Assembly: GCA_015068165.1 (NCBI GenBank)
Contig: SVKZ01000001.1
Location: 1 to 64,000, forward strand
DNA: 64,000 bases
Direction of reading: 5' to 3'
Source of the DNA: Oscillospiraceae bacterium
Lineage (GTDB): Bacteria > Bacillota > Clostridia > Oscillospirales > Oscillospiraceae
Made by a program: the position numbers and the translations under genes. Below are positions 1 to 64,000 of this stretch, piece after piece. Numbering within the stretch: position 1 is the stretch's first letter; every line of letters begins with the position of its first letter. The notes below the pieces were generated by a model that did no database searches, was not told where the DNA came from, and worked only from the letters and a program-made list of their open reading frames with translations.

Positions 1-120
1 GCCCGGGCAGTATATCGGATGGCACGCCGCGGCGATTATGGCTGTAAATGTGTATTCGATGTTGCGCCGGCAGACTTGTCCGCAACACCCAGAGAAGAAC
101 TGATTGCCCATATGCTCTAA
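1..120 (+). CDS. ddh: C-terminal end of meso-diaminopimelate dehydrogenase (5' truncated by window)
   Basis: Frame +1 from base 1 reads ARAVYRMARRGDYGCKCVFDVAPADLSATPREELIAHML*; resembles the C-terminus of DAP dehydrogenases (…ARAAYRM…G..G.KTVFDV…LSP.s.EEL…LL) and lies directly upstream of lysA. Not in the supplied ORF track. Confidence 0.6.
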   Translation, partial: ARAVYRMARRGDYGCKCVFDVAPADLSATPREELIAHML

Positions 121-134
121 GATTGGAAGATAGT

Positions 135-1436
135 ATGATTTTTGAAAATATCGCTGTCAACGAAAAGGGACACCTGACTTTTGCAGGCGTCGATACGGTT
201 GCGCTTGCAGAAAAATACGGAACGCCTTTATACCTGATGGACGAAGAGCGCATCCGTCATAATTGCAAGGTTTATAAGTCGGCAATGGCGGATGCTTTCG
301 GGGAAGGCAGTTATCCGTCCTATGCCGGAAAGGCTGCCTGCTTCAAGCGTATCTATGAGATTATGCGGGAAGAAGAAATGTCTGTGGACCTTGTTTCTCC
401 CGGTGAAATTTATACTGCCTTTAAGGCCGGTTATCCTATGGCAAAGGCTTTTTTTCACGGTAATAACAAGACCGATGGGGATATTTCCTTTGCAATGGAC
501 TGCGGCGTGGGTTGTATTGTAGTAGATGGTTTCGACGAACTATCTGCGGTAGACCGCATTGCGTCTGCCCGTGGAATTTGTCAAAAGATTCTACTGCGGC
601 TCACACCGGGTATTGACCCCCATACCTATGAGGCGGTTGCTACCGGCAAGGTGGACTCTAAATTTGGTGTAGCCATCGAAACCGGACAGGCAGAAGCGTT
701 CGTAAAGGCAGCCCTTGCTTGTAAAAATGTTACCCTTTTGGGCTACCATTGCCATGTGGGCTCTCAGGTATTTGACGATTCTGACAGCGTATATACGGAC
801 TCTGCCCGGGTAATGCTGACTTTTGCCCGTGATATGCAGGAAAAAACCGGCTATGCACCTGAGATTTTTGATATTGGCGGCGGATACGGTGTGCGCTATG
901 TGGAAAGCGATCCCTATGTGGATATTCCGGCAAGTATCCGTAGGGTTTATGAGCATATCTGCTATTTAGCAAACGAACTGGGACTGCCCATGCCGAATGT
1001 TATTATGGAGCCCGGCAGAAGTATTGTGGCAGATGCTGGTATGACCCTTTATACTGCCGGCACGGTGAAGGAAATCACCGGCTACAAAAACTATCTGTCT
1101 GTTGACGGCGGTATGACAGACAATCCCCGCTACGCTCTCTACGGCTCTGCCTATACGGTTTATCTTGCCAATAAAATGACGGAGACGGCATCCTTTACCT
1201 GCGACCTTGTAGGCCGTTGCTGTGAATCCGGCGATGTCTTGCAGCCTGGTGTCGTATTGCCAAAGCCTGTCCGTGGAGATACGGTAGCGGTTTGCACTAC
1301 CGGCGCTTATAACTATTCCATGGCTTCCAACTATAACCGTATTCCCAGACCCCCGGTGGTTATGCTTCGGGGTGGAGAGGATTATGTTGCGGTAAAGCGA
1401 GAGACGCTGGATGATATAATTTCTAATGACCTTTGA
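135..1436 (+). CDS. lysA: Diaminopimelate decarboxylase
   Basis: MIFENIAVNEKGHLTFAGVDTVALAEKYGTPLYLMDE…; PLP fold III decarboxylase motifs (HCHVGSQ, GGGYGVRY, EPGRSIVADAG). ORF track start at 48 is an upstream extension. Confidence 0.93.
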   Translation: MIFENIAVNEKGHLTFAGVDTVALAEKYGTPLYLMDEERIRHNCKVYKSAMADAFGEGSYPSYAGKAACFKRIYEIMREEEMSVDLVSPGEIYTAFKAGYPMAKAFFHGNNKTDGDISFAMDCGVGCIVVDGFDELSAVDRIASARGICQKILLRLTPGIDPHTYEAVATGKVDSKFGVAIETGQAEAFVKAALACKNVTLLGYHCHVGSQVFDDSDSVYTDSARVMLTFARDMQEKTGYAPEIFDIGGGYGVRYVESDPYVDIPASIRRVYEHICYLANELGLPMPNVIMEPGRSIVADAGMTLYTAGTVKEITGYKNYLSVDGGMTDNPRYALYGSAYTVYLANKMTETASFTCDLVGRCCESGDVLQPGVVLPKPVRGDTVAVCTTGAYNYSMASNYNRIPRPPVVMLRGGEDYVAVKRETLDDIISNDL

Positions 1437-1448
1437 GCGGAGGAAACG

Positions 1449-2483
1449 ATGGTTTCTCACCTGAAAACAGAAGACTTTTGGTATGCCTTGCCCGAAGAAC
1501 TGATTGCCCAAACACCCCTTGAAAAGCGGGATTCCTCCCGCCTTTTGGTGTTGGATCGGGAAACCGGGAAGACATGCCATAAGCATTTTTATGATATTCT
1601 TGATTATCTTCAGCCTGGGGATTGTCTTGTTATGAATGATTCCCGTGTGTTGCCTGCGCGGCTTTTGGGGAAACGGCCCTCCGGCGGCGCAGTAGAGCTT
1701 CTTTTACTGCGGGATATGGGCAATAAAAAATGGGAATGTCTTGCAAAGCCCGGCAGAAAGCTACAACCGGGTCAGGAAGTGATTTTTGGTAACGGCGAAC
1801 TGACAGCCACGATCCTGGAAGTTTTGGCAGACGGAAACCGCCTTGTAGAATTTCACTTTGAGGGTATTTTTCTTGAGGTGCTGGAACGGCTGGGTAAAAT
1901 GCCCTTACCGCCTTATATTAAGGCGCAGCTTGAAGATCAGGAACGGTATCAGACCGTTTATTCCCGGGAGGTTGGTTCTGCTGCCGCCCCGACTGCAGGT
2001 CTGCATTTTACACAGGAACTGTTGGATAAGCTGAAAGTAAAAGGCGTTTGTCTTGCCTTTGTTACTTTACATGTGGGCCTTGGTACATTCCGCCCTGTCA
2101 AGGTTGAGAACATCAATGATCATCATATGCACAGCGAGCTGTGTATTTTGCCTGAAGAAACGGCAGATATTCTGAATAAAACCCGCAAAACCGGCGGTCG
2201 GATCATTTGCGTAGGGACAACTTCCTGCCGGACACTGGAATCCCTGGCTTCCGACGATGGCACATTTGTACCCGGAAGTAAATGGACGGATATTTTTATC
2301 TATCCCGGCTATGCCTTCCGGGCGATGGATGGACTCATTACCAATTTCCATTTGCCGGAAAGTACCCTTGTGATGCTTGTCTCTGCCTTTGCCGGCAGGG
2401 AAAATGTCCTGCAGGCTTACAGCGAGGCTGTGCAGGAAAAATATCGTTTCTTCTCCTTTGGAGATGCGATGCTGATTATATAA
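1449..2483 (+). CDS. queA: tRNA preQ1(34) S-adenosylmethionine ribosyltransferase-isomerase
   Basis: Full-length QueA-like protein ([23 protein letters not shown]…; [10 protein letters not shown]…; [18 protein letters not shown]). Confidence 0.95.
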
Positions 2484-2496
2484 CTGAGAGGTTATT

Positions 2497-3627
2497 ATGT
2501 ATAAACTGCTCAAAACAGAAGGCATTGCCCGCCGCGGCGAATTTACCTGCGCTCACGGTACGGTACAGACTCCTGTATTTATGAATGTGGGCACACAAGC
2601 GGCGATTAAGGGCGCTTTAAGTGCGGAAGATCTTGAAAACATCGGCTGTCAGGTTGAATTGTCTAACACCTATCATCTGCACCTTCGACCCGGTGATGAG
2701 GTAGTAAAGAAGTGTGGCGGAATCCATAAATTTATGACCTGGGACAAGCCCATTCTTACCGATTCCGGCGGATTTCAGGTGTTTTCTCTTTCCTCTCTGC
2801 GAAAAATCAAGGAGGAGGGCGTAACCTTTGCTTCTCACATTGACGGACATAAGATTTTTATGGGTCCTGAGGAGAGCATGCAGATTCAGTCCAATCTTGG
2901 CTCGGATATTTGTATGGCCTTTGATGAATGTATTGAAAACCCTGCACCTCGGAAATATGTGCAAGACAGCGTGGACAGAACTTACCGTTGGCTTGTCCGC
3001 TGTAAAGCGGAGAATGCCCGTTTAAATGCGCTTCCCGATACGGTAAACCCCCAACAGATGCTCTGGGGCATCAACCAAGGTGGCACATATTCCGATATTC
3101 GTGTTGACCATATGAAGCGGATTGCGGAGCTTGACCTGCCCGGTTATGCTATCGGCGGTTTGGCGGTTGGAGAGACTGCGGAGGAGATGTATGGCATTAT
3201 TGAGGCGGTAGAACCCCATATGCCCACAGATAAACCCCGTTATTTAATGGGAGTGGGTACGCCGTCAAATATAATTGAAGCAGTTGCCCGTGGTGTAGAT
3301 TTCTTTGACTGTGTAATGCCTGCCCGCAACGCCCGACATGCCAGACTTTTTACCTGGGAGGGCGCAATCAATCTGAAAAACGCCAAGTATCAACTGGATA
3401 TGCTGCCCATTGATCCCCAATGCGATTGCCCGGTTTGCCGCCGCTATACAAGGGCTTATATCCGTCATCTTTTCGTGGCTGATGAGATGCTTGCTATGCG
3501 GCTTTCGGTTATGCACAACCTGTATTTCTACAATAAGCTGATGGAGAAAATCCGTTTCCACCTGGACAACGGCACATTCCATGCCTTCAGATGTGAATTT
3601 TCTGAGAAATTATCCAGAAGAATCTAA
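2497..3627 (+). CDS. tgt: Queuine tRNA-ribosyltransferase
   Basis: TGT motifs (TPVFMNVGTQAAIKG, SNTYHLHLRPGDE, LTDSGGFQVFSL, C.C..C zinc site CDCPVCRRYTRAYIRHL). Confidence 0.96.
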   Translation: MYKLLKTEGIARRGEFTCAHGTVQTPVFMNVGTQAAIKGALSAEDLENIGCQVELSNTYHLHLRPGDEVVKKCGGIHKFMTWDKPILTDSGGFQVFSLSSLRKIKEEGVTFASHIDGHKIFMGPEESMQIQSNLGSDICMAFDECIENPAPRKYVQDSVDRTYRWLVRCKAENARLNALPDTVNPQQMLWGINQGGTYSDIRVDHMKRIAELDLPGYAIGGLAVGETAEEMYGIIEAVEPHMPTDKPRYLMGVGTPSNIIEAVARGVDFFDCVMPARNARHARLFTWEGAINLKNAKYQLDMLPIDPQCDCPVCRRYTRAYIRHLFVADEMLAMRLSVMHNLYFYNKLMEKIRFHLDNGTFHAFRCEFSEKLSRRI

Positions 3628-3694
3628 ATTACAGTTGCAATTTCCCTAAATAATGGTATAATCAACTGGATAAAACACAAAAGGAGCTATATGT

Positions 3695-4075
3695 ATGTTT
3701 CATTTTTTAGAGGATACCGTTGTCAATCCTACTGCTGACCTGCTGAGCATATTACCTATGCTCGTCATTATGATCGCATTGTTCTATTTTATGCTGATCC
3801 GCCCTGAGAACAAGCGTAAAAAGGAAGCTGAGAAGATGCGTTCCGAGCTGAGAAATGGCGACCGTGTTACTACCATTGGCGGCATTTGCGGCGTTGTTGT
3901 GGATGTTAAGAGCGATAAGTTTGTTATTGAGACCGGCGCAGATCAGGTTCGCGTTGAGTTTGCAATGTGGGCGCTGTCCACCAATGAGACTGCTGCTGAG
4001 AAGGCAAAGGCTGAGGCGAAAAAGGCTGAAGAAGCAAGAGCCAAGGCTAAGGCTGATAAGAAGATAAAGAAATAA
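3695..4075 (+). CDS. yajC: Preprotein translocase subunit YajC
   Basis: Single TM then RPENKRKKEAEKMRSELRNGDRVTTIGGICGVV; downstream of tgt. Confidence 0.9.
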   Translation: MFHFLEDTVVNPTADLLSILPMLVIMIALFYFMLIRPENKRKKEAEKMRSELRNGDRVTTIGGICGVVVDVKSDKFVIETGADQVRVEFAMWALSTNETAAEKAKAEAKKAEEARAKAKADKKIKK

Positions 4076-4082
4076 TCTCCCA

Positions 4083-4116
4083 AAGCGCCGCCGAGAATAT
4101 CTGCGGCGCTTTTTTC
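4083..4116 (+). terminator. Rho-independent terminator after yajC
   Basis: aaagcgccgc(cgagaatat)ctgcggcgctttttt hairpin with U-tract. Confidence 0.8.
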
Positions 4117-4138
4117 TGATAGTGCTGCTCTTGGCTAT

Positions 4139-4168
4139 TGACGAATTTGTTTTTTTGCGTTATAATAC
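4139..4168 (+). promoter_or_regulatory. Sigma-A-type promoter for the cobalamin-riboswitch operon
   Basis: TTGACG – 17 nt – TATAAT. Confidence 0.6.
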
Positions 4169-4204
4169 CACCTGTATAAAAGAATAACCACAGTCCATAA
4201 CGAA

Positions 4205-4335
4205 TGTTTTTCTGAATGCTTCGGCGTGAGGGGATAGGGGAACACGGTGCGAATCCGTGGCAACAGCCATTACCGTATTTGAGGACGCTCATAAGTCGGA
4301 ATGCCTATCGTTCTGTGGCTCTGCAAATAAGACCC
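4205..4335 (+). ncRNA. Cobalamin riboswitch (approximate boundaries)
   Basis: gaggggataggggaacacggtgcgaatccgtggcaacagcc…aagtcggaatgcct matches the conserved core (GGGAA…GGTGCGAATCCG…GCA-ACAGCC…AAGuCgGaAuGCC). Confidence 0.8.
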
Positions 4336-4378
4336 TTGGGCAAATCAGGAGGGGAATGCAGCCGCTTTGGCGCCTTAC

Positions 4379-4408
4379 TGCACCCTTTCTGTGGAAGGGT
4401 GCTTTTTG
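4379..4408 (+). terminator. Terminator in the riboswitch expression platform
   Basis: GCACCCTT(tctgtgg)AAGGGTGC followed by TTTTTG, between riboswitch and first ORF. Confidence 0.75.
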
Positions 4409-4450
4409 TGTTTTCTTTCATACGAAAATTTATGAAAGTAGGTAAAAACA

Positions 4451-4873
4451 ATGAAAAAAACAATCTCTCTCATTTTGGCGGTCTTTTGCATCGTCGCAAT
4501 ATTTGCAGGTTGCAGAAATAATGAACCTGTGTACGTTGACGGTACGGTAAGATTCACCGAGGACACCACCCTTGGAAGCGGCAGCAAAACCATTACCGTA
4601 ACGGTAAAGGACAACGAAGGTAAGGAAGTGAAATTCACCATCAAGACCGACGCAAAGACGGTAGGCGAAGCGCTGCTGGAAAACAAGGTGATTGCAGGCG
4701 AAGATGGACAATATGGAATGTATATTAAAGTTGTCAACGGCTTGCGAGCTGACTATGATAAAGACCACGCATACTGGTCATTTATCGCCAATGGTGAAGT
4801 GTCGATGACCGGCGTTGACACTACAGACCTTATAGATGGAGGAAATTACGAGCTTGTCTACAAGGTCGGCTAA
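4451..4873 (+). CDS. DUF4430-type (transcobalamin-like C-terminal domain) lipoprotein
   Basis: Lipoprotein signal (MKKTISLILAVFCIVAIFAGC); TITVTVKDNEGKEVKFTIKTDAKTVGEALLENKV… typical of DUF4430; behind a cobalamin riboswitch. Confidence 0.75.
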   Translation: MKKTISLILAVFCIVAIFAGCRNNEPVYVDGTVRFTEDTTLGSGSKTITVTVKDNEGKEVKFTIKTDAKTVGEALLENKVIAGEDGQYGMYIKVVNGLRADYDKDHAYWSFIANGEVSMTGVDTTDLIDGGNYELVYKVG

Positions 4874-5384
4874 GTTATCACTTCGGGAGATGTGCGTCTT
4901 TGCAATGCTTGGGGCGCTGATGTTTGCATCTAAAATCATTATGGAGGTTCTGCCCAACATCCATATTCTTGGTATGCTGACTATGGTGTACACCGTTGCA
5001 TTTCGCAAAAAAGCATTGATTCCGCTGTATGTGTATGTAATGCTAAACGGCATTTTTGCCGGTTTTGCGACCTGGTGGATTCCGTATTTGTATATTTGGA
5101 CTGTCCTCTGGGGCGCAACGATGCTGTTACCAAAGAATATGCCCAGGGCAGTAGCGGTGGTGGTTTACCCATTACTTTGCTCCCTGCACGGCATGCTGTT
5201 TGGTGTGCTTTATGCCCCGGCGCAGGCACTTCTTTTTGGCCTGGATTTTCAGGGAATGCTCGCCTGGATTGCGGCGGGATTTGTCTTTGACGTTACCCAT
5301 GCCATCGGTAATTTTGCCGCAGGACTGCTTATTCTGCCGATGGCACAACTTCTTATTAAATTAAGGAGAATAAGTAGAATTTAA
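4836..5384 (+). CDS. ECF transporter S component (predicted cobalamin/corrinoid uptake)
   Basis: Six-TM small membrane protein with N-terminal ECF-S-like segment (LSLREMCVFAMLGALMFASKIIMEVLPNIHILG); 38-nt overlap with the DUF4430 gene. Confidence 0.7.
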   Translation: MEEITSLSTRSAKLSLREMCVFAMLGALMFASKIIMEVLPNIHILGMLTMVYTVAFRKKALIPLYVYVMLNGIFAGFATWWIPYLYIWTVLWGATMLLPKNMPRAVAVVVYPLLCSLHGMLFGVLYAPAQALLFGLDFQGMLAWIAAGFVFDVTHAIGNFAAGLLILPMAQLLIKLRRISRI

Positions 5385-5387
5385 CAG

Positions 5388-5416
5388 ACAAAAAGGACGC
5401 TTCGGCGTCCTTTTTT
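5388..5416 (+). terminator. Rho-independent terminator
   Basis: aaaggacgc(ttcg)gcgtccttttttc. Confidence 0.85.
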
Positions 5417-5476
5417 CTTGCAAAGGTTTGACAGATATGATAAACTATTCCAAATTGCTTCATTCAGGAGGAATTT

Positions 5477-6649
5477 ATGACAAAATTTCTGCTGTCCATA
5501 TTTGTGAAAAATAAATCAGATTCGTCCTTGCAGGAGGTTCGCGCAAAGATCGGGAGACTTTCCGGAATGGTTGGCGTGATATGCAACTTGTTGGTCGTTG
5601 CAATGAAAATGACCCTTGGTTTTTTAACAGGGGCGTTTTCCGTGATTGCCGATGCCATGAACAATCTGTCGGATGCTGCCAGCGCAATAGTTACCCTGAT
5701 TGGTTTTAAGCTGGCTGAAAAACCTGCGGATAAGGATCATCCCTACGGACACGCCCGGTATGAATATCTTTCTGGACTTGCGGTTGCGGCAATGATTCTG
5801 CTGATTGGTGTTGAATTGTTGAAAACCTCCGTAGATAAAATTATCCATCCGGTGGCGATTGCCTATACCTTTCCGCTTTATGTGGTGCTTGTGGTATCGG
5901 TGCTGGTGAAATTTTGGATGTATTTATTTAACAGGAAGCTTGGGAAGATGATCGCTTCCTCCGCACTGTTTGCTACGGCGATTGACAGCCGCAATGATGC
6001 GATTACCACAGTTGCGATTCTGTTATCTGCAATAGTCGCCGTCCTTACGGATCTGAATATAGATGGCTATGTCAGCCTCGGGCTGTCTGCATTTATTATG
6101 TATAGCGGTGTACAGTTGGCCCGACAGACCATCAGCCCCCTTTTAGGCGAGTCTGCAAGCCCTCGGTTGCGGGAAGATATTCTTTCTGTACTGGAAGGGG
6201 AACCCAAAGTTTTAGGCTACCACGACCTGATGATCCACGATTATGGTCCCGGTCAGCGGTTTGGCAGTCTGCACATTGAGATGGACTGTAGGGAAGACCC
6301 TATGGCGTGTCATGATATTATTGATAACATGGAGCGAATTTGTCTGGAAAGGTACAATATCCACCTTGTGATCCATTATGATCCTATTGTAACGGACGAT
6401 GGGGAACTCAGCCGGTTACGGGAAACAGTAACGCAGATATTGCGCACACTGGATAGCCGTATTTCTATCCACGATTTTCGTATGGTTCGGGGAAATGACC
6501 ATACAAATCTCATTTTTGATATGGTTTTACCATCTGAACTTATGCAAAAACGATTTGAAATTAAGGAGGCGCTTGATAAAGTCCTTGCAGAGTTGGATGG
6601 AAACACATACTATACCGTTGTAGAATACGATATGGAAGGCTTTAATTAG
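5477..6649 (+). CDS. Cation diffusion facilitator family transporter
   Basis: CDF motifs: IADAMNNLSDAASAIVTLIGFKLAEKPADKDHPYGHARYEYL…. Confidence 0.93.
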   Translation: MTKFLLSIFVKNKSDSSLQEVRAKIGRLSGMVGVICNLLVVAMKMTLGFLTGAFSVIADAMNNLSDAASAIVTLIGFKLAEKPADKDHPYGHARYEYLSGLAVAAMILLIGVELLKTSVDKIIHPVAIAYTFPLYVVLVVSVLVKFWMYLFNRKLGKMIASSALFATAIDSRNDAITTVAILLSAIVAVLTDLNIDGYVSLGLSAFIMYSGVQLARQTISPLLGESASPRLREDILSVLEGEPKVLGYHDLMIHDYGPGQRFGSLHIEMDCREDPMACHDIIDNMERICLERYNIHLVIHYDPIVTDDGELSRLRETVTQILRTLDSRISIHDFRMVRGNDHTNLIFDMVLPSELMQKRFEIKEALDKVLAELDGNTYYTVVEYDMEGFN

Positions 6650-6663
6650 AGAGGGGTAAAAGA

Positions 6664-8034
6664 ATGAAGACAAAAGAGCATAAAATCGGTTTTGGTGAGA
6701 AATTGGGCTTCTGCACATTTTCTACCGCAAGTAATGTGGTCTTTAATTTTAAGGACCTGTTTTACTTATTTTTTCTTACAAACGTTATGGGTATCAGCAT
6801 TGAGCATGCTGGCCTGATCACGGCAATCGGCATTATTTGGGACGCGATTAATGATCCTATGGTCGGTTATTGGGCGGTTAACCATAAGTTCAAGAACGGC
6901 GAAAAGTGCCGTCCCTTTGCGCTATGGTGCGCAGTGCCGTGGGCGATCAGTGTTATGCTGATGTTTACAACCTTTGATGTTTCATATGGCTTTAAGATGG
7001 GTATTGCCATTGCCATTTATTTCCTGTTTGAGCTGTTTAATACCTTTGCCGCCATTCCCTATAATGCGATGGGCTCTCTTGCAACATCTGACGATGCGGA
7101 GCGTCGCTCCATCAATGTTGCCCGTAATTTAGGCGGCTGTATCGGTTCTGCGATTGGTTCTGTTGCGCTGTATCCTCTCCTTGACTTGCTGGGCGGTCTG
7201 GACGCACAGGGTAATGTTCTGCAGGATGAGAACGGCCAGAGAGCGTTCTTTTGGGCTGCTGCCATTATGGGTGCTGTCTGTATTGCAGGTAGCTTGGCGC
7301 ACTATTTCACAACAAAGGAACGGGTTAAGCAGGCAGATCCGGATGAATCCAAGATTCCTGTGATAGATGTTGCCAAAATGCTCCTTAAGAGCCGCTCTTG
7401 GGTGATGAATACTATTTACGTGATTTGCTACGGCATGCTGAATCTGCTGGTTATGAGCACACTTAATTATTATGCTACATATGTCCTTGGCAGTGCTTCT
7501 GCAGCGACTCCTATTCTTGCGGTATTCCTTGTTACCGCAGTGGTTGCCACACTGCTGGCAACACCCATCGATAAGCGTTTAGGCCGCAGAAAGACGATGG
7601 TCCTGTCTGCTGTTATTTATATCGTAGGTAAAATTTGGTTTGTCCTTGATCCCTATTCCATGGGTGCGATCTACGTCAACGGTATTACGGTCGCGCTGGC
7701 TATGAATTTGGCGTTTGTTATGTTTAACACCAACCGTAACAATATTGCCGACCTGATCGAGTGGCAGAGTGGCCGCCGGATCGACAGCTTGGTATCTACC
7801 TGCGATAACCTTGCCAGCAAGCTGTCTAAGGCAGGTGCTAACCTGCTGATGACTGGTGCCCTTGCGCACTTCGGCTTTAACGCAGAACTCCCCACACAGC
7901 CCCAAAGTGCCATTGATACGATCTGCGCCCTTCTTGGTTGGGTACCGATGCTCGTGGCTGTGGTAATGCTTGTTGTGGCTTTCTTCCATCCCATTGAGCA
8001 TGAAATGGCCCAGATGAAGGGAGAAGAGAAGTAA
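6664..8034 (+). CDS. MFS / glycoside-pentoside-hexuronide (GPH):cation symporter family transporter
   Basis: 12-TM protein with GPH-type motifs (IIWDAINDPMVGYWAVNHKFKNGEKCRPF…, NTNRNNIADLIEWQSGRR). Confidence 0.85.
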   Translation: MKTKEHKIGFGEKLGFCTFSTASNVVFNFKDLFYLFFLTNVMGISIEHAGLITAIGIIWDAINDPMVGYWAVNHKFKNGEKCRPFALWCAVPWAISVMLMFTTFDVSYGFKMGIAIAIYFLFELFNTFAAIPYNAMGSLATSDDAERRSINVARNLGGCIGSAIGSVALYPLLDLLGGLDAQGNVLQDENGQRAFFWAAAIMGAVCIAGSLAHYFTTKERVKQADPDESKIPVIDVAKMLLKSRSWVMNTIYVICYGMLNLLVMSTLNYYATYVLGSASAATPILAVFLVTAVVATLLATPIDKRLGRRKTMVLSAVIYIVGKIWFVLDPYSMGAIYVNGITVALAMNLAFVMFNTNRNNIADLIEWQSGRRIDSLVSTCDNLASKLSKAGANLLMTGALAHFGFNAELPTQPQSAIDTICALLGWVPMLVAVVMLVVAFFHPIEHEMAQMKGEEK

Positions 8035-9473
8035 TGGAATTTCTATGGATTGTCCCCGGTGTACTTGCTGTACTGTTGTTAGTTGCGCTTGTCCGCACCT
8101 TTCTTATCAAGGCACCCAAATATACAGAACGGGCGATAGAATTTCCGCAAGACGAGATGGACGCCTATGCTGAAAAATTGGGGGATATGATCCGTGTTCC
8201 TACTGTCTCGAAGAGAGAGGATGAAGATCTTACTCAGTTTTATGCATATCACAAGGAACTGGAACGACTGTTCCCCAATGTCCATAAAACACTGGATTTG
8301 ACTGTTCTCCAAGGCACACTGATCTACCGTTGGCATGGGACCGACCGGGATCGCCGCCCCATTCTGCTGATGGGGCATCAGGATGTTGTGCCGGCCTCCG
8401 ATGCCGGCTGGCAGGTTCCGGCGTACAGTGGTGCTGTGATTGACGGTAAGGTTTACGGCCGCGGTGCGCTGGATTGCAAGAGCACGATGTTTACCCAGCT
8501 GCAAGCGGTGGAAGAGCTGATTGCAAGCGGTTTTGAGCCTGGTTGCGACATCTATCTTGAATACGCTATCAACGAAGAAACCGGCGGTGCAGGCGCGAAG
8601 AATGCTATGGAATACCTGCGCGATCAGGGAATTACTCTGGCTCTCGTGCTGGATGAGGGTGGCGCAGTAATTGATAAGGCTGTGGATGGAATGGACCGTC
8701 CCTTTGCAGTGGTTGGTGTAACCGAAAAGGGTTATATGGACCTGAAGATCACAGCGCAGGGCAAGGGCGGACATAGCAGTACGCCTCCGAGAAATACACC
8801 TGCGGCGCGTTTGTTTGCATTTGCCAATGAGATCGAAAAGAAGCGTCCTTTCCAAAAGAAAATGCTTCCGGAAACCATTAAGATGCTCTCCCGGATGGCA
8901 CCTGCGTTTCCGTTCGGCCTGCGTTTTATTTTGGGTAACCTCTGGCTGTTCCGGCCTCTTGTAAAAGTGCTGATGCCCGCAGTATCGCCCTTTGGAGAAG
9001 CGATTATGGCAACCACCTGTTGCTTTACGATGATGCAGGGCTCAGATGCGGCGAATGTGATTCCCAAAGAGCCTTACATTGTGGCAAATCTGCGCACAAC
9101 ATCCTTCCAGGGCTGTGATGATTCTCTTGCTCTGATGCGGAAATATGCGGATAAATATGGTTTGAAGATCGAGGTTTTGCTCCGCCGGGATGCATCTCCC
9201 ATTTCCAATATTTATTCCGATGAGTATGCCTATGTGGAGTCCTGTATCCGGGAAAAATTCCCCGGTGTCGGTGTTACACCCTACATTATTATGGGTGGTA
9301 CGGACTGCCGACATTTCCACGCTCTGTCTGAAAATGCCTTGCGTTTTTCGCCTGTTCCTATGTCGTCTGCCCAATCTGCCAGTTGCCATGCTGTGGATGA
9401 GAATGTAGATTTGACAGCGTTGTACGAGGGCGTGAAGTTCTACAAGTATTTTATTGGGAATTATAAGCTGTAA
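8034..9473 (+). CDS. M20 family metallopeptidase, PM20D1-like, with N-terminal TM helix
   Basis: LLMGHQDVVPA, GRGALDCKSTM, NEETGGAGA, GHSSTPP; start overlaps the upstream transporter stop (TAATG). Confidence 0.85.
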   Translation: MEFLWIVPGVLAVLLLVALVRTFLIKAPKYTERAIEFPQDEMDAYAEKLGDMIRVPTVSKREDEDLTQFYAYHKELERLFPNVHKTLDLTVLQGTLIYRWHGTDRDRRPILLMGHQDVVPASDAGWQVPAYSGAVIDGKVYGRGALDCKSTMFTQLQAVEELIASGFEPGCDIYLEYAINEETGGAGAKNAMEYLRDQGITLALVLDEGGAVIDKAVDGMDRPFAVVGVTEKGYMDLKITAQGKGGHSSTPPRNTPAARLFAFANEIEKKRPFQKKMLPETIKMLSRMAPAFPFGLRFILGNLWLFRPLVKVLMPAVSPFGEAIMATTCCFTMMQGSDAANVIPKEPYIVANLRTTSFQGCDDSLALMRKYADKYGLKIEVLLRRDASPISNIYSDEYAYVESCIREKFPGVGVTPYIIMGGTDCRHFHALSENALRFSPVPMSSAQSASCHAVDENVDLTALYEGVKFYKYFIGNYKL

Positions 9474-9481
9474 TCAAAAAG

Positions 9482-9508
9482 AGATACCGCTGTGCGGTAT
9501 CTCTTTTT
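9482..9508 (+). terminator. Rho-independent terminator
   Basis: agataccgc(tgt)gcggtatctcttttt. Confidence 0.85.
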
Positions 9509-9601
9509 GTAACCTGAAAGCCCCCGAACAACAAATAGAAAATTATAGTTGTCTTTTGCCACTTGTTCTTGTAGAATATAGGAAGGAGGGGGGCGGTATT
9601 T

Positions 9602-11764
9602 ATGGCGTTATCTGCAAAAACAGTCCGTGGTCAAATCGCGATGTTGCAACCATTGCTACGAAATCTTTCATTAGATACAATTCGTAAGGGGCAGAGTAAA
9701 CTCGGCGAAATAATGAGCGCTGTACACAGCTCTCGTGTTCTCATTAAGGAACATTCCTTTTCCTGTTTCGATGGCGCTTGGATATTGCCCCGTGATGAAA
9801 GACGGCAGGGTGCCATTCTTTATCTACACGGTGGTGGGTACACCTGCGGTGATTTGGAGTATGCAAAAGCTTTTGGATCTGTCCTTGCTGTAGAGTGTGG
9901 CGTACGGACATTAACGATCGGTTACCGATTAGCACCTGAAAGTCCGTTCCCTTCTGCGATTGATGATGCGGAAGAAGCCTATAGGTATTTGCTTCAAAAA
10001 GGTTATCAGCCGAACCAGATCGCTCTGTGCGGTGAAAGCGCTGGCGGTGGTCTATGTTATAGCCTTTGTTTGCGGCTTATGGCAGAGGATCTGCCCCTGC
10101 CCGGTGGAATCATTGTAATTTCCCCCTGGACAGATTTGACGATGTCCGGTAGCTCCTATGAACAAAATCAGGATATAGACATCTCTATAAGCCGTGATAT
10201 TCTGGAATTTTATGCCGGTGCTTATACCACAGATAGAAAAGATCCACTCGCTTCACCTCTATTTGCTAATTTAGATCAAATGCCGCCATCCCTTATCTTT
10301 GTTGGCGGCGATGAGATTATGCGAAGCGATTCGGAGGAACTTCACAAAAAACTCCAATCTGCTGGAAGAATCAGTGAGCTTATTGTTGTGCCGGAACGGT
10401 GGCACGGATTCCTCCTATACGGTTTGCAGGAGGATAAAGGCAGTTTTCAGACCATTAACCGTTTTCTAAATAGATATATTTCTGCTGAAAACAAGCTACG
10501 TTGGGTACCGCTGGATAATGCGGCAAAGATATACCCTGCCGTTCGCAATAAGAACTGGAGCAATGTTTTCCGTCTTTCGGCAACGTTAAAGGAGGATGTG
10601 GATACCGCGATACTTCAGTCGGCGCTGGATGTTACAGTGCGCCGTTTTCCTGTGCTTTGCGCGCGGTTGCGGCGCGGCGTATTCTGGTATTATTTGCAGG
10701 AATTACAGCAAGCACCTGAAATTCGAGAAGAGAATTGCTATCCCCTTGTGAGAATGTATGCTGAAGAGATGGGCCAATGCGCTTTCCGTGTAATCATCTA
10801 TAAAAAGCGTGTTGCGATTGAAATGTTTCACGCTTTGACAGATGGCACTGGCGGTCTTGTATTTCTGAAAACACTGCTTGCGGAATATATCTTCCAAAAA
10901 TACGGTGTTCACGTTTCTGCTACCTGCGGTGTGCTGGGACGGTTGGAAGAGCCAACACCGGAGGAGATGGAAGATAGCTTTCAGAAGTATGCCGGTCCTG
11001 TGAGTGCCAGTCGGCGTGGCAACGATGCCTGGCAGGTTTTCGGAACGCCGGAAGCAGATAATTTTATGCATGTAACCTGTTTGCGGCTGAAGACGGAGGA
11101 GCTTGTCCGGCAGGCAAAGGCAATTGGTGTTACTGTAACGGTATATTTATGTGCCGTTATGATGGATGCGTTGCAGGAAATGCAGGCTGAAAAAATCAAA
11201 AGCGTTATGCATCGCAAAGCGATCAAGGTGCAAATTCCGGTAAACCTACGAAGCCTGTTCCCGAGCCGTTCCTTGCGGAATTTTGCGCTCTATACAACAC
11301 CGGAAATTGATCCTAGATTAGGACATTACAGCTTTGCTGAGTTATGCGATGTTGTTCGAAGCAGGATGGCATTAGAGATTAATCCCAAATTTATGAGCAC
11401 AATGATCGCAACCAATATCCGTTCTGAGAAAATACTTGCTGTGCGTGTGATTCCACTGTTTGTCAAGAATTTGATTATGAAGATGGTATTTGATGCGGTA
11501 GGCGAACGGAAATCCTGTCTGAGCTTCTCCAATTTAGGGCTCATAAGGCTACCGGAGGAAATGGATCCCTATATTGACCGTTTTGATTTTATTCTTGGTG
11601 TTCAAGCCAGCGCGCCGTACAATTGCGGTGTGGTTTCCTATGGAGACACGACCTGTGTCAACTTTATCCGCAATATCCGGGAATCGGAGCTGGAGTACCA
11701 TTTCTTTAAGGCTTTACAACGGCGGGGGCTGTCTGTTGAAGCTGAGAGCAATGCCCCCCAATAA
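9602..11764 (+). CDS. Fusion: alpha/beta hydrolase (fold-3 esterase type) + condensation/alcohol-acetyltransferase-like domain
   Basis: N-terminal ~300 aa with HGGGYTCGD oxyanion motif and GESAGG nucleophile elbow; C-terminal ~410 aa with HALTDGTGG (HxxxDG active site of condensation/acyltransferase superfamily). Confidence 0.8.
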   Translation: MALSAKTVRGQIAMLQPLLRNLSLDTIRKGQSKLGEIMSAVHSSRVLIKEHSFSCFDGAWILPRDERRQGAILYLHGGGYTCGDLEYAKAFGSVLAVECGVRTLTIGYRLAPESPFPSAIDDAEEAYRYLLQKGYQPNQIALCGESAGGGLCYSLCLRLMAEDLPLPGGIIVISPWTDLTMSGSSYEQNQDIDISISRDILEFYAGAYTTDRKDPLASPLFANLDQMPPSLIFVGGDEIMRSDSEELHKKLQSAGRISELIVVPERWHGFLLYGLQEDKGSFQTINRFLNRYISAENKLRWVPLDNAAKIYPAVRNKNWSNVFRLSATLKEDVDTAILQSALDVTVRRFPVLCARLRRGVFWYYLQELQQAPEIREENCYPLVRMYAEEMGQCAFRVIIYKKRVAIEMFHALTDGTGGLVFLKTLLAEYIFQKYGVHVSATCGVLGRLEEPTPEEMEDSFQKYAGPVSASRRGNDAWQVFGTPEADNFMHVTCLRLKTEELVRQAKAIGVTVTVYLCAVMMDALQEMQAEKIKSVMHRKAIKVQIPVNLRSLFPSRSLRNFALYTTPEIDPRLGHYSFAELCDVVRSRMALEINPKFMSTMIATNIRSEKILAVRVIPLFVKNLIMKMVFDAVGERKSCLSFSNLGLIRLPEEMDPYIDRFDFILGVQASAPYNCGVVSYGDTTCVNFIRNIRESELEYHFFKALQRRGLSVEAESNAPQ

Positions 11765-11780
11765 ACAAAAGGAGGCGCCT

Positions 11781-12476
11781 ATGTACTGTGTAAACTGCGG
11801 TGTCAAATTGGCGGATACTGAGAAAGTTTGTCCCCTTTGCGGCGTTATTGCCTATCATCCCGATATTCCACAAGGGCGTGGCGAGCCGCTATACCCCCCT
11901 TATAAATACCCAGAACGACGGGTTAGCCCCAAGGGCACAAAAATTATTATTTCCACTTTGTTTTTAATTCCGCTATTGATTACGCTTCTGTGTGATATTC
12001 AGCTAAATGCTCGGATAACATGGTCCGGTTATGTAATTGGCGGCTTGATTGTTGCATATGTTACATTTGCTTTGCCATGGTGGTTCCAAAAGCCAAATCC
12101 TGCGATCTTTTTGCCTTGTGCCTTTGCATCGGTGGCACTGTACTTGCTGTATATCAGCATCTACACAGAAGGGTACTGGTTTTTGAGCTTTGCGTTGCCT
12201 GTAACGGTGGGTGTGGCGTTGATTGCAACTGCAGTTACCGTACTACTGTGGTATCTTCGGAAGGCGGCACTGTATATTATTGGCGGCGCGGCTATTGTAA
12301 CAGGTTTATTTATCCCGCTGATAGAGTTTTTATCTTATATTACATTTGAAAGCATCCATTTTCTGGGGTGGTCTTTCTACCCGATGATCGTTTTGGTACT
12401 GTTAGGCGGAATGCTGATTTTCTTAGCTATTTGCCGGCCTGCACGCGAGACTATGGAGCGGAGATTTTTTGTATGA
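11781..12476 (+). CDS. Zinc-ribbon multi-TM protein (DUF6320-like)
   Basis: MYCVNCGVKLADTEKVCPLCGV zinc ribbon then several TM helices; strong RBS ggaggcgcct-ATG. ORF track start at 11574 is an extension into the preceding gene. Confidence 0.7.
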   Translation: MYCVNCGVKLADTEKVCPLCGVIAYHPDIPQGRGEPLYPPYKYPERRVSPKGTKIIISTLFLIPLLITLLCDIQLNARITWSGYVIGGLIVAYVTFALPWWFQKPNPAIFLPCAFASVALYLLYISIYTEGYWFLSFALPVTVGVALIATAVTVLLWYLRKAALYIIGGAAIVTGLFIPLIEFLSYITFESIHFLGWSFYPMIVLVLLGGMLIFLAICRPARETMERRFFV

Positions 12477-13057
12477 TCCCGATATTACATCAAGACGGGG
12501 ATATTATTGTCTGCTTAAAGCCCGTTGGATTGGATTCTGAGCACGATTTGCCTGCTGCACTGGGCGGTGAAATCTATGCTGTACACAGATTGGATAAGAA
12601 TGTTGGCGGGTTGATGGTTTACGCAAAAAATAAGACAACTGCTGCGGATTTATCCCGGCAAATTCAGGCAGGGGAGTTTATCAAGGAGTATGTTGCCCTT
12701 GTGGAGGGTCAGCCGCCGCAATCTGGGGTTTTCGAGGATTTTCTGTTTAAGGACTGTAAAAAGAATAAGGTCTATGTGGTAAAACGGCAACGTAACGGTG
12801 TAAAAGCGGCAAAGCTGTCCTATCATTGCCTGAAAACTGGTGAGAGGTCTCTTGTGCGTGTCCGTCTGCATACCGGCAGGAGCCACCAAATCCGTGTGCA
12901 GTTTTCCTCCAGAGGCTACCCGCTTGTGGGCGATCATAAATACGGCGATAAAGGTCCCGAAAAGGAAATACATCTGTTTTCCAGTTATCTTGGATTTTCT
13001 GTAGGCAAGCGGCACCTTGAATTTTCCCAATTGCCGGAATGGGCAGAGGAAAGTTAA
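12473..13057 (+). CDS. RluA-family pseudouridine synthase
   Basis: VHRLDKNVGGLMVYAKNK, HTGRSHQIRVQFSSRGYPLVGDHKYG. Confidence 0.88.
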   Translation: MIPILHQDGDIIVCLKPVGLDSEHDLPAALGGEIYAVHRLDKNVGGLMVYAKNKTTAADLSRQIQAGEFIKEYVALVEGQPPQSGVFEDFLFKDCKKNKVYVVKRQRNGVKAAKLSYHCLKTGERSLVRVRLHTGRSHQIRVQFSSRGYPLVGDHKYGDKGPEKEIHLFSSYLGFSVGKRHLEFSQLPEWAEES

Positions 13058-13087
13058 GAAAAAACACAGAATAATTCAAATTAGGTC

Positions 13088-13116
13088 TTGACAATTTACG
13101 CACACTGCGATATAAT
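13088..13116 (+). promoter_or_regulatory. Promoter of tRNA-Thr
   Basis: TTGACA – 17 nt – TATAAT just upstream of the tRNA gene. Confidence 0.7.
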
Positions 13117-13136
13117 AGCGAAGCTGTGTGCGAAAT

Positions 13137-13212
<76 letters not shown>

Positions 13213-13252
13213 AAAAATCAGTCATCCCCTCAAGGATGGCTGATTTTTTATA
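13213..13252 (+). terminator. Rho-independent terminator of tRNA-Thr
   Basis: aaaaaatcagtcatcc…ggatggctgattttttat. Confidence 0.85.
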
Positions 13253-13261
13253 CTTCCAGTA

Positions 13262-13312
13262 TTGAACTGGCGACCTCATCCATTTCAATATGCCAGTTCA
13301 AATTTGGTGAGC
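13262..13312. repeat. tRNA-Thr-derived fragments (one inverted, one degenerate direct)
   Basis: 13262-13281 ttgaactggcgacctcatcc is the exact reverse complement of tRNA bases 13175-13194; ~13290-13312 gccagttcaaatttggtgagcgacc resembles the tRNA T-arm/3' end. Confidence 0.75.
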
Positions 13313-13380
13313 GACCCGAGTGAGTGGCCGCGGTCGACAGATATATTCATTTCTATAACCATGAACGGATTCAAACAAAG

Positions 13381-13417
13381 AGCGGAGTGGCGCCGCTAAC
13401 GCGACGCCACTCCGCTT
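13381..13417. terminator. Strong inverted repeat, possibly the terminator of the convergent thrE-like gene
   Basis: agcggagtggcg(ccgctaacg)cgacgccactccgct, near-perfect long stem between convergent transcription units; U-tract is poor. Confidence 0.4.
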
Positions 13418-13497
13418 AAAACTTAATATTCCTACATAGGGGCTTTTTTTGTGCTGTCCGCACAAAATGGGGCAGTTCAATCCGGGGGTGGACATCA

Positions 13498-14724
13498 TCA
13501 TTTCTTGTTTCGCATCTGTCTCCAAACGGTTGTACCGCGGACAATGGAGGATATCATCAGAATGCCGATTGCTATAAGTCCTGCAATGGAAACGGTTTCC
13601 GCACCGTTTTCCATAAAACCTGCAATATTTTTATCAGCGAGGAAGCTCGTGGTGTAGTAGATACCTGCACCGGGAATTAACGGCAATATGGCTACCACTA
13701 AATAAGTAATAGCAGGGAAGCGACGGATACGTGCCATAGCCTCAGCAAAGCTGGCTGCGAACAATGCAGCAATAAAGTAACTTATATGGGTATCGTTAAG
13801 CAGATACGCACTCACCAAATAAACCGCCCAGGAGGCAGTTCCGCCGAGAATGCAGATAAGCATTCCTTTTCCGTGAATGTTGAACAGCATAGAAAAACCG
13901 GTACAGCCTACAGCAGCTGCAATACATTGTAAAATCGGGCCGTATGATTGGGGAGCGATTGTGGCCGGTGTTTCAAATATGGAAAACACGGTGGCGCGGG
14001 CAACACTTGTACCAAGACCGATTGCAACAGCAATGAGAATGACCTGCACGATACGGTTGATACCGGAATTGGTATCTCCGAAGATGATATCGCGGATAGC
14101 GTTTGTAAACAGGAGGCCCGGAACTAACATCATAAGTGCGCCGATAATAGCCGTATCACTGTTGATACCGAGGATGCTAAAAAAATAAGCAATCAGGGCC
14201 ATACAAAAGGAAGAGGCCATTGTGGCAAAGAAATTGTTGACCCGGAGCTTTTGGGTAAGATGGCCAATTAATCCGACAACTAAGCCGCAGAGCATAGAGA
14301 TGACAGCGTCTGCAAGCGTGCCGCCAAAAAAAAGGGAGAAACCGCCGGCAGCAATCATATTTGCAAGAAGGAAAATAGGCAAGGAATAGGTTCTGCAACT
14401 ATTCTTTGTTTCCTTAACCCATTGTGCTGCGGCCTGTGGGTCAGGTGTTTCCTGACAGATTTTACGGCTGAGGTTGCTGTAGTGCTCTAAAGTGTCCATA
14501 TCGTTACAGTGGAAGCCGATGCGGCGCAGACGGGTGATGCTTTGCCCGTCCGGTGTTGTAATGGTTACTATCATACTATTGGGAATGGCAAAGACCTCAG
14601 CTTCTATGCCATAGGACCGCATAATGCGGATAATGCATTCTTCAATACGGTAGGTTTCTGCGCCGCACATCGCCAGCTGATAGCCGATTTCTACAGCAGT
14701 ATCAAAAAGAAGAGAATAGTTCAT
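13498..14724 (-). CDS. Threonine/serine exporter family protein (ThrE/DUF1212, both halves fused)
   Basis: MNYSLLFDTAVEIGYQLAMCGAETYRIEECIIRIMRSYG… (YjjP-like N-half) followed by a YjjB-like multi-TM C-half; start at 14724. Confidence 0.85.
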   Translation of the reverse strand: MNYSLLFDTAVEIGYQLAMCGAETYRIEECIIRIMRSYGIEAEVFAIPNSMIVTITTPDGQSITRLRRIGFHCNDMDTLEHYSNLSRKICQETPDPQAAAQWVKETKNSCRTYSLPIFLLANMIAAGGFSLFFGGTLADAVISMLCGLVVGLIGHLTQKLRVNNFFATMASSFCMALIAYFFSILGINSDTAIIGALMMLVPGLLFTNAIRDIIFGDTNSGINRIVQVILIAVAIGLGTSVARATVFSIFETPATIAPQSYGPILQCIAAAVGCTGFSMLFNIHGKGMLICILGGTASWAVYLVSAYLLNDTHISYFIAALFAASFAEAMARIRRFPAITYLVVAILPLIPGAGIYYTTSFLADKNIAGFMENGAETVSIAGLIAIGILMISSIVRGTTVWRQMRNKK

Positions 14725-14777
14725 CTTTTTCGCCTCACAGAGGAATGACCGCCGGAGCGACCGGCGATCATTGTCGT

Positions 14778-15620
14778 TTATTTTCTGATGAAAAGGACAC
14801 CCAAGGTGCTGGGTCCGCAGTGACAGGAGATAGTACAACCTGCCTCTGTCCAATAGATGTTTTCAAAGTCGCCGTATTCACCGACTGCTTTTTTGACGGT
14901 ATCAAGGCACTCGTCTGTAACAGGTGTACGGGTTACAAACAGATGCTCCTGATCTAAATCATCCCGGTCAGCCAAGCGATCTTTCACATAGGCGGCAAGA
15001 CACTTGCTATAGCTGCCGCGATATTTTTTAACAACCGACATTTTACCGTCCTTGACCTCAATGCAAGGCTTCAGTCCAAGTAGGTTTGCGCCCAAGGCTG
15101 TTGCAGAGGAACAGCGACCGCCCTTAACCATATACTCCAGTCTGTCCAGTACAAAGCTGGCTTCAACCTTGGGGATAATTTCTTCCAACTTTTCAACGAT
15201 TTCATCCAAGCTCTCACAAGTTTTTGCTAACTCACAAGCTTTCAGAACAACAAGACCCTGACCGGTGGAGAGATTCAGCGAGTCGATTACGCGTACATTG
15301 TCAAACTCCTCGGCGGCGAGGCATGCATTTTGATAACAGGAAGAGAAGCCGGAGCTGATGTTAATATGGATAACACCGTCATAAAGAGGGGCGTATTTAC
15401 TGAAAACTGTGGAGTACTGATCAATATTTAGAGCAGCGGTGCTACAAAGGTCGCCACCGGCGGCAACGTGGGCAAATATGTCTGTGGTGGTGATGTCCAC
15501 GCCATCAGAGAAATTCTTGCCATCTTTAATAACGGTAAGAGGTATAATGGTAATATCGTACTTATCGACCAATTCCTGAGAGAGATCGCAGGTGCTGTCA
15601 GAAATGATTTTGATGTTCAT
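14778..15620 (-). CDS. DegV family fatty-acid-binding protein
   Basis: MNIKIISDSTCDLSQELVDKYDITIIPLTVIKDGKNFSDGVDIT…, typical DegV N-terminus. Confidence 0.93.
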   Translation of the reverse strand: MNIKIISDSTCDLSQELVDKYDITIIPLTVIKDGKNFSDGVDITTTDIFAHVAAGGDLCSTAALNIDQYSTVFSKYAPLYDGVIHINISSGFSSCYQNACLAAEEFDNVRVIDSLNLSTGQGLVVLKACELAKTCESLDEIVEKLEEIIPKVEASFVLDRLEYMVKGGRCSSATALGANLLGLKPCIEVKDGKMSVVKKYRGSYSKCLAAYVKDRLADRDDLDQEHLFVTRTPVTDECLDTVKKAVGEYGDFENIYWTEAGCTISCHCGPSTLGVLFIRK

Positions 15621-15645
15621 ATCTATTTCCTTTCATTCTTTCAAA

Positions 15646-16008
15646 TTACAAAATGGGCTTGCTATGAATCATAAAACAGCTGGGTTCAATATCTTTGTTC
15701 ATTTTTAGGTAGCCCATGCCCCAGTCCCGCATAGCGATCAGAATGGGCATCAGACTATTGCCGAGTTCTGTAAGGGAATACTCGACCTTGGGAGGAATGA
15801 TAGGGAATACCTCGCGGTGGATAAGACCCTCGGATTCCAATTCCCGGAGTTGTTGGGTAAGAATCTTCGGGGTTACCTTTGGAATTGCTTTTTGAAGCTG
15901 GGAATAACGCATTTTAGCTTCAGCAAGATGCCATAAAATAAGCGCTTTGTATTTTCCACCGATGAGACCAAGGGTGGCTTCAACCGGACAGCTTGTTTTT
16001 TCTGACAT
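15646..16008 (-). CDS. HxlR-family winged-helix transcriptional regulator
   Basis: CPVEATLGLIGGKYKALILWHL…RYSQLQKAIPKVTPKILTQQLRELESEGLIHRE. Confidence 0.92.
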   Translation of the reverse strand: MSEKTSCPVEATLGLIGGKYKALILWHLAEAKMRYSQLQKAIPKVTPKILTQQLRELESEGLIHREVFPIIPPKVEYSLTELGNSLMPILIAMRDWGMGYLKMNKDIEPSCFMIHSKPIL

Positions 16009-16139
16009 ATCAATTCACCCCACTATCAAAAAGGATAGTACTATACAAAAAAGTGCATACTTGCTTTTTTGTATTCGTATGGTAGTATAATAGCATAACA
16101 GCTAAAGTTAGTCAACCCTAAAGGATAGGAGCGCTTAGA

Positions 16140-18590
16140 ATGGAGATTAAGCTTGATGTGAAGGGAATGACCTGTGCGGCCTGCTCTGCCAGAGTGGAAA
16201 GCGTTACAAAGGCAGTAGAGGGTGTAGAGTCTGCTGAGGTCAACCTTTTGGCTGGTAAAATGACGGTGAAATGCAGTATCGACTGTACAAATGCCATTAT
16301 TACTGCGGTCGGCAATGCCGGCTACAGCGCATCCGTTCCCGGTAAGGGAAAAAAGGAGAATACGGAAAGTCCGAACGAAAGCAAAAAAATCCTGTTTCGG
16401 ATTGTGTGTTCCCTTGTGTTTCTGATTGCGCTGATGTATCTGACAATGGGGCATATGCTGGGAATCCACGGTTGGCAATATGAAACAGAAAATGCGATGC
16501 TGATGGGACTTGCGCAGTTATTGCTCACGTTGCCGGTGGTTTATCTAAACAGAAGTTATTTCTACCGTGGCATAAAGGCTCTGTGGCATAAAGCCCCCAA
16601 TATGGATTCGCTGATTGTCATTGGTTCCGGCGCATCCTTAATTTACGGTATTGTTTCACTTCTGATTATGGCATATGCCATTGGTCGCGGTGATTGGACG
16701 GGGGTTTTGCACTGCAGAGATAATCTTTATTTTGAGTCTGCCGCAATGATTCTGACTTTGATTACTATTGGAAGGTATTTGGAGTCTATTGCAAAAGGAA
16801 AGACCGGGGACGCTATTCGCAAACTGATGGATCTCACACCGAAAACGGCTGAGGTGCTTAATGGGGATGAAATCAGGGTTATTCCGGCGGAAGAGGTTGT
16901 TCCCGGAAATATTATTATTCTCAGAGCCGGTAACCGTATTCCTGTGGATGGTGTTTTAATATCCGGCGGTGCAACGGTGGATGAAAGTGCCATTACAGGC
17001 GAGAGTATTCCCGTAGAAAAAAAGGTTAGTGATTCATTGACTGCAGGCACATTTTTATCGGCGGGTTATTGCCGGATGGAATGTCGAAAGACAGGAGACG
17101 ATACGACCCTTGCACAGATTATTCGGCTTGTGGAAGAGGCAGGAGGGTCAAAGGCACCCATTGCCCGATTGGCAGATAAAATTGCAGGTGTATTTGTGCC
17201 TGTGGTTATGGGCATTTCCCTTATAACCTTTTTAATTTGGCTGTTGGTTGGTAGTGAATTGTCCTTTGCCTTTACCTCTGCCATTGCAGTGCTTGTCATA
17301 TCCTGTCCTTGTGCCCTCGGACTTGCTACACCGGTGGCAATTCTGGTAGGCACAGGGCGAGGCGCTTCAATGGGTGTGCTGTTTAAGAATGCGCAAGCCC
17401 TTGAGGAGCTTCATAAGGTAGATACCGTGGTTTTGGATAAGACCGGCACCTTGACAAGTGGTGCACCGGTCGTAACAGACATTTTACCCGGTGCTGTCTC
17501 AAAAGAAAGACTAATTCAAATCGCACAGGCGCTGGAGACCCCTTCTGAACACCCTTTTGCAAGGGCGATTATACAACTAAAAAACGGCGGCGTTCTGCCT
17601 GCAGAGAACTTTTCCACATTGTCAGGCCGGGGCGTTAGTGCTCTTTTGGATGGGAAGCTGTACTTTGGTGGCAACGGTGATATGATGCAGGAAAAAGGTA
17701 TCAGCGTTCCTGAATTAAACGACTTAAAAGCCCATGGAAAGACACCATTGTATTTCGCCTGCGAGGATGGAACATATCTCGGTGCGATTGCGGTTGCTGA
17801 TGTGCTGAAAGAGGATTCAGTGGAAGCAGTACAGCGGATGAAGCGAATGGGCCTTCGCGTGGTAATGCTTACCGGCGATAACCAAAATACGGCAGAAGCT
17901 ATTGCCCATAATGCTGGTATAGATAATGTGATTGCCGGTGTTTTGCCAAGTGAAAAGGCAATGCAGATACGCAAACTCCAAGAGAGCGGATGCCGTGTTC
18001 TGATGGTTGGCGACGGCATTAACGATGCACCTGCTCTTGTAACGGCGGATGTGGGTATGGCAATCGGTGCCGGTACGGACATTGCAATGGAATCAGCGGA
18101 CATCGTGCTGATGAACAGTTCTCTTATGGGCGTTTGCGACGGTATTTCTTTGAGTAAGGCAACGATCCGTAATATTAAGCAGAATCTGTTCTGGGCGTTT
18201 ATGTATAACAGCCTCTGCATTCCCATTGCAGCAGGTGCGCTTTATCCGCTGTTTGGGCTACAGCTCAGCCCAATGCTTGGTGCTGCTGCGATGAGTCTCA
18301 GTTCGTTCTTTGTTGTAACCAATGCACTGAGGCTTCGTAGATTTAAGGCGTTCTATAAACATCAAATGAAATCCACTGTACAGGAGGTAAAAGTAATGGA
18401 AAAGAAAATTTATGTAGATGGTATGATGTGCCTCCATTGCAAAGCGCGTGTGGAACAGATATGTAAGGGTATGCCCGGTGTTACGGATGCTGTAGTAGAT
18501 CTGCAGGATAAGTCTGTAACCATCACCGGAACACCGGATCTGGACGGAGTAAAAAAAGCAATCACAGATGCGGGCTATGAGGTAAAATAA
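16140..18590 (+). CDS. copA: Copper-type heavy-metal-translocating P-type ATPase with N- and C-terminal HMA domains
   Basis: GMTCAACSARVE (HMA), SCPCALGLATP, DKTGTLTSGAP, MVGDGINDAPAL; C-terminal second HMA GMMCLHCKARVE. Confidence 0.92.
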   Translation: MEIKLDVKGMTCAACSARVESVTKAVEGVESAEVNLLAGKMTVKCSIDCTNAIITAVGNAGYSASVPGKGKKENTESPNESKKILFRIVCSLVFLIALMYLTMGHMLGIHGWQYETENAMLMGLAQLLLTLPVVYLNRSYFYRGIKALWHKAPNMDSLIVIGSGASLIYGIVSLLIMAYAIGRGDWTGVLHCRDNLYFESAAMILTLITIGRYLESIAKGKTGDAIRKLMDLTPKTAEVLNGDEIRVIPAEEVVPGNIIILRAGNRIPVDGVLISGGATVDESAITGESIPVEKKVSDSLTAGTFLSAGYCRMECRKTGDDTTLAQIIRLVEEAGGSKAPIARLADKIAGVFVPVVMGISLITFLIWLLVGSELSFAFTSAIAVLVISCPCALGLATPVAILVGTGRGASMGVLFKNAQALEELHKVDTVVLDKTGTLTSGAPVVTDILPGAVSKERLIQIAQALETPSEHPFARAIIQLKNGGVLPAENFSTLSGRGVSALLDGKLYFGGNGDMMQEKGISVPELNDLKAHGKTPLYFACEDGTYLGAIAVADVLKEDSVEAVQRMKRMGLRVVMLTGDNQNTAEAIAHNAGIDNVIAGVLPSEKAMQIRKLQESGCRVLMVGDGINDAPALVTADVGMAIGAGTDIAMESADIVLMNSSLMGVCDGISLSKATIRNIKQNLFWAFMYNSLCIPIAAGALYPLFGLQLSPMLGAAAMSLSSFFVVTNALRLRRFKAFYKHQMKSTVQEVKVMEKKIYVDGMMCLHCKARVEQICKGMPGVTDAVVDLQDKSVTITGTPDLDGVKKAITDAGYEVK
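18396..18590 (+). CDS. Candidate internally initiated 64-aa CopZ-like metallochaperone, in frame within copA
   Basis: AGGAGG at 18382-18387, 8-nt spacer, then ATG 18396: MEKKIYVDGMMCLHCKARVEQICKGMPGVTDAVVDLQDKSVTITGTPDLDGVKKAITDAGYEVK*. Confidence 0.5.
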   Translation: MEKKIYVDGMMCLHCKARVEQICKGMPGVTDAVVDLQDKSVTITGTPDLDGVKKAITDAGYEVK

Positions 18591-18655
18591 GTCCAAGGTA
18601 TTGGACAAATAGCTAAGTATAATAAAGCCACAAAAGAAGAAATGAGGGCTTTATT

Positions 18656-18784
18656 ATGTATGCAATCAAAAATGTAAACGGACACATTCAGGTCTATAAC
18701 GAATATGGCATTTTCCTGTTCTCCGCCGATACGGAAAGGGAAGCCAGAGAGGAAATAGAAGCATATGCGCAATATTCGGCTTGA
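18656..18784 (+). CDS. 42-aa small conserved-looking protein overlapping truA
   Basis: MYAIKNVNGHIQVYNEYGIFLFSADTEREAREEIEAYAQYSA*; ends 20 nt inside the truA start. Below the ORF-track cut-off. Confidence 0.5.
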   Translation: MYAIKNVNGHIQVYNEYGIFLFSADTEREAREEIEAYAQYSA

Positions 18785-19499
18785 TATTTGCTATGAGGGT
18801 ACCCGGTATCGCGGCTGGCAACGGTTGCAAAATTCCGATAATACCATACAGGGAAAGTTAGAACAGGCGCTTTCGCGTATTCTTTCTGAGGAAATAGAAG
18901 TTTCTGCCAGCGGCAGAACGGATGCAGGTACACATGCGCAGTTGCAGACTGTTAGCTTCCACTGTGAATCGAATATGCCCTGCGAAGAAATTTTGCCTAC
19001 ACTTCGGCGGTATTTACCGGAGGACATCGGCGTATACTCCTGTAGGAATGTATCTCCCAGATTTCACGCCAGACTTAATGCGAAGGAAAAGACATACTGC
19101 TATCGTTTATGGAACAGTGAAGAGCCGTGTGTATTTGATCGCCGGTTTGTGTATCGGGATTCCCGTCCTGTTGATTTAGAGAAGATGCAAAAAGCGGCAG
19201 AGCTGTTTTTGGGACAGCACGATTTTTCTGCATTTTGCGCCAACACAAAAATGAAAAAATCCACAGTCCGTTATATTTCCGATTTCCGCATAGAGGTGAT
19301 TGGTGATGAAATTCGTTTTACAGTAACCGGCAATGGATTTTTGCACCATATGGTACGCATTATGGTTGGTACATTGCTGGAAGTCGGCAGGGGAGAGCGA
19401 GAGATAGAAAGCATAACAGCACTTTTTGGTGCCCCCCGCGCGGAAGCCGGCGAGCTTGTTCCTGCCTACGGCCTATGCCTTATGGAGGTGATCTATTGA
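18765..19499 (+). CDS. truA: tRNA pseudouridine(38-40) synthase TruA
   Basis: MRNIRLDICYEGTRYRGWQ…SASGRTDAGTHAQLQ…GNGFLHHMVRIMVGTLLEVG. Confidence 0.95.
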   Translation: MRNIRLDICYEGTRYRGWQRLQNSDNTIQGKLEQALSRILSEEIEVSASGRTDAGTHAQLQTVSFHCESNMPCEEILPTLRRYLPEDIGVYSCRNVSPRFHARLNAKEKTYCYRLWNSEEPCVFDRRFVYRDSRPVDLEKMQKAAELFLGQHDFSAFCANTKMKKSTVRYISDFRIEVIGDEIRFTVTGNGFLHHMVRIMVGTLLEVGRGEREIESITALFGAPRAEAGELVPAYGLCLMEVIY

Positions 19500-19837
19500 A
19501 TATTCAGATTTTCGGTAAAAATAAGTGCTTCGATACCAAGAAAGCAGAACGCTACTTTAAGGAACGGAAAATCAAATACCAGTATGTGGATTTGCTTCGC
19601 TTTGGCCTTTCCGGCAAGGAATTTGACGCAGTTTTGCGTGGTGTCGGTGGCATTGATCACTTGATCAATTGGGATAGCAAATCGGACGATATTGCCGTTA
19701 TGCGATATATGGACGACCCTCGCGGAAAAGAGGATAAGGTGTTCGATGATCCTTCCCTTATGAAAACGCCTATCGTCCGTAACGGCAAATTTGTAACAGT
19801 TGGGTATTGCCCGGAAATTTGGGCTACCTGGGAATAA
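19496..19837 (+). CDS. ArsC/Spx-type thioredoxin-fold protein
   Basis: IQIFGKNKCFDTKKAERYFKERKIKYQYVDL…KTPIVRNGKFVTVGYCPEIW; TTG start overlapping the truA stop with upstream ggagg. Confidence 0.8.
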   Translation: MNIQIFGKNKCFDTKKAERYFKERKIKYQYVDLLRFGLSGKEFDAVLRGVGGIDHLINWDSKSDDIAVMRYMDDPRGKEDKVFDDPSLMKTPIVRNGKFVTVGYCPEIWATWE

Positions 19838-19844
19838 CACAAAA

Positions 19845-19877
19845 GCAGTTTCCTGATCAGGAAACTGCTTTTTCTTT
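19845..19877 (+). terminator. Rho-independent terminator
   Basis: aaagcagtttcctgatcaggaaactgctttttctttt. Confidence 0.85.
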
Positions 19878-19892
19878 TGGGAGAGTTGACTT

Positions 19893-21257
19893 ATGGCGTT
19901 TTTACAAAAACTAAACAACATTATTTGGGGGGTACCAACCCTTATTCTAATTTTAGGAATAGGCATTGCCCTTACTGCGGTTACCCGTTTTGCACAATTT
20001 CGATTTCTTCCAAGGGCGTTTGGAATGTTTTTACGGCACAAAAATGATGACGATGAAACCAACAATGGGGAATCTCCTATTCGGGCCTTATGCACAGCTC
20101 TTGCGGCGACTGTGGGAACGGGGAATCTTGCAGGTGTTGCGGGTGCTATCGCCATTGGAGGACCGGGAGCCGTGTTTTGGATTTGGGCTTGCGGAATTTT
20201 TGGGATGATTACAAAATTTGCGGAAGCTGTCTTGGCTGTTCACTACAGAGTCAAGGGGGAAAAGGGGGAGTATTTAGGAGGACCAATGTATGTAATTACC
20301 CTCGGAATGCCCAAAAAATACCACAGCTTGGCTTATATATACTGCATTTTCGGAATTGTTGCGGCATTTGGGGTTGGTAACGCCACACAGATCAACACTT
20401 TGATCGGTGGCATAAACAGCATGTGCGCCTATATGGGCTATGCGTGTACAGACCTAATGAATCTTCTTATGGGAATCGGAATGGCGATTCTCGTTAGCAT
20501 TCTGTTTCTTGGCGGTGCGAAACGCGTTGGTGCTGCGGCGGAGACTTTGATTCCCTTTGCTTCTGTTCTTTATGTGGTTATGGGTATCGGTGTATTCATT
20601 TGCCGTTTTGAAGCGATCCCTAAGGCTTTTGAAGCGATTTTTGCAGGTGCGTTCTCTCCCAATGCAGTAACCGGCGGAATGGTAGGTTCTGCAATGATAA
20701 CCTTACGGATCGGTGCATCAAGAGGCGTTTTTACCAACGAAGCCGGAATGGGAACGGCCGGCATTGCACACGCCGCCGCAAAGGTCGTTCATCCCGTGGA
20801 ACAGGGCTTTATGGGACTGATTGAGGTGTTTGTGGATACCCTTATCATTTGTACCATTACAGCACTTGTAATACTGTGCAGCGGTGTACCGATTCCTTAC
20901 GGAGAGGATACAGGGATAATCCTTACTTTAGAGGCGTTTTCAGGTGTATACGGGGGTTGGGTAACGATTTTGTTAACAGGAACGCTTTGCTGTTTCGCCT
21001 TTGCAACCGTTCTTGGATGGGGACTGTACGGTGCACGATGTGCACAATTCCTATTTGGCGAACAAACCTGGAGTGTTTTTGTAATCATTCAGGCTGTTGC
21101 GGTTGTTCTGGGCTCAATACTGGATACCGGGACGATTTGGCTGTTTGCAGACACGATTAACGGTTTAATGGCCATCCCTAACTTACTTTCACTTTTTTAC
21201 TTACTGCCAAAGGTTCGGTATATTGTAAAAGACTTTGAAAAGGAAAGAATAACTTGA
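19893..21257 (+). CDS. AGCS-family sodium:alanine/glycine symporter
   Basis: GNLAGVAGAIAIGGPGAVFWIW, GGPMYVI, TNEAGMGTAGIAHAAAKVVHPVEQG. Confidence 0.93.
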   Translation: MAFLQKLNNIIWGVPTLILILGIGIALTAVTRFAQFRFLPRAFGMFLRHKNDDDETNNGESPIRALCTALAATVGTGNLAGVAGAIAIGGPGAVFWIWACGIFGMITKFAEAVLAVHYRVKGEKGEYLGGPMYVITLGMPKKYHSLAYIYCIFGIVAAFGVGNATQINTLIGGINSMCAYMGYACTDLMNLLMGIGMAILVSILFLGGAKRVGAAAETLIPFASVLYVVMGIGVFICRFEAIPKAFEAIFAGAFSPNAVTGGMVGSAMITLRIGASRGVFTNEAGMGTAGIAHAAAKVVHPVEQGFMGLIEVFVDTLIICTITALVILCSGVPIPYGEDTGIILTLEAFSGVYGGWVTILLTGTLCCFAFATVLGWGLYGARCAQFLFGEQTWSVFVIIQAVAVVLGSILDTGTIWLFADTINGLMAIPNLLSLFYLLPKVRYIVKDFEKERIT

Positions 21258-21283
21258 CAAAAAATGGTCCATAATGGTAAAAT
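21254..21283 (+). promoter_or_regulatory. Promoter of the cysS T-box leader
   Basis: TTGACA – 18 nt – TAAAAT. Confidence 0.55.
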
Positions 21284-21289
21284 AACAAA

Positions 21290-21480
21290 AATCGCAGTGA
21301 TCGAAAAGAGTAGCGGAACGAAAGCCTTTCAGAGAGTGGGGTCGTCGGCTGAAAGCCCCTCAGGCATTTGTCCGGGAAAGTGCATTCGGGAGCGTTCATA
21401 GGTTTTGAGTAATAAATAAGAGTGGAACCGCGAGTTTTTAACCCGCCTCTTGTGCTATGGCACAGGAGGCGTTTTTATTG
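21290..21480 (+). ncRNA. T-box leader of cysS
   Basis: T-box core AGAGTGGAACCGCG at 21419-21432, terminator CGCCTC…GAGGCG-TTTTT at 21444-21476; candidate specifier TGC (Cys) around 21381-21383. Confidence 0.9.
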
Positions 21481-21502
21481 TATTTTTTTGGAGGTAAATG
21501 CT

Positions 21503-22918
21503 ATGTATCTTTATAATTCTCTTTCCCATAAAAAGGAACTTTTTGTCCCCAACAATCCCGATGTTGTGAAAATGTACACCTGTGGCCCTACGGTATACCA
21601 CTATGCCCATATCGGCAATCTGCGCACCTATATTATGGAGGATGTGCTGGAAAAGAGCCTGCGGTATTTGGGTTATAATGTCCTGCGTGTTATGAACATT
21701 ACCGATGTGGGTCATTTGGCATCGGATGCAGACACCGGCGAGGATAAAATGCTCAAGGGCGCAAAGCGTGAAAACAAGTCCGTGATGGAAATCGCGCAGT
21801 TTTACACGGACGCATTCTTTGCCGATTGCGCAAAGCTCAATATTAAGACCCCGGAAATCGTCCAGCCGGCTACCGGATGTATTGCGGAGTTTATTCAAAT
21901 TGTCGAGGGCTTGATTGAAAAGGGCTTTGCCTATGTTGCCGGCGGCAATGTATACTTTGATACCTCTAAGCTTGCCAATTACTATGTCTTTAACGACCAC
22001 GACGAAGATGATCTGGCTGTTGGCGTTCGTGAAGGCGTTGAGGAGGACACCAATAAAAAGAACCGCAATGACTTTGTTTTGTGGTTTACCAAGAGTAAAT
22101 TTGAGGATCAGGCACTGAAATGGGAGTCTCCCTGGGGCATCGGCTATCCCGGATGGCACATTGAATGCTCCGGTATCTCGATGAAATATCTGGGCGAGGA
22201 TTTGGATATTCACGCAGGCGGTATAGACAATGCCTTCCCACATCATACCAATGAAATCGCACAGTCCGAAAGCTATCTTGGCCATAAGTGGTGCAATTAT
22301 TGGTTCCATGTGCACCACCTCAATACAGATACCGGCAAAATGTCAAAGTCCAAGGGTGAATTTTTGACGGTAAGTCTGCTGGAACAGAAAGGCTATGACC
22401 CTATGGCGTACCGCCTGTTCTGTCTGCAAAGCCATTATCGCAGAAACCTTGTATTTTCTTGGGAGAACTTAGATAATGCCGCTGTGGCCTACCAGAAGCT
22501 TGTGGCGAAGATTGCAACGCTCAATGAGATTGGAGAAGTGGATAAGGAAGCTTTTGCCGCACTGAAAGAACGCTTTGTTGGCGCATTAAACGGCGACCTG
22601 AATACATCTCTTGCGGTAACCGCGGTATATGATGTACTGAAAGCAAAGACAAACGATGCTACAAAGCTGGCGGCACTTAAGGATTTTGATCAGGTGCTTT
22701 GTCTGAACCTTTTGCAAGCTGCCGAGGAGCTTCGCAGTAAGGAAGCTGCGGAAGCGGCCGCCTCTTCTGACCCAGAGATCGACGCACTGGTACTGGCCCG
22801 TACGGAAGCCAAGAATGCGAAGAATTTTGCAGAAGCTGACCGGATTCGTGATGAACTGAAATCTCGCGGTATCGAGATTATTGATACCCCGCAGGGATCG
22901 AAGTGGAGAAAAGTATGA
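21503..22918 (+). CDS. cysS: Cysteine--tRNA ligase
   Basis: MYLYNSLSHKKELFVPNNPDVVKMYTCGPTVYHYAHIGNLRTY…; KMSKSKGEF. Confidence 0.96.
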   Translation: MYLYNSLSHKKELFVPNNPDVVKMYTCGPTVYHYAHIGNLRTYIMEDVLEKSLRYLGYNVLRVMNITDVGHLASDADTGEDKMLKGAKRENKSVMEIAQFYTDAFFADCAKLNIKTPEIVQPATGCIAEFIQIVEGLIEKGFAYVAGGNVYFDTSKLANYYVFNDHDEDDLAVGVREGVEEDTNKKNRNDFVLWFTKSKFEDQALKWESPWGIGYPGWHIECSGISMKYLGEDLDIHAGGIDNAFPHHTNEIAQSESYLGHKWCNYWFHVHHLNTDTGKMSKSKGEFLTVSLLEQKGYDPMAYRLFCLQSHYRRNLVFSWENLDNAAVAYQKLVAKIATLNEIGEVDKEAFAALKERFVGALNGDLNTSLAVTAVYDVLKAKTNDATKLAALKDFDQVLCLNLLQAAEELRSKEAAEAAASSDPEIDALVLARTEAKNAKNFAEADRIRDELKSRGIEIIDTPQGSKWRKV

Positions 22919-25443
22919 AGCTTTTAATTTTGGATGGCAACAGCGTGATTAACCGTGCATTCTACGGCGTGAGACCGCTGACCACCAGGGATGGATTGTT
23001 CACGAATGCCATTTACGGTTTTTTGAACATCCTTGAAAAAATTGAAAAAGAAGAACGGCCCGATGCGGTCTGCGTTGCCTTTGATCTGCACGGACCTACA
23101 TTCCGCCATAATATGTATGACGGATATAAGGCTACCCGCCATAAAATGCCCGAGGAGCTTGCCCAGCAGATGCCCATTATGAAGCAGGTGCTGACAGCGA
23201 TGAATATTCCAATTTACGAATGTCAGGGCTGGGAAGCGGATGATGTGGTGGGAACGGTGGGCAGGGTTTGCTGTGCCAACAACTGGGAGTGCGTGATCGT
23301 TACCGGAGACCGGGACAGCTTGCAATTAATTGACGAGTGTGTCCATGTAAAGCTTGTCATTTCCCGCCCCGGACAGACCACGGCTACCTTGTATGATACC
23401 AAGCTATTTCGCGAGGAATACGGCTTTGACCCTGTTCGGATGGTAGATTTGAAGGCACTGATGGGGGATAGCTCGGATAACATTCCCGGCGTTGCCGGCG
23501 TGGGTCAGAAAACTGCCACGGAGCTGCTGCTGAAATTCGGCTCATTGGATGGGATATATGCCAATTTGGATGACCCGTCCATTCGCCCAAAGCTGAGAGA
23601 AAAACTGGAAGCGGGCAAGGAAAGCGCTTACCTTTCCTACGATTTGGCAACCATTCGCAGAAATGCGCCGATTGACTTTACCCCGATGGATGCGGTGGTA
23701 CAGCCTTATAACCGCAGCGAACTGTATAAGCTGTTTGTGCGTTTGGAGTTTGTCAAGCTGATTGATAAGTACGGTTTACGGGGTGTGGATTCCGAGGAAA
23801 TAAAGCCGGTTACGGATTACCAAAAGCTACCGGTGGAAGTAGCCCTTCCGGATAAATGCGATAAGTATGCAATTTATATTGCACCTGACGGCTCTATCGG
23901 CTTTGCCTGGGAATCAGGTGTTTGTGCGGTTACTCCCATAGAAGCGATGTATTTATCCCAGCTTTTGAATGTGGGAGCGTGCATTTGCCACGATTCGAAG
24001 GGACTCCACCATCAGTTAGATGCTTTGGGATTGCCCTTTGGCGATGTTATTTTTGATACAGCCCTTGCGTCTTATGACTTAAATCCCTCCCAGTCGGATT
24101 ATCCTGTTTCTAAGCTGGCAACCAACTATCTTGGCAAATCTGTGGATGACAACGACCCTGTTGCCTGCGCAGAGGCGATTTGGAATTTAATGCCGGCCTT
24201 GCAGTCAGAATTACAAAAGACAGGGATGGAAACTCTTTACCGGGATATTGAGTTACCTCTTTGCGATGTTCTGTATAGAATGGAGTCCGCAGGTATTGCC
24301 ATTGACAAAAATCAGCTGATGCAATTCGGAGAAATGCTGTCTGCCAGGATCGCGGATTGTGAGAGCCTGATTTTTTCCTATGCAGGCGAGCCTTTTAATA
24401 TCAATTCCACCAAACAACTTGGCCAGTTGCTTTTTGAAAAATTAAATTTGCCACCCATTAAGAAAACAAAGACAGGCTATTCTACCAATGCAGATGTTTT
24501 GGAAAAGCTGAAGAACCAGCACCCGATCATTCCCGCAATTATGGACTACCGGATGCTGACAAAGCTAAAATCCACCTATGCGGACGGACTGCTCAAGGTA
24601 ATCGGTGAGGATGGCCGTATTCATACCACATTCCAAAATATGGTTACAGCCACAGGACGGCTTTCTTCTACCGACCCAAATTTACAAAATATTCCTGTGC
24701 GTACCGACTTAGGCGCAGAAATCCGTAAAATGTTTATTCCACGCCCCGGTTGTGTTCTTGTGGATGCGGATTACAGCCAAATTGAGCTTCGGGTACTTGC
24801 CCATATTGCCGACGATCAAGTGATGCAGGACGCCTTTATTAGCGGCGTGGATATTCACACAGCTACAGCAAGTCAGGTGTTTTTGGTTCCTGCTGATGAG
24901 GTATCATCTCTCCAACGGAGGCACGCAAAGGCGGTAAACTTTGGTATTGTTTACGGTATCAGCGAGTTTTCCTTGGCGGACGATATCAGTGTCAGCCGTT
25001 TTGAAGCAAAACGCTATATTGACAGCTACCTGGACAATTATAAGGGCGTTTCCGCATTTATGAAGAACGTGGTTGAAGCTGCGAGAACCTCCGGCTATAC
25101 AACGACTCTATACGGGCGCCGCCGGTATATTCCGGAACTGAAAAACACCAATTATAATCTCCGGCAGGCTGGTGAGCGCATTGCCCTCAATGCGCCCATT
25201 CAAGGAACTGCCGCGGACATTATGAAGCTGTCGATGTTGCGGGTAGACAAGGCACTTCGGGAGCATTTCCCGGATGCACGGCTTCTTCTACAGGTTCACG
25301 ATGAATTGATTGTGGAATGTCCGGAGGAAATTGCTGATGAAATTGCTAAGCTGGTTAGCAATGAGATGGCATCTGTTGCGGAACTGAAAGTACCGCTTCT
25401 TGCAGAAGCAAAATGGGGAAAGAGTTGGTTTGAAGCAAAATGA
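22915..25443 (+). CDS. polA: DNA polymerase I
   Basis: 5'-3' exonuclease N-terminus; DADYSQIELRVLAHIADD, RRHAKAVNFGIVYGIS, QVHDELIVE. ATGA overlap with cysS. Confidence 0.96.
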   Translation: MKLLILDGNSVINRAFYGVRPLTTRDGLFTNAIYGFLNILEKIEKEERPDAVCVAFDLHGPTFRHNMYDGYKATRHKMPEELAQQMPIMKQVLTAMNIPIYECQGWEADDVVGTVGRVCCANNWECVIVTGDRDSLQLIDECVHVKLVISRPGQTTATLYDTKLFREEYGFDPVRMVDLKALMGDSSDNIPGVAGVGQKTATELLLKFGSLDGIYANLDDPSIRPKLREKLEAGKESAYLSYDLATIRRNAPIDFTPMDAVVQPYNRSELYKLFVRLEFVKLIDKYGLRGVDSEEIKPVTDYQKLPVEVALPDKCDKYAIYIAPDGSIGFAWESGVCAVTPIEAMYLSQLLNVGACICHDSKGLHHQLDALGLPFGDVIFDTALASYDLNPSQSDYPVSKLATNYLGKSVDDNDPVACAEAIWNLMPALQSELQKTGMETLYRDIELPLCDVLYRMESAGIAIDKNQLMQFGEMLSARIADCESLIFSYAGEPFNINSTKQLGQLLFEKLNLPPIKKTKTGYSTNADVLEKLKNQHPIIPAIMDYRMLTKLKSTYADGLLKVIGEDGRIHTTFQNMVTATGRLSSTDPNLQNIPVRTDLGAEIRKMFIPRPGCVLVDADYSQIELRVLAHIADDQVMQDAFISGVDIHTATASQVFLVPADEVSSLQRRHAKAVNFGIVYGISEFSLADDISVSRFEAKRYIDSYLDNYKGVSAFMKNVVEAARTSGYTTTLYGRRRYIPELKNTNYNLRQAGERIALNAPIQGTAADIMKLSMLRVDKALREHFPDARLLLQVHDELIVECPEEIADEIAKLVSNEMASVAELKVPLLAEAKWGKSWFEAK

Positions 25444-25883
25444 TTTCCTATAAAATGATGAAGGAAGCGCACATTCCTGCGGTTGCCCGGTTGGAACGGG
25501 ATAATTTTTCTATGCCCTGGAGCGAGAATGTGCTTCAGATGGAACTGAATAACCCGCTGTCATTGTGGCTTGTCGCCATTGATGATGGACAGGTTATCGG
25601 GTATGTAGGTTCCCAGATCGTACCGGATGAAGCGGATATGATGAATCTTGCTGTATGCGATGCCTATCGGCGTCAGGGTGTTGGTCATGGGCTTGTATGC
25701 GCGCTTTTGTCCGCACTTAAAGCGAGAGGGGTACGCAGTTTAACCCTTGAGGTTCGCGTGTCCAATGCGCCTGCCTGCGCCCTCTACGAATCCCTTGGAT
25801 TTATGGTTGTCGGCAGACGCCCCAGCTATTACCAAAAACCGAAGGAAGATGCGCTGATTTTGCGAAAGGAGTGGCAAAATTGA
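25440..25883 (+). CDS. rimI: Ribosomal-protein-alanine N-acetyltransferase
   Basis: GNAT fold, LAVCDAYRRQGVGHGLV…LEVRVSNAPACALYESLGF; next to tsaD. Confidence 0.9.
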   Translation: MISYKMMKEAHIPAVARLERDNFSMPWSENVLQMELNNPLSLWLVAIDDGQVIGYVGSQIVPDEADMMNLAVCDAYRRQGVGHGLVCALLSALKARGVRSLTLEVRVSNAPACALYESLGFMVVGRRPSYYQKPKEDALILRKEWQN

Positions 25884-26896
25884 TTATTTTAGCAGTAGAA
25901 TCCTCCTGTGATGAAACCGCTGTTGCGGTGGTACAGGATGGGCGTAAGGTACTTGCGGATGCAATTTCCTCACAGGTGGAGCTCCATAGACTTTACGGCG
26001 GTGTTGTACCGGAAATTGCTTCCCGGAAGCATATTGAAGCCATCTATACGCTGGCAGACAAGGCCCTTATGGATGCAGGGGTTACCAAAGCCCAAATAGA
26101 TGCCGTTGCGGTAACCTATGCCCCCGGTCTCATTGGCGCAGTGCTGGTGGGCGTGAATTTTGCTAAGGCGGTTGCCCTGGCTCTGGATAAACACTTGATC
26201 CCGGTACACCATATACGCGGTCATATTGCCGCCAATTACCTGGCTTTTCCGGAACTGAAGCCGCCCTTTCTGTGTTTGGTTGTTTCCGGCGGCCATACGA
26301 TGATCATTGACGTGCAGGATTACACAAAAATGGAGATTTTAGGCACAACCCTGGACGATGCGGCAGGAGAGTGCTTCGACAAGGTTGCAAGAGTCCTGGG
26401 AATGCCTTATCCAGGCGGTGCGGCTTTGGACAAGGTGGCAGTTGGTGGCGATGAAAGGAAGTATCAGCTCCCAAGACCCAACTCCGCAAAAAATCCCCTG
26501 GATATGAGTTTTTCGGGCCTAAAAACTGCGGCTCTTAATCTTATCCATCACGCAGAGCAGGTGAGGGAGGAGTTGGACGTTCCCAGCCTTTGCGCCTCGT
26601 TTTCAGGCGCGGTATCGGATATGTTAGTGCCCAGGGTAAAGATGGCTTTAGAAGCTACCGGACGGAAAAAATTGGCTGTTGCAGGCGGTGTAGCAGCCAA
26701 TTCCAGAATCCGTCGGGATCTTTCCGCAATGGCGGAAAAGCTTGGTGCGGAGGTGTATTTGCCACCGCTTTCCCTGTGCGGAGATAATGCGGCAATGATT
26801 GGCAGCCAGGCATATTATGAATATTTGGCGGGAAATACCGCCGGTATGGAGCTCAATGCCTACGCAACCAAATCCATTTTGGGTGAAACCCTTTAA
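25871..26896 (+). CDS. tsaD: tRNA N6-adenosine threonylcarbamoyltransferase
   Basis: ILAVESSCDETAVAVV, VVPEIASRKHIE, HHIRGHIAANYLA, VSGGHTMI. Confidence 0.97.
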   Translation: MAKLIILAVESSCDETAVAVVQDGRKVLADAISSQVELHRLYGGVVPEIASRKHIEAIYTLADKALMDAGVTKAQIDAVAVTYAPGLIGAVLVGVNFAKAVALALDKHLIPVHHIRGHIAANYLAFPELKPPFLCLVVSGGHTMIIDVQDYTKMEILGTTLDDAAGECFDKVARVLGMPYPGGAALDKVAVGGDERKYQLPRPNSAKNPLDMSFSGLKTAALNLIHHAEQVREELDVPSLCASFSGAVSDMLVPRVKMALEATGRKKLAVAGGVAANSRIRRDLSAMAEKLGAEVYLPPLSLCGDNAAMIGSQAYYEYLAGNTAGMELNAYATKSILGETL

Positions 26897-26901
26897 TTAC
26901 G

Positions 26902-27405
26902 ATGCTTAAATTGATTGATTCACTAAGGGAACTGCCATTTGGCAGGTTAATGGGTGTTTACGGGGAAGGAAATCGGAAAAACGGCGCTGAGCATTATCCG
27001 CACCTTTCGGAAAATCTGCAGATTTTGGAAGCAGAGCAGGATTTCTATGCCTATTTACAGACATTCTTTCGCCAAAAGGACTCCTATTACGCGTTATGGT
27101 ATGCGGAGGATAAATTGGTCTCGGCCTTGCGGGTAGAGCCCTATGCTGACGGTTGGCTGATTGCGGCGGTGGAGACACATCCGGCTTGCAGAAATCTTGG
27201 CTATGCCAAGCTTCTGCTGACAGAAGTTTGTGGGCACTTGGTAAGTAACGGAAAAGTGCCGATTTATTCCCATATTGGCAAGGATAATTTGCCCTCCCAA
27301 AAGGTGCATTTGCATTGCGGTTTTCGGGAAATACTACCCTATAGTTGCTATGCAGACGGCACGGTAAACGATTATTGCCATACATATTGCTTAGATGGAA
27401 AATAG
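26902..27405 (+). CDS. GNAT family N-acetyltransferase
   Basis: AAVETHPACRNLGYAKLLLTEVCGHL…YSHIGKDNLPSQKVHLHCGF. Confidence 0.75.
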   Translation: MLKLIDSLRELPFGRLMGVYGEGNRKNGAEHYPHLSENLQILEAEQDFYAYLQTFFRQKDSYYALWYAEDKLVSALRVEPYADGWLIAAVETHPACRNLGYAKLLLTEVCGHLVSNGKVPIYSHIGKDNLPSQKVHLHCGFREILPYSCYADGTVNDYCHTYCLDGK

Positions 27406-27437
27406 TACAGCGATATGCAGTGGACGAATTGAAATAA

Positions 27438-27472
27438 AAGACAGTATGGAATGTACCCATACTGTCTTTTGC
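27438..27472 (+). terminator. Rho-independent terminator
   Basis: aaaagacagtatgg(aatgta)cccatactgtctttt. Confidence 0.75.
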
Positions 27473-27510
27473 TATTTCAGGTGATTTACGCATATTTATT
27501 TCAAAGGCTA

Positions 27511-27557
27511 TTGACTTTTCCTTATCTTGTTGTATAATAACAAGTGTTATATAACAA
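27511..27557 (+). promoter_or_regulatory. Promoter with overlapping imperfect palindromic operator of the TetR/ABC operon
   Basis: TTGACT–16–TATAAT; ttgttgtataataacaagtgttatataacaa has inverted half-sites (TTGTTRTATAA). Confidence 0.55.
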
Positions 27558-27579
27558 TAGAAATATAAGGAGACAGAGT

Positions 27580-28137
27580 ATGCCACCTAAAATCAAGATT
27601 ACAAAAGCAGAGGTTATCCATACAGCTGTTAACATTGTCAGGAAGCAGGGTGAGCAGGCACTGAATGCGAGAACCGTTGCGTCTGTGCTTGGAAGCTCTA
27701 CACAGCCGATCTTCTCGAATTTTGAAACAATGGAGGAATTGCGCTGTGCTGTGATCGAGGCTGCGGATGCCTTGTATCAGGAATATACAAGGCAGGAAAT
27801 AGCATTTCAAAAGTACCCAATGTATAAAGCGACAGGTATGGCGTATATCCGTTTTGCAAAGGAGGAAAAGGAGCTGTTTAAGCTACTGTTTATGCGGGAT
27901 CGCTCTGCGGAGGTGATACCGGCATTTTCCGGGATTATTGCTGATATTGTGAAAAGTACAACCGGACTGAATGGGGAAAGCTCTGAGTTCTTCCATCTTG
28001 AAATGTGGGCGTATGTTCACGGTATTGCCACAATGATGGCAACAAATTATCTGGAACTGGATACAGCGCTTATAAGTCAAATGCTGACCGATGCCTATCA
28101 AAGTATGAAGAAGCATTATGAAGGAAAGGGTTTATGA
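27580..28137 (+). CDS. TetR/AcrR family transcriptional regulator
   Basis: PPKIKITKAEVIHTAVNIVRKQGEQALNARTVASVLGSSTQPIFSNFETMEELRCAV. Confidence 0.85.
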   Translation: MPPKIKITKAEVIHTAVNIVRKQGEQALNARTVASVLGSSTQPIFSNFETMEELRCAVIEAADALYQEYTRQEIAFQKYPMYKATGMAYIRFAKEEKELFKLLFMRDRSAEVIPAFSGIIADIVKSTTGLNGESSEFFHLEMWAYVHGIATMMATNYLELDTALISQMLTDAYQSMKKHYEGKGL

Positions 28138-28868
28138 CGATGGAAGCAATCAAGACCGTTTCACTAACGAAAAAGTATAAAGATGTTACTGCCGTTGATA
28201 ATTTAAGCCTGACAGTCAAACAGGGGGAGCTATTCTCACTCCTTGGCGTAAATGGCGCAGGCAAGACTACGACGATTAAGATGCTTTCCTGTTTAACACA
28301 GCCCACAAGCGGCGATGGGTTTCTCTGCGGGAAAAGCATTTCCAAGGAGGCTTCCGGGGTGAAATCCTTGATTGCTGTTTCGCCACAGGAAACAGCGGTA
28401 GCGCCCGGTTTATCTGTTTATGAGAATTTGGAGCTGATATGCGGCGTACACGGATTTTCGAAGGAAAAGACGGATTCAAAAATTGCAGAACTGACCGCAA
28501 TGATGGGCTTATCGTCTGTGATAAAGAAGAAAGCAGGAAAGCTGTCCGGTGGTTGGCAACGTAGATTGAGTATCGCAATGGCACTTATCAGCGAGCCTGA
28601 AATATTGTTTCTCGATGAACCTACCCTTGGTCTTGATGTGCTTGCGCGGAGCGATCTTTGGGATTTGATCCGTTCCTTGAAAGGAAAGATTACAATCGTT
28701 TTAACAACCCATTATATGGAGGAGGCCGAGGCACTTTCTGACCGTATTGGGATTATGAAGGATGGGAAACTTCTTATCTGTGATAGTGCAGAGGAAATCA
28801 AGAAAACTGCAGGGACGAATAATTTTGAACAGGCCTTTATTCGAATTGTTAAGGGAGTAGCCAAATGA
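28134..28868 (+). CDS. ABC transporter ATP-binding protein
   Basis: Walker A GVNGAGKTT, signature LSGGWQRR, Walker B EILFLDEPTLGLD. Confidence 0.95.
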   Translation: MTMEAIKTVSLTKKYKDVTAVDNLSLTVKQGELFSLLGVNGAGKTTTIKMLSCLTQPTSGDGFLCGKSISKEASGVKSLIAVSPQETAVAPGLSVYENLELICGVHGFSKEKTDSKIAELTAMMGLSSVIKKKAGKLSGGWQRRLSIAMALISEPEILFLDEPTLGLDVLARSDLWDLIRSLKGKITIVLTTHYMEEAEALSDRIGIMKDGKLLICDSAEEIKKTAGTNNFEQAFIRIVKGVAK

Positions 28869-29596
28869 GAATACTGACATTTGCTAAGCGGAATACAAAG
28901 GAGATCCTGCGGGATCCGCTGAATTTGTTTTTTGGGCTGGGTTTTCCGCTTGTATTGATATTATTACTCAGTGCCATACAGGCCAACATTCCGGTTGCCC
29001 TCTTTGAAATTCAGCATCTAACGCCGGGCGTTACGGTTTTCGGCCTGTCTTTTATGACCTTGTTTTCGGCGACGATCATTGCAAAGGACAGAGGAAGTGC
29101 ACTACTTCAACGCCTATATACCACCCCGATGACGCCAATTGATTTCATTCTTGGCTATACGTTGCCTATCATTCCCATTGCGGTGGCGCAGTGCCTTATC
29201 TGCTATGTCGTTGCTATAGTCCTTGGGCTTCAGATTACAGGCAATATTCTGTATGCTGTGGTTTTTATCATTCCGGTTTCCATTCTGTATATTGCCTTAG
29301 GGCTTCTTTGCGGTAGTGTGTTTAACGATAAGCAGGTCGGCGGAATTTGTGGCGCGCTGCTTACCAATCTTTCTGCCTGGGTTTCCGGCATTTGGTTTGA
29401 TTTGGACCTTGTGGGCGGTTTGTTTAAGGATATTGCGTATGCGCTTCCTTTTGTTCACGCAGTTGAATTGGAAAGGGCTACCCTGTTAGGGGATTTTCCT
29501 GGAGTACTTCCACATCTTCTTTGGGTATTCGGGTACGCAGCGATCCTCCTTATTTTAGCGGTTTGGATGTTCCTCAGACAGATGAAAAGACAATAG
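28865..29596 (+). CDS. ABC-2 type transporter permease
   Basis: Six-TM ABC-2 protein, start overlaps the ATPase stop. Confidence 0.9.
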   Translation: MRILTFAKRNTKEILRDPLNLFFGLGFPLVLILLLSAIQANIPVALFEIQHLTPGVTVFGLSFMTLFSATIIAKDRGSALLQRLYTTPMTPIDFILGYTLPIIPIAVAQCLICYVVAIVLGLQITGNILYAVVFIIPVSILYIALGLLCGSVFNDKQVGGICGALLTNLSAWVSGIWFDLDLVGGLFKDIAYALPFVHAVELERATLLGDFPGVLPHLLWVFGYAAILLILAVWMFLRQMKRQ

Positions 29597-29598
29597 AA

Positions 29599-29630
29599 AA
29601 TAGGCATCGCAAAAGCGATGCCTATTTTTA
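29599..29630. terminator. Bidirectional terminator between ABC operon and aro operon
   Basis: aaataggcatcgc(aaaa)gcgatgcctatttt. Confidence 0.8.
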
Positions 29631-30059
29631 TGCGTATTTTTCTTTCAGATAAATAATGGCTTGCCGGTATCCGTCCAGTCCTTGACCCTTTATGGTTTTT
29701 TCGCAGTAAAGACCGGGGTAAGAGTGCTTACGGAATTCCTCTCTTGCGTCTACATCGGAAATATGCACCTCAACAGCCGGAATGGATACGGCTTTCAGGG
29801 CATCTAAAATAGCAACGGATGTATGGGTGTAAGCGGCTGGGTTGATTACAATACCGTCATATTTTCCATAGGCGGCTTGGATCATATCCACGATTGCGCC
29901 CTCGTGATTGGACTGAAATTGGGTAACAGAAATAGTAAGATTTTGCGCTGTTTCTTCAAGGAGCCACAAAAGATCTTGGAAGGTCTGCTTTCCGTAAACA
30001 CCCGGTTCCCGGATGCCAAGCATATTGATATTTGGTCCGTTGATTACAAGGATTTTCAT
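29628..30059 (-). CDS. aroQ: Type II 3-dehydroquinate dehydratase
   Basis: MKILVINGPNINMLGIREPGVYG…QSNHEGAIVD…INPAAYTHTSVAILDAL. Confidence 0.96.
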   Translation of the reverse strand: MKILVINGPNINMLGIREPGVYGKQTFQDLLWLLEETAQNLTISVTQFQSNHEGAIVDMIQAAYGKYDGIVINPAAYTHTSVAILDALKAVSIPAVEVHISDVDAREEFRKHSYPGLYCEKTIKGQGLDGYRQAIIYLKEKYA

Positions 30060-30060
30060 A

Positions 30061-31278
30061 TTACAAACCTCCAAGTATTCTTTCAGCAGTTTCTTCCTGT
30101 TGGGCATTGTTATCAACCGTCAGGTCGGCAAAGCTTTGATACAGCGGTGCGCGCTTATGATACATTTCTGTAAGATCATTGCTTTGCGAAAGGGGGCGTC
30201 CGTCAGTAGGAAGAGCGGATATGTCCCTTTTTAACCATATTATACGGCCGTTTTGGTGCAATATAGGGTAGTTTTCTTTTTTTGTTACACAACCGCCGCC
30301 TGTAGCAATCACAAGCCCTGAACCTTTGCAAATTTCGGAAAGCACAGATATTTCAATCGACCGGAATGCATTTTCTCCGCCCTTCGCAAAGATTTCCGGG
30401 ATGGAAATGCCGACCTTTTCCGTGATGGCGGCATCTGCGTCAATGAATTTCCGTCCGGTTATTTCGGCAAGCCGTTTTCCGACGGTAGATTTGCCGCAAC
30501 CGGGCATACCTATCAGGATAAGATTCTCCATCTGCAATTTCAGCAGTTGGTAAATGTGAGAAATCTTGTCGTCCGAAATTTTTGCGCCGGTGAACCACTC
30601 TGCACTTTCTTTTGCCTGCGCCACAAGCATCCACAGGCCGTTTTCAGCAATGAGACCTCTGCTTTCTGCTTCTAAAAGAAGCTTGGTGCGGGCAGGGTTG
30701 TAAATTAAGTCGATCACACCTTCTAACTTGGGGAACAGGGACAAATCAACGGGGGAAACGCCGTTATTGGGGTACATTCCCACAGGTGTTGCGTTCACAA
30801 TTACGGATGCGTCCTTGTGTAAATGGAGATTTTGGTAGTTATTCTCCCCGTTACGGGAGATAATCACCACATCTGCCTTTTGCTCATGCAAAACCGCCTC
30901 CACTGTTACAGACGCACCTCCACTACCGAGGACAAGTACCTTTTTTCCGGATACGGATAAGGTGCTTTTTTGCAATAAGGAGGCAAAGCCGAAATAGTCT
31001 GTGTTATGACCAATCAGCTTTCCGTCCTCTGTTTTTACTACGGTATTTACAGAGCCGAGACGCTGGGCCTGGGGAGATAGACTGTCGCAGTAGGAAACAG
31101 CGGCTTTTTTATAGGGAATGGTGATGTTGATGCCGTCAAAAGCCTTTTTAGTGAAGAAATCCTTCAAATCCTCTGGCTCAATCTCAAATAAACCGTATGG
31201 GTAAGTACCTAAATGGCTGTGAATTTGGGGAGAATAGCTGTGGGTCAAATGTCTGCCAAGCAAGCCGCAGTTCATCAT
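30061..31278 (-). CDS. aroE-aroK: Bifunctional shikimate dehydrogenase / shikimate kinase (AroE-AroK fusion)
   Basis: N-half GLLGRHLTHSYSPQIHSHLG…GSGGASVTVEAVL; C-half NLILIGMPGCGKSTVGKRLAEITGRKFIDADAAI…GGGCVT. Confidence 0.92.
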   Translation of the reverse strand: MMNCGLLGRHLTHSYSPQIHSHLGTYPYGLFEIEPEDLKDFFTKKAFDGINITIPYKKAAVSYCDSLSPQAQRLGSVNTVVKTEDGKLIGHNTDYFGFASLLQKSTLSVSGKKVLVLGSGGASVTVEAVLHEQKADVVIISRNGENNYQNLHLHKDASVIVNATPVGMYPNNGVSPVDLSLFPKLEGVIDLIYNPARTKLLLEAESRGLIAENGLWMLVAQAKESAEWFTGAKISDDKISHIYQLLKLQMENLILIGMPGCGKSTVGKRLAEITGRKFIDADAAITEKVGISIPEIFAKGGENAFRSIEISVLSEICKGSGLVIATGGGCVTKKENYPILHQNGRIIWLKRDISALPTDGRPLSQSNDLTEMYHKRAPLYQSFADLTVDNNAQQEETAERILGGL

Positions 31279-32417
31279 ACCACCTCAGTATAGCTTCCAA
31301 GATACTTAAACTCTTCACACAGACCGTCCAGCTCACAAATGAGCTGTACAAATTCCTGAGAGTAGACAGAAGTCTCCAAATCAAAATAGAACATAAATTC
31401 AAAATCCCGGTCAGGAATGGGACGGGATTCCAGCTTGATTACATTGATTCCAAGCACATACATTCTTGCCAGTATTCTGTAAAGCGAGCCGGGTTTATGG
31501 GGGAGGACCATCATAATGCTTGTTTTATCGGCGCCGGGGTAAATTTCAAGTTTTTTGCTGATACAGATAAAGCGGGTGTGATTATTGCCTTTATCCTGTA
31601 CACAGGCGGCTAAGCAGGTAAGACCGTACAGCGCTTCACAGCTTCTGCTGGACAGAGCCGCTACATCGTTACGGCCGGAGGAGGAGACTATATGGGCGGC
31701 CACAGCCGTGTTTTCCACCGGAATGATCTTGGCGTTGGGAAACTGCTTGAGAAATTCTGAACACTGATTGATTGCTTGCTCGTGGGAGTAGATTTCACGG
31801 ATGTCTTCCATCTTCGTACCGGGATTTGTCAGCAGATTATGGTCGATTTTCAGCCGGAAGGAACGAACAATGGAGAAATTATGATGGATCATCAGGTCAT
31901 AGACCTTTTTGACGGAGCCTGCAGTGGAGTTTTCAATGGGGAGAATGCCATATTGACACATCCCTTGCTCAATTGCGTTGAAAACACCCTCAAAATTCTT
32001 AAAATACATAATAAAGGGAGATTTGAACATCTTTTCACAGGCAATTTGGGAATACGCGCCTTCCACGCCCTGACAGGCCACCATAGGTGTCTGTGGGAAG
32101 AGCTTCGGCGTGTTATCAATGGAGGCGGCGATGTCGTTATTAAGTTGTGTCATATGGGAGGTTGTGCGGCTTTGGTAGCTACGGCTTAGTTCAAATAGCA
32201 TAGCATACAGCACACGGGTATACTGTTCCATACCTGCACCTGCTTTTTCTGCTACATCCTGGAGCTTTGCCCGCTCCCGACCGGGATCGAAGATGGGTAG
32301 TTTGTTCTCTTTTTTATACTCGCCGATTTTTTCGGCGACTTCCATTCGCTGGGCAAAAAGCTTTACAAGCTGATCGTCAATGGTGTCAATTTGTGTACGA
32401 AGTTCCTGAATATCCAT
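31275..32417 (-). CDS. pheA: Bifunctional chorismate mutase / prephenate dehydratase
   Basis: MDIQELRTQIDTIDDQLVKLFAQRMEVAEKIGEYKK (CM) + GVEGAYSQIA…, ACT domain (HKPGSLYRILARMYVLGINVIKLESRP). Confidence 0.94.
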   Translation of the reverse strand: MDIQELRTQIDTIDDQLVKLFAQRMEVAEKIGEYKKENKLPIFDPGRERAKLQDVAEKAGAGMEQYTRVLYAMLFELSRSYQSRTTSHMTQLNNDIAASIDNTPKLFPQTPMVACQGVEGAYSQIACEKMFKSPFIMYFKNFEGVFNAIEQGMCQYGILPIENSTAGSVKKVYDLMIHHNFSIVRSFRLKIDHNLLTNPGTKMEDIREIYSHEQAINQCSEFLKQFPNAKIIPVENTAVAAHIVSSSGRNDVAALSSRSCEALYGLTCLAACVQDKGNNHTRFICISKKLEIYPGADKTSIMMVLPHKPGSLYRILARMYVLGINVIKLESRPIPDRDFEFMFYFDLETSVYSQEFVQLICELDGLCEEFKYLGSYTEVV

Positions 32418-32427
32418 AATAGGCCTC

Positions 32428-33504
32428 CTAATGATTGGAAAGGTATGCGTCGAATATGGCGATTGCGGCCGCCGCTTCAATAACCGGCACGGCGCGGGGA
32501 ACAATGCAGGGATCGTGCCTGCCGTGAATGTTTAGCTCGCAGGTTTCCATTTTGGAAAGGGAAATGCTTTGCTGTGTTTTGAAGATCGTGGGAGTGGGCT
32601 TAATCGCCGCGGTGAATACAAGGGGCATACCGTTTGTGATACCGCCGAGAATACCGCCGGCATAGTTGGTCTTGGTAACCACTTTCCCATCTTTAATATC
32701 AAAAGCATCGTTATTTTGGCTTCCACGCAGATAACTGCTTGTAAAGCCTACACCAAAATCAAGGCCTTTCACAGCGGGAATGCCGTAGATCATTGCGGCA
32801 AGCCGGCTTTCCATACCGCCAAACATTGGATCGCCCCAGCCTGCAGGCAGGCCAGTAACAATACATTCAATGATACCGCCTACGCTGTCGCAATCGGCTT
32901 TTGCATCTGCGATCGCCTGTTGCATAGCGATACCGGCATCTTTATTCAGCACAGGGAAATCGTCCAGAACGCAAATTGGTGTCTGGCTGGTATAATCCGG
33001 GGAGATCGGCTCGTCCGCAATTCCTGCAAGGACGGAAATATGGGCGCGAATATGAATGCCCATAGCCTCCAGCCATTGTTTGCACAGACCGCCTGCGATA
33101 CAAAGGGGCGCAGTAAGTCTTCCGGAGAAATGACCTCCGCCTGCCACATCCTGAAAGCCCTTGTATTTTACCTGTGCGGTATAATCTGCGTGGCCGGGCC
33201 GGGGACAGTCTAAAAGTGCGGCATAATCGCCGGAGCGGGTATTGGTATTGCGGATTATGGCGGCAATCGGAGCGCCACAAGTGTAAGCGTTTACTACACC
33301 GGCGAGAAATTCGGGTGTATCCGCTTCCTTCCTGGTTGTGGTATACGCCTTGCCCCCGGGAGAACGGCGGGAAAGAAATGCCTGTAATTTAACTTCATCA
33401 ACAGGTAAGCCTGCAGGGATTCCATCCAATGTCATTCCGATGGCAGCACCGTGGGACTGACCGAAAATAGATAGTTTTAGATTTTCACCGTATGTGCTGC
33501 TCAT
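32428..33504 (-). CDS. aroC: Chorismate synthase
   Basis: FGQSHGAAIGMTLDGIPAGLPVD…RPGHADYT…GGHFSGRLTA. Confidence 0.96.
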   Translation of the reverse strand: MSSTYGENLKLSIFGQSHGAAIGMTLDGIPAGLPVDEVKLQAFLSRRSPGGKAYTTTRKEADTPEFLAGVVNAYTCGAPIAAIIRNTNTRSGDYAALLDCPRPGHADYTAQVKYKGFQDVAGGGHFSGRLTAPLCIAGGLCKQWLEAMGIHIRAHISVLAGIADEPISPDYTSQTPICVLDDFPVLNKDAGIAMQQAIADAKADCDSVGGIIECIVTGLPAGWGDPMFGGMESRLAAMIYGIPAVKGLDFGVGFTSSYLRGSQNNDAFDIKDGKVVTKTNYAGGILGGITNGMPLVFTAAIKPTPTIFKTQQSISLSKMETCELNIHGRHDPCIVPRAVPVIEAAAAIAIFDAYLSNH

Positions 33505-34678
33505 AGCTACCTCCTAAGGATTTATATACCTCCCAAAAAGCGGGATAGGATTTTGAAACACACTGGGCGCCAAGAATGGTAACAGGACCGTCAGCGATTG
33601 TGGCCGCAATGGCGGCAGACATGGCAATTCGGTGGTCGTTTTGACTGTTTATCGTGCAGCCGTAAAATTTCCCGGGAAATACAATAAGTGTATTCTCGTT
33701 TGCCACTGCTTCGATCCCAAATGCATTCAGCATTGCAATGGTGGATGCAACTCGATCGGATTCTTTCAGCCGCAGGCGTGTAATATCCGAGAATTCGCCG
33801 CCACTACCTGCTGCTGCAACGATACTGAGAATGGGAACAAGGTCAGGAATGTCGGAAGCGGAGATGTTTATCGGCTGTTTTGTAGATAAAATATCCTGAC
33901 AGATCCGGTCGCCTTGGGGGGAATCTTCCTTAAGCCCTTGAATATTAATTACATTCCCCAATGCGTTAGCGGCGAGAAAGAATGCGCCGTTGCTCCAATC
34001 GCCTTCGACAGTAAGCGTACCCGGGCTTTTCAGGGGAAGAGAGGGGGAAACGGTGCTTGCGTCAATTTTTCCGCCAAATGCTAAAATTGCCTGACGTGTC
34101 ATTTCAATATAGGGTTTTGATTCGATTTTACCTGTAATATTAAGCGTACAAGGCGCATCCAAAAGAATGAGCGCAAACAGTAGACCTGTGATAAACTGAC
34201 TGGATACATTTCCGGCCATGCTGTACGAACCGGGCCTCAGTTTGCCGGTACAAAGTAGAGTGTTTTGGCTTGATCTTGTGATGGAGCATCCCATCCGTTC
34301 CATTTCTTCCTGCAAAGGCGAAAGGGGCCGATTAGGTAGCCGACCTGCCATTTGAAATGTGGCTTCCACGCCCAAAGCACCGGCAATCGGCAGTAAAAAG
34401 CGAAGGGTAGAACCACTTTCCCGGCAATTAAGGGTGGCTTTTTTCGGAATTTGCTTTGCCGGGAAAATATAGTAGCCTGATTCCATTCTGCTGATCTTTG
34501 CGCCCAATGCATTCAGACAGTCTACAGTTGCGGAAATATCTTCGTTTGTTTCCGGGCATAGAATTTCCGTGGCTTTGTTTGCAAAGGCGGCGCATATTAA
34601 AAGCCGGTGGGCTTGGGATTTGGAGGGGATGATTTGTACAGTACCGGTTAGCTTTGCCGGGTAGATGGTAATATCCAT
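33485..34678 (-). CDS. aroA: 3-phosphoshikimate 1-carboxyvinyltransferase (EPSP synthase)
   Basis: IIPSKSQAHRLLICAA…RESGSTLRFLLPIAGALG…RLKESDRV…DHRIAMS. Confidence 0.95.
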   Translation of the reverse strand: MDITIYPAKLTGTVQIIPSKSQAHRLLICAAFANKATEILCPETNEDISATVDCLNALGAKISRMESGYYIFPAKQIPKKATLNCRESGSTLRFLLPIAGALGVEATFQMAGRLPNRPLSPLQEEMERMGCSITRSSQNTLLCTGKLRPGSYSMAGNVSSQFITGLLFALILLDAPCTLNITGKIESKPYIEMTRQAILAFGGKIDASTVSPSLPLKSPGTLTVEGDWSNGAFFLAANALGNVINIQGLKEDSPQGDRICQDILSTKQPINISASDIPDLVPILSIVAAAGSGGEFSDITRLRLKESDRVASTIAMLNAFGIEAVANENTLIVFPGKFYGCTINSQNDHRIAMSAAIAATIADGPVTILGAQCVSKSYPAFWEVYKSLGGSYEQHIR

Positions 34679-34679
34679 A

Positions 34680-35732
34680 TTAAAGTCCTGCTTCAAAAAA
34701 GGATTTTAGTTCTCCAACTGGAATGGGATGAAGCGCACATTTGCCAATTTTTCGGGGTAGAACAAGGTTAATAGTTCCACCGAAACGCTTCTTATCGGAA
34801 AGTGCGTTTTCTGCAAGTAAATCAGCGGAGAGGGAAGTACTGCAGGGAAGCGTAAATCGGTTCAAGACACCTATAATATCATCATAGATTGTTGACACAC
34901 AGAAACCGTTACTTGCGCTGGCTTTTGCAATGACAGCTATGCCGATCGCTACCGCCTTGCCGTGAGAAAGAGAGTAATTACTGCATTTTTCAATGCTGTG
35001 TCCGACGGTATGACCTAAATTCAGCATTTGCCGGGCACCGGTATCAAATTCGTCCTCCATCACCACATCCCGCTTAAGCTCAATACAGCGGGTGATGACA
35101 TATTCCCGGTCAAATTGCAGTCCAAAGGTTTGCAAATGGGAAAAGAGCTGGGCGTCATACAAAATGCCGTATTTAATAACCTCTGCACAGCCATCGGTAA
35201 AAATGTCCTCCGGTAAGGAGTTTAATGCAGAAATATCGCAAAGCACCATTGCCGGTTGATTGAATGCACCTACAAGGTTTTTGCCGGCAGGCAGGTCAAT
35301 GGCGGTTTTTCCGCCCACAGAGGAGTCCACCATTGCAAGTAGAGAGGTGGGAACTTGAATATAGGGAACGCCCCGCAGGTAGGTTGCGGCTGCGAAGCCG
35401 GTGATGTCTCCGACCACGCCTCCACCCAGAGCAATCAACAAATCGCCGCGGGTAATGCTGTTTTCTGCAAGGAAATTAAGGATACGGATATATTGCTCGC
35501 TGTTCTTGCTTTCCTCGCCGGCGGGCAGGACATAATGAACAAAATCATATCCTCTGTCTTTCAGGGATGCGCAAACGGTGTTGCCATAGATCGGCCAAAC
35601 ATTGCTGTCGCTGACAATAGCGATTGTGTAACTCGATTTAACCTGGGGTATATAGTCTCCAATGTTAGCAAGGAGTTCTGTTCCTACATAGATCGGGTAG
35701 CTTCTGGAAGCATTTACGGTGATGGTTTTCAT
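34680..35732 (-). CDS. aroB: 3-dehydroquinate synthase
   Basis: LPAGEESKNSEQY…ALGGGVVGDITGFAAATYLRGVPYIQVPTSLLAMVDSSVGGKTAID. Confidence 0.96.
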   Translation of the reverse strand: MKTITVNASRSYPIYVGTELLANIGDYIPQVKSSYTIAIVSDSNVWPIYGNTVCASLKDRGYDFVHYVLPAGEESKNSEQYIRILNFLAENSITRGDLLIALGGGVVGDITGFAAATYLRGVPYIQVPTSLLAMVDSSVGGKTAIDLPAGKNLVGAFNQPAMVLCDISALNSLPEDIFTDGCAEVIKYGILYDAQLFSHLQTFGLQFDREYVITRCIELKRDVVMEDEFDTGARQMLNLGHTVGHSIEKCSNYSLSHGKAVAIGIAVIAKASASNGFCVSTIYDDIIGVLNRFTLPCSTSLSADLLAENALSDKKRFGGTINLVLPRKIGKCALHPIPVGELKSFFEAGL

Positions 35733-36559
35733 CCGTCAACCTCCTCTTTGCGTCTGCGCCCCTCGTCAAGAAGGGCGATAAGGCCGGCTTCGTCCTTATT
35801 ATCAAGGGCTTTGCGGTATTTGCAAAGATTTTCAATATAAACATCAAGCTCATACAGAACATTTTCCCTGTTGGATAGGAAAAGCTCTGCCCACATATTG
35901 GGATTTAGCCAGGCAACACGGGTCAAATCCTTGTAGCTACCGGCTGAAAAGCCTTTGTGCTTAAGGGCGGTAGGGGATTTAATATAGGCGTTGCTGACAA
36001 TGTGGGGCATTTGGGAGGTAAATGCAATCATAATATCGTGCTCCTTTGCGGTTGTAACAGAAAAAGAACCAAAGTTACAAGGGGAAAGGGCTTCCTTTAC
36101 CCGGGATAGCAGCTCCGGGTCGTCATAGACGGGGGGAACAAGAACCATAGGTGCACCTTGAAACAGGTTGGAGCGGCTGTACTTAAAACCGGAGAAGTGA
36201 GAGCCGGCCATCGGGTGTCCACCGACGAAGGTAAAGCCGTATTTTTGGGCAACAGGGAAGCACCGGGCACAGATTTGCTCTTTAATGCCACAACAGTCAA
36301 TAACAAGGGCGTTTTTGCCGATAAGCCTGCCTTTTTCCTCTAACCAAGTAGCAGAGCCGTCTGCATAAATCGCAAGGAGAATCAGGTCGCAGGAGGGGAT
36401 GTTCTCCTCTGTCAGAGGTGCGCTGACGGCTCCTGCGAGTATAGCAAAATCCAAGGTAGAGGCAGATTGCTCCTGTGCCAAAACGGTATGCCCGGCTTTT
36501 GCATATGCACGGGCGAGAGAACCGCCGATAAGACCCAGTCCAAGAATGCCTACATTCAT
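35729..36559 (-). CDS. tyrA: Prephenate dehydrogenase
   Basis: VGILGLGLIGGSLARAYAKAGHTV…GGHPMAGSHFSGFKYS; in aro operon. Confidence 0.92.
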   Translation of the reverse strand: MNVGILGLGLIGGSLARAYAKAGHTVLAQEQSASTLDFAILAGAVSAPLTEENIPSCDLILLAIYADGSATWLEEKGRLIGKNALVIDCCGIKEQICARCFPVAQKYGFTFVGGHPMAGSHFSGFKYSRSNLFQGAPMVLVPPVYDDPELLSRVKEALSPCNFGSFSVTTAKEHDIMIAFTSQMPHIVSNAYIKSPTALKHKGFSAGSYKDLTRVAWLNPNMWAELFLSNRENVLYELDVYIENLCKYRKALDNKDEAGLIALLDEGRRRKEEVDG

Positions 36560-37557
36560 ACAATAACCTCGCGGATACGGCGCACGCGGCGGTTAACCTC
36601 GTCGAACTGTGCGGGGGTCAGGGATTGGGCACCGTCGCAGAATGCACAGGAAGGGTTGTTATGCACCTCCACCATAATACCGTCTGCACCGGCCGCCGCG
36701 GCGGCCGCGGCCATAGAGGGGACAAGTGCGGAACGGCCTGTGGCGTGGCTGGGGTCAACTACGACCGGTAGATGGGTCAGATCGTGAAGTACAGGTACTG
36801 CCGAAAGATCCAAGGTGTTGCGTGTGCAGGTCTCATAAGTGCGGATACCGCGCTCGCAGAGAATGATATTTTCATTGCCCTCGCTCATAATATATTCAGC
36901 ACTCATAAGAAGCTCTTGGATGGTGTTGGCAAGACCCCGTTTCAGCAGAATGGGCTTATTTGTCTTTCCTAATTCTTGAAGGAGGTCAAAGTTTTGCATA
37001 TTTCTTGCGCCAACCTGGATGATATCCACATCGTTAAACAGATCCAAAGAACGAATATTCATAATCTCTGTGATGATAGGAAGACCGGTTGCCTTTTTTG
37101 CCTCCAAGAGCAAGCGGATACCCTCATCCTTCAAACCCTGAAAAGCATAGGGGGAGGTTCTGGGCTTAAATGCGCCGCCGCGGAGAATGTCCGCACCGGA
37201 TTCCTTAACGGCGGTGGCAACCTCAATAATCTGGTCCATAGATTCCACAGAGCAAGGGCCGGCGATCATAGCAAAATGACCGCCGCCAATGCGTACATTG
37301 CCAACCTCAACGACGGTATCATTGGGGTGGAATTTTCGGTTGGCCTGCTTAAACGGTTCAGACACGCGTTTAACACTTGAGACAATCTCCAGGCTGTTGA
37401 GAAGCTCTATATCCACCCGGCTGGTATCGCCAATAAGGCCAAGAACGGTAATTTCTTTACCTTCCGAGATATGAACATCAATATTCATATTTTTCAGCCA
37501 GTTAACAAGATGCTCAGTTTGCTGAGGGGTTGTTCCGTGTTTGAGTACTGCGATCAT
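36556..37557 (-). CDS. aroF: 3-deoxy-7-phosphoheptulonate synthase (AroG/DAHP synthase I-beta type)
   Basis: N-terminal regulatory-like domain; MIAGPCSVESMDQI…LRGGAFKPRTSPYAFQGL…DPSHATGRS. Confidence 0.95.
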   Translation of the reverse strand: MIAVLKHGTTPQQTEHLVNWLKNMNIDVHISEGKEITVLGLIGDTSRVDIELLNSLEIVSSVKRVSEPFKQANRKFHPNDTVVEVGNVRIGGGHFAMIAGPCSVESMDQIIEVATAVKESGADILRGGAFKPRTSPYAFQGLKDEGIRLLLEAKKATGLPIITEIMNIRSLDLFNDVDIIQVGARNMQNFDLLQELGKTNKPILLKRGLANTIQELLMSAEYIMSEGNENIILCERGIRTYETCTRNTLDLSAVPVLHDLTHLPVVVDPSHATGRSALVPSMAAAAAAAGADGIMVEVHNNPSCAFCDGAQSLTPAQFDEVNRRVRRIREVIV

Positions 37558-37570
37558 AAAATCATCTCCT

Positions 37571-37604
37571 AAAAAATTAACTGCACAGATGTGAGTCTGT
37601 GCAG
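37571..37604 (-). terminator. Attenuator terminator of the aro operon
   Basis: Minus strand CTGCACAGA(CTCACA)TCTGTGCAG-TTAATTTTTT. Confidence 0.85.
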
Positions 37605-37653
37605 CGCATAAAGTAAATGGAATACTTATAAATCCGTGCAACACAAAACTCTA

Positions 37654-37719
37654 TTACTTTTTCATAAAAAAGTAATAGTAGTTAAAGTAAAAGTAAGTTG
37701 CAGCGAATAATGTTGTCAT
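37654..37719 (-). CDS. Phe/Tyr-rich leader peptide of the aro operon (21 aa)
   Basis: MTTLFAATYFYFNYYYFFMKK*; SD AGGAGG upstream of ATG 37719; 9 of 10 consecutive residues (9-18) are Tyr/Phe. Not in ORF track. Confidence 0.85.
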   Translation of the reverse strand: MTTLFAATYFYFNYYYFFMKK

Positions 37720-37748
37720 CGGGATTCCTCCTGATTAAATTTTGAATA

Positions 37749-37777
37749 AGTATATCACCGTTGCTTGAATTATGCAA
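37749..37777 (-). promoter_or_regulatory. Promoter of the aro operon leader
   Basis: Minus strand TTGCAT – 17 nt – TATACT. Confidence 0.65.
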
Positions 37778-37823
37778 TACTTTTTGTAATTTTTCTTTGT
37801 ATTTTTCGTATTTGCGTATGATA

Positions 37824-38705
37824 TTACCTTAATTTTCGGCAATCCGTAAGTGCCTGTTCCAGATCGCGGGGATGAGACCAGCGTTTAGCCGGTGTGGGCG
37901 CGCAGGCTTGCATAGTTACTGTGGATAGTTCCTTGTCCACACTGTCCGGTAGCTTTTTAATACTTTCCGGCTGCTTACCACCGGTCAGTAATTGATAAAG
38001 TAGGACACCTACACTGTAAACATCTGTATTATTGCTGATGACCGAAAAGAGGTCCTGACATTCCGGGGGTGCATATATAGTACTATATCTCTTTGGAAGC
38101 GTTGCATAGGGAAGAGATGAGATAGGAACAAAACCAACATCTCCAATCTGAAATTCACCTTTTGCGGAAAGAAAGATATTCTGCGGTTTTAGTCCGACAT
38201 ATATAAAACCGGCCTCTCGGCATTGCGTTAGACCGCGGCAAAGATGGATACCTAATTCAATGATGTCTTCCCGGCTTAGTTTGACCTTATTTAATATTGT
38301 GTACAAACTCCGTTTATAGGGGGAGAGAAGCCATACATCATACCCCAAATCGTTTTTAGGTTCCGTTTGGCAGGCTGAAAAGTGTGAAAAGTACTCTGTG
38401 TGGGAAAGGGCGTTCAGAATTGCCGCTTGCTTACAAAGTTCCCGCGCCTGCTCTCTGTAATAAGCATTTACTTTTTCGATATTCGGAAACGCGCCGGATA
38501 GCAGAAAAGCTTCTGTAGTGCTTGGTTTTGCAGGAAAAGAATGAACCTTTGCTATATAACGGTTGCCGTTTTCCCGATCTGTTGCCGGATAACACCGAAC
38601 GCCATCCTTTACGGTAAGCACATCTCCCAGAGTGTACTGCAGGGCGAAGTTTGATTTTGACGAATATGACAAAATAGTTGCCTCCTTTTCAGTCGTGTTT
38701 TTCAT
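37824..38705 (-). CDS. Protein-kinase-fold protein, predicted pseudokinase
   Basis: Kinase-like layout (YIAKV, GLKPQNIFL, IGDVGFV, YAPPE, TDVYSVGVLLYQLLTG) but HRD replaced by YVG. Confidence 0.75.
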   Translation of the reverse strand: MKNTTEKEATILSYSSKSNFALQYTLGDVLTVKDGVRCYPATDRENGNRYIAKVHSFPAKPSTTEAFLLSGAFPNIEKVNAYYREQARELCKQAAILNALSHTEYFSHFSACQTEPKNDLGYDVWLLSPYKRSLYTILNKVKLSREDIIELGIHLCRGLTQCREAGFIYVGLKPQNIFLSAKGEFQIGDVGFVPISSLPYATLPKRYSTIYAPPECQDLFSVISNNTDVYSVGVLLYQLLTGGKQPESIKKLPDSVDKELSTVTMQACAPTPAKRWSHPRDLEQALTDCRKLR

Positions 38706-38803
38706 AATAGGCTGTCAAAATGAAAAAATCCACCGAATTTTGTTGCCTGCCTTGATAAATCTTGTTTGGATTGTTATAATGACATAAAAGATCGAGTAGG
38801 TGA

Positions 38804-39598
38804 GTGGTTATGGAACGGCTAAAGAATATTAAGCTGTACTTATTTGATATGGACGGCACTTTATATCTTGGGCAACAGTTGTACGATTTTACCAAGGAAT
38901 TGTTGCGGAACATCCGGGATTCCGGCAAGAAATATCTGTTTGTAACCAACAATTCTTCTAAGAGTGTCAATGACTATATTAAAAAGCTGAAAGATATGGG
39001 CATTGCGGCCCAATATGAGGACTTTGTTACATCCTCTCAAGCCACGGCTTATTATTTATCACAGCATCATAGGCAGGACAAGCTGTTCGTCTGCGGTACA
39101 AAATCCCTCAAAGCAGAATTATCCCAGGCCGGTTTTACAATTACAGAAGAGCCGGATCAGGTAGATTGCATTGTAATGGGTTTTGACACGGAGCTGACAT
39201 TCAGAAAGCTGGAAACTGTCAGTAAGCTTCTGTGTACAAGAGAGATTCCTTACATCGCAACCAACGGTGATTATGTATGCCCCACGGAGTTCGGCAGCGT
39301 TCCGGATTGCGGCAGTGTGTGTGATATGCTGTTTAATGTTTCGGGAAAGCGGCCTTTGGTGATTGGAAAACCTGCTACATTAATTCCTGAGCTTGCTATG
39401 GCTCGCACAGGTTACACAGCAGAGGAGACTGCAATGATCGGAGACCGTTTATATACGGATATCCGCTGTGGATTGAATGCGGGTATATTATCCGTACTTG
39501 TATTAAGCGGTGAGACAACCAAGGAAATGCTGCTGGCCTCCGATATTAAGCCGGATGTTGTTCTAACGGATGCTTCCGAATTGTTACAGACAATGTAA
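38804..39598 (+). CDS. HAD-IIA family hydrolase (NagD-like)
   Basis: LYLFDMDGTLYLGQQLYDF…FVTNNSSKS…IGDRLYTDIRCGLNAG. Confidence 0.92.
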   Translation: MVMERLKNIKLYLFDMDGTLYLGQQLYDFTKELLRNIRDSGKKYLFVTNNSSKSVNDYIKKLKDMGIAAQYEDFVTSSQATAYYLSQHHRQDKLFVCGTKSLKAELSQAGFTITEEPDQVDCIVMGFDTELTFRKLETVSKLLCTREIPYIATNGDYVCPTEFGSVPDCGSVCDMLFNVSGKRPLVIGKPATLIPELAMARTGYTAEETAMIGDRLYTDIRCGLNAGILSVLVLSGETTKEMLLASDIKPDVVLTDASELLQTM

Positions 39599-39703
39599 CA
39601 AATTCTTCTAAAATTCAGCTTGTATTTTTAATAAAAAATGGTTGTACAAATCTAAAATCAATGCTATAATGAGCTTAACGAAAATAGAAGGTGGGGTTAA
39701 TCT

Positions 39704-40894
39704 ATGAGTAAAATTATTTGTGATGTTTGTGGCGCTGCTTATCCAGAGACATCTTCCCGTTGCCCTGTGTGTGGCAGTGTACATTACGGCACACCGGAGC
39801 CTACTTCCAATGCCACAGTAACAGCCCGCAGGGAGCGGGATACATCCCGTGCTTCTGCCAACCGTAACACCAAACCCAGTGGCAGTAATCGCAGAAAAAA
39901 GAGCAAGAAGAATAGTCCCTTTAGCAAGTATATTGCAATGGGTATTGCCCTGATCGTCCTGCTGGTAATTTTGATTAGTATGCTGGTATCCTCTTGCGAT
40001 AACGGCAGTAAACCTACAGAGCCTCCCGTTACAACTGCACCCCAGGATACCACACTACCTGAGATCCCTTGCGTAGGTATTACGCTTTCTGTGGAAAACG
40101 TCAACCTTACTGAATTTGGTCAGAGCTTCCGCTTGACTGCCATCTGCAATCCTGAGGATACTACCGATTTGCTTACTTTCTCCTCCAGTGATCCGTTGGT
40201 AGTTACAGTTGATGAAGTCGGTGAATTGGTTGCTATTGGTCCTGGAACTGCGCAGATCACCGTTACCTGCGGCGATGCCATTGCGGTATGTACAGTAACC
40301 TGCACTATGCAGCAGGAGACAGAGCCTCCTACGCTACCGCCCGAAACCCTTGTTCTTAATCGAAGCGATTTTACGCTGAGTTATAAGGGTGCAACCTGGC
40401 AGCTCTACAGCGGCGATATTGATAAGAGTCTCATTACCTTTACTTCTGCTGATGAAACGATTGCGACCATTGTGAACGGTAAGGTTACTGCAGTTGGTAA
40501 GGGCGTAACAACGGTTTATGCAGAATATGGCGATCAGAAGGTTTCTTGCATTGTTCGTTGCAGCTTCCAGGACGACACTACCACCGATGGCAATGGCGGT
40601 GTTCAGGAAGATAACGGAACAAGCGGTACCGGTGCATACACACTTTGGAATTCCTATGGCCGTGAGCACGACAATGATGCTTCCATTAAGGTCGGTGAGA
40701 CCGTACAGCTCTTCCTGAAGGATTCTGCCGGCAATAAGATTACCGTTGAGTGGACTGTAAGCAGTGAAGGAATTATCACCATTGACGGCCGACGGATTAC
40801 GGGTAGTGCACCCGGTGTTGTTACAGTTACAGGAACACACGAAGGTGTTACCTATTCCTGCGTTATCCGTGTTTTCCCGGCTGCAGAGGCTTAA
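39704..40894 (+). CDS. Zinc-ribbon, single-TM protein with bacterial Ig-like (Big_2) repeats
   Basis: CDVCGAAYPETSSRCPVCG, TM (YIAMGIALIVLLVILISMLVSS), repeated VTVDEVGELVAIGPGTAQITVTCGD / ITSADETIATIVNGKVTAVGKGVTTVYAEYGD motifs. Confidence 0.8.
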   Translation: MSKIICDVCGAAYPETSSRCPVCGSVHYGTPEPTSNATVTARRERDTSRASANRNTKPSGSNRRKKSKKNSPFSKYIAMGIALIVLLVILISMLVSSCDNGSKPTEPPVTTAPQDTTLPEIPCVGITLSVENVNLTEFGQSFRLTAICNPEDTTDLLTFSSSDPLVVTVDEVGELVAIGPGTAQITVTCGDAIAVCTVTCTMQQETEPPTLPPETLVLNRSDFTLSYKGATWQLYSGDIDKSLITFTSADETIATIVNGKVTAVGKGVTTVYAEYGDQKVSCIVRCSFQDDTTTDGNGGVQEDNGTSGTGAYTLWNSYGREHDNDASIKVGETVQLFLKDSAGNKITVEWTVSSEGIITIDGRRITGSAPGVVTVTGTHEGVTYSCVIRVFPAAEA

Positions 40895-40901
40895 ATCTTA
40901 C

Positions 40902-40940
40902 AGTAAAAACGGCAGTACAAATGTACTGCCGTTTTTCTCA
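40902..40940. terminator. Bidirectional terminator
   Basis: aaaaacggcagtaca(aa)tgtactgccgttttt. Confidence 0.85.
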
Positions 40941-41141
40941 TTCGGACCGCAGGAGAGAATCTCTGCGGAAAAGTGTTGTGATGCACCAAAGACCGGCAAG
41001 ACCAATGACTGTGTAGATGATTCTTGCGATCAGCGCATCTTGTCCACCGAAGAGCCACGCAACAAGATCGAACTGAAACAGACCAACAAGTCCCCAGTTG
41101 ACCGAGCCGATAATGGAAAGGATCAATGCAAGTGTATCCAA
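40938..41141 (-). CDS. DUF378 domain-containing small membrane protein
   Basis: MDTLALILSIIGSVNWGLVGLFQFDLVAWLFGG…RIIYTVIGLAGLW. Confidence 0.85.
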   Translation of the reverse strand: MDTLALILSIIGSVNWGLVGLFQFDLVAWLFGGQDALIARIIYTVIGLAGLWCITTLFRRDSLLRSE

Positions 41142-41260
41142 GGTAATTACCTCCGTTCCTGTATTTGGATATGCTTAGTATGTCAGAAAAATAGGGGAAT
41201 ATGCGTTGAAAATTATATGATGTTCTGCTATAATGGAAAAAAACAAGTTGGAGGCAGAAA

Positions 41261-42121
41261 ATGACAACCTTGCAGGAAAGCGCTTTTGCGAAAGTGAATC
41301 TAACTTTGGATGTGCTGGATAAACGACCGGACGGCTATCACAATATTAAGAGCATTATGCAAACCATTTCCCTTCGGGATGATGTGGAGATTGATATTGG
41401 TACAGGAAAACCCTGGTGTATGGTTTGCAATTGGGATACAATTCCCGCTGACGAAAAAAATCTTGCCTGGAAAGCCGCGAAGCTGTTTTTTGACACGACC
41501 GGAAAAGACCCGGAGGGTTTGGAAATCCGCATTACCAAACGAATTCCTACCGAGGCGGGGCTTGGCGGCGGCAGCGCTGACGCCGCTGCTGTTTTGCGGG
41601 CGCTGAACCGCCACTATGATTATCCCTTTTCCATCCTCGCATTAGCGGAACTGGGCGCACAGGTTGGCAGTGATGTTCCGTTCTGTGTTCTATGCGGTAC
41701 AGCAATGGCGGAGGGGAGAGGCGAACAGCTTCGTAAGTTGCCGGATATGCCCCAGGGTTGTTGCTTTGTAATCTGCAAGCCGGATTTTTCGTCCTCTACA
41801 CCGGAACTATACCGGAAACTGGATGAAAAGGTGATTGCCCATCGTCCGGACCATCAGGCAATGGAGAGCGCCCTTCTTGCCGGAGATTTGGGTAAGATTG
41901 CAGAAAATCTCTGCAATGTGTTTGATCCTGTGGTTACCCAGGATCATCTTGAGGTGAATTATATTAAGTCCATCTTCAACAGCTACGGCGCAGTCGGTTA
42001 TCAAATGACCGGCTCCGGCTCTGCGGTATTTGCTATTGTTGAGTCTTTTGAGTACGCGGCCGTGATCTGCAATATGCTCCGGGAAAACTACCCGCAAATT
42101 TATATTGCAAAACCTGTATAA
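41261..42121 (+). CDS. ispE: 4-diphosphocytidyl-2-C-methyl-D-erythritol kinase
   Basis: SAFAKVNLTLDVLDKRPDGYHNIKSIMQTISL…PTEAGLGGGSADAAAVLRAL…MTGSGSAVFA. Confidence 0.96.
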   Translation: MTTLQESAFAKVNLTLDVLDKRPDGYHNIKSIMQTISLRDDVEIDIGTGKPWCMVCNWDTIPADEKNLAWKAAKLFFDTTGKDPEGLEIRITKRIPTEAGLGGGSADAAAVLRALNRHYDYPFSILALAELGAQVGSDVPFCVLCGTAMAEGRGEQLRKLPDMPQGCCFVICKPDFSSSTPELYRKLDEKVIAHRPDHQAMESALLAGDLGKIAENLCNVFDPVVTQDHLEVNYIKSIFNSYGAVGYQMTGSGSAVFAIVESFEYAAVICNMLRENYPQIYIAKPV

Positions 42122-42145
42122 TTTTTCCAAAATCCGTCCATACTG
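42116..42145 (+). promoter_or_regulatory. Candidate sigma-F promoter of spoIIR, nested in a terminator hairpin
   Basis: TGTATA – 15 nt – GTCCATACTG (sigma-F consensus WGHATA…GGNNANANTR, one mismatch in the -10). Confidence 0.4.
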
Positions 42146-42174
42146 GAGTCATTTCAGTATGGACGGTGTTTTTT
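42134..42174 (+). terminator. Terminator after ispE, abutting the spoIIR start codon
   Basis: CCGTCCATACTG(gagtcattt)CAGTATGGACGG-tgtttttt, 12-bp perfect stem. Confidence 0.8.
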
Positions 42175-42786
42175 ATGAAAAAAGCGATCTTATTTCTATG
42201 TTTAACCTTATTTTTAAGCGGATTATGCTTTGCTGTGGAGTGTTCTGCAGAAAAAATGCAACTTCGGGAGGAGATTATCCGTCTGCACATTGTCGCAAAT
42301 TCGGATAGTGATGCGGATCAGGCACTGAAATTGCGTGTTCGGGATGGGGTAAATAACTACTTAGGGCAGATTCTTGCAGGTGTAGACAATGCGGATCAGG
42401 CACAGAAAATTATCTCGGAAAATATTTCGCATATACAGGCAGTTGCAAAAGAACAGCTTGCAAAAGAAGGCTCTGCATACAGCATAAATGTGCGCTTGGG
42501 CGAGGAATGCTTTGACATTCGGCATTATGATACCTTTTCCTTACCTTCCGGGGTCTATACATCGCTGAGAATTGAGATAGGAAAGGCTGAAGGAAAGAAT
42601 TGGTGGTGTGTGGCGTTCCCGTCGCTGTGCATGCCGGCTACAAGTGAAAAATTTACGGAAGTAGCGGCAGATGCCGGGTTTTCGGACCAACTTACGGAGA
42701 GCATAGCAAAAAGTGATAAAATTGAAATTCGGTTCTTTTTCTTGGACTTTCTCGGAAATCTTGAGAATTTCCTTTATAACCGATAA
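42175..42786 (+). CDS. spoIIR: Stage II sporulation protein R
   Basis: Signal peptide; LREEIIRLHIVANSDSDADQALKLRVRDGVNNYL…; IRFFFLDF. Confidence 0.9.
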   Translation: MKKAILFLCLTLFLSGLCFAVECSAEKMQLREEIIRLHIVANSDSDADQALKLRVRDGVNNYLGQILAGVDNADQAQKIISENISHIQAVAKEQLAKEGSAYSINVRLGEECFDIRHYDTFSLPSGVYTSLRIEIGKAEGKNWWCVAFPSLCMPATSEKFTEVAADAGFSDQLTESIAKSDKIEIRFFFLDFLGNLENFLYNR

Positions 42787-42853
42787 AATAACCCTACCAT
42801 AATTGCGGGATTGTGCTATAATAACTGCAAGAATATAAAAAAGAGGTGAGAAT

Positions 42854-45800
42854 ATGCTGCAGCTTATTTTAGGCACGGACTGGGTTGCCAACCGGGATGC
42901 GATTCATAGTATGCTTGCTGAGGATGTGGCGCAAGGTAAACCTAACAGAATTTTAATGGTACCTGAGCTGATTAGCCATGACACAGAACGTCGGCTTTGT
43001 GCAGTGGCAGGTAATACCGCAAGCCGTTATGCTGAGGTTCTGTCTTTCTCTCGCCTCACAAGAAGAGTTTCTGAATACACAGGTATTGTACCGGCAGAAT
43101 GTTTGGACAACGGGGGGCGTGTTGTGGCGATGGCTTCTGTTGCGAAGCAACTGCGGGGAAGTCTGAAGGCTTATGCTTCCGTCGAGACAAAACCTGAATT
43201 TCTCACCGATCTTGTGGATGCGGTGGATGAATTTAAGCGCTGCTGTATTACTTCCGAAGACCTTCGGCGCGCATCCCGGGAAAGCGAAGGCCTATTTGCG
43301 CAAAAGCTGGAAGAACTTGCTTTGCTCTATGAAGGCTACGATGCACTGACCGATAGAGGAAAATGCGATCCCAGAGATCAGATGACCTGGCTTCTTGAAC
43401 AACTGGAAAACAGTACATTCGGAGAAAATCACGTGATTTACATAGATGGATTTCCTGATTTCACCCGGCAGCATATGGCAATCATCAGCCATCTCATTTG
43501 TTCTTCTCCGAAAGTTGTGATAAGTCTTAATTGTGATGCGCCCGGCTCTAATAATATGGCATTCCAGAAGGCTGGAGATACAGCAAAGGCCCTGCTTAGT
43601 ATTGCGAAAAAGCACGGTGTCAAGGCAGATATTTGTTTTGTAGAGCCTGCCCAAACGCCGGTTGCACCGGTTTGTAAGAAGCTGTATCAGGGTAATGTTG
43701 ATCAGGTGATTTCGGATCATCTTACCGCGCTCCGAGTTGACACGCCATACGAAGAAGTTAATATGGCCGCACAGAAGATATGGGAGCTTGTCAGAAGTGG
43801 CGTTCGTTTCCGTGATATCAGTGTTGTTTGCGGAAATCTGTCCCTATATCGAACGGCAGTCAATACAACATTTCGCCGCTGTGGCATCCCGTACTACCTG
43901 ACCGGTAAGGAATGTGTACTTGAAAAGTCAGTTATGAATACGGTAATGGCGGCTTTGGACGCGGCGCTTTGCGGATTCGACCGGGAAGATGTGCTTACCT
44001 ATCTGCGTAGTGGATTATCTCCCTTGTCCCTCTCTGACTGTGATCGGCTGGAAAACTATGTGCTTTTATGGGGTATTACCGGAAATGTATGGTGTGTAAA
44101 GTGGGAAAACCATCCCCGTGGTCTTGGCGCAGAATGGTCTGACAGTAGCCGTTTGGAATTGGAAGATTTGGAGAAGCTGCGGCAAAGGGCGATTGAACCG
44201 CTTCTGCGTATGCGTGAGATGTTCAAAAAAGCACCCAATGTTTCTCAGAAAGTGAAAGCGCTGTACGAATTTTTAGAGGATATTTCCTTTGCAAAGCGAC
44301 TAAGTCGGCTTGCCGATGAATATGACCGCGATGGGGATAACCGTAGCGCTCAGGTGCTCAATCAGCTGTGGTCTATTCTTGTTAACGCCTTGGAACAGAT
44401 ATATGATGTTCTTGGAGAAACAGCTTGGGAAGATAATGGATTTACCCGGCTTCTGCGGCTCATCCTCAACCAGTACGATGTTGGAACAATACCACCTGTA
44501 CTGGATGCGGTTACGGTAGGCCCTGTAAGCGCTATGCGCTGCCAGCAGGTAAGGCACTTGATCGTCCTTGGTGTAGCTGAAGGCGATATGCCAGGTTATT
44601 CGGGCTCTTCAGGGGTGCTGAGCGATTGGGAGCGGACAGCACTAAGGGAGATGGGAATTGGCTTGACCGGTGGCGCACTGGAAGGTGTATATGCGGAGTT
44701 TTCAGAAATTTACGGTGTCTTTTGTGGCGCAAGAGAATCTATAACCCTTTCTTGCTCTTCTGGTATGCCGTCTTTTGTGTTCCGGAGACTTTCCGGATTT
44801 GCCGGCGGTGAGAAAATAGGGGAAAGGGATACTCCTTTTGCAGGACCGGACAGGCTTGGGATTGCAGCTGACCTTGTGAGAACTGGCAAGGCAGATTTCG
44901 CACAGGCGCTTAGCCTTACTGATGAATACCGTTATCTTTCGGATAGTGCTGCATTTGTACACGGCAATGTCAGTCAGGAAAATATTCGTAGTTTATATGG
45001 CGATAGGCTAATGCTATCGGCATCTCAGGTAGACAAATTTGCAGAGTGCCGGATGCGCTATTTTCTGCAATACGGCTTGCGTACAAAGGAACGGAAACCG
45101 GCTACTGTTGATCCTGCAGAGTACGGTACTTATGTCCACGCAGTTTTGGAGGAAACTGCCTGCGAGGTTATGAAAAATGGCGGATTCCATAATTGTTCCG
45201 TCAGCGATGTTCTCAAAATTGCCCGGCGCCATTCCGACGAATATATTAAAACGCACTTCGCAGACATTAACTCCCAGCGGATTTCCTACCTCCTTAACCG
45301 AAATGTCCAGGAACTGGATATGGTTGTGGAAGAACTGTGGAATGAACTGCATAGCTGTGCTTTTTATCCCGCCTATTTTGAACTGAACTTTGGAGACGGA
45401 GGAATGATGCCACCCATTACGATCGACGGGGCGGCAATGGAAGCCTGTCTGCAAGGCTTTGTGGACCGTGTGGATATTTGGGATGCGCAGGGAAGAAACT
45501 ACATTCGTGTGGTGGATTATAAGACGGGCAAGAAGGATTTTGACTACTGTGATGTGTTTAACGGCATTGGACTGCAAATGCTACTGTATCTTTTTGCCCT
45601 GACACGGAACGGTAAAGACTTTTTAGGTAAAAAACCTTATCCTGCCGGTGTGCAGTATTTTCCGGCAAGAGCTCCGGTGGTTGCAGCTGACGGCGCACTT
45701 TTACAGGAAGAAGCAGTTGCCCTCAGAATTAAAGAATGGAAGCGCAAAGGCCTGCTTCTACACGATATGGATGTTTTGCAGGCAATGCAGCCCGACGGTG

Positions 45801-46108
45801 CCCCTCAGCGGCTTGATTTCCGCATTAAAAAGGATGGTGAGGTAACAGGCGCTGTGGCCAGCCGAGAGCAACTGAGCGACCTTGAAAAGTATATTACCAT
45901 TCTTCTCCGCCAGTTTGTCGATACCATTGCATCCGGCGATGTTTCCGCAAATCCTTATACCCGTGGCAGTTATCATAACGCCTGTGCCTTTTGCCCGTAT
46001 GCCCAGATATGTGGGGAAGAACAGGAGAAAGGTCGCAGAGATTTTGCGGCAATGAAGGCTGAATTGTTTTGGGAGCAAATCAGGAAGAAGGTGAATGCAT
46101 ATGGCTAA
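42854..46108 (+). CDS. addB: AddB subunit of ATP-dependent helicase/nuclease
   Basis: N-terminal helicase-like domain; C-terminal PD-(D/E)XK nuclease (VVDYKTGKK) and cysteines C…CAFCPYAQIC for an Fe-S cluster. Confidence 0.9.
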   Translation: MLQLILGTDWVANRDAIHSMLAEDVAQGKPNRILMVPELISHDTERRLCAVAGNTASRYAEVLSFSRLTRRVSEYTGIVPAECLDNGGRVVAMASVAKQLRGSLKAYASVETKPEFLTDLVDAVDEFKRCCITSEDLRRASRESEGLFAQKLEELALLYEGYDALTDRGKCDPRDQMTWLLEQLENSTFGENHVIYIDGFPDFTRQHMAIISHLICSSPKVVISLNCDAPGSNNMAFQKAGDTAKALLSIAKKHGVKADICFVEPAQTPVAPVCKKLYQGNVDQVISDHLTALRVDTPYEEVNMAAQKIWELVRSGVRFRDISVVCGNLSLYRTAVNTTFRRCGIPYYLTGKECVLEKSVMNTVMAALDAALCGFDREDVLTYLRSGLSPLSLSDCDRLENYVLLWGITGNVWCVKWENHPRGLGAEWSDSSRLELEDLEKLRQRAIEPLLRMREMFKKAPNVSQKVKALYEFLEDISFAKRLSRLADEYDRDGDNRSAQVLNQLWSILVNALEQIYDVLGETAWEDNGFTRLLRLILNQYDVGTIPPVLDAVTVGPVSAMRCQQVRHLIVLGVAEGDMPGYSGSSGVLSDWERTALREMGIGLTGGALEGVYAEFSEIYGVFCGARESITLSCSSGMPSFVFRRLSGFAGGEKIGERDTPFAGPDRLGIAADLVRTGKADFAQALSLTDEYRYLSDSAAFVHGNVSQENIRSLYGDRLMLSASQVDKFAECRMRYFLQYGLRTKERKPATVDPAEYGTYVHAVLEETACEVMKNGGFHNCSVSDVLKIARRHSDEYIKTHFADINSQRISYLLNRNVQELDMVVEELWNELHSCAFYPAYFELNFGDGGMMPPITIDGAAMEACLQGFVDRVDIWDAQGRNYIRVVDYKTGKKDFDYCDVFNGIGLQMLLYLFALTRNGKDFLGKKPYPAGVQYFPARAPVVAADGALLQEEAVALRIKEWKRKGLLLHDMDVLQAMQPDGAPQRLDFRIKKDGEVTGAVASREQLSDLEKYITILLRQFVDTIASGDVSANPYTRGSYHNACAFCPYAQICGEEQEKGRRDFAAMKAELFWEQIRKKVNAYG

Positions 46109-49100
46109 TTTGACTAACCAGCAACAACAGGCAGTGTATGATAACGGCGGAAAGCTTCTTGTTTCCGCTGCAGCCGGCTCCGGCAAGACAATGGTGCTTG
46201 TGGAGCGCCTTATGCGTTATATTCTTGATCCTGTGAACCCTGCCAATATTGATGATTTTTTGATTATTACCTATACGAAAGCTGCTGCGGCAGAGCTACG
46301 GGAGAAAATCGGAAAGAGACTTAACCAGCTTCTTGCCGATGATGGCGGAAACCGTCATTTGCAAAGTCAGCTTCAGCGGCTTTATCTTGCAAAAATATCC
46401 ACTGTGCATGGGTTTTGTACGGATATTCTTCGTGAGAATGCCTACAGGCTTAACATTCCTGCTGACTTTCGGGTAGCGGAAGAGGATGAATGTGCACTGA
46501 TTCAGGAGAGCGTATTGGCGCAGCTTTTGGAGGATGCCTACGACGGAATCGAAACAGATCCGGACTTCAGAACGGTAGTGGACACACAGGGTTATGGCCG
46601 TGATGATCGGCAACTGCCTCTGATCATTCTGAGTATTTATCAAAGCGCACGCTGCCACCTTGATCCCGACGGTTGGTTAGAAAAATGCATCCGGGAAAGC
46701 GACATAAGGGATATTACCGATGCCGGGGAAACAGTTTGGGGTAAATACCTTATTGACGATCTCCACGCCTGTCTTGATCTTTACGTTCCGGCAATGCGGC
46801 GTTGCGCGGAGGAAGCGCGGGCGTCAGACGGGATGGTGAAAGCCTCGGTGTTGCTGGATACTACCTGTGAGCAGATGATTGCATTGCGCGGCTGTTATAC
46901 ATGGGAAGAGATTCACAATCATTTAGTTTTGCAGTTTGGTACCATGACCTTTGGAAAAAACGCAGACCCGGATTTGAAGGAACGGATCAAAGCGGTTCGT
47001 GATGGTTGCAAGGAGATACTTCTTAAGAAGCAGACTGTTTTTACTTATCCAAACGAACAGGTTATCGGAGAGCTAAAAAGCAGTGCTCCGGTGGTTAGCG
47101 GCTTAGTTGCGCTTGTAAGAAAATTTACTGTTGCATATGGCCGGCTTAAACAGATGAAGCGAATTATGGATTTTGCGGATCTGGAGCACAAAACCCTGGA
47201 TCTTTTGTGGGGGAAGAAACGCACAGGGATCACTGCCGCGGCTGATGAGATCGGCCAGCGCTTCCGGGAAGTTATGGTGGATGAGTACCAGGATAGTAAC
47301 GCCGTTCAGGATGCAATTTTTAACGCACTGACCCAAAAACGACAAAACTGTTTTATGGTTGGTGATGTGAAGCAATCTATCTATCAATTCCGCCTGGCAG
47401 ATCCCGGAATCTTCCTTGAGAAGTACAATACCTATGTATCTTCTGAGGACGCTTCGCCCGGTCAGGGAAGAAAGGTACTGCTGAGTAAAAATTTCCGTTC
47501 ATCCAGCGGTGTTATCTGCGGCATCAATGACGTGTTTTCCCGCTGTATGTCCCCATCTGTTGGAGGATTGGTTTACGGGGATGAAGAAAAGCTTAACGGC
47601 GACGAAAATACGCCCGAGTTGCCCGGTTCTGCGGTTGAATTTTATACCATAGATGTTAAAGAGGATACTTATGGGGAGGAGGCATCCTTTGTTGCGAATA
47701 GAGTTCGGGAATTACTCGATAGTGGATGCTTAGTACGCGGAGAAGACGGGCTGAGACCTATTGTACCGGAGGATATTGCCATCATTCTTCGTTCTCCCGG
47801 GTCTGTTGGTGCTGAATTTGCCGCTGCTCTGGAGGCGACCGGTGTTCCTTGCTCTTTTGGTAACGAACAGGATGTATTGCAATCGGAGGAAGTGCAATTT
47901 CTGCGGTCTTTGCTACAGGTAATTGATAACCCGTTGCAGGATATTCCGCTTGTAGCGGTTATGATGAGCCGCGTTTTTGGCTTTTCTGCTGACGAAATGG
48001 CATCTATTCGCAAGGATGATACCTTTCGTCCATTTTTCGCGTTACTGCGTCATTCCCGTGATGGGAAAGTTGTTGCGTTCTACGAAACGATTACAAAGCT
48101 TCGCAAGCTGGCGAGAATGTGTACGGTTTCTGAGGTTATAGAACATATTCTTACACTAACGCGAATGGACAGCATATTTTTGGCCTACAAGGGTACTACC
48201 GTAACAATAGAGACATTTCTGCAGTTGGTCTCTCAGGCAGAGCAGGTTGGACGGCGGGATGTACGCAGCTTTCTTGCGTATTTTGAAGGTCTTGCGGAAC
48301 GTGGTTTACCCACCTCTGCCAATAACAGGACTGAGGGCATGGTAACTATATTAAGCATCCATAAATCCAAAGGTCTTGAATATCCTGTTGTATTTCTTTG
48401 CGGACTTTCTAAGAGCTTCAACCGGGAGGATCTGAAAGAACAGGTTCTGTGTGATAAGAGTTTGGGACTTGGTGTTACCTATGTAGATTCTGCAATGCGG
48501 ATACGATATCCCACAATTGCAAAACGGGCAATTATGCTCAAAAAGAGTGCTGATAGCCTTTCAGAAGAACTTCGTGTACTGTATGTCGCGATGACAAGAG
48601 CGAAAGATCGCTTGATTATGACCTATGCATCCCGTTATTTGGAGCGTACTCTCCAAAAATGTGCCCGTCGGATTGATTTTGCTGGTAATCTCCTACTGAC
48701 CAGCGAGGCATCCTCTATGGGTGATTGGGTTTTGCAAACAGCTATACAAAAGATAGAAGCCGGAGAGCTATTTGCAATAGGGGATAGACCGTTGGTTTTG
48801 ACAACAACGTTGCCTGCTTGGAAGATATCAGCAATTCGTGATGTATCACGGGACGGGGCAGGTGTGTTGGAACCGGTGGAAATACCGAAAGGCTTTAATG
48901 ATGAAGCTTATCAAAAATACAGGGAAGCACTTTCCTATGTATACCCCTATGAAAAAGCAACGTCTTTCCCGTCTAAACAAACGGCAACCCAGTTAAAGGG
49001 GAGAGAAAAAGATCTTGAAGTAGAGGAAGATACCGTCCGGGAGAAGAAGATCACTTACTTGCGAAAACCGTCCTTTATTCAAAAAAGTCAGGATAGCCTT

Positions 49101-49601
49101 GCTGTAGGTACAGCGACACACAAAGCATTGCAGTTCCTTAGCTTTGACCGTGCACCGTCGATTGAAGCACTGGATACGGCCTTGGATGACTTGCATATGT
49201 GCGGACGATTGACAGATGATGAGCTTGCCGTCATTGACCGTAATGGTATATATGCCTTTCTTCATTCTCCTCTGGGACAGCAATTATGCAGTAGCAGACA
49301 AGTGTTGAAAGAGTTCAAATTCTCTATTCTTGTACCTGCCGCTCAGTTGCAGGAAGGGTTATGGGAGGATAACGTGCTTCTGCAGGGCGTTGTGGACTGC
49401 GCTATTTTGGAAGACGATGGCATTACTGTCATTGATTTTAAGACGGATATTGTTACTGAGGATACAGTTACTTCTGTTGCTGATGGATATCGGAAGCAAA
49501 TCGCAGCATATGCGGATGCGCTTTCCCAGATTTATCAATTACCCATTAAACGGTCTGTGCTTTATTTCCTTCGTCTAAATTGTGCAATAGATGTAGAATA
49601 A
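46101..49601 (+). CDS. addA: AddA subunit of ATP-dependent helicase/nuclease
   Basis: UvrD-type helicase (VSAAAGSGKTMVLVERL…VDEYQDSNAVQDAI…MVGDVKQSIYQFR), C-terminal nuclease VIDFKTD. Confidence 0.95.
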   Translation: MANLTNQQQQAVYDNGGKLLVSAAAGSGKTMVLVERLMRYILDPVNPANIDDFLIITYTKAAAAELREKIGKRLNQLLADDGGNRHLQSQLQRLYLAKISTVHGFCTDILRENAYRLNIPADFRVAEEDECALIQESVLAQLLEDAYDGIETDPDFRTVVDTQGYGRDDRQLPLIILSIYQSARCHLDPDGWLEKCIRESDIRDITDAGETVWGKYLIDDLHACLDLYVPAMRRCAEEARASDGMVKASVLLDTTCEQMIALRGCYTWEEIHNHLVLQFGTMTFGKNADPDLKERIKAVRDGCKEILLKKQTVFTYPNEQVIGELKSSAPVVSGLVALVRKFTVAYGRLKQMKRIMDFADLEHKTLDLLWGKKRTGITAAADEIGQRFREVMVDEYQDSNAVQDAIFNALTQKRQNCFMVGDVKQSIYQFRLADPGIFLEKYNTYVSSEDASPGQGRKVLLSKNFRSSSGVICGINDVFSRCMSPSVGGLVYGDEEKLNGDENTPELPGSAVEFYTIDVKEDTYGEEASFVANRVRELLDSGCLVRGEDGLRPIVPEDIAIILRSPGSVGAEFAAALEATGVPCSFGNEQDVLQSEEVQFLRSLLQVIDNPLQDIPLVAVMMSRVFGFSADEMASIRKDDTFRPFFALLRHSRDGKVVAFYETITKLRKLARMCTVSEVIEHILTLTRMDSIFLAYKGTTVTIETFLQLVSQAEQVGRRDVRSFLAYFEGLAERGLPTSANNRTEGMVTILSIHKSKGLEYPVVFLCGLSKSFNREDLKEQVLCDKSLGLGVTYVDSAMRIRYPTIAKRAIMLKKSADSLSEELRVLYVAMTRAKDRLIMTYASRYLERTLQKCARRIDFAGNLLLTSEASSMGDWVLQTAIQKIEAGELFAIGDRPLVLTTTLPAWKISAIRDVSRDGAGVLEPVEIPKGFNDEAYQKYREALSYVYPYEKATSFPSKQTATQLKGREKDLEVEEDTVREKKITYLRKPSFIQKSQDSLAVGTATHKALQFLSFDRAPSIEALDTALDDLHMCGRLTDDELAVIDRNGIYAFLHSPLGQQLCSSRQVLKEFKFSILVPAAQLQEGLWEDNVLLQGVVDCAILEDDGITVIDFKTDIVTEDTVTSVADGYRKQIAAYADALSQIYQLPIKRSVLYFLRLNCAIDVE

Positions 49602-49638
49602 TTTTTCCGCCGAATGGGTAACCATTCGGCGGATCACT

Positions 49639-49764
49639 TTAACGGCTGTTGCGGTTGTTCTGGTTGTTCTGGTTGTTATTCTGGTTTTGATTGCTGTTCT
49701 TGTTCTGGTTGTTATTCTGGTTTTGATTGTTATTCTGATTCTGGTTTCTATTCTGGTTTTCCAT
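49639..49764 (-). CDS. 41-aa Asn/Gln-rich peptide, last gene of the spoVAD-spoVAE unit
   Basis: MENQNRNQNQNNNQNQNNNQNKNSNQNQNNNQNNQNNRNSR*; RBS ggagg upstream; 58 nt after spoVAE, same strand. Not in ORF track. Confidence 0.7.
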   Translation of the reverse strand: MENQNRNQNQNNNQNQNNNQNKNSNQNQNNNQNNQNNRNSR

Positions 49765-49822
49765 AAAATGATTCCTCCGTAATTTAGTACGGCCTTGCCG
49801 CGGTATTACTATGCCCTGGATT

Positions 49823-50179
49823 TCAGGATTTATCCTTTGCCTTAAACAGAAGACTTACAATTAATCCTGCAAAAATTGCGGCAGTAATGCCACCTGCTGT
49901 GGATTTGAGGCCGCCGGTAAATATACCAATAAACCCGCTTTCGTCAACGGCCTCCTTTACACCCTTGGAAAGTAAATAACCAAATCCCGTTAAGGGGACA
50001 GTTGCGCCCGCCCCGGCAAATTCCGCCAGTGGACCGTAAATACCGATTGCCCCAAGGATTACGCCGATTACCACATAGGAGACGAGAATCCTTGCCGGTG
50101 TGAGCTTGGTTTTATCTATTAAGATTTGCCCGATTAGGCATAGCAGTCCGCCAAATAGAAACGCTTTCAAATAATCCAT
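49823..50179 (-). CDS. spoVAE: Stage V sporulation protein AE
   Basis: MDYLKAFLFGGLLCLIGQILIDKTKLTPARILVSYVVIGVILGAIGIYGPL…GAGATVPLTGFGYLLSKGVKEAV. Confidence 0.93.
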   Translation of the reverse strand: MDYLKAFLFGGLLCLIGQILIDKTKLTPARILVSYVVIGVILGAIGIYGPLAEFAGAGATVPLTGFGYLLSKGVKEAVDESGFIGIFTGGLKSTAGGITAAIFAGLIVSLLFKAKDKS

Positions 50180-50180
50180 A

Positions 50181-51194
50181 TCAGCACCCCTCTATACAAA
50201 CTGCATGGCATACGCCGGGAATAGGAAGATTTTGTTGGGTCGAGGTAGGGGAGAGCAAGGCTCCGGTACCGCAAAATAATATTTTATTAAGTTTACGCTT
50301 GGAGAGTTTGTTTAACAGCTCGCCGCATAGTGTAACGGCACTGCATCCGCAGCCAGAGCCGCCTGCGTGAACATCCTGCTTCAAATTGTCAAATATTAGA
50401 CAGCCGCAGTCGGTGATCTTTCCTCCAAGACCAATTCCTTCCAGTTGCGCCAAATTCAGTAAAGTTTCTTTGCCCACCTGTCCCAAATCACCGGTTACAA
50501 TCAAGTCAAAGTCTTCCGGCCTTGTATTAAAGTCTTCAAAATGGGCTTTGATGGTGGCAAGGGCGGACGGTGCCATTGCCGCACCCATATTGTTTGCATC
50601 CTTGATACCCAGATCGGTTACTGTGCCGACGGTACAGCCGGTTATTTTTGGTCCTTTACCGTTACTGGAGACTAAGGCGGCCCCTGCGCCTGTTACCGTC
50701 CACTGAGCAGTTGGTGTTCTTTGTCCGCCATAACCCAGTGGAAAACGGTACTGACGCTCTGAGGAAGCAAAGTGAGAGGAGGTCATTGCGGCGACCTTGT
50801 CAAAGTAACCGCCGCCAACGGTCATTGCCGCCAAGAGGAGACTCTCTGCCATTGTGGAGCAGGCTCCATAAAGCCCCAGGTGGGGAATGTTTGTGTTTCT
50901 GAGAGAAAAGGATGAGCCGATGCATTGGTTTAGCAGGTCGCCTGAAAATACTAAGTCTAATTCATTTTGTGTTATTCCGGCTTTTTCACATAATGCTTGC
51001 AAGGCCAGTTGCTGCATATGCTTTTCCGCTTGTTCCCAGGTTTCCTGCCCAAAATAGGAGTCGTTGCTTTTAATATCAAAAGTGGTTCCAAGAGGTCCTT
51101 CCGATTCCTTTTTGCCGGCGACATTAGCCCAGGCTGTAATTACCGGTTGAATGAATGGAACGAAGCTTTGTTTTCCTTTTCTTTGTGTTGCCAT
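50181..51194 (-). CDS. spoVAD: Stage V sporulation protein AD
   Basis: Thiolase-like SpoVAD: PVITAWANVAGKKESEGPLG…DLLNQCIGSSFSLRNTNIPHLGLYGACSTMAESL. Confidence 0.95.
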   Translation of the reverse strand: MATQRKGKQSFVPFIQPVITAWANVAGKKESEGPLGTTFDIKSNDSYFGQETWEQAEKHMQQLALQALCEKAGITQNELDLVFSGDLLNQCIGSSFSLRNTNIPHLGLYGACSTMAESLLLAAMTVGGGYFDKVAAMTSSHFASSERQYRFPLGYGGQRTPTAQWTVTGAGAALVSSNGKGPKITGCTVGTVTDLGIKDANNMGAAMAPSALATIKAHFEDFNTRPEDFDLIVTGDLGQVGKETLLNLAQLEGIGLGGKITDCGCLIFDNLKQDVHAGGSGCGCSAVTLCGELLNKLSKRKLNKILFCGTGALLSPTSTQQNLPIPGVCHAVCIEGC

Positions 51195-51217
51195 AATTAC
51201 CACCTTTCTGCGTTTTT

Positions 51218-51246
51218 TATTATGTGCAAATGGTGGAAAAATATGA
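51218..51246 (-). promoter_or_regulatory. Candidate sigma-G promoter of spoVAD-spoVAE
   Basis: Minus strand TCATA – 17 nt – CATAATA (sigma-G consensus GHATR…CATNHTA, one -35 mismatch). Confidence 0.4.
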
Positions 51247-51420
51247 AACTGCCCACATAAAAGCAAGGTATTCTTAACGGAGAAGTGGGAAAACCGTTTA
51301 GGATTGCGGAAAACACAGTATCGTCGGATCGGCCATACTTTATTTTTCTCAAAGTAACAAATTTCCCAACTTTTTCAAAACTACTTTATTTTTGTTTCTG
51401 ATTGTGTCATAATATAACTT

Positions 51421-51620
51421 GCCAAACAAATCTAATAATAACAAAGGATGACCTTTACTAAGGGGATATTATACCCTTCTGCCGTTGTCATTCAAAATGA
51501 ATTCGGTAAAAACGCAATTCCACTTGAATGACAATAAGGTTTGTCCTTTTGTGTTTAAGATTTGTTTGGCGACAATCGGAGTTGCGTTTTTGGTGCGTGG
51601 CTTCGGTCACGCACTTTTTA
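51421..51620 (+). ncRNA. Structured attenuator-like leader of ABC transporter operon
   Basis: Complementary pairs 51421-51433/51558-51570, 51485-51495/51524-51534, 51508-51521/51578-51591, then terminator GTGCGTG(gcttcggt)CACGCAC-TTTTT at 51593-51619. Confidence 0.6.
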
Positions 51621-51672
51621 TTTATGGTAAATTGTGCAGAATGAGATTTACAAACAATGGAGGAAATGGGAA

Positions 51673-52572
51673 ATGATATTAGAACTTAAAAACATAGAAA
51701 AGTCCTTTGGTGAAAAGAAAGTCCTCACCGGAGTAACATTCAAAGCTGAAGGAGGGAAAGCCTTCGGTCTTCTCGGCAGAAACGGCGCCGGCAAAACCAC
51801 GTCTATCCGTATTTTAATGGATGTGTTTCCCGCGAACAGCGGGGAGGTGTTAATTGACGGTCAGCCTATCGACTACAACAAAATCGGTATCGGCTATCTT
51901 CCTGAAGAAAGAGGTCTATATCCGAAAAAAGTCATCATTGATCAGCTAACTTATTTTGCAGAGCTGAAAGGTATGAGCCGTAAAGCAGCCGTGGAATCCA
52001 TCGACTATTGGCTTGAACGACTCGGCATGGCCGAGTACCGCAACAAGCGACTCGATACACTTTCCAAAGGCAATCAGCAAAAGATCCAGCTTATTACAGC
52101 TCTTGCCCACAACCCCGACATCATTATTCTTGACGAGCCATTTTCAGGTCTTGACCCCGTGAATGCAATGCTCTTAAAGGATGTAGTTAAAGAGCAAATC
52201 GCAAAAGGAAAGATCGTTCTGTTCTCCAGCCATCAGATGAGCTACATAGAAGAGTTCTGTGACAGCATTGCTATCCTAAATAACGGTGTTGTTGCACTTC
52301 ACGGTGATTTGCACGACATCAAGCGTGACTATCCCAGAGACCGTTTGGTTGTAAAAACAGAAGTGCCAGAAGCAATCATTGCTGATTTTGGATCTTCCTG
52401 CACGGTTATGGAAAGCGGCGACTTGTTGATCCGCTTGGCAGATTCTTCTGAAAAGAAAGCTACTATGACTCGTCTTGTAGAAAACTATGATATTGATGAG
52501 GTAAAGGTATTTGAACCTTCTCTCAATGATATTTTCGTAGAACACGCAGGCAATGCCACAGTGGAGGTCTAA
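51673..52572 (+). CDS. ABC transporter ATP-binding protein (NatA-like)
   Basis: LLGRNGAGKTTSIRILMDVF…LSKGNQQKIQLITALAHNPDIIILDEPFSGLDPVN. Confidence 0.93.
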   Translation: MILELKNIEKSFGEKKVLTGVTFKAEGGKAFGLLGRNGAGKTTSIRILMDVFPANSGEVLIDGQPIDYNKIGIGYLPEERGLYPKKVIIDQLTYFAELKGMSRKAAVESIDYWLERLGMAEYRNKRLDTLSKGNQQKIQLITALAHNPDIIILDEPFSGLDPVNAMLLKDVVKEQIAKGKIVLFSSHQMSYIEEFCDSIAILNNGVVALHGDLHDIKRDYPRDRLVVKTEVPEAIIADFGSSCTVMESGDLLIRLADSSEKKATMTRLVENYDIDEVKVFEPSLNDIFVEHAGNATVEV

Positions 52573-52575
52573 GCT

Positions 52576-53817
52576 ATGAAACAATTTAGAAAAATACTTA
52601 AATTCGAACTCAATAATTATGCTAAAAACAAGGCGTTTGTTGGTGTAACTATCTTTTTGATGGTGGTAATCGCTATCGTTATGTTCTTCCCTCGGATTAT
52701 TGCCTTGTTTGAATCAGGCGACATCTCTGATACCACAGCTGACCTTCCCGTTATGCTTGTAAAAGCAGATGATCCTGCTGGAACGGATATGGTAAGAGAA
52801 ATATTTGCTACATCCTTTACTGACTATGACGTGCAGATTACGGCTGAAGAGATCAGCGTGATCAAGAATAAAATTACTTCCGGTGATGTGCAGTGCGCTT
52901 TTGTAATGAACGGGGCTACCTCATTTACATATTACGTTGATGATCTTTCTATGTACGATATGAACCCCGATATTGCAACCGGTGTCCTGCAGCAGATCTA
53001 TCAAATGAACGCAATGATCAACGGCGGTATGTCTCCTGAAGATGCTGCGGGTGTTATGAGTATTCAAATTGATGGTGAGGTGGAAAGTCTCGGAAAAGAT
53101 CAGATGCAAAACTTCTTCTACACATACATTATGATTTTTGCTCTGTATATGGTCATTCTGCTTTACGGTCAGATGGTTGCAATGAGTGTTGCGGCCGAAA
53201 AAAGCTCTCGTGCTATGGAGTTGCTTATTACCAGTGCCAAGCCAATCAATATGATGTTTGGTAAAGTTTTAGCGGCTTGTATGGCAGGTCTTATTCAGCT
53301 TGTTGCCATCTTCGGCTCGGCACTTGTGTTTTACAATGTGAACAAGTCCTATTGGGGCGATAACGGAATTATTGATTCCATCTTTAATATTCCGCCAGAG
53401 TTGTTTGTATATATGCTCGTTTTCTTCCTGCTTGGCTTTTTGATCTATGCATTTCTCTACGGCGCAATTTCCTCCACAGTTTCAAAACTGGAGGATATCA
53501 ATACCGCCGTTCAGCCTGTAACATTCCTGTTTTTGTTCGGCTTTATGGTAGTTATGTTCTCGATGGGCAGCGGAAATGTGGACAATTTACTTATGCAGGT
53601 TTCTTCCTACATTCCGTTCACCTCACCGATGGCAATGTTCACAAGAATCGCTATGAGCACTGTGCCTTGGTATGAGATTGCAATTTCTATCTGTATTTTA
53701 GTTGCCTCCACCTTTGGTATTGGTATATTGTCCGCAAAGATCTACCGTGTTGGTGTTCTTATGTATGGTACTTCACCTAAAATTGGTAATATCATCAAAG
53801 CTGTCTGGAAAGCGTAA
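52576..53817 (+). CDS. ABC transporter permease (NatB-like, ABC-2 family)
   Basis: N-terminal TM, large extracellular domain, C-terminal TM bundle (MSVAAEKSSRAMELLITSAKPINMMFGKVLAA). Confidence 0.9.
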   Translation: MKQFRKILKFELNNYAKNKAFVGVTIFLMVVIAIVMFFPRIIALFESGDISDTTADLPVMLVKADDPAGTDMVREIFATSFTDYDVQITAEEISVIKNKITSGDVQCAFVMNGATSFTYYVDDLSMYDMNPDIATGVLQQIYQMNAMINGGMSPEDAAGVMSIQIDGEVESLGKDQMQNFFYTYIMIFALYMVILLYGQMVAMSVAAEKSSRAMELLITSAKPINMMFGKVLAACMAGLIQLVAIFGSALVFYNVNKSYWGDNGIIDSIFNIPPELFVYMLVFFLLGFLIYAFLYGAISSTVSKLEDINTAVQPVTFLFLFGFMVVMFSMGSGNVDNLLMQVSSYIPFTSPMAMFTRIAMSTVPWYEIAISICILVASTFGIGILSAKIYRVGVLMYGTSPKIGNIIKAVWKA

Positions 53818-53827
53818 AGCATCGTAC

Positions 53828-53856
53828 TCAAAGGCATCGCTTCGGCGGTGCCTTTG
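53828..53856 (+). terminator. Rho-independent terminator-like hairpin
   Basis: ctcaaaggca(tcgcttcggcgg)tgcctttgctt. Confidence 0.5.
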
Positions 53857-54059
53857 CTTATGTCGAAATAATGTGTTATTCCAGCATTCGATCTCACGAA
53901 TATTTATCCGCAGAATATAGGTGTATGAGATATTTGGGAGATACTCCCGTATGGCAGGTAACCCGATTCGCATACACTACGCCTTCCCGCACCCCGTACA
54001 GGAGGCGTCCCTGTATTCAAAGTTCGTGCATACCCGGCATCAAAAATGTATGAAAAGTA

Positions 54060-54092
54060 ATAACCGGAAGGTTTTGATACCTTCCGGTTACA
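54060..54092 (-). terminator. Terminator-like hairpin after the deacetylase-like gene
   Basis: taaccggaaggt(tttgat)accttccggtta. Confidence 0.55.
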
Positions 54093-54151
54093 TATCACAT
54101 ACTAATTATTCGTTAAGAATATCGCGGAAATTCTGTGGGCAGCTAAATTTA

Positions 54152-55669
54152 TTAGACCTGAGGAACAGGGCAGGGACGGGCAGAATCAAAGGCTGCGCTT
54201 ACTTTTTTCTCAACAAGTACATTGTTGCCATTTTCGTCCTTTTCGTAGTACTTAATGGTCTTGGTGCCCATCAAATCGTCCAGCTTATAGGGATGATACC
54301 ACATCCGGTAACCATCCACATTTCTACGACCGCCGCGGTAATAATTCTCACCCATTTGCACCCAATAGTCGCTACTGTTTACATTGAAGAAATAGCGGTA
54401 GCCATCCTCATAAAGGGCTTTGAATTTTGCGTTATCAAAGGTATAGCGCTCGTTTCCGGCAATGTCGCCTCCGTGGGGGTAGATGATAATATCACAATCT
54501 CCCACAATAGGCTGCACCGTGTTCTCCCATTTTGTGGAGTCATTCTCAACACGGTCGGCAGTGATATTGCTATAGTTGGGATGTCCGTAAGAGTGGCTGG
54601 CGATAATCCAGCCGTTGTCCTTCAGGCATTGGGCAACTGCTTTTGCGTCGGCAACCTCTTTTGCATAGGCTTCTGCACCCATATTAGGCTCATAGGTAGG
54701 CTTTGTCCGGTAACCGAACACACCTTCGTAACCTGTTAAAGCCAACACTGCGCGGGCACCCTGGTAGGCAAAATCAGGATGCTCCTGAATAAATGCTTCC
54801 AGAATGGGTACAAGGTCATATTCGCCGACAAGAATGTTGCCGTTGGTATCCATATATTCGCAGGTCGGCTTTCCGTCCTCGCCGATGATGATTCTGTGTG
54901 CAAAACCATCACCACGGGTAGTGGCATAGACAGGCGTGTAGTTAATGCCTGCGTTAGAGTCGGCAATCATATAACCGTAGTAGTTAACATCGTCCTGACT
55001 CATAATGAAGGGCTTTTTGCCCTCGGGGAGATAGATATCGCCTTCCACAAACTTTGCATTTCCGTTTTCGTCAATGACTTCCTGGGCAACCTGATAAGGG
55101 GTAACCAGAACGAAACCGCGCTCGTACATAGACTCCAGAAGGAACTTGAACTCGTCGACCGTGGTCATCCATTGGTTGTAACCGCCCTTTTGGAAACTAC
55201 CCTTGCCAAAGGCGCGGTCGGTATCCACGATTAAGGAGTGGAAGAAAATATGGGTGATGGTGTTCATCTTGGTATAACGGCTGCACTTTGCCTTATCTGC
55301 CTGATACTGGGCGATTTTATCGGCAATAGCAGATACTCTGTCTTTGTGTTCAAAATCTGCAAGCAGAGCAATGGCTTTATCGTAATCATAACCTGCGGCC
55401 AACAGGTCAGCTTCGGCGATCAGCTTTTCTGCCTGTGCTTCTACTTCAGCCTGGGGAACGGTAGGGGGCTGGGTGGGGGGATCCGTGGGGGGATCGGTGG
55501 GTAAGGTTGTCTCCTGTGTCGGATTAGACGCAGGCGGGAAAATTGGGCCAAAGAGTTTCTCAAAGCCGCCATTGCAACCAACAACAAGGCAGGCGATCAG
55601 CAGTACCAAAATCAACCCAAGACCCACAGGGACAATATATTTCTCAAAGGAACTTTTCTTTTCAGACAT
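54152..55669 (-). CDS. Membrane-anchored/lipoprotein with polysaccharide-deacetylase-like (NodB-fold) domain
   Basis: N-terminal hydrophobic segment ending LVVGC; Pro/Thr-rich linker; HIFFHSLIVD, SQDDVNYYGY, IASHSYGHPNYS, YPHGGD typical of NodB-fold catalytic motifs. Confidence 0.65.
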   Translation of the reverse strand: MSEKKSSFEKYIVPVGLGLILVLLIACLVVGCNGGFEKLFGPIFPPASNPTQETTLPTDPPTDPPTQPPTVPQAEVEAQAEKLIAEADLLAAGYDYDKAIALLADFEHKDRVSAIADKIAQYQADKAKCSRYTKMNTITHIFFHSLIVDTDRAFGKGSFQKGGYNQWMTTVDEFKFLLESMYERGFVLVTPYQVAQEVIDENGNAKFVEGDIYLPEGKKPFIMSQDDVNYYGYMIADSNAGINYTPVYATTRGDGFAHRIIIGEDGKPTCEYMDTNGNILVGEYDLVPILEAFIQEHPDFAYQGARAVLALTGYEGVFGYRTKPTYEPNMGAEAYAKEVADAKAVAQCLKDNGWIIASHSYGHPNYSNITADRVENDSTKWENTVQPIVGDCDIIIYPHGGDIAGNERYTFDNAKFKALYEDGYRYFFNVNSSDYWVQMGENYYRGGRRNVDGYRMWYHPYKLDDLMGTKTIKYYEKDENGNNVLVEKKVSAAFDSARPCPVPQV

Positions 55670-55776
55670 TGCATTAACCTCCTTAGGTGTTTTAGATTAT
55701 TATACCACGGGGGTGTTGAATTGCAAGTGGAAAACATAAAAAAATTGCGCCAGCCACTAAAAGCCGGCGCAAAAAT

Positions 55777-56067
55777 TCATTTTCCTGCAAGGGCTCTTTC
55801 CAGCCATACACAGCCAAAATCCAATGCTGTAAAAAGACCCTCTTTTTCGCCCTTTTTAACGATGCGGTCTCTGGGCTTTGCCGCAGGATCTGTCAGCTGA
55901 AGCTGGACAGACACACGCTTTGCGATTTCCTCGCCACCAACATTTTCTGTCTCCAAAATCTGAAGCATTACAATGTGGGAATCTGCCATAGAGCCGTAGT
56001 AAATCATATTATCCTTCCGCATAAGGGGATGCCCCTTATAGGTCAAGACCTTCTTTTCTTCGGACAT
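55777..56067 (-). CDS. Conserved hypothetical protein
   Basis: MSEEKKVLTYKGHPLMRKDNMIYYGSMADSHIVMLQILETENV…; start at 56067 preceded by gaggagg RBS; no family recognised. Confidence 0.6.
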   Translation of the reverse strand: MSEEKKVLTYKGHPLMRKDNMIYYGSMADSHIVMLQILETENVGGEEIAKRVSVQLQLTDPAAKPRDRIVKKGEKEGLFTALDFGCVWLERALAGK

Positions 56068-56124
56068 AATAACCTCCTCAAAATTGGTAGGAGGCTTCTG
56101 CGGTGGCAAAAGCCTCCCTTAAAA

Positions 56125-56376
56125 TCAGGACTTATCAGACAGATAGCTCTGCACCAATGTACGCAGAAGCTCGTCCCGGTCAATCTTGCAGATCAGGCTG
56201 CGGGCATTCTGATAGTTGGTGATATAGGTGGGATCCTCCGTGAGAAGATAACCCACAATCTGATTGATAGGATTGTAACCTTTTTCGCTCAAGGCGTCAA
56301 AAACGCATTGGAGGATCAAACGCATATTTTCCTTATCATCACTGGGGACAGTAAATTTAATTGTATGTTCCGTCAA
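56125..56376 (-). CDS. ireB: IreB family regulatory phosphoprotein (former UPF0297)
   Basis: MTEHTIKFTVPSDDKENMRLILQCVFDALSEKGYNPINQIVGYLLTEDPTYITNYQNARSLICKIDRDELLRTLV. Confidence 0.92.
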   Translation of the reverse strand: MTEHTIKFTVPSDDKENMRLILQCVFDALSEKGYNPINQIVGYLLTEDPTYITNYQNARSLICKIDRDELLRTLVQSYLSDKS

Positions 56377-56461
56377 GACGCAGACCTCCTTGAGTAGCTT
56401 TTTCGTTATTATATCTTATTTTCGGCAGAGTGTAAAGGGCTAAACGAAAAATATTTTGAAA

Positions 56462-57457
56462 TTATCGCAGAATTGCACCAAGTTCCTTCTGCAGGGCATC
56501 AAGGACGCAGGTAACAACCTTTTCAGAATCGGCATCTGTGAGAGTGCGATCATCTGCACGAAGAGAGAGGGAGAATGCCATACTCTTTTTCCCTTCAGGG
56601 ATGTTAGCACCTCGGTAAATGTCAAAAAGGGCAATGCTCCGCAGTAGTTTCCCTGCAGCCTTTTCCATAACAGCTTCTGCTTGGGCAACAGTGATGGCAT
56701 CATCGCAAATAATGGCCAGGTCTCTTGTAACAGTGGGGAATTTGGGCAGAGGCGTATAGGTGGGTTCAGGAAGCTTGAGATCCATCAGGGCCTCCATATT
56801 AACTTCTGCGCAGTAAACCGGGCAGCCCATATCGTAGTTTTCTGCGACTAAGGGATGGATTTGACCAATATAACCTACTGCAATACCGTCAATGGTAATT
56901 TCCGCACAGCGACCGGGATGGTAGCTGGGATTATCCTTGACAGCAGTGTAAGAAGCCTTTTTAACGCGCAGAGCGGAGAAAATGCCCTCCAGTTCACCTT
57001 TTACGGAGAAGAAATCTGCGTTCTGACCGTAACTGCCGAGTACAAGGATCTTCGGCTCGTTGGGCTGAAGCTGACCTGCTACCGGAAGATAGATTTTGGC
57101 AAGTTCATAAAGCTTAACATCCTTGTTGCGGTATGCCATATTCCGGGAGAGAATGTCAAGCATAGAGGGCAGTGCTGTGGTACGCATTACAGAGGTGTCC
57201 TCGCCGAGGGGATTCTGGATACGCATCGGATTACGCAGAGCACTATTCTCAGGAAGCCGGATGCGGTCGAAAATCTCGGGCGAAACGAAGGAATAGGTGA
57301 TGATTTCGTTGTAACCGAGGGCACGGCAGGCGTTGCCGCAGGCACTTTCAAAGAGCATTTTGGGGGAATAGCCGCCCTTTGCCGCCATTTTCAGCTGGGT
57401 GGTGGGGATTTCGTTATAGCCGAAGGAACGGCCAACCTCTTCCGCAATGTCAGCCAT
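56462..57457 (-). pseudogene. pheT: Phenylalanine--tRNA ligase beta subunit, C-terminal part (separated by frameshift)
   Basis: MADIAEEVGRSFGYNEIPTTQ… to the anticodon-binding FDX-ACB domain; continues the 57457-58845 ORF in the -1 frame. Confidence 0.85.
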
Positions 57458-58845
57458 CAGATTAAGGTCAGGACGCAGGAGGGTACCTGAATATCATCTC
57501 CGTCCACAGGCACTTCCAGCAAAGCAAGGTATTTTACCATATCTTCCCGGGAAATATCTGTACCAAGTAGCGCATTGATTTTCTCAGGCTCAAGCTTGAC
57601 GGTTTTAGGGGCGGGAACGTAGTTGATGATGTCAACCATACCGTCCATTACATCACCGCAACCGAGGAGCTCTACAAGCTCACAGGCGCGCTCTACAGCA
57701 GGAACGGTCATCATCGGGTCGATGTTCTTTTCAAATTTACCGGAGGCGTCGGTTCGCATACCCAGCGCTAAGGCGGTTTTGCGGATAGAAGTGCCGTCAA
57801 AGTTTGCAGATTCAAATACGACAGTTACGGTATCGTCAACGATCTCTGAATTTTCACCACCCATAATGCCGGCAAGACCGATGGGACGGTTTTCATCTGC
57901 AATGACAAGCATACCGGCATTCAAGGAACGCACATTGCCGTCCAGAGTTGTCAGGGTTTCGCCCTCTTCTGCCTCGCGAACAATGATCTTACCGGAGTTG
58001 ACGTACCGGTAATCAAAGGCGTGCATCGGCTGACCATACTCAAGCATAATATAGTTGGTAATATCGACTATGTTATTGATAGGACGCACGCCGTTGGCAC
58101 GGAGGCGCTGACGCATCCACTTGGGGGAAGGACCGATCTTTACATTGGTTACCATTCTTGCGGTATAGCGATTGCACAGCGCTTCTGCTGGTACTTCAAT
58201 GTCCAGCATATCGTACATAGAGCCAGCATTGCTACCGTTTACCGCAGGGGTGTGATGCTTCATGGGCAGACCGAAAGCAGCAGCGGATTCCCGGGCCAGA
58301 CCGATGATAGAGTAGCAGTCGGGACGGTTGTTGGTAATCTCAAAATCAACCACAGTATCGTCATTTCCAATGACGGTATTGATATCATCGCCGGGCTTGC
58401 AATCTTCCTCAATAATCCAAATACCGTCCTCGATGGCATAGGGGAAATCACCAAGGGTAAGATTCAGCTCTTTCAGAGAGCAAAGCATACCGCAGGAAAC
58501 CTCGCCGCGGAGTTTGCCTTTTGTGATATGGATGCCGCCGGGCAGATAGGAGTTGTGCAAGGCGGCGGGAACAAGATCGCCTTCCTTCACATTTTGCGCG
58601 CCGGTAACGATCTGCACAGGCTCGTCCTTACCCACATCTACCTGACAGACCCACATATGATCAGAATTTTCGTGGCGAACAATGGACAGGATTTTACCCA
58701 CAACCACATTGCGGATTTCGCTGTCCAGCCGCTCGTATGTCTCGACCTTCTGGCCGAAAACGGTAAGTGTATCTACAAATTCTTTATCAGAAATGTGAGA
58801 CAGGTCAACAAATTCTTCGTTGATCCATTTTCTGTTAATCTTCAT
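57457..58845 (-). pseudogene. pheT: Phenylalanine--tRNA ligase beta subunit, N-terminal part (truncated by frameshift)
   Basis: MKINRKWINEEFVDLSHISDKEFVDTLT…IVTGAQNV…NRPDCYS…; ends DIQVPSCVLTLI* where VPS(F)RPDLNLMADIAEEV is expected. Confidence 0.88.
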
Positions 58846-58857
58846 AGTAGAACCTCC

Positions 58858-59901
58858 TTAGAACTGGTTCAGGAAACGAACGTCGTTGTCGAAAATCAGG
58901 CGTAGGTCGTTGATCTTTCTGCGGCCCATTGCCATTCTCTCAAGACCCATACCAAAGGCAAAGCCCGAGTACTTCTCGGGGTCAATGCCGCAGCCTTCCA
59001 GAACCTTGGGATGAACCATACCGGCACCCAACAGCTCAATCCAGCCTTCTCCGTGGCAGGTGGAACAGACTTGACCGTCAACCTCACCGGTGCCGTGGCA
59101 CTTGTGGCACTGCATATCCATTTCGCAACTGGGTTCTGTAAAGGGGAAGTGGTGAGGACGGAAGCGCATCTGAGCATCTTCGCCATAGAGGCTTCTCATT
59201 AGGGTGATCAGTGCGGCTTTTAGGTTACCCATTGTGATATGTTCATCAATCACAAGCCCCTCAATTTGGTGGAACATAGGGGAGTGGGTTGCATCCGCTT
59301 CGTCTTTACGGTACACACGGCCGGGAGCCAAAATGCAGATAGGGGGCTTTGCGTTCTCCATTGCACGGATTTGCATCGGGCTGGTCTGGGTGCGAAGCAG
59401 AAGGGAGTCGTCATCGGTAAAATAGAAGGTATCGGAGCGGTCCCGGGCAGGGTGTCCCTCCTCGGTATTCAGACGTGTGAAATTATATTCAGCAAGTTCA
59501 ACCTCGGGACCCTCAATGATCGTATAACCGCGGCTGACAAACAAAGCTTTAATCTCCTGAAGAACCTGATTCATAGGATGTTCCTTGCCCATAATCACAG
59601 GGGTTCCGGGTATAGTAACATCCAAGCTTTCTTCCGCGAGCTTTTTCTCAAGAACTGCTGCATTTACGGCAGCCTTTCTTTCTTCCAATTTAATTTCGAT
59701 CTCATTTCGGACAGCATTAGCAACCTGACCCATAACGGGGCGTTCCTCCGGTGTCAGCTTGCCCATCAGTTTTAGTACTGCGGTAAGTTCACCTTTTTTT
59801 CCAAGGTATTTTATACGAAGATCTTCAAGAACTGCAGGGGAATCTGCCTCGTTCAGCGCAGCAATCGCCTGTTGGCGGATGTGCTCTAACTGTTGTTTCA
59901 T
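58858..59901 (-). CDS. pheS: Phenylalanine--tRNA ligase alpha subunit
   Basis: RIKYLGKKGELTAVLK…GYTIIEGPEVE…HPARDRSDTFYF…FGMGLERMAM. Confidence 0.96.
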   Translation of the reverse strand: MKQQLEHIRQQAIAALNEADSPAVLEDLRIKYLGKKGELTAVLKLMGKLTPEERPVMGQVANAVRNEIEIKLEERKAAVNAAVLEKKLAEESLDVTIPGTPVIMGKEHPMNQVLQEIKALFVSRGYTIIEGPEVELAEYNFTRLNTEEGHPARDRSDTFYFTDDDSLLLRTQTSPMQIRAMENAKPPICILAPGRVYRKDEADATHSPMFHQIEGLVIDEHITMGNLKAALITLMRSLYGEDAQMRFRPHHFPFTEPSCEMDMQCHKCHGTGEVDGQVCSTCHGEGWIELLGAGMVHPKVLEGCGIDPEKYSGFAFGMGLERMAMGRRKINDLRLIFDNDVRFLNQF

Positions 59902-59924
59902 AGTAATTCTCCTTCCAAATAATA

Positions 59925-60175
59925 AAAAACACCTTCATCCCGGTTCGGGACGAAGGATAACCTCCGCGGTACCACCCGCAATTCGCCGTATGGCGCAGCT
60001 CATCGGTGCAAACACACCTGCGATTTTTAACGGAATCACCCGACGCACCCTACTGAAAGTTCAGGTGAGCAACTCGTGGGGGAAAGCCCGTTGCTGCACG
60101 TAAGCGGTTTCCACCATCCCGCTCTCTCTATGATTACGCAAACCAGCAAAAGACAACCCAGTCAATGCATTTATC
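59925..60175 (-). ncRNA. T-box leader of pheST
   Basis: Minus strand T-box core GCGGGTGGTACCGCGG (59964-59979) and terminator CCTTCGTCCCG(aa)CCGGGATGAAGG-TGTTTTTT (59925-59955); candidate TTC (Phe) specifier at 60055-60057. Confidence 0.88.
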
Positions 60176-60291
60176 TATTTCTGATTAAGAATAACACATA
60201 AATTTTGAAAAGGCAAGTGTTTATTTACGTATAAGTGCACTATTTTTCGAATAAAAATGTTACCAAGACACTTAACTTAGGGAGGAAATTT

Positions 60292-60852
60292 ATGAAACGG
60301 CTAATTTACCTAATCTTTATAATTTGTCTGCTTTGCGGATGCCAAGAGGGCGATATACAAATGGATATGGCATTGAATTTTAGACAAAAGCTTCTTGCAG
60401 GGAACGGATGTTCTTTTGTTGCTGAGATCACAGCGGATTACGGCGATATGATCTATCAGTTTTCTATGTGCTGTCAGGGCGATCGGCAAGGAAATCTTGT
60501 GTTTTCCGTAACCGAACCGGAAAGCATTTCCGGTATTACCGGAACGATAACAGAAACCGGCGGACATCTTACCTTTGATGGAACGGCGTTGTCTTTTGCA
60601 ACAATTGCAGATGGGCAGGTTACGCCTGTTACAGCACCTTGGCTTTTTCTAAAGACCTTACGTAGCGGTTACATAGTTTCCTATGCATCTGTTGAGGATT
60701 CAACCTATCTGCAGATTGATGACAGCTATCATGATAAGGCGTTGCATTTAGATATTTGGCTGGATGGGGAGAATGTACCCGTTCGAGGGGAGATTCTTTG
60801 GGAAGGAAGACGGATTTTGTCAATAGTCGTGAAGGATTTCCTAATTTTGTAA
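60292..60852 (+). CDS. Putative lipoprotein
   Basis: MKRLIYLIFIICLLCGCQEGD lipobox; ggaggaaattt RBS; no family recognised. Confidence 0.65.
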   Translation: MKRLIYLIFIICLLCGCQEGDIQMDMALNFRQKLLAGNGCSFVAEITADYGDMIYQFSMCCQGDRQGNLVFSVTEPESISGITGTITETGGHLTFDGTALSFATIADGQVTPVTAPWLFLKTLRSGYIVSYASVEDSTYLQIDDSYHDKALHLDIWLDGENVPVRGEILWEGRRILSIVVKDFLIL

Positions 60853-60983
60853 CCACTTGTCGTTTCTTGCATAGGATAAATCACAGATGCTACCGTATAT
60901 TTTCCTTTTGTGCGTGGGAGAATATCATCAGCCGCGTTACATATGGACATTAATGGTAGCGTTGGCAATGATTTCTCCGGAGT

Positions 60984-61364
60984 GTGAAAATGATGGACAG
61001 TACCGTCAGACGTGGTGATATATTCTATGCAGACCTATCCCCGGTGATAGGCAGTGAACAAGGTGGCACACGGCCGGTCCTTATTGTGCAAAATGATACA
61101 GGAAACCGATATTCTCCAACGGTAATTGCGGCGGCGATCACAAGCCAAACAGGGAAGGCAAGACTGCCTACACATATCAATATTTCTGGTGGCAGTGTGG
61201 GACTCAGCAAGGACTCGGTTATTCTCTTAGAACAAATACGCACCATTGATAAGCGCAGATTGCGAGAGCATATGGGAAAACTGGATGATCAGCATATGCT
61301 GCTTGTTGATGAGGCAATCGCTGTAAGCTTTGGCCTTCAGGACAACAGATTTTCGCATCAATAA
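60984..61364 (+). CDS. mazF: MazF/PemK-family endoribonuclease toxin (EndoA/NdoA type)
   Basis: [48 protein letters not shown]…[13 protein letters not shown]. Confidence 0.93.
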
Positions 61365-61428
61365 ATGTCCCCTCGTTCGAGCAGAACGGGGGGCATTTAT
61401 TGTTGTGTGGTTGCACTTTGTTAGGCTG

Positions 61429-61932
61429 CTACTCGGCCGGCGGGACAGTATGGGAATCGATAAGCAAAATCTGATCCTGCGTGAGTGTAACAAACCTTTT
61501 AACCTCATTATCCGCATCCAAAACATTGATTTCCACTGAATTGAGTCCTGTATAAGTAAGAATGGTCATAGCGATACAGGATGTGGCGATCGTGAATGGC
61601 ATTCCGATTAGTTCGTTAAAATGATGACTCAGGTATATGTGGATGCGACCGTCAGAAACAGTGTAGTCGATCAGACTGCACCCAACAGGGAAGGGGGAGT
61701 AAAGGCCACTATTATTCGGCCCCTCTAAATAATGCGTAAGAAGCTCTCTATCTGAGGAAAATTCTTCACCTTCCCGTAATTCATATGAAAGAACACGATT
61801 ACCGGTTGAAAGATCAAAGGAAATCAACGGGTAATAGAAGTAAACCGGCTTCGTATAAAAGCTTTCAGACTGATTCCAGCAACCTGAGAGGAGAATTACG
61901 CAGATGAGAACTGCGGAAAACAATCGTTTCAT
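61429..61932 (-). CDS. GerMN-domain lipoprotein
   Basis: MKRLFSAVLICVILLSGCW lipobox; PVYFYYP…LLTHYLEGPNNSGLYSPFPVGCSLIDYTVSDGRIHIYLSHHFNEL typical of GerMN. Confidence 0.8.
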   Translation of the reverse strand: MKRLFSAVLICVILLSGCWNQSESFYTKPVYFYYPLISFDLSTGNRVLSYELREGEEFSSDRELLTHYLEGPNNSGLYSPFPVGCSLIDYTVSDGRIHIYLSHHFNELIGMPFTIATSCIAMTILTYTGLNSVEINVLDADNEVKRFVTLTQDQILLIDSHTVPPAE

Positions 61933-63365
61933 ATTTCGTCCTCCTTGTTGTGTACTGGAAAATGCAGAGTAAATACGGTACCGGCGCCAACTGTGCTTTC
62001 CACAGCAATATCACCCTTATGCTTGCGAACGAGTTCTTTTACAATGCTAAGGCCAAGACCGCTTCCTCCGGTCGACCGGGAACGGGCTTTGTCCACACGA
62101 TAGAACCGGTCAAAAATGTAGGGTAATGACTCTTCGGGAATGCCGTTTCCTTCATCCCTGACAGTCAGTATTGCGGTATCTTCTGTTCTTTCAAGTATAA
62201 TATACAGATTTCCGCCCGGTTTGTTGTATTTAATACCGTTTTCTATTAAATTAAATATAATCTGATATAGGTCATCTTCGCTGGCAAGAACAGGGCAGGT
62301 GTCTGTTAAGCGTGTCTGTATTTTAACATTTTGTATTTCTGCCAGAGGGGAGAGCATACGGATAGCCCGATGTGCTGTGGATGCCATTTCTATAATTTGG
62401 GAGCTTTCAATCAGGTTTGCATCCGCTTTGGAAAGAGACAGTAGCTTCTGCGACATTCTGTTTAGACGGTCTGCTTCATTGCCAATATCCTCTACAAATT
62501 CCCGGACAGTATCCATATCCATCTCATTTTGCAAAATGGAATCTGAAAGAAGCTTGATGGAGGCAAGAGGCGTTTTGAGCTCGTGGGAAGCATTAGAAAC
62601 AAACTGCTTACGGGTGTCCTCCATTGCCTGAAGGCGGGTAAGAAGTTCGTTAAATTCTTGACCCAATATCGCAATTTCGTTATTACCCTTTACCTCTACG
62701 CGGTGGGAGTATTCACCCTCACGAATGGTATTCATAGAATATATAAGGTGATTGACACGCTTTGTGAAGGCCCTGGAAAGAAGAAGGGAGAATAATATAA
62801 CGGCAAGCTCAAGGAGCATAGTAATTGTCAGTACATTTTTTTGAATAGAGGCAATCAGTGCGCCCTGCGTTGCATCATACTCCGTCAGGTATACGCATCC
62901 AAGTAAGGAGCCGTAAGACATAATGGGCGAAGCTGCACGGGAAAACATTTTGCCATCCTGATAATCGGATATGAAGACATCATACCCGTTCAAAGCCTGT
63001 ACGACCTCCGGAAGCAAAATGTTACAGTCAACTGCAGAGGCAGAGTGCAGCGAGTCATAAATCGCCATACCGTTGCTGTCTGTGATAATTAACCGCGTTA
63101 CACGCAATGTACCCATTTTCTGCACTGTATTCGTTACATTGTCGGGCGTGATCACAGGCAATGCCTGAATTTCCGTAGCAATCAAATGGCAACGTTCGAT
63201 CATTGTCGCTTCTTTGTTTTTGCTGATCATATTCTGACTGGAGTTGGAAATATAGATATTCAAAAACAGCATCACAAACATAGAGACCGTTACATAAATG
63301 AGTGCCACCTGAAAATGTGTACTGATATGCCGTTTTCTGTTATTGTTTGCGGAAAAAATAGCCAA
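61929..63365 (-). CDS. Two-component sensor histidine kinase
   Basis: Two TM, HAMP-like region, FVSNASHELKTPLASIKLLSDSI, NLIENGIKYN, DEGNGIPEESLPYIFDRFYR, GGSGLGLSIVKELV. Confidence 0.96.
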   Translation of the reverse strand: MAIFSANNNRKRHISTHFQVALIYVTVSMFVMLFLNIYISNSSQNMISKNKEATMIERCHLIATEIQALPVITPDNVTNTVQKMGTLRVTRLIITDSNGMAIYDSLHSASAVDCNILLPEVVQALNGYDVFISDYQDGKMFSRAASPIMSYGSLLGCVYLTEYDATQGALIASIQKNVLTITMLLELAVILFSLLLSRAFTKRVNHLIYSMNTIREGEYSHRVEVKGNNEIAILGQEFNELLTRLQAMEDTRKQFVSNASHELKTPLASIKLLSDSILQNEMDMDTVREFVEDIGNEADRLNRMSQKLLSLSKADANLIESSQIIEMASTAHRAIRMLSPLAEIQNVKIQTRLTDTCPVLASEDDLYQIIFNLIENGIKYNKPGGNLYIILERTEDTAILTVRDEGNGIPEESLPYIFDRFYRVDKARSRSTGGSGLGLSIVKELVRKHKGDIAVESTVGAGTVFTLHFPVHNKEDEI

Positions 63366-64000
63366 CGCCCCATTTCGTCATAAGGTACTGCGGCTCTGCC
63401 GGATCGTCTTCAAGTTTCTCGCGCAGTCTGCGAATGTGAACATCTACAGTGCGAATATCACTTCTGTACTCATAAGACCAGACGCTGTCGAGTAAATTCT
63501 CCCGTGAATACACCTTGTTCGGGTTTTTCATAAGAAATTCGATCATATCATATTCCCGTGCGGTCAGATCGACCAGTTGACCGGATTTGTATGCGTTTCG
63601 GGCATCAAGATCCAGTGTAATATTGCCGATCGTCAAGGTGTTACCGTGTTCAGCGCCGGTTGCACTGCGACGGAGCAATGCGCGTATCCGTGCCTTTAGT
63701 TCAAGAATATTAAAAGGTTTTGTAATGTAATCGTCAGCCCCGTTTTCGAAGCCCATCAGTTTGTCAATATCATCGGTCTTAGCAGTCAGAAGAATAATTG
63801 GCACATTGGAGAACTCCCTGATCTGGGCGCATGCCACAAGTCCGTCTAAATTCGGCATCATTACATCGAGAATGATCAGATCCGGTTGTTCCTGTTTCGC
63901 CAGTTCTACCGCCTCAAGACCGTCTTTCCCGGTAACGGTTTTGTAACCGTCATTTTGCAGGTTAAAGCGTATGCCTTTGACTAAAAGCTCTTCGTCATCT
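63340..64000 (-). CDS. OmpR/PhoB-family response regulator (5' end truncated by window)
   Basis: Open frame to the window edge (DDEELLVKGIRFNLQNDGYKTV…LIILDVMMPNLDG…); receiver + winged-helix (YSRENLLDSVWSYEYRSDIRTVDVHIRRLREKLEDDP). The ORF-track start at 63861 is internal. Confidence 0.94.
   Translation of the reverse strand, partial: DDEELLVKGIRFNLQNDGYKTVTGKDGLEAVELAKQEQPDLIILDVMMPNLDGLVACAQIREFSNVPIILLTAKTDDIDKLMGFENGADDYITKPFNILELKARIRALLRRSATGAEHGNTLTIGNITLDLDARNAYKSGQLVDLTAREYDMIEFLMKNPNKVYSRENLLDSVWSYEYRSDIRTVDVHIRRLREKLEDDPAEPQYLMTKWGVGYFFRKQ

Follow-up and report, generated by a model that had tools for sequence, protein, structure and literature searches.

A probable ribosome-mediated attenuator with a Phe/Tyr-rich leader peptide upstream of the aro operon of an Oscillospiraceae bacterium and its relatives among Clostridia

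The leader of the aro operon in the 64,000-nucleotide stretch of Oscillospiraceae DNA analysed here (hereafter the window) is very probably a classical ribosome-mediated transcription attenuator. The basis observed in this study consists of the leader open reading frame (ORF), its conservation, the co-occurrence of a terminator, conserved and mutually exclusive RNA pairings, and the gene content of the operon; from these we infer leader translation, ribosome stalling, ribosome-polymerase coupling and Phe/Tyr-dependent readthrough. Control of amino-acid operons in Firmicutes is usually attributed to T-boxes, TRAP or repressors; to our knowledge the sensing of Phe and Tyr by ribosome stalling has rarely been reported for this phylum.

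A minus-strand control region of about 200 nt separates a kinase-like ORF (37824-38705) from the aroF start codon (ATG at 37557). The promoter, the AGGAGG sequence, the leader ORF and the terminator placed here by the original prediction were all found by direct reading, and the elements of the region are as follows.

37749..37777, minus strand: promoter TTGCAT-N17-TATACT, read directly; a similar box is conserved in the genus
37727..37732, minus strand: Shine-Dalgarno (SD) sequence AGGAGG of the leader ORF, read directly; close relatives carry an SD match of 4-6 nt
37654..37719, minus strand: leader ORF MTTLFAATYFYFNYYYFFMKK*, 21 codons from ATG 37719; the SD frame alone is F/Y-rich
37696..37703, minus strand: distal part of segment 1, CTGCAACT, can pair with segment 2; GCTGCACAG in many relatives
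37668..37678, minus strand: proximal part of segment 1, CTATTACTTTT, composed of Tyr/Phe codons; 5' arm of the 1:2 hairpin
37651..37661, minus strand: AAAAGTAATAG, Lys codons plus the tandem stops; 3' arm of the 1:2 hairpin
37638..37647, minus strand: segment 2, TTTGTGTTGC, 5' arm of the antiterminator; TTTGTGCTGC in most relatives
37596..37605, minus strand: segment 3, GCTGCACAGA, common to antiterminator and terminator
37580..37589, minus strand: segment 4, TCTGTGCAGT, 3' arm of the terminator
37571..37576, minus strand: U-tract of the intrinsic terminator, TTTTTT, read directly and found by pattern scan

Residues 9-18 of the leader peptide are YFYFNYYYFF, carrying both F and Y; a Trp codon is absent, and the ORF ends with two tandem in-frame stops, TAA TAG. 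The predicted promoter is present, with TTGCAT at 37777-37772 and TATACT at 37754-37749 separated by a 17-nt spacer, and a TTGCA(A/T)-N17-TATAAT-like promoter is kept at the equivalent position across the genus set, but the -35 box agrees with the consensus at just 3 of 6 positions and was not called by the pattern scan. The terminator GCTGCACAGA/TCTGTGCAGT (37605-37580) was independently detected by that scan, and downstream of its TTTTTT follow AGGAG and the aroF start codon. The ORF that immediately precedes the aro promoter, also on the minus strand, was classified by Pfam/NCBIfam as protein-kinase-like.

Eight consecutive genes with overlapping ends follow the leader, and the identities proposed for them, from aroF to aroQ, were confirmed by Pfam/NCBIfam.

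36556..37557, minus strand: aroF, DAHP synthase of the B. subtilis type (TIGR01361, PF00793, PF18152)
35729..36559, minus strand: tyrA, prephenate dehydrogenase
34680..35732, minus strand: aroB
33485..34696, minus strand: aroA, EPSP synthase
32428..33504, minus strand: aroC
31275..32504, minus strand: pheA, chorismate mutase-prephenate dehydratase
30061..31278, minus strand: aroE-aroK fusion
29628..30116, minus strand: aroQ, type II dehydroquinase

In this order (aroF-tyrA-aroB-aroA-aroC-pheA-aroEK-aroQ) the operon covers the pathway from DAHP to prephenate and then the Phe and Tyr branches, and trp genes are absent from it. Because no match to trpE was obtained in any of 37 genomes of the genus (the positive control matched in 14 of 14 known genomes), nor to trpD in any of the 13 genomes tested, the aro operon appears to supply Phe and Tyr but not Trp, and judging from gene content the genus seems auxotrophic for Trp yet retains the full Phe/Tyr operon. 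The source genome is 1.39 Mb in 64 contigs and 92.5% complete; its closest named relatives are metagenome-assembled genomes labelled Oscillospiraceae or Clostridia bacterium, many of them of animal-gut origin. The sequence thus holds an SD-preceded ORF with codons for the end products, a terminator between this leader and the first gene, and an operon that makes the amino acids presumed to be sensed.

The original prediction expected Y/F-rich, SD-preceded leader ORFs in front of aroF in related genomes, and such leaders were indeed found. We collected the 400-nt regions upstream of AroF homologues from whole-genome relatives and from a GTDB contig collection, and reduced them to a non-redundant set of 187 regions, mostly from Clostridia. 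To count as a leader, an ORF had to follow an SD sequence, be 6-60 codons long and contain 6 or more F/Y in 10 residues; such an ORF was detected in 128 of the 187 regions, some of which are mutually related so that the counts do not represent independent events. All 38 regions with AroF identity of at least 75% carry a leader, as do about half of those with 40-60% identity and 11 of 28 in a phylum-wide draw. Of the 128 leader regions, 101 have a terminator in the interval from the leader stop to aroF, as against 8 of 640 shuffled sequences. Within the genus the order of F and Y and the N-terminus vary while the aromatic content is retained, which fits the expectation for codon-based sensing; the F/Y codons cluster at -13 to -5 from the leader stop. 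Searching the genome for further copies of the Y/F pattern gave a single exact match, the aro leader itself; all other matches had 3 mismatches, the totals being 3 forward and 7 reverse, compared with 8 forward and 4 reverse when the reversed pattern was used as a control. A search for His operon leaders gave nothing clear within 1.5 kb upstream of the hisG loci of the genus, in which another gene may stand first in the operon. Five distant Bacillota regions (L187, L200, L201, L205 and L242) share a longer F/Y/W leader peptide with a FYFSAGYLFCKK-like end, apparently representing, by sequence, a second leader type before aroF.

Since the leader is T-rich, its ORF could in principle be a product of chance in T/A-rich DNA, with the terminator being either constitutive or that of the upstream gene; a terminator-like hairpin is also present within the last 200 nt of 17 of the 59 regions in which no leader was detected. 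Against this reading, the leader definition was satisfied by 0.3% of 1870 dinucleotide shuffles and by 1 of 187 reverse complements, and among close relatives the SD frame was F/Y-rich in 37 of 37 cases and frames +1 and +2 in none (0/37). An F/Y-rich, SD-preceded frame is thus conserved in relatives, contrary to what a chance ORF predicts, and we give this explanation practically no credence.

Folding of the minus-strand leader, a check proposed with the original prediction, gave -46.1 kcal/mol compared with -28.9 +/- 3.8 for shuffled sequences (z -4.5), none of 200 shuffles being as stable. For analysis of the individual helices, 38 genus-level leader sequences were aligned. The terminator, predicted as pairing of segments 3 and 4, is conserved in the genus with two-sided changes at 7 of its 10 pairs. 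For the pairing of segments 1 and 2 the outcome was divided: the proposed TGCAAC:GTTGCA pairing exists, and distal segment 1, which is similar to segment 3 and often reads GCTGCACAG, is able to pair with segment 2, but in the window this distal pairing does not exceed the shuffled level (z -0.27), and its mean z over the 38 sequences is -1.2. The strongest pairing is instead a genus-conserved hairpin that had not been named, CTATTACTTTT:AAAAGTAATAG, in which 99.8% of the alignment cells are paired and an A-U pair is replaced by C-G through a compensatory double change in L031 and L045, in addition to several G-U changes. In this Y/F-codon hairpin, a segment 1 overlapping the control codons pairs with the region of segment 2. 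For the 1:2 hairpin and the terminator together, 40 double-changed cells were counted against 12.9 +/- 4.5 in shuffled alignments, and pairing was 95% against 36-55% in slid controls. The predicted antiterminator 2:3, TTTGTGCTGC:GCyGCACrrA, is also conserved in the genus and shares segment 3 with the terminator, so that the two are mutually exclusive; 85.8% of its cells are paired, with weaker statistical support than for the other helices and with one conserved mismatch. At this mismatch (alignment columns 110/160) no pairing is possible in 38 of 38 sequences (U.C in 28 and U.U in 10), and the neighbouring positions are nearly invariant; the fixed mismatch possibly keeps 2:3 weaker than the terminator. 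Segment 2 starts 6 nt past the leader stop in 36 of the 38 sequences.

With these elements the switch would operate as follows. RNA polymerase would initiate a few bases past the -10 box, near 37742, and a ribosome loading at AGGAGG would translate the leader. With sufficient charged Phe- and Tyr-tRNA, the ribosome would reach the stop codon, 6 nt before segment 2, where its footprint would occupy part of this segment; after its departure, segments 1 and 2 could pair. With segment 2 either occupied or paired, the 3:4 terminator would form and transcription would stop before aroF. When Phe or Tyr is short, the ribosome would stall within YFYFNYYYFF and cover segment 1, leaving segment 2 free for segment 3 and allowing readthrough into the eight-gene Phe/Tyr operon. 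The originally proposed 1:2, 2:3 and 3:4 logic is supported in so far as its predictions at the sequence level were borne out, and regulation by Phe/Tyr would follow from it.

In order to model the ribosome, the 3' edge of its footprint was placed 15 nt downstream of the first P-site base, and the RNA was folded as it stands before segment 4 is made. The probability of the 2:3 pairing, averaged over the 38 sequences, was 0.95 with the ribosome in the middle of the F/Y run, 0.93 when it stood on the last F/Y codon and 0.25 once it had reached the stop; ribosome-free RNA, on average an intermediate state, gave 0.42. The corresponding values for the window, in this order, were 0.96, 0.96, 0.00 and 0.13. 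The F/Y codons lie within the permissive stretch, as do the other codons before the stop in this folding model. By a broader measure, in which segment 3 is paired with anything upstream, the value fell from stalled to stop from 0.82 to 0.42 over the set and from 0.88 to 0.63 in the window. For the E. coli pheL leader, used as a yardstick, the value was 0.84 at the majority of Phe codons, dropped to 0.64 at the final one and reached 0.00 at the stop; the on/off pattern is similar, but the aro leaders are less sharp than pheL by this measure. At equilibrium the full leader favoured the terminator in every ribosome state (mean probability 0.97), indicating that antitermination must be kinetic. 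Classical attenuators are generally held to switch kinetically. The folding model supports the decision of hairpin choice by ribosome position kinetically, but not at equilibrium.

The same terminator output would be obtained if the leader were a TnaC-like arrest peptide, with free Phe/Tyr sensed in the exit tunnel, and the C-terminal FYFSAGYLFCKK-like stretch shared by the distant leaders L187, L200 and L201 could be taken in this sense. In the genus, however, the N-terminus and F/Y order show free variation, and pairing of AAAAAG with the Tyr/Phe codons accounts for the conservation of the Lys-Lys end; sensing by starved codons needs no conserved peptide. The Trp codons of leaders also speak for charged tRNA. 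In an exploratory, post hoc test of 68 Clostridia genomes with a leader, at a looser cut-off of 5 F/Y in 10, a leader Trp codon was present in 14 of 25 genomes with trpD and in 5 of 43 without (p 1.6e-4); when one genome was taken per family, the median p was 0.003, a procedure that corrects for descent only partly. In this sequence comparison, leader Trp codons thus seem to occur predominantly in genomes that have trpD, in agreement with a sensing of charged tRNA, and the link provides a simple evolutionary test of codon-based sensing. An arrest peptide is on these grounds very improbable.

Another possibility is that a T-box, a riboswitch or a TRAP-like protein-binding leader runs the terminator, the ORF being incidental. 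T-box control of aroF is feasible, since T-boxes were identified upstream of aroF homologues in L165, L168 and L253, and the window itself carries a T-box before pheST. No Rfam covariance model (T-box, Phe_leader or riboswitch) matched over the aro leader, and neither the window leader nor the other leaders tested matched such families at E 0.1; L171 gave one unrelated snoRNA-model match, below its gathering score. Moreover, the SD, the frame and the F/Y content are conserved, all needless without translation. A sensor of this kind is rated slightly less probable still than an arrest peptide, and codon-based attenuation remains the preferred reading.

The further regulatory elements matched by Rfam in the window are listed below.

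59943-60174, minus strand: T-box before pheST, 82.9 bits, E 2e-16, under the gathering score of 93
21288-21453, plus strand: T-box before cysS, E 4e-13, under the gathering score
4223-4314, plus strand: AdoCbl-II riboswitch-like match, weak (29.1 bits; gathering score 36.5)

The pheST T-box claimed earlier is backed by its core, GGGTGGTACCGCGG, and by its E value, but its score stays below the gathering score. The T-box matches at pheST and cysS, together with the T-boxes before aroF homologues elsewhere, indicate that both strategies coexist. The pheT gene (56462-58845, minus strand) is split into two frames, corresponding to TIGR00472 positions 1-442 and 454-798; since pheT is in a single full-length frame in 29 genomes of the genus, the split should be a local frameshift or an assembly error.

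Among known systems, the aro leader resembles the gammaproteobacterial pheL-pheA attenuator (Phe_leader), exemplified by E. coli, in its short Phe-rich ORF, alternative hairpins, terminator and downstream Phe gene, but differs in carrying both Phe and Tyr codons, in preceding the common pathway from aroF and in its Bacillota host. The uORFC-13-1 motif, for which attenuation was proposed, is similar in having a promoter, a ribosome-binding site, a Phe-encoding uORF and a terminator before aroF of Acholeplasma (PMC8632094). As described there, it comprises 24 sequences, all of them either from Acholeplasma or environmental and unassigned, with at least one Phe and no Y/F run mentioned in the description; the aro leader is set apart from it by this published description rather than by alignment. 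A screen of five genomes including Clostridium novyi yielded two candidate uORFs that likewise encode Phe and Tyr ahead of shikimate genes (PMC6429828, Fig. 6b); its main text gives no organism for them, and overlap with the clostridial aro leaders is possible. Leader-peptide attenuation in Bacillota has also been described for His in the Bacillus cereus group, Peptostreptococcaceae and Erysipelotrichales (PMC2965389, PMC9413887) and for the Leu-rich ilv leader of Staphylococcus aureus (PMC5794164), with other amino acids and operons and in narrow taxa. The earlier statement that Proteobacteria are the main known source of such leaders therefore had to be softened in view of these Bacillota His and Leu attenuators, the Acholeplasma Phe uORF and the two F/Y uORFs of the five-genome screen (PMC2965389, PMC9413887, PMC5794164, PMC8632094, PMC6429828). 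T-box leaders of amino-acid and aminoacyl-tRNA synthetase genes share the input, uncharged tRNA, and often the terminator output, but unlike the aro leader they read the tRNA directly by RNA, with no ORF. A literature search found no description of the clostridial aro leaders in the searchable literature, most subscription papers, preprints and supplements lying outside it, and nothing on Faecalibacterium leaders. The mechanism itself is already known, and its breadth across Clostridia seems to be unreported in that literature.

The recurrence of the same leader design across Clostridia and beyond suggests that this group probably senses Phe/Tyr by ribosome stalling. Whether the leaders form an old and widespread Bacillota attenuator class, providing a common form of control of aroF in Clostridia with F/Y or F/Y/W codons according to Trp synthesis and exchanging with T-boxes, we consider an evenly balanced question. 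The roughly 130 natural leader variants are offered for study, and they point to small genes beyond the coverage of Rfam. In B. subtilis, transcription and translation are uncoupled (PMC7858274), so that attenuation as a routine mechanism would imply that Clostridia are organised differently. If the proposal is true, ribosome and polymerase must stay near enough to each other in these Clostridia, unlike in B. subtilis, to permit attenuation, and a conserved leader-peptide attenuator preceding the central aromatic operon of many gut Clostridia would make control that depends on coupling a routine matter in them.
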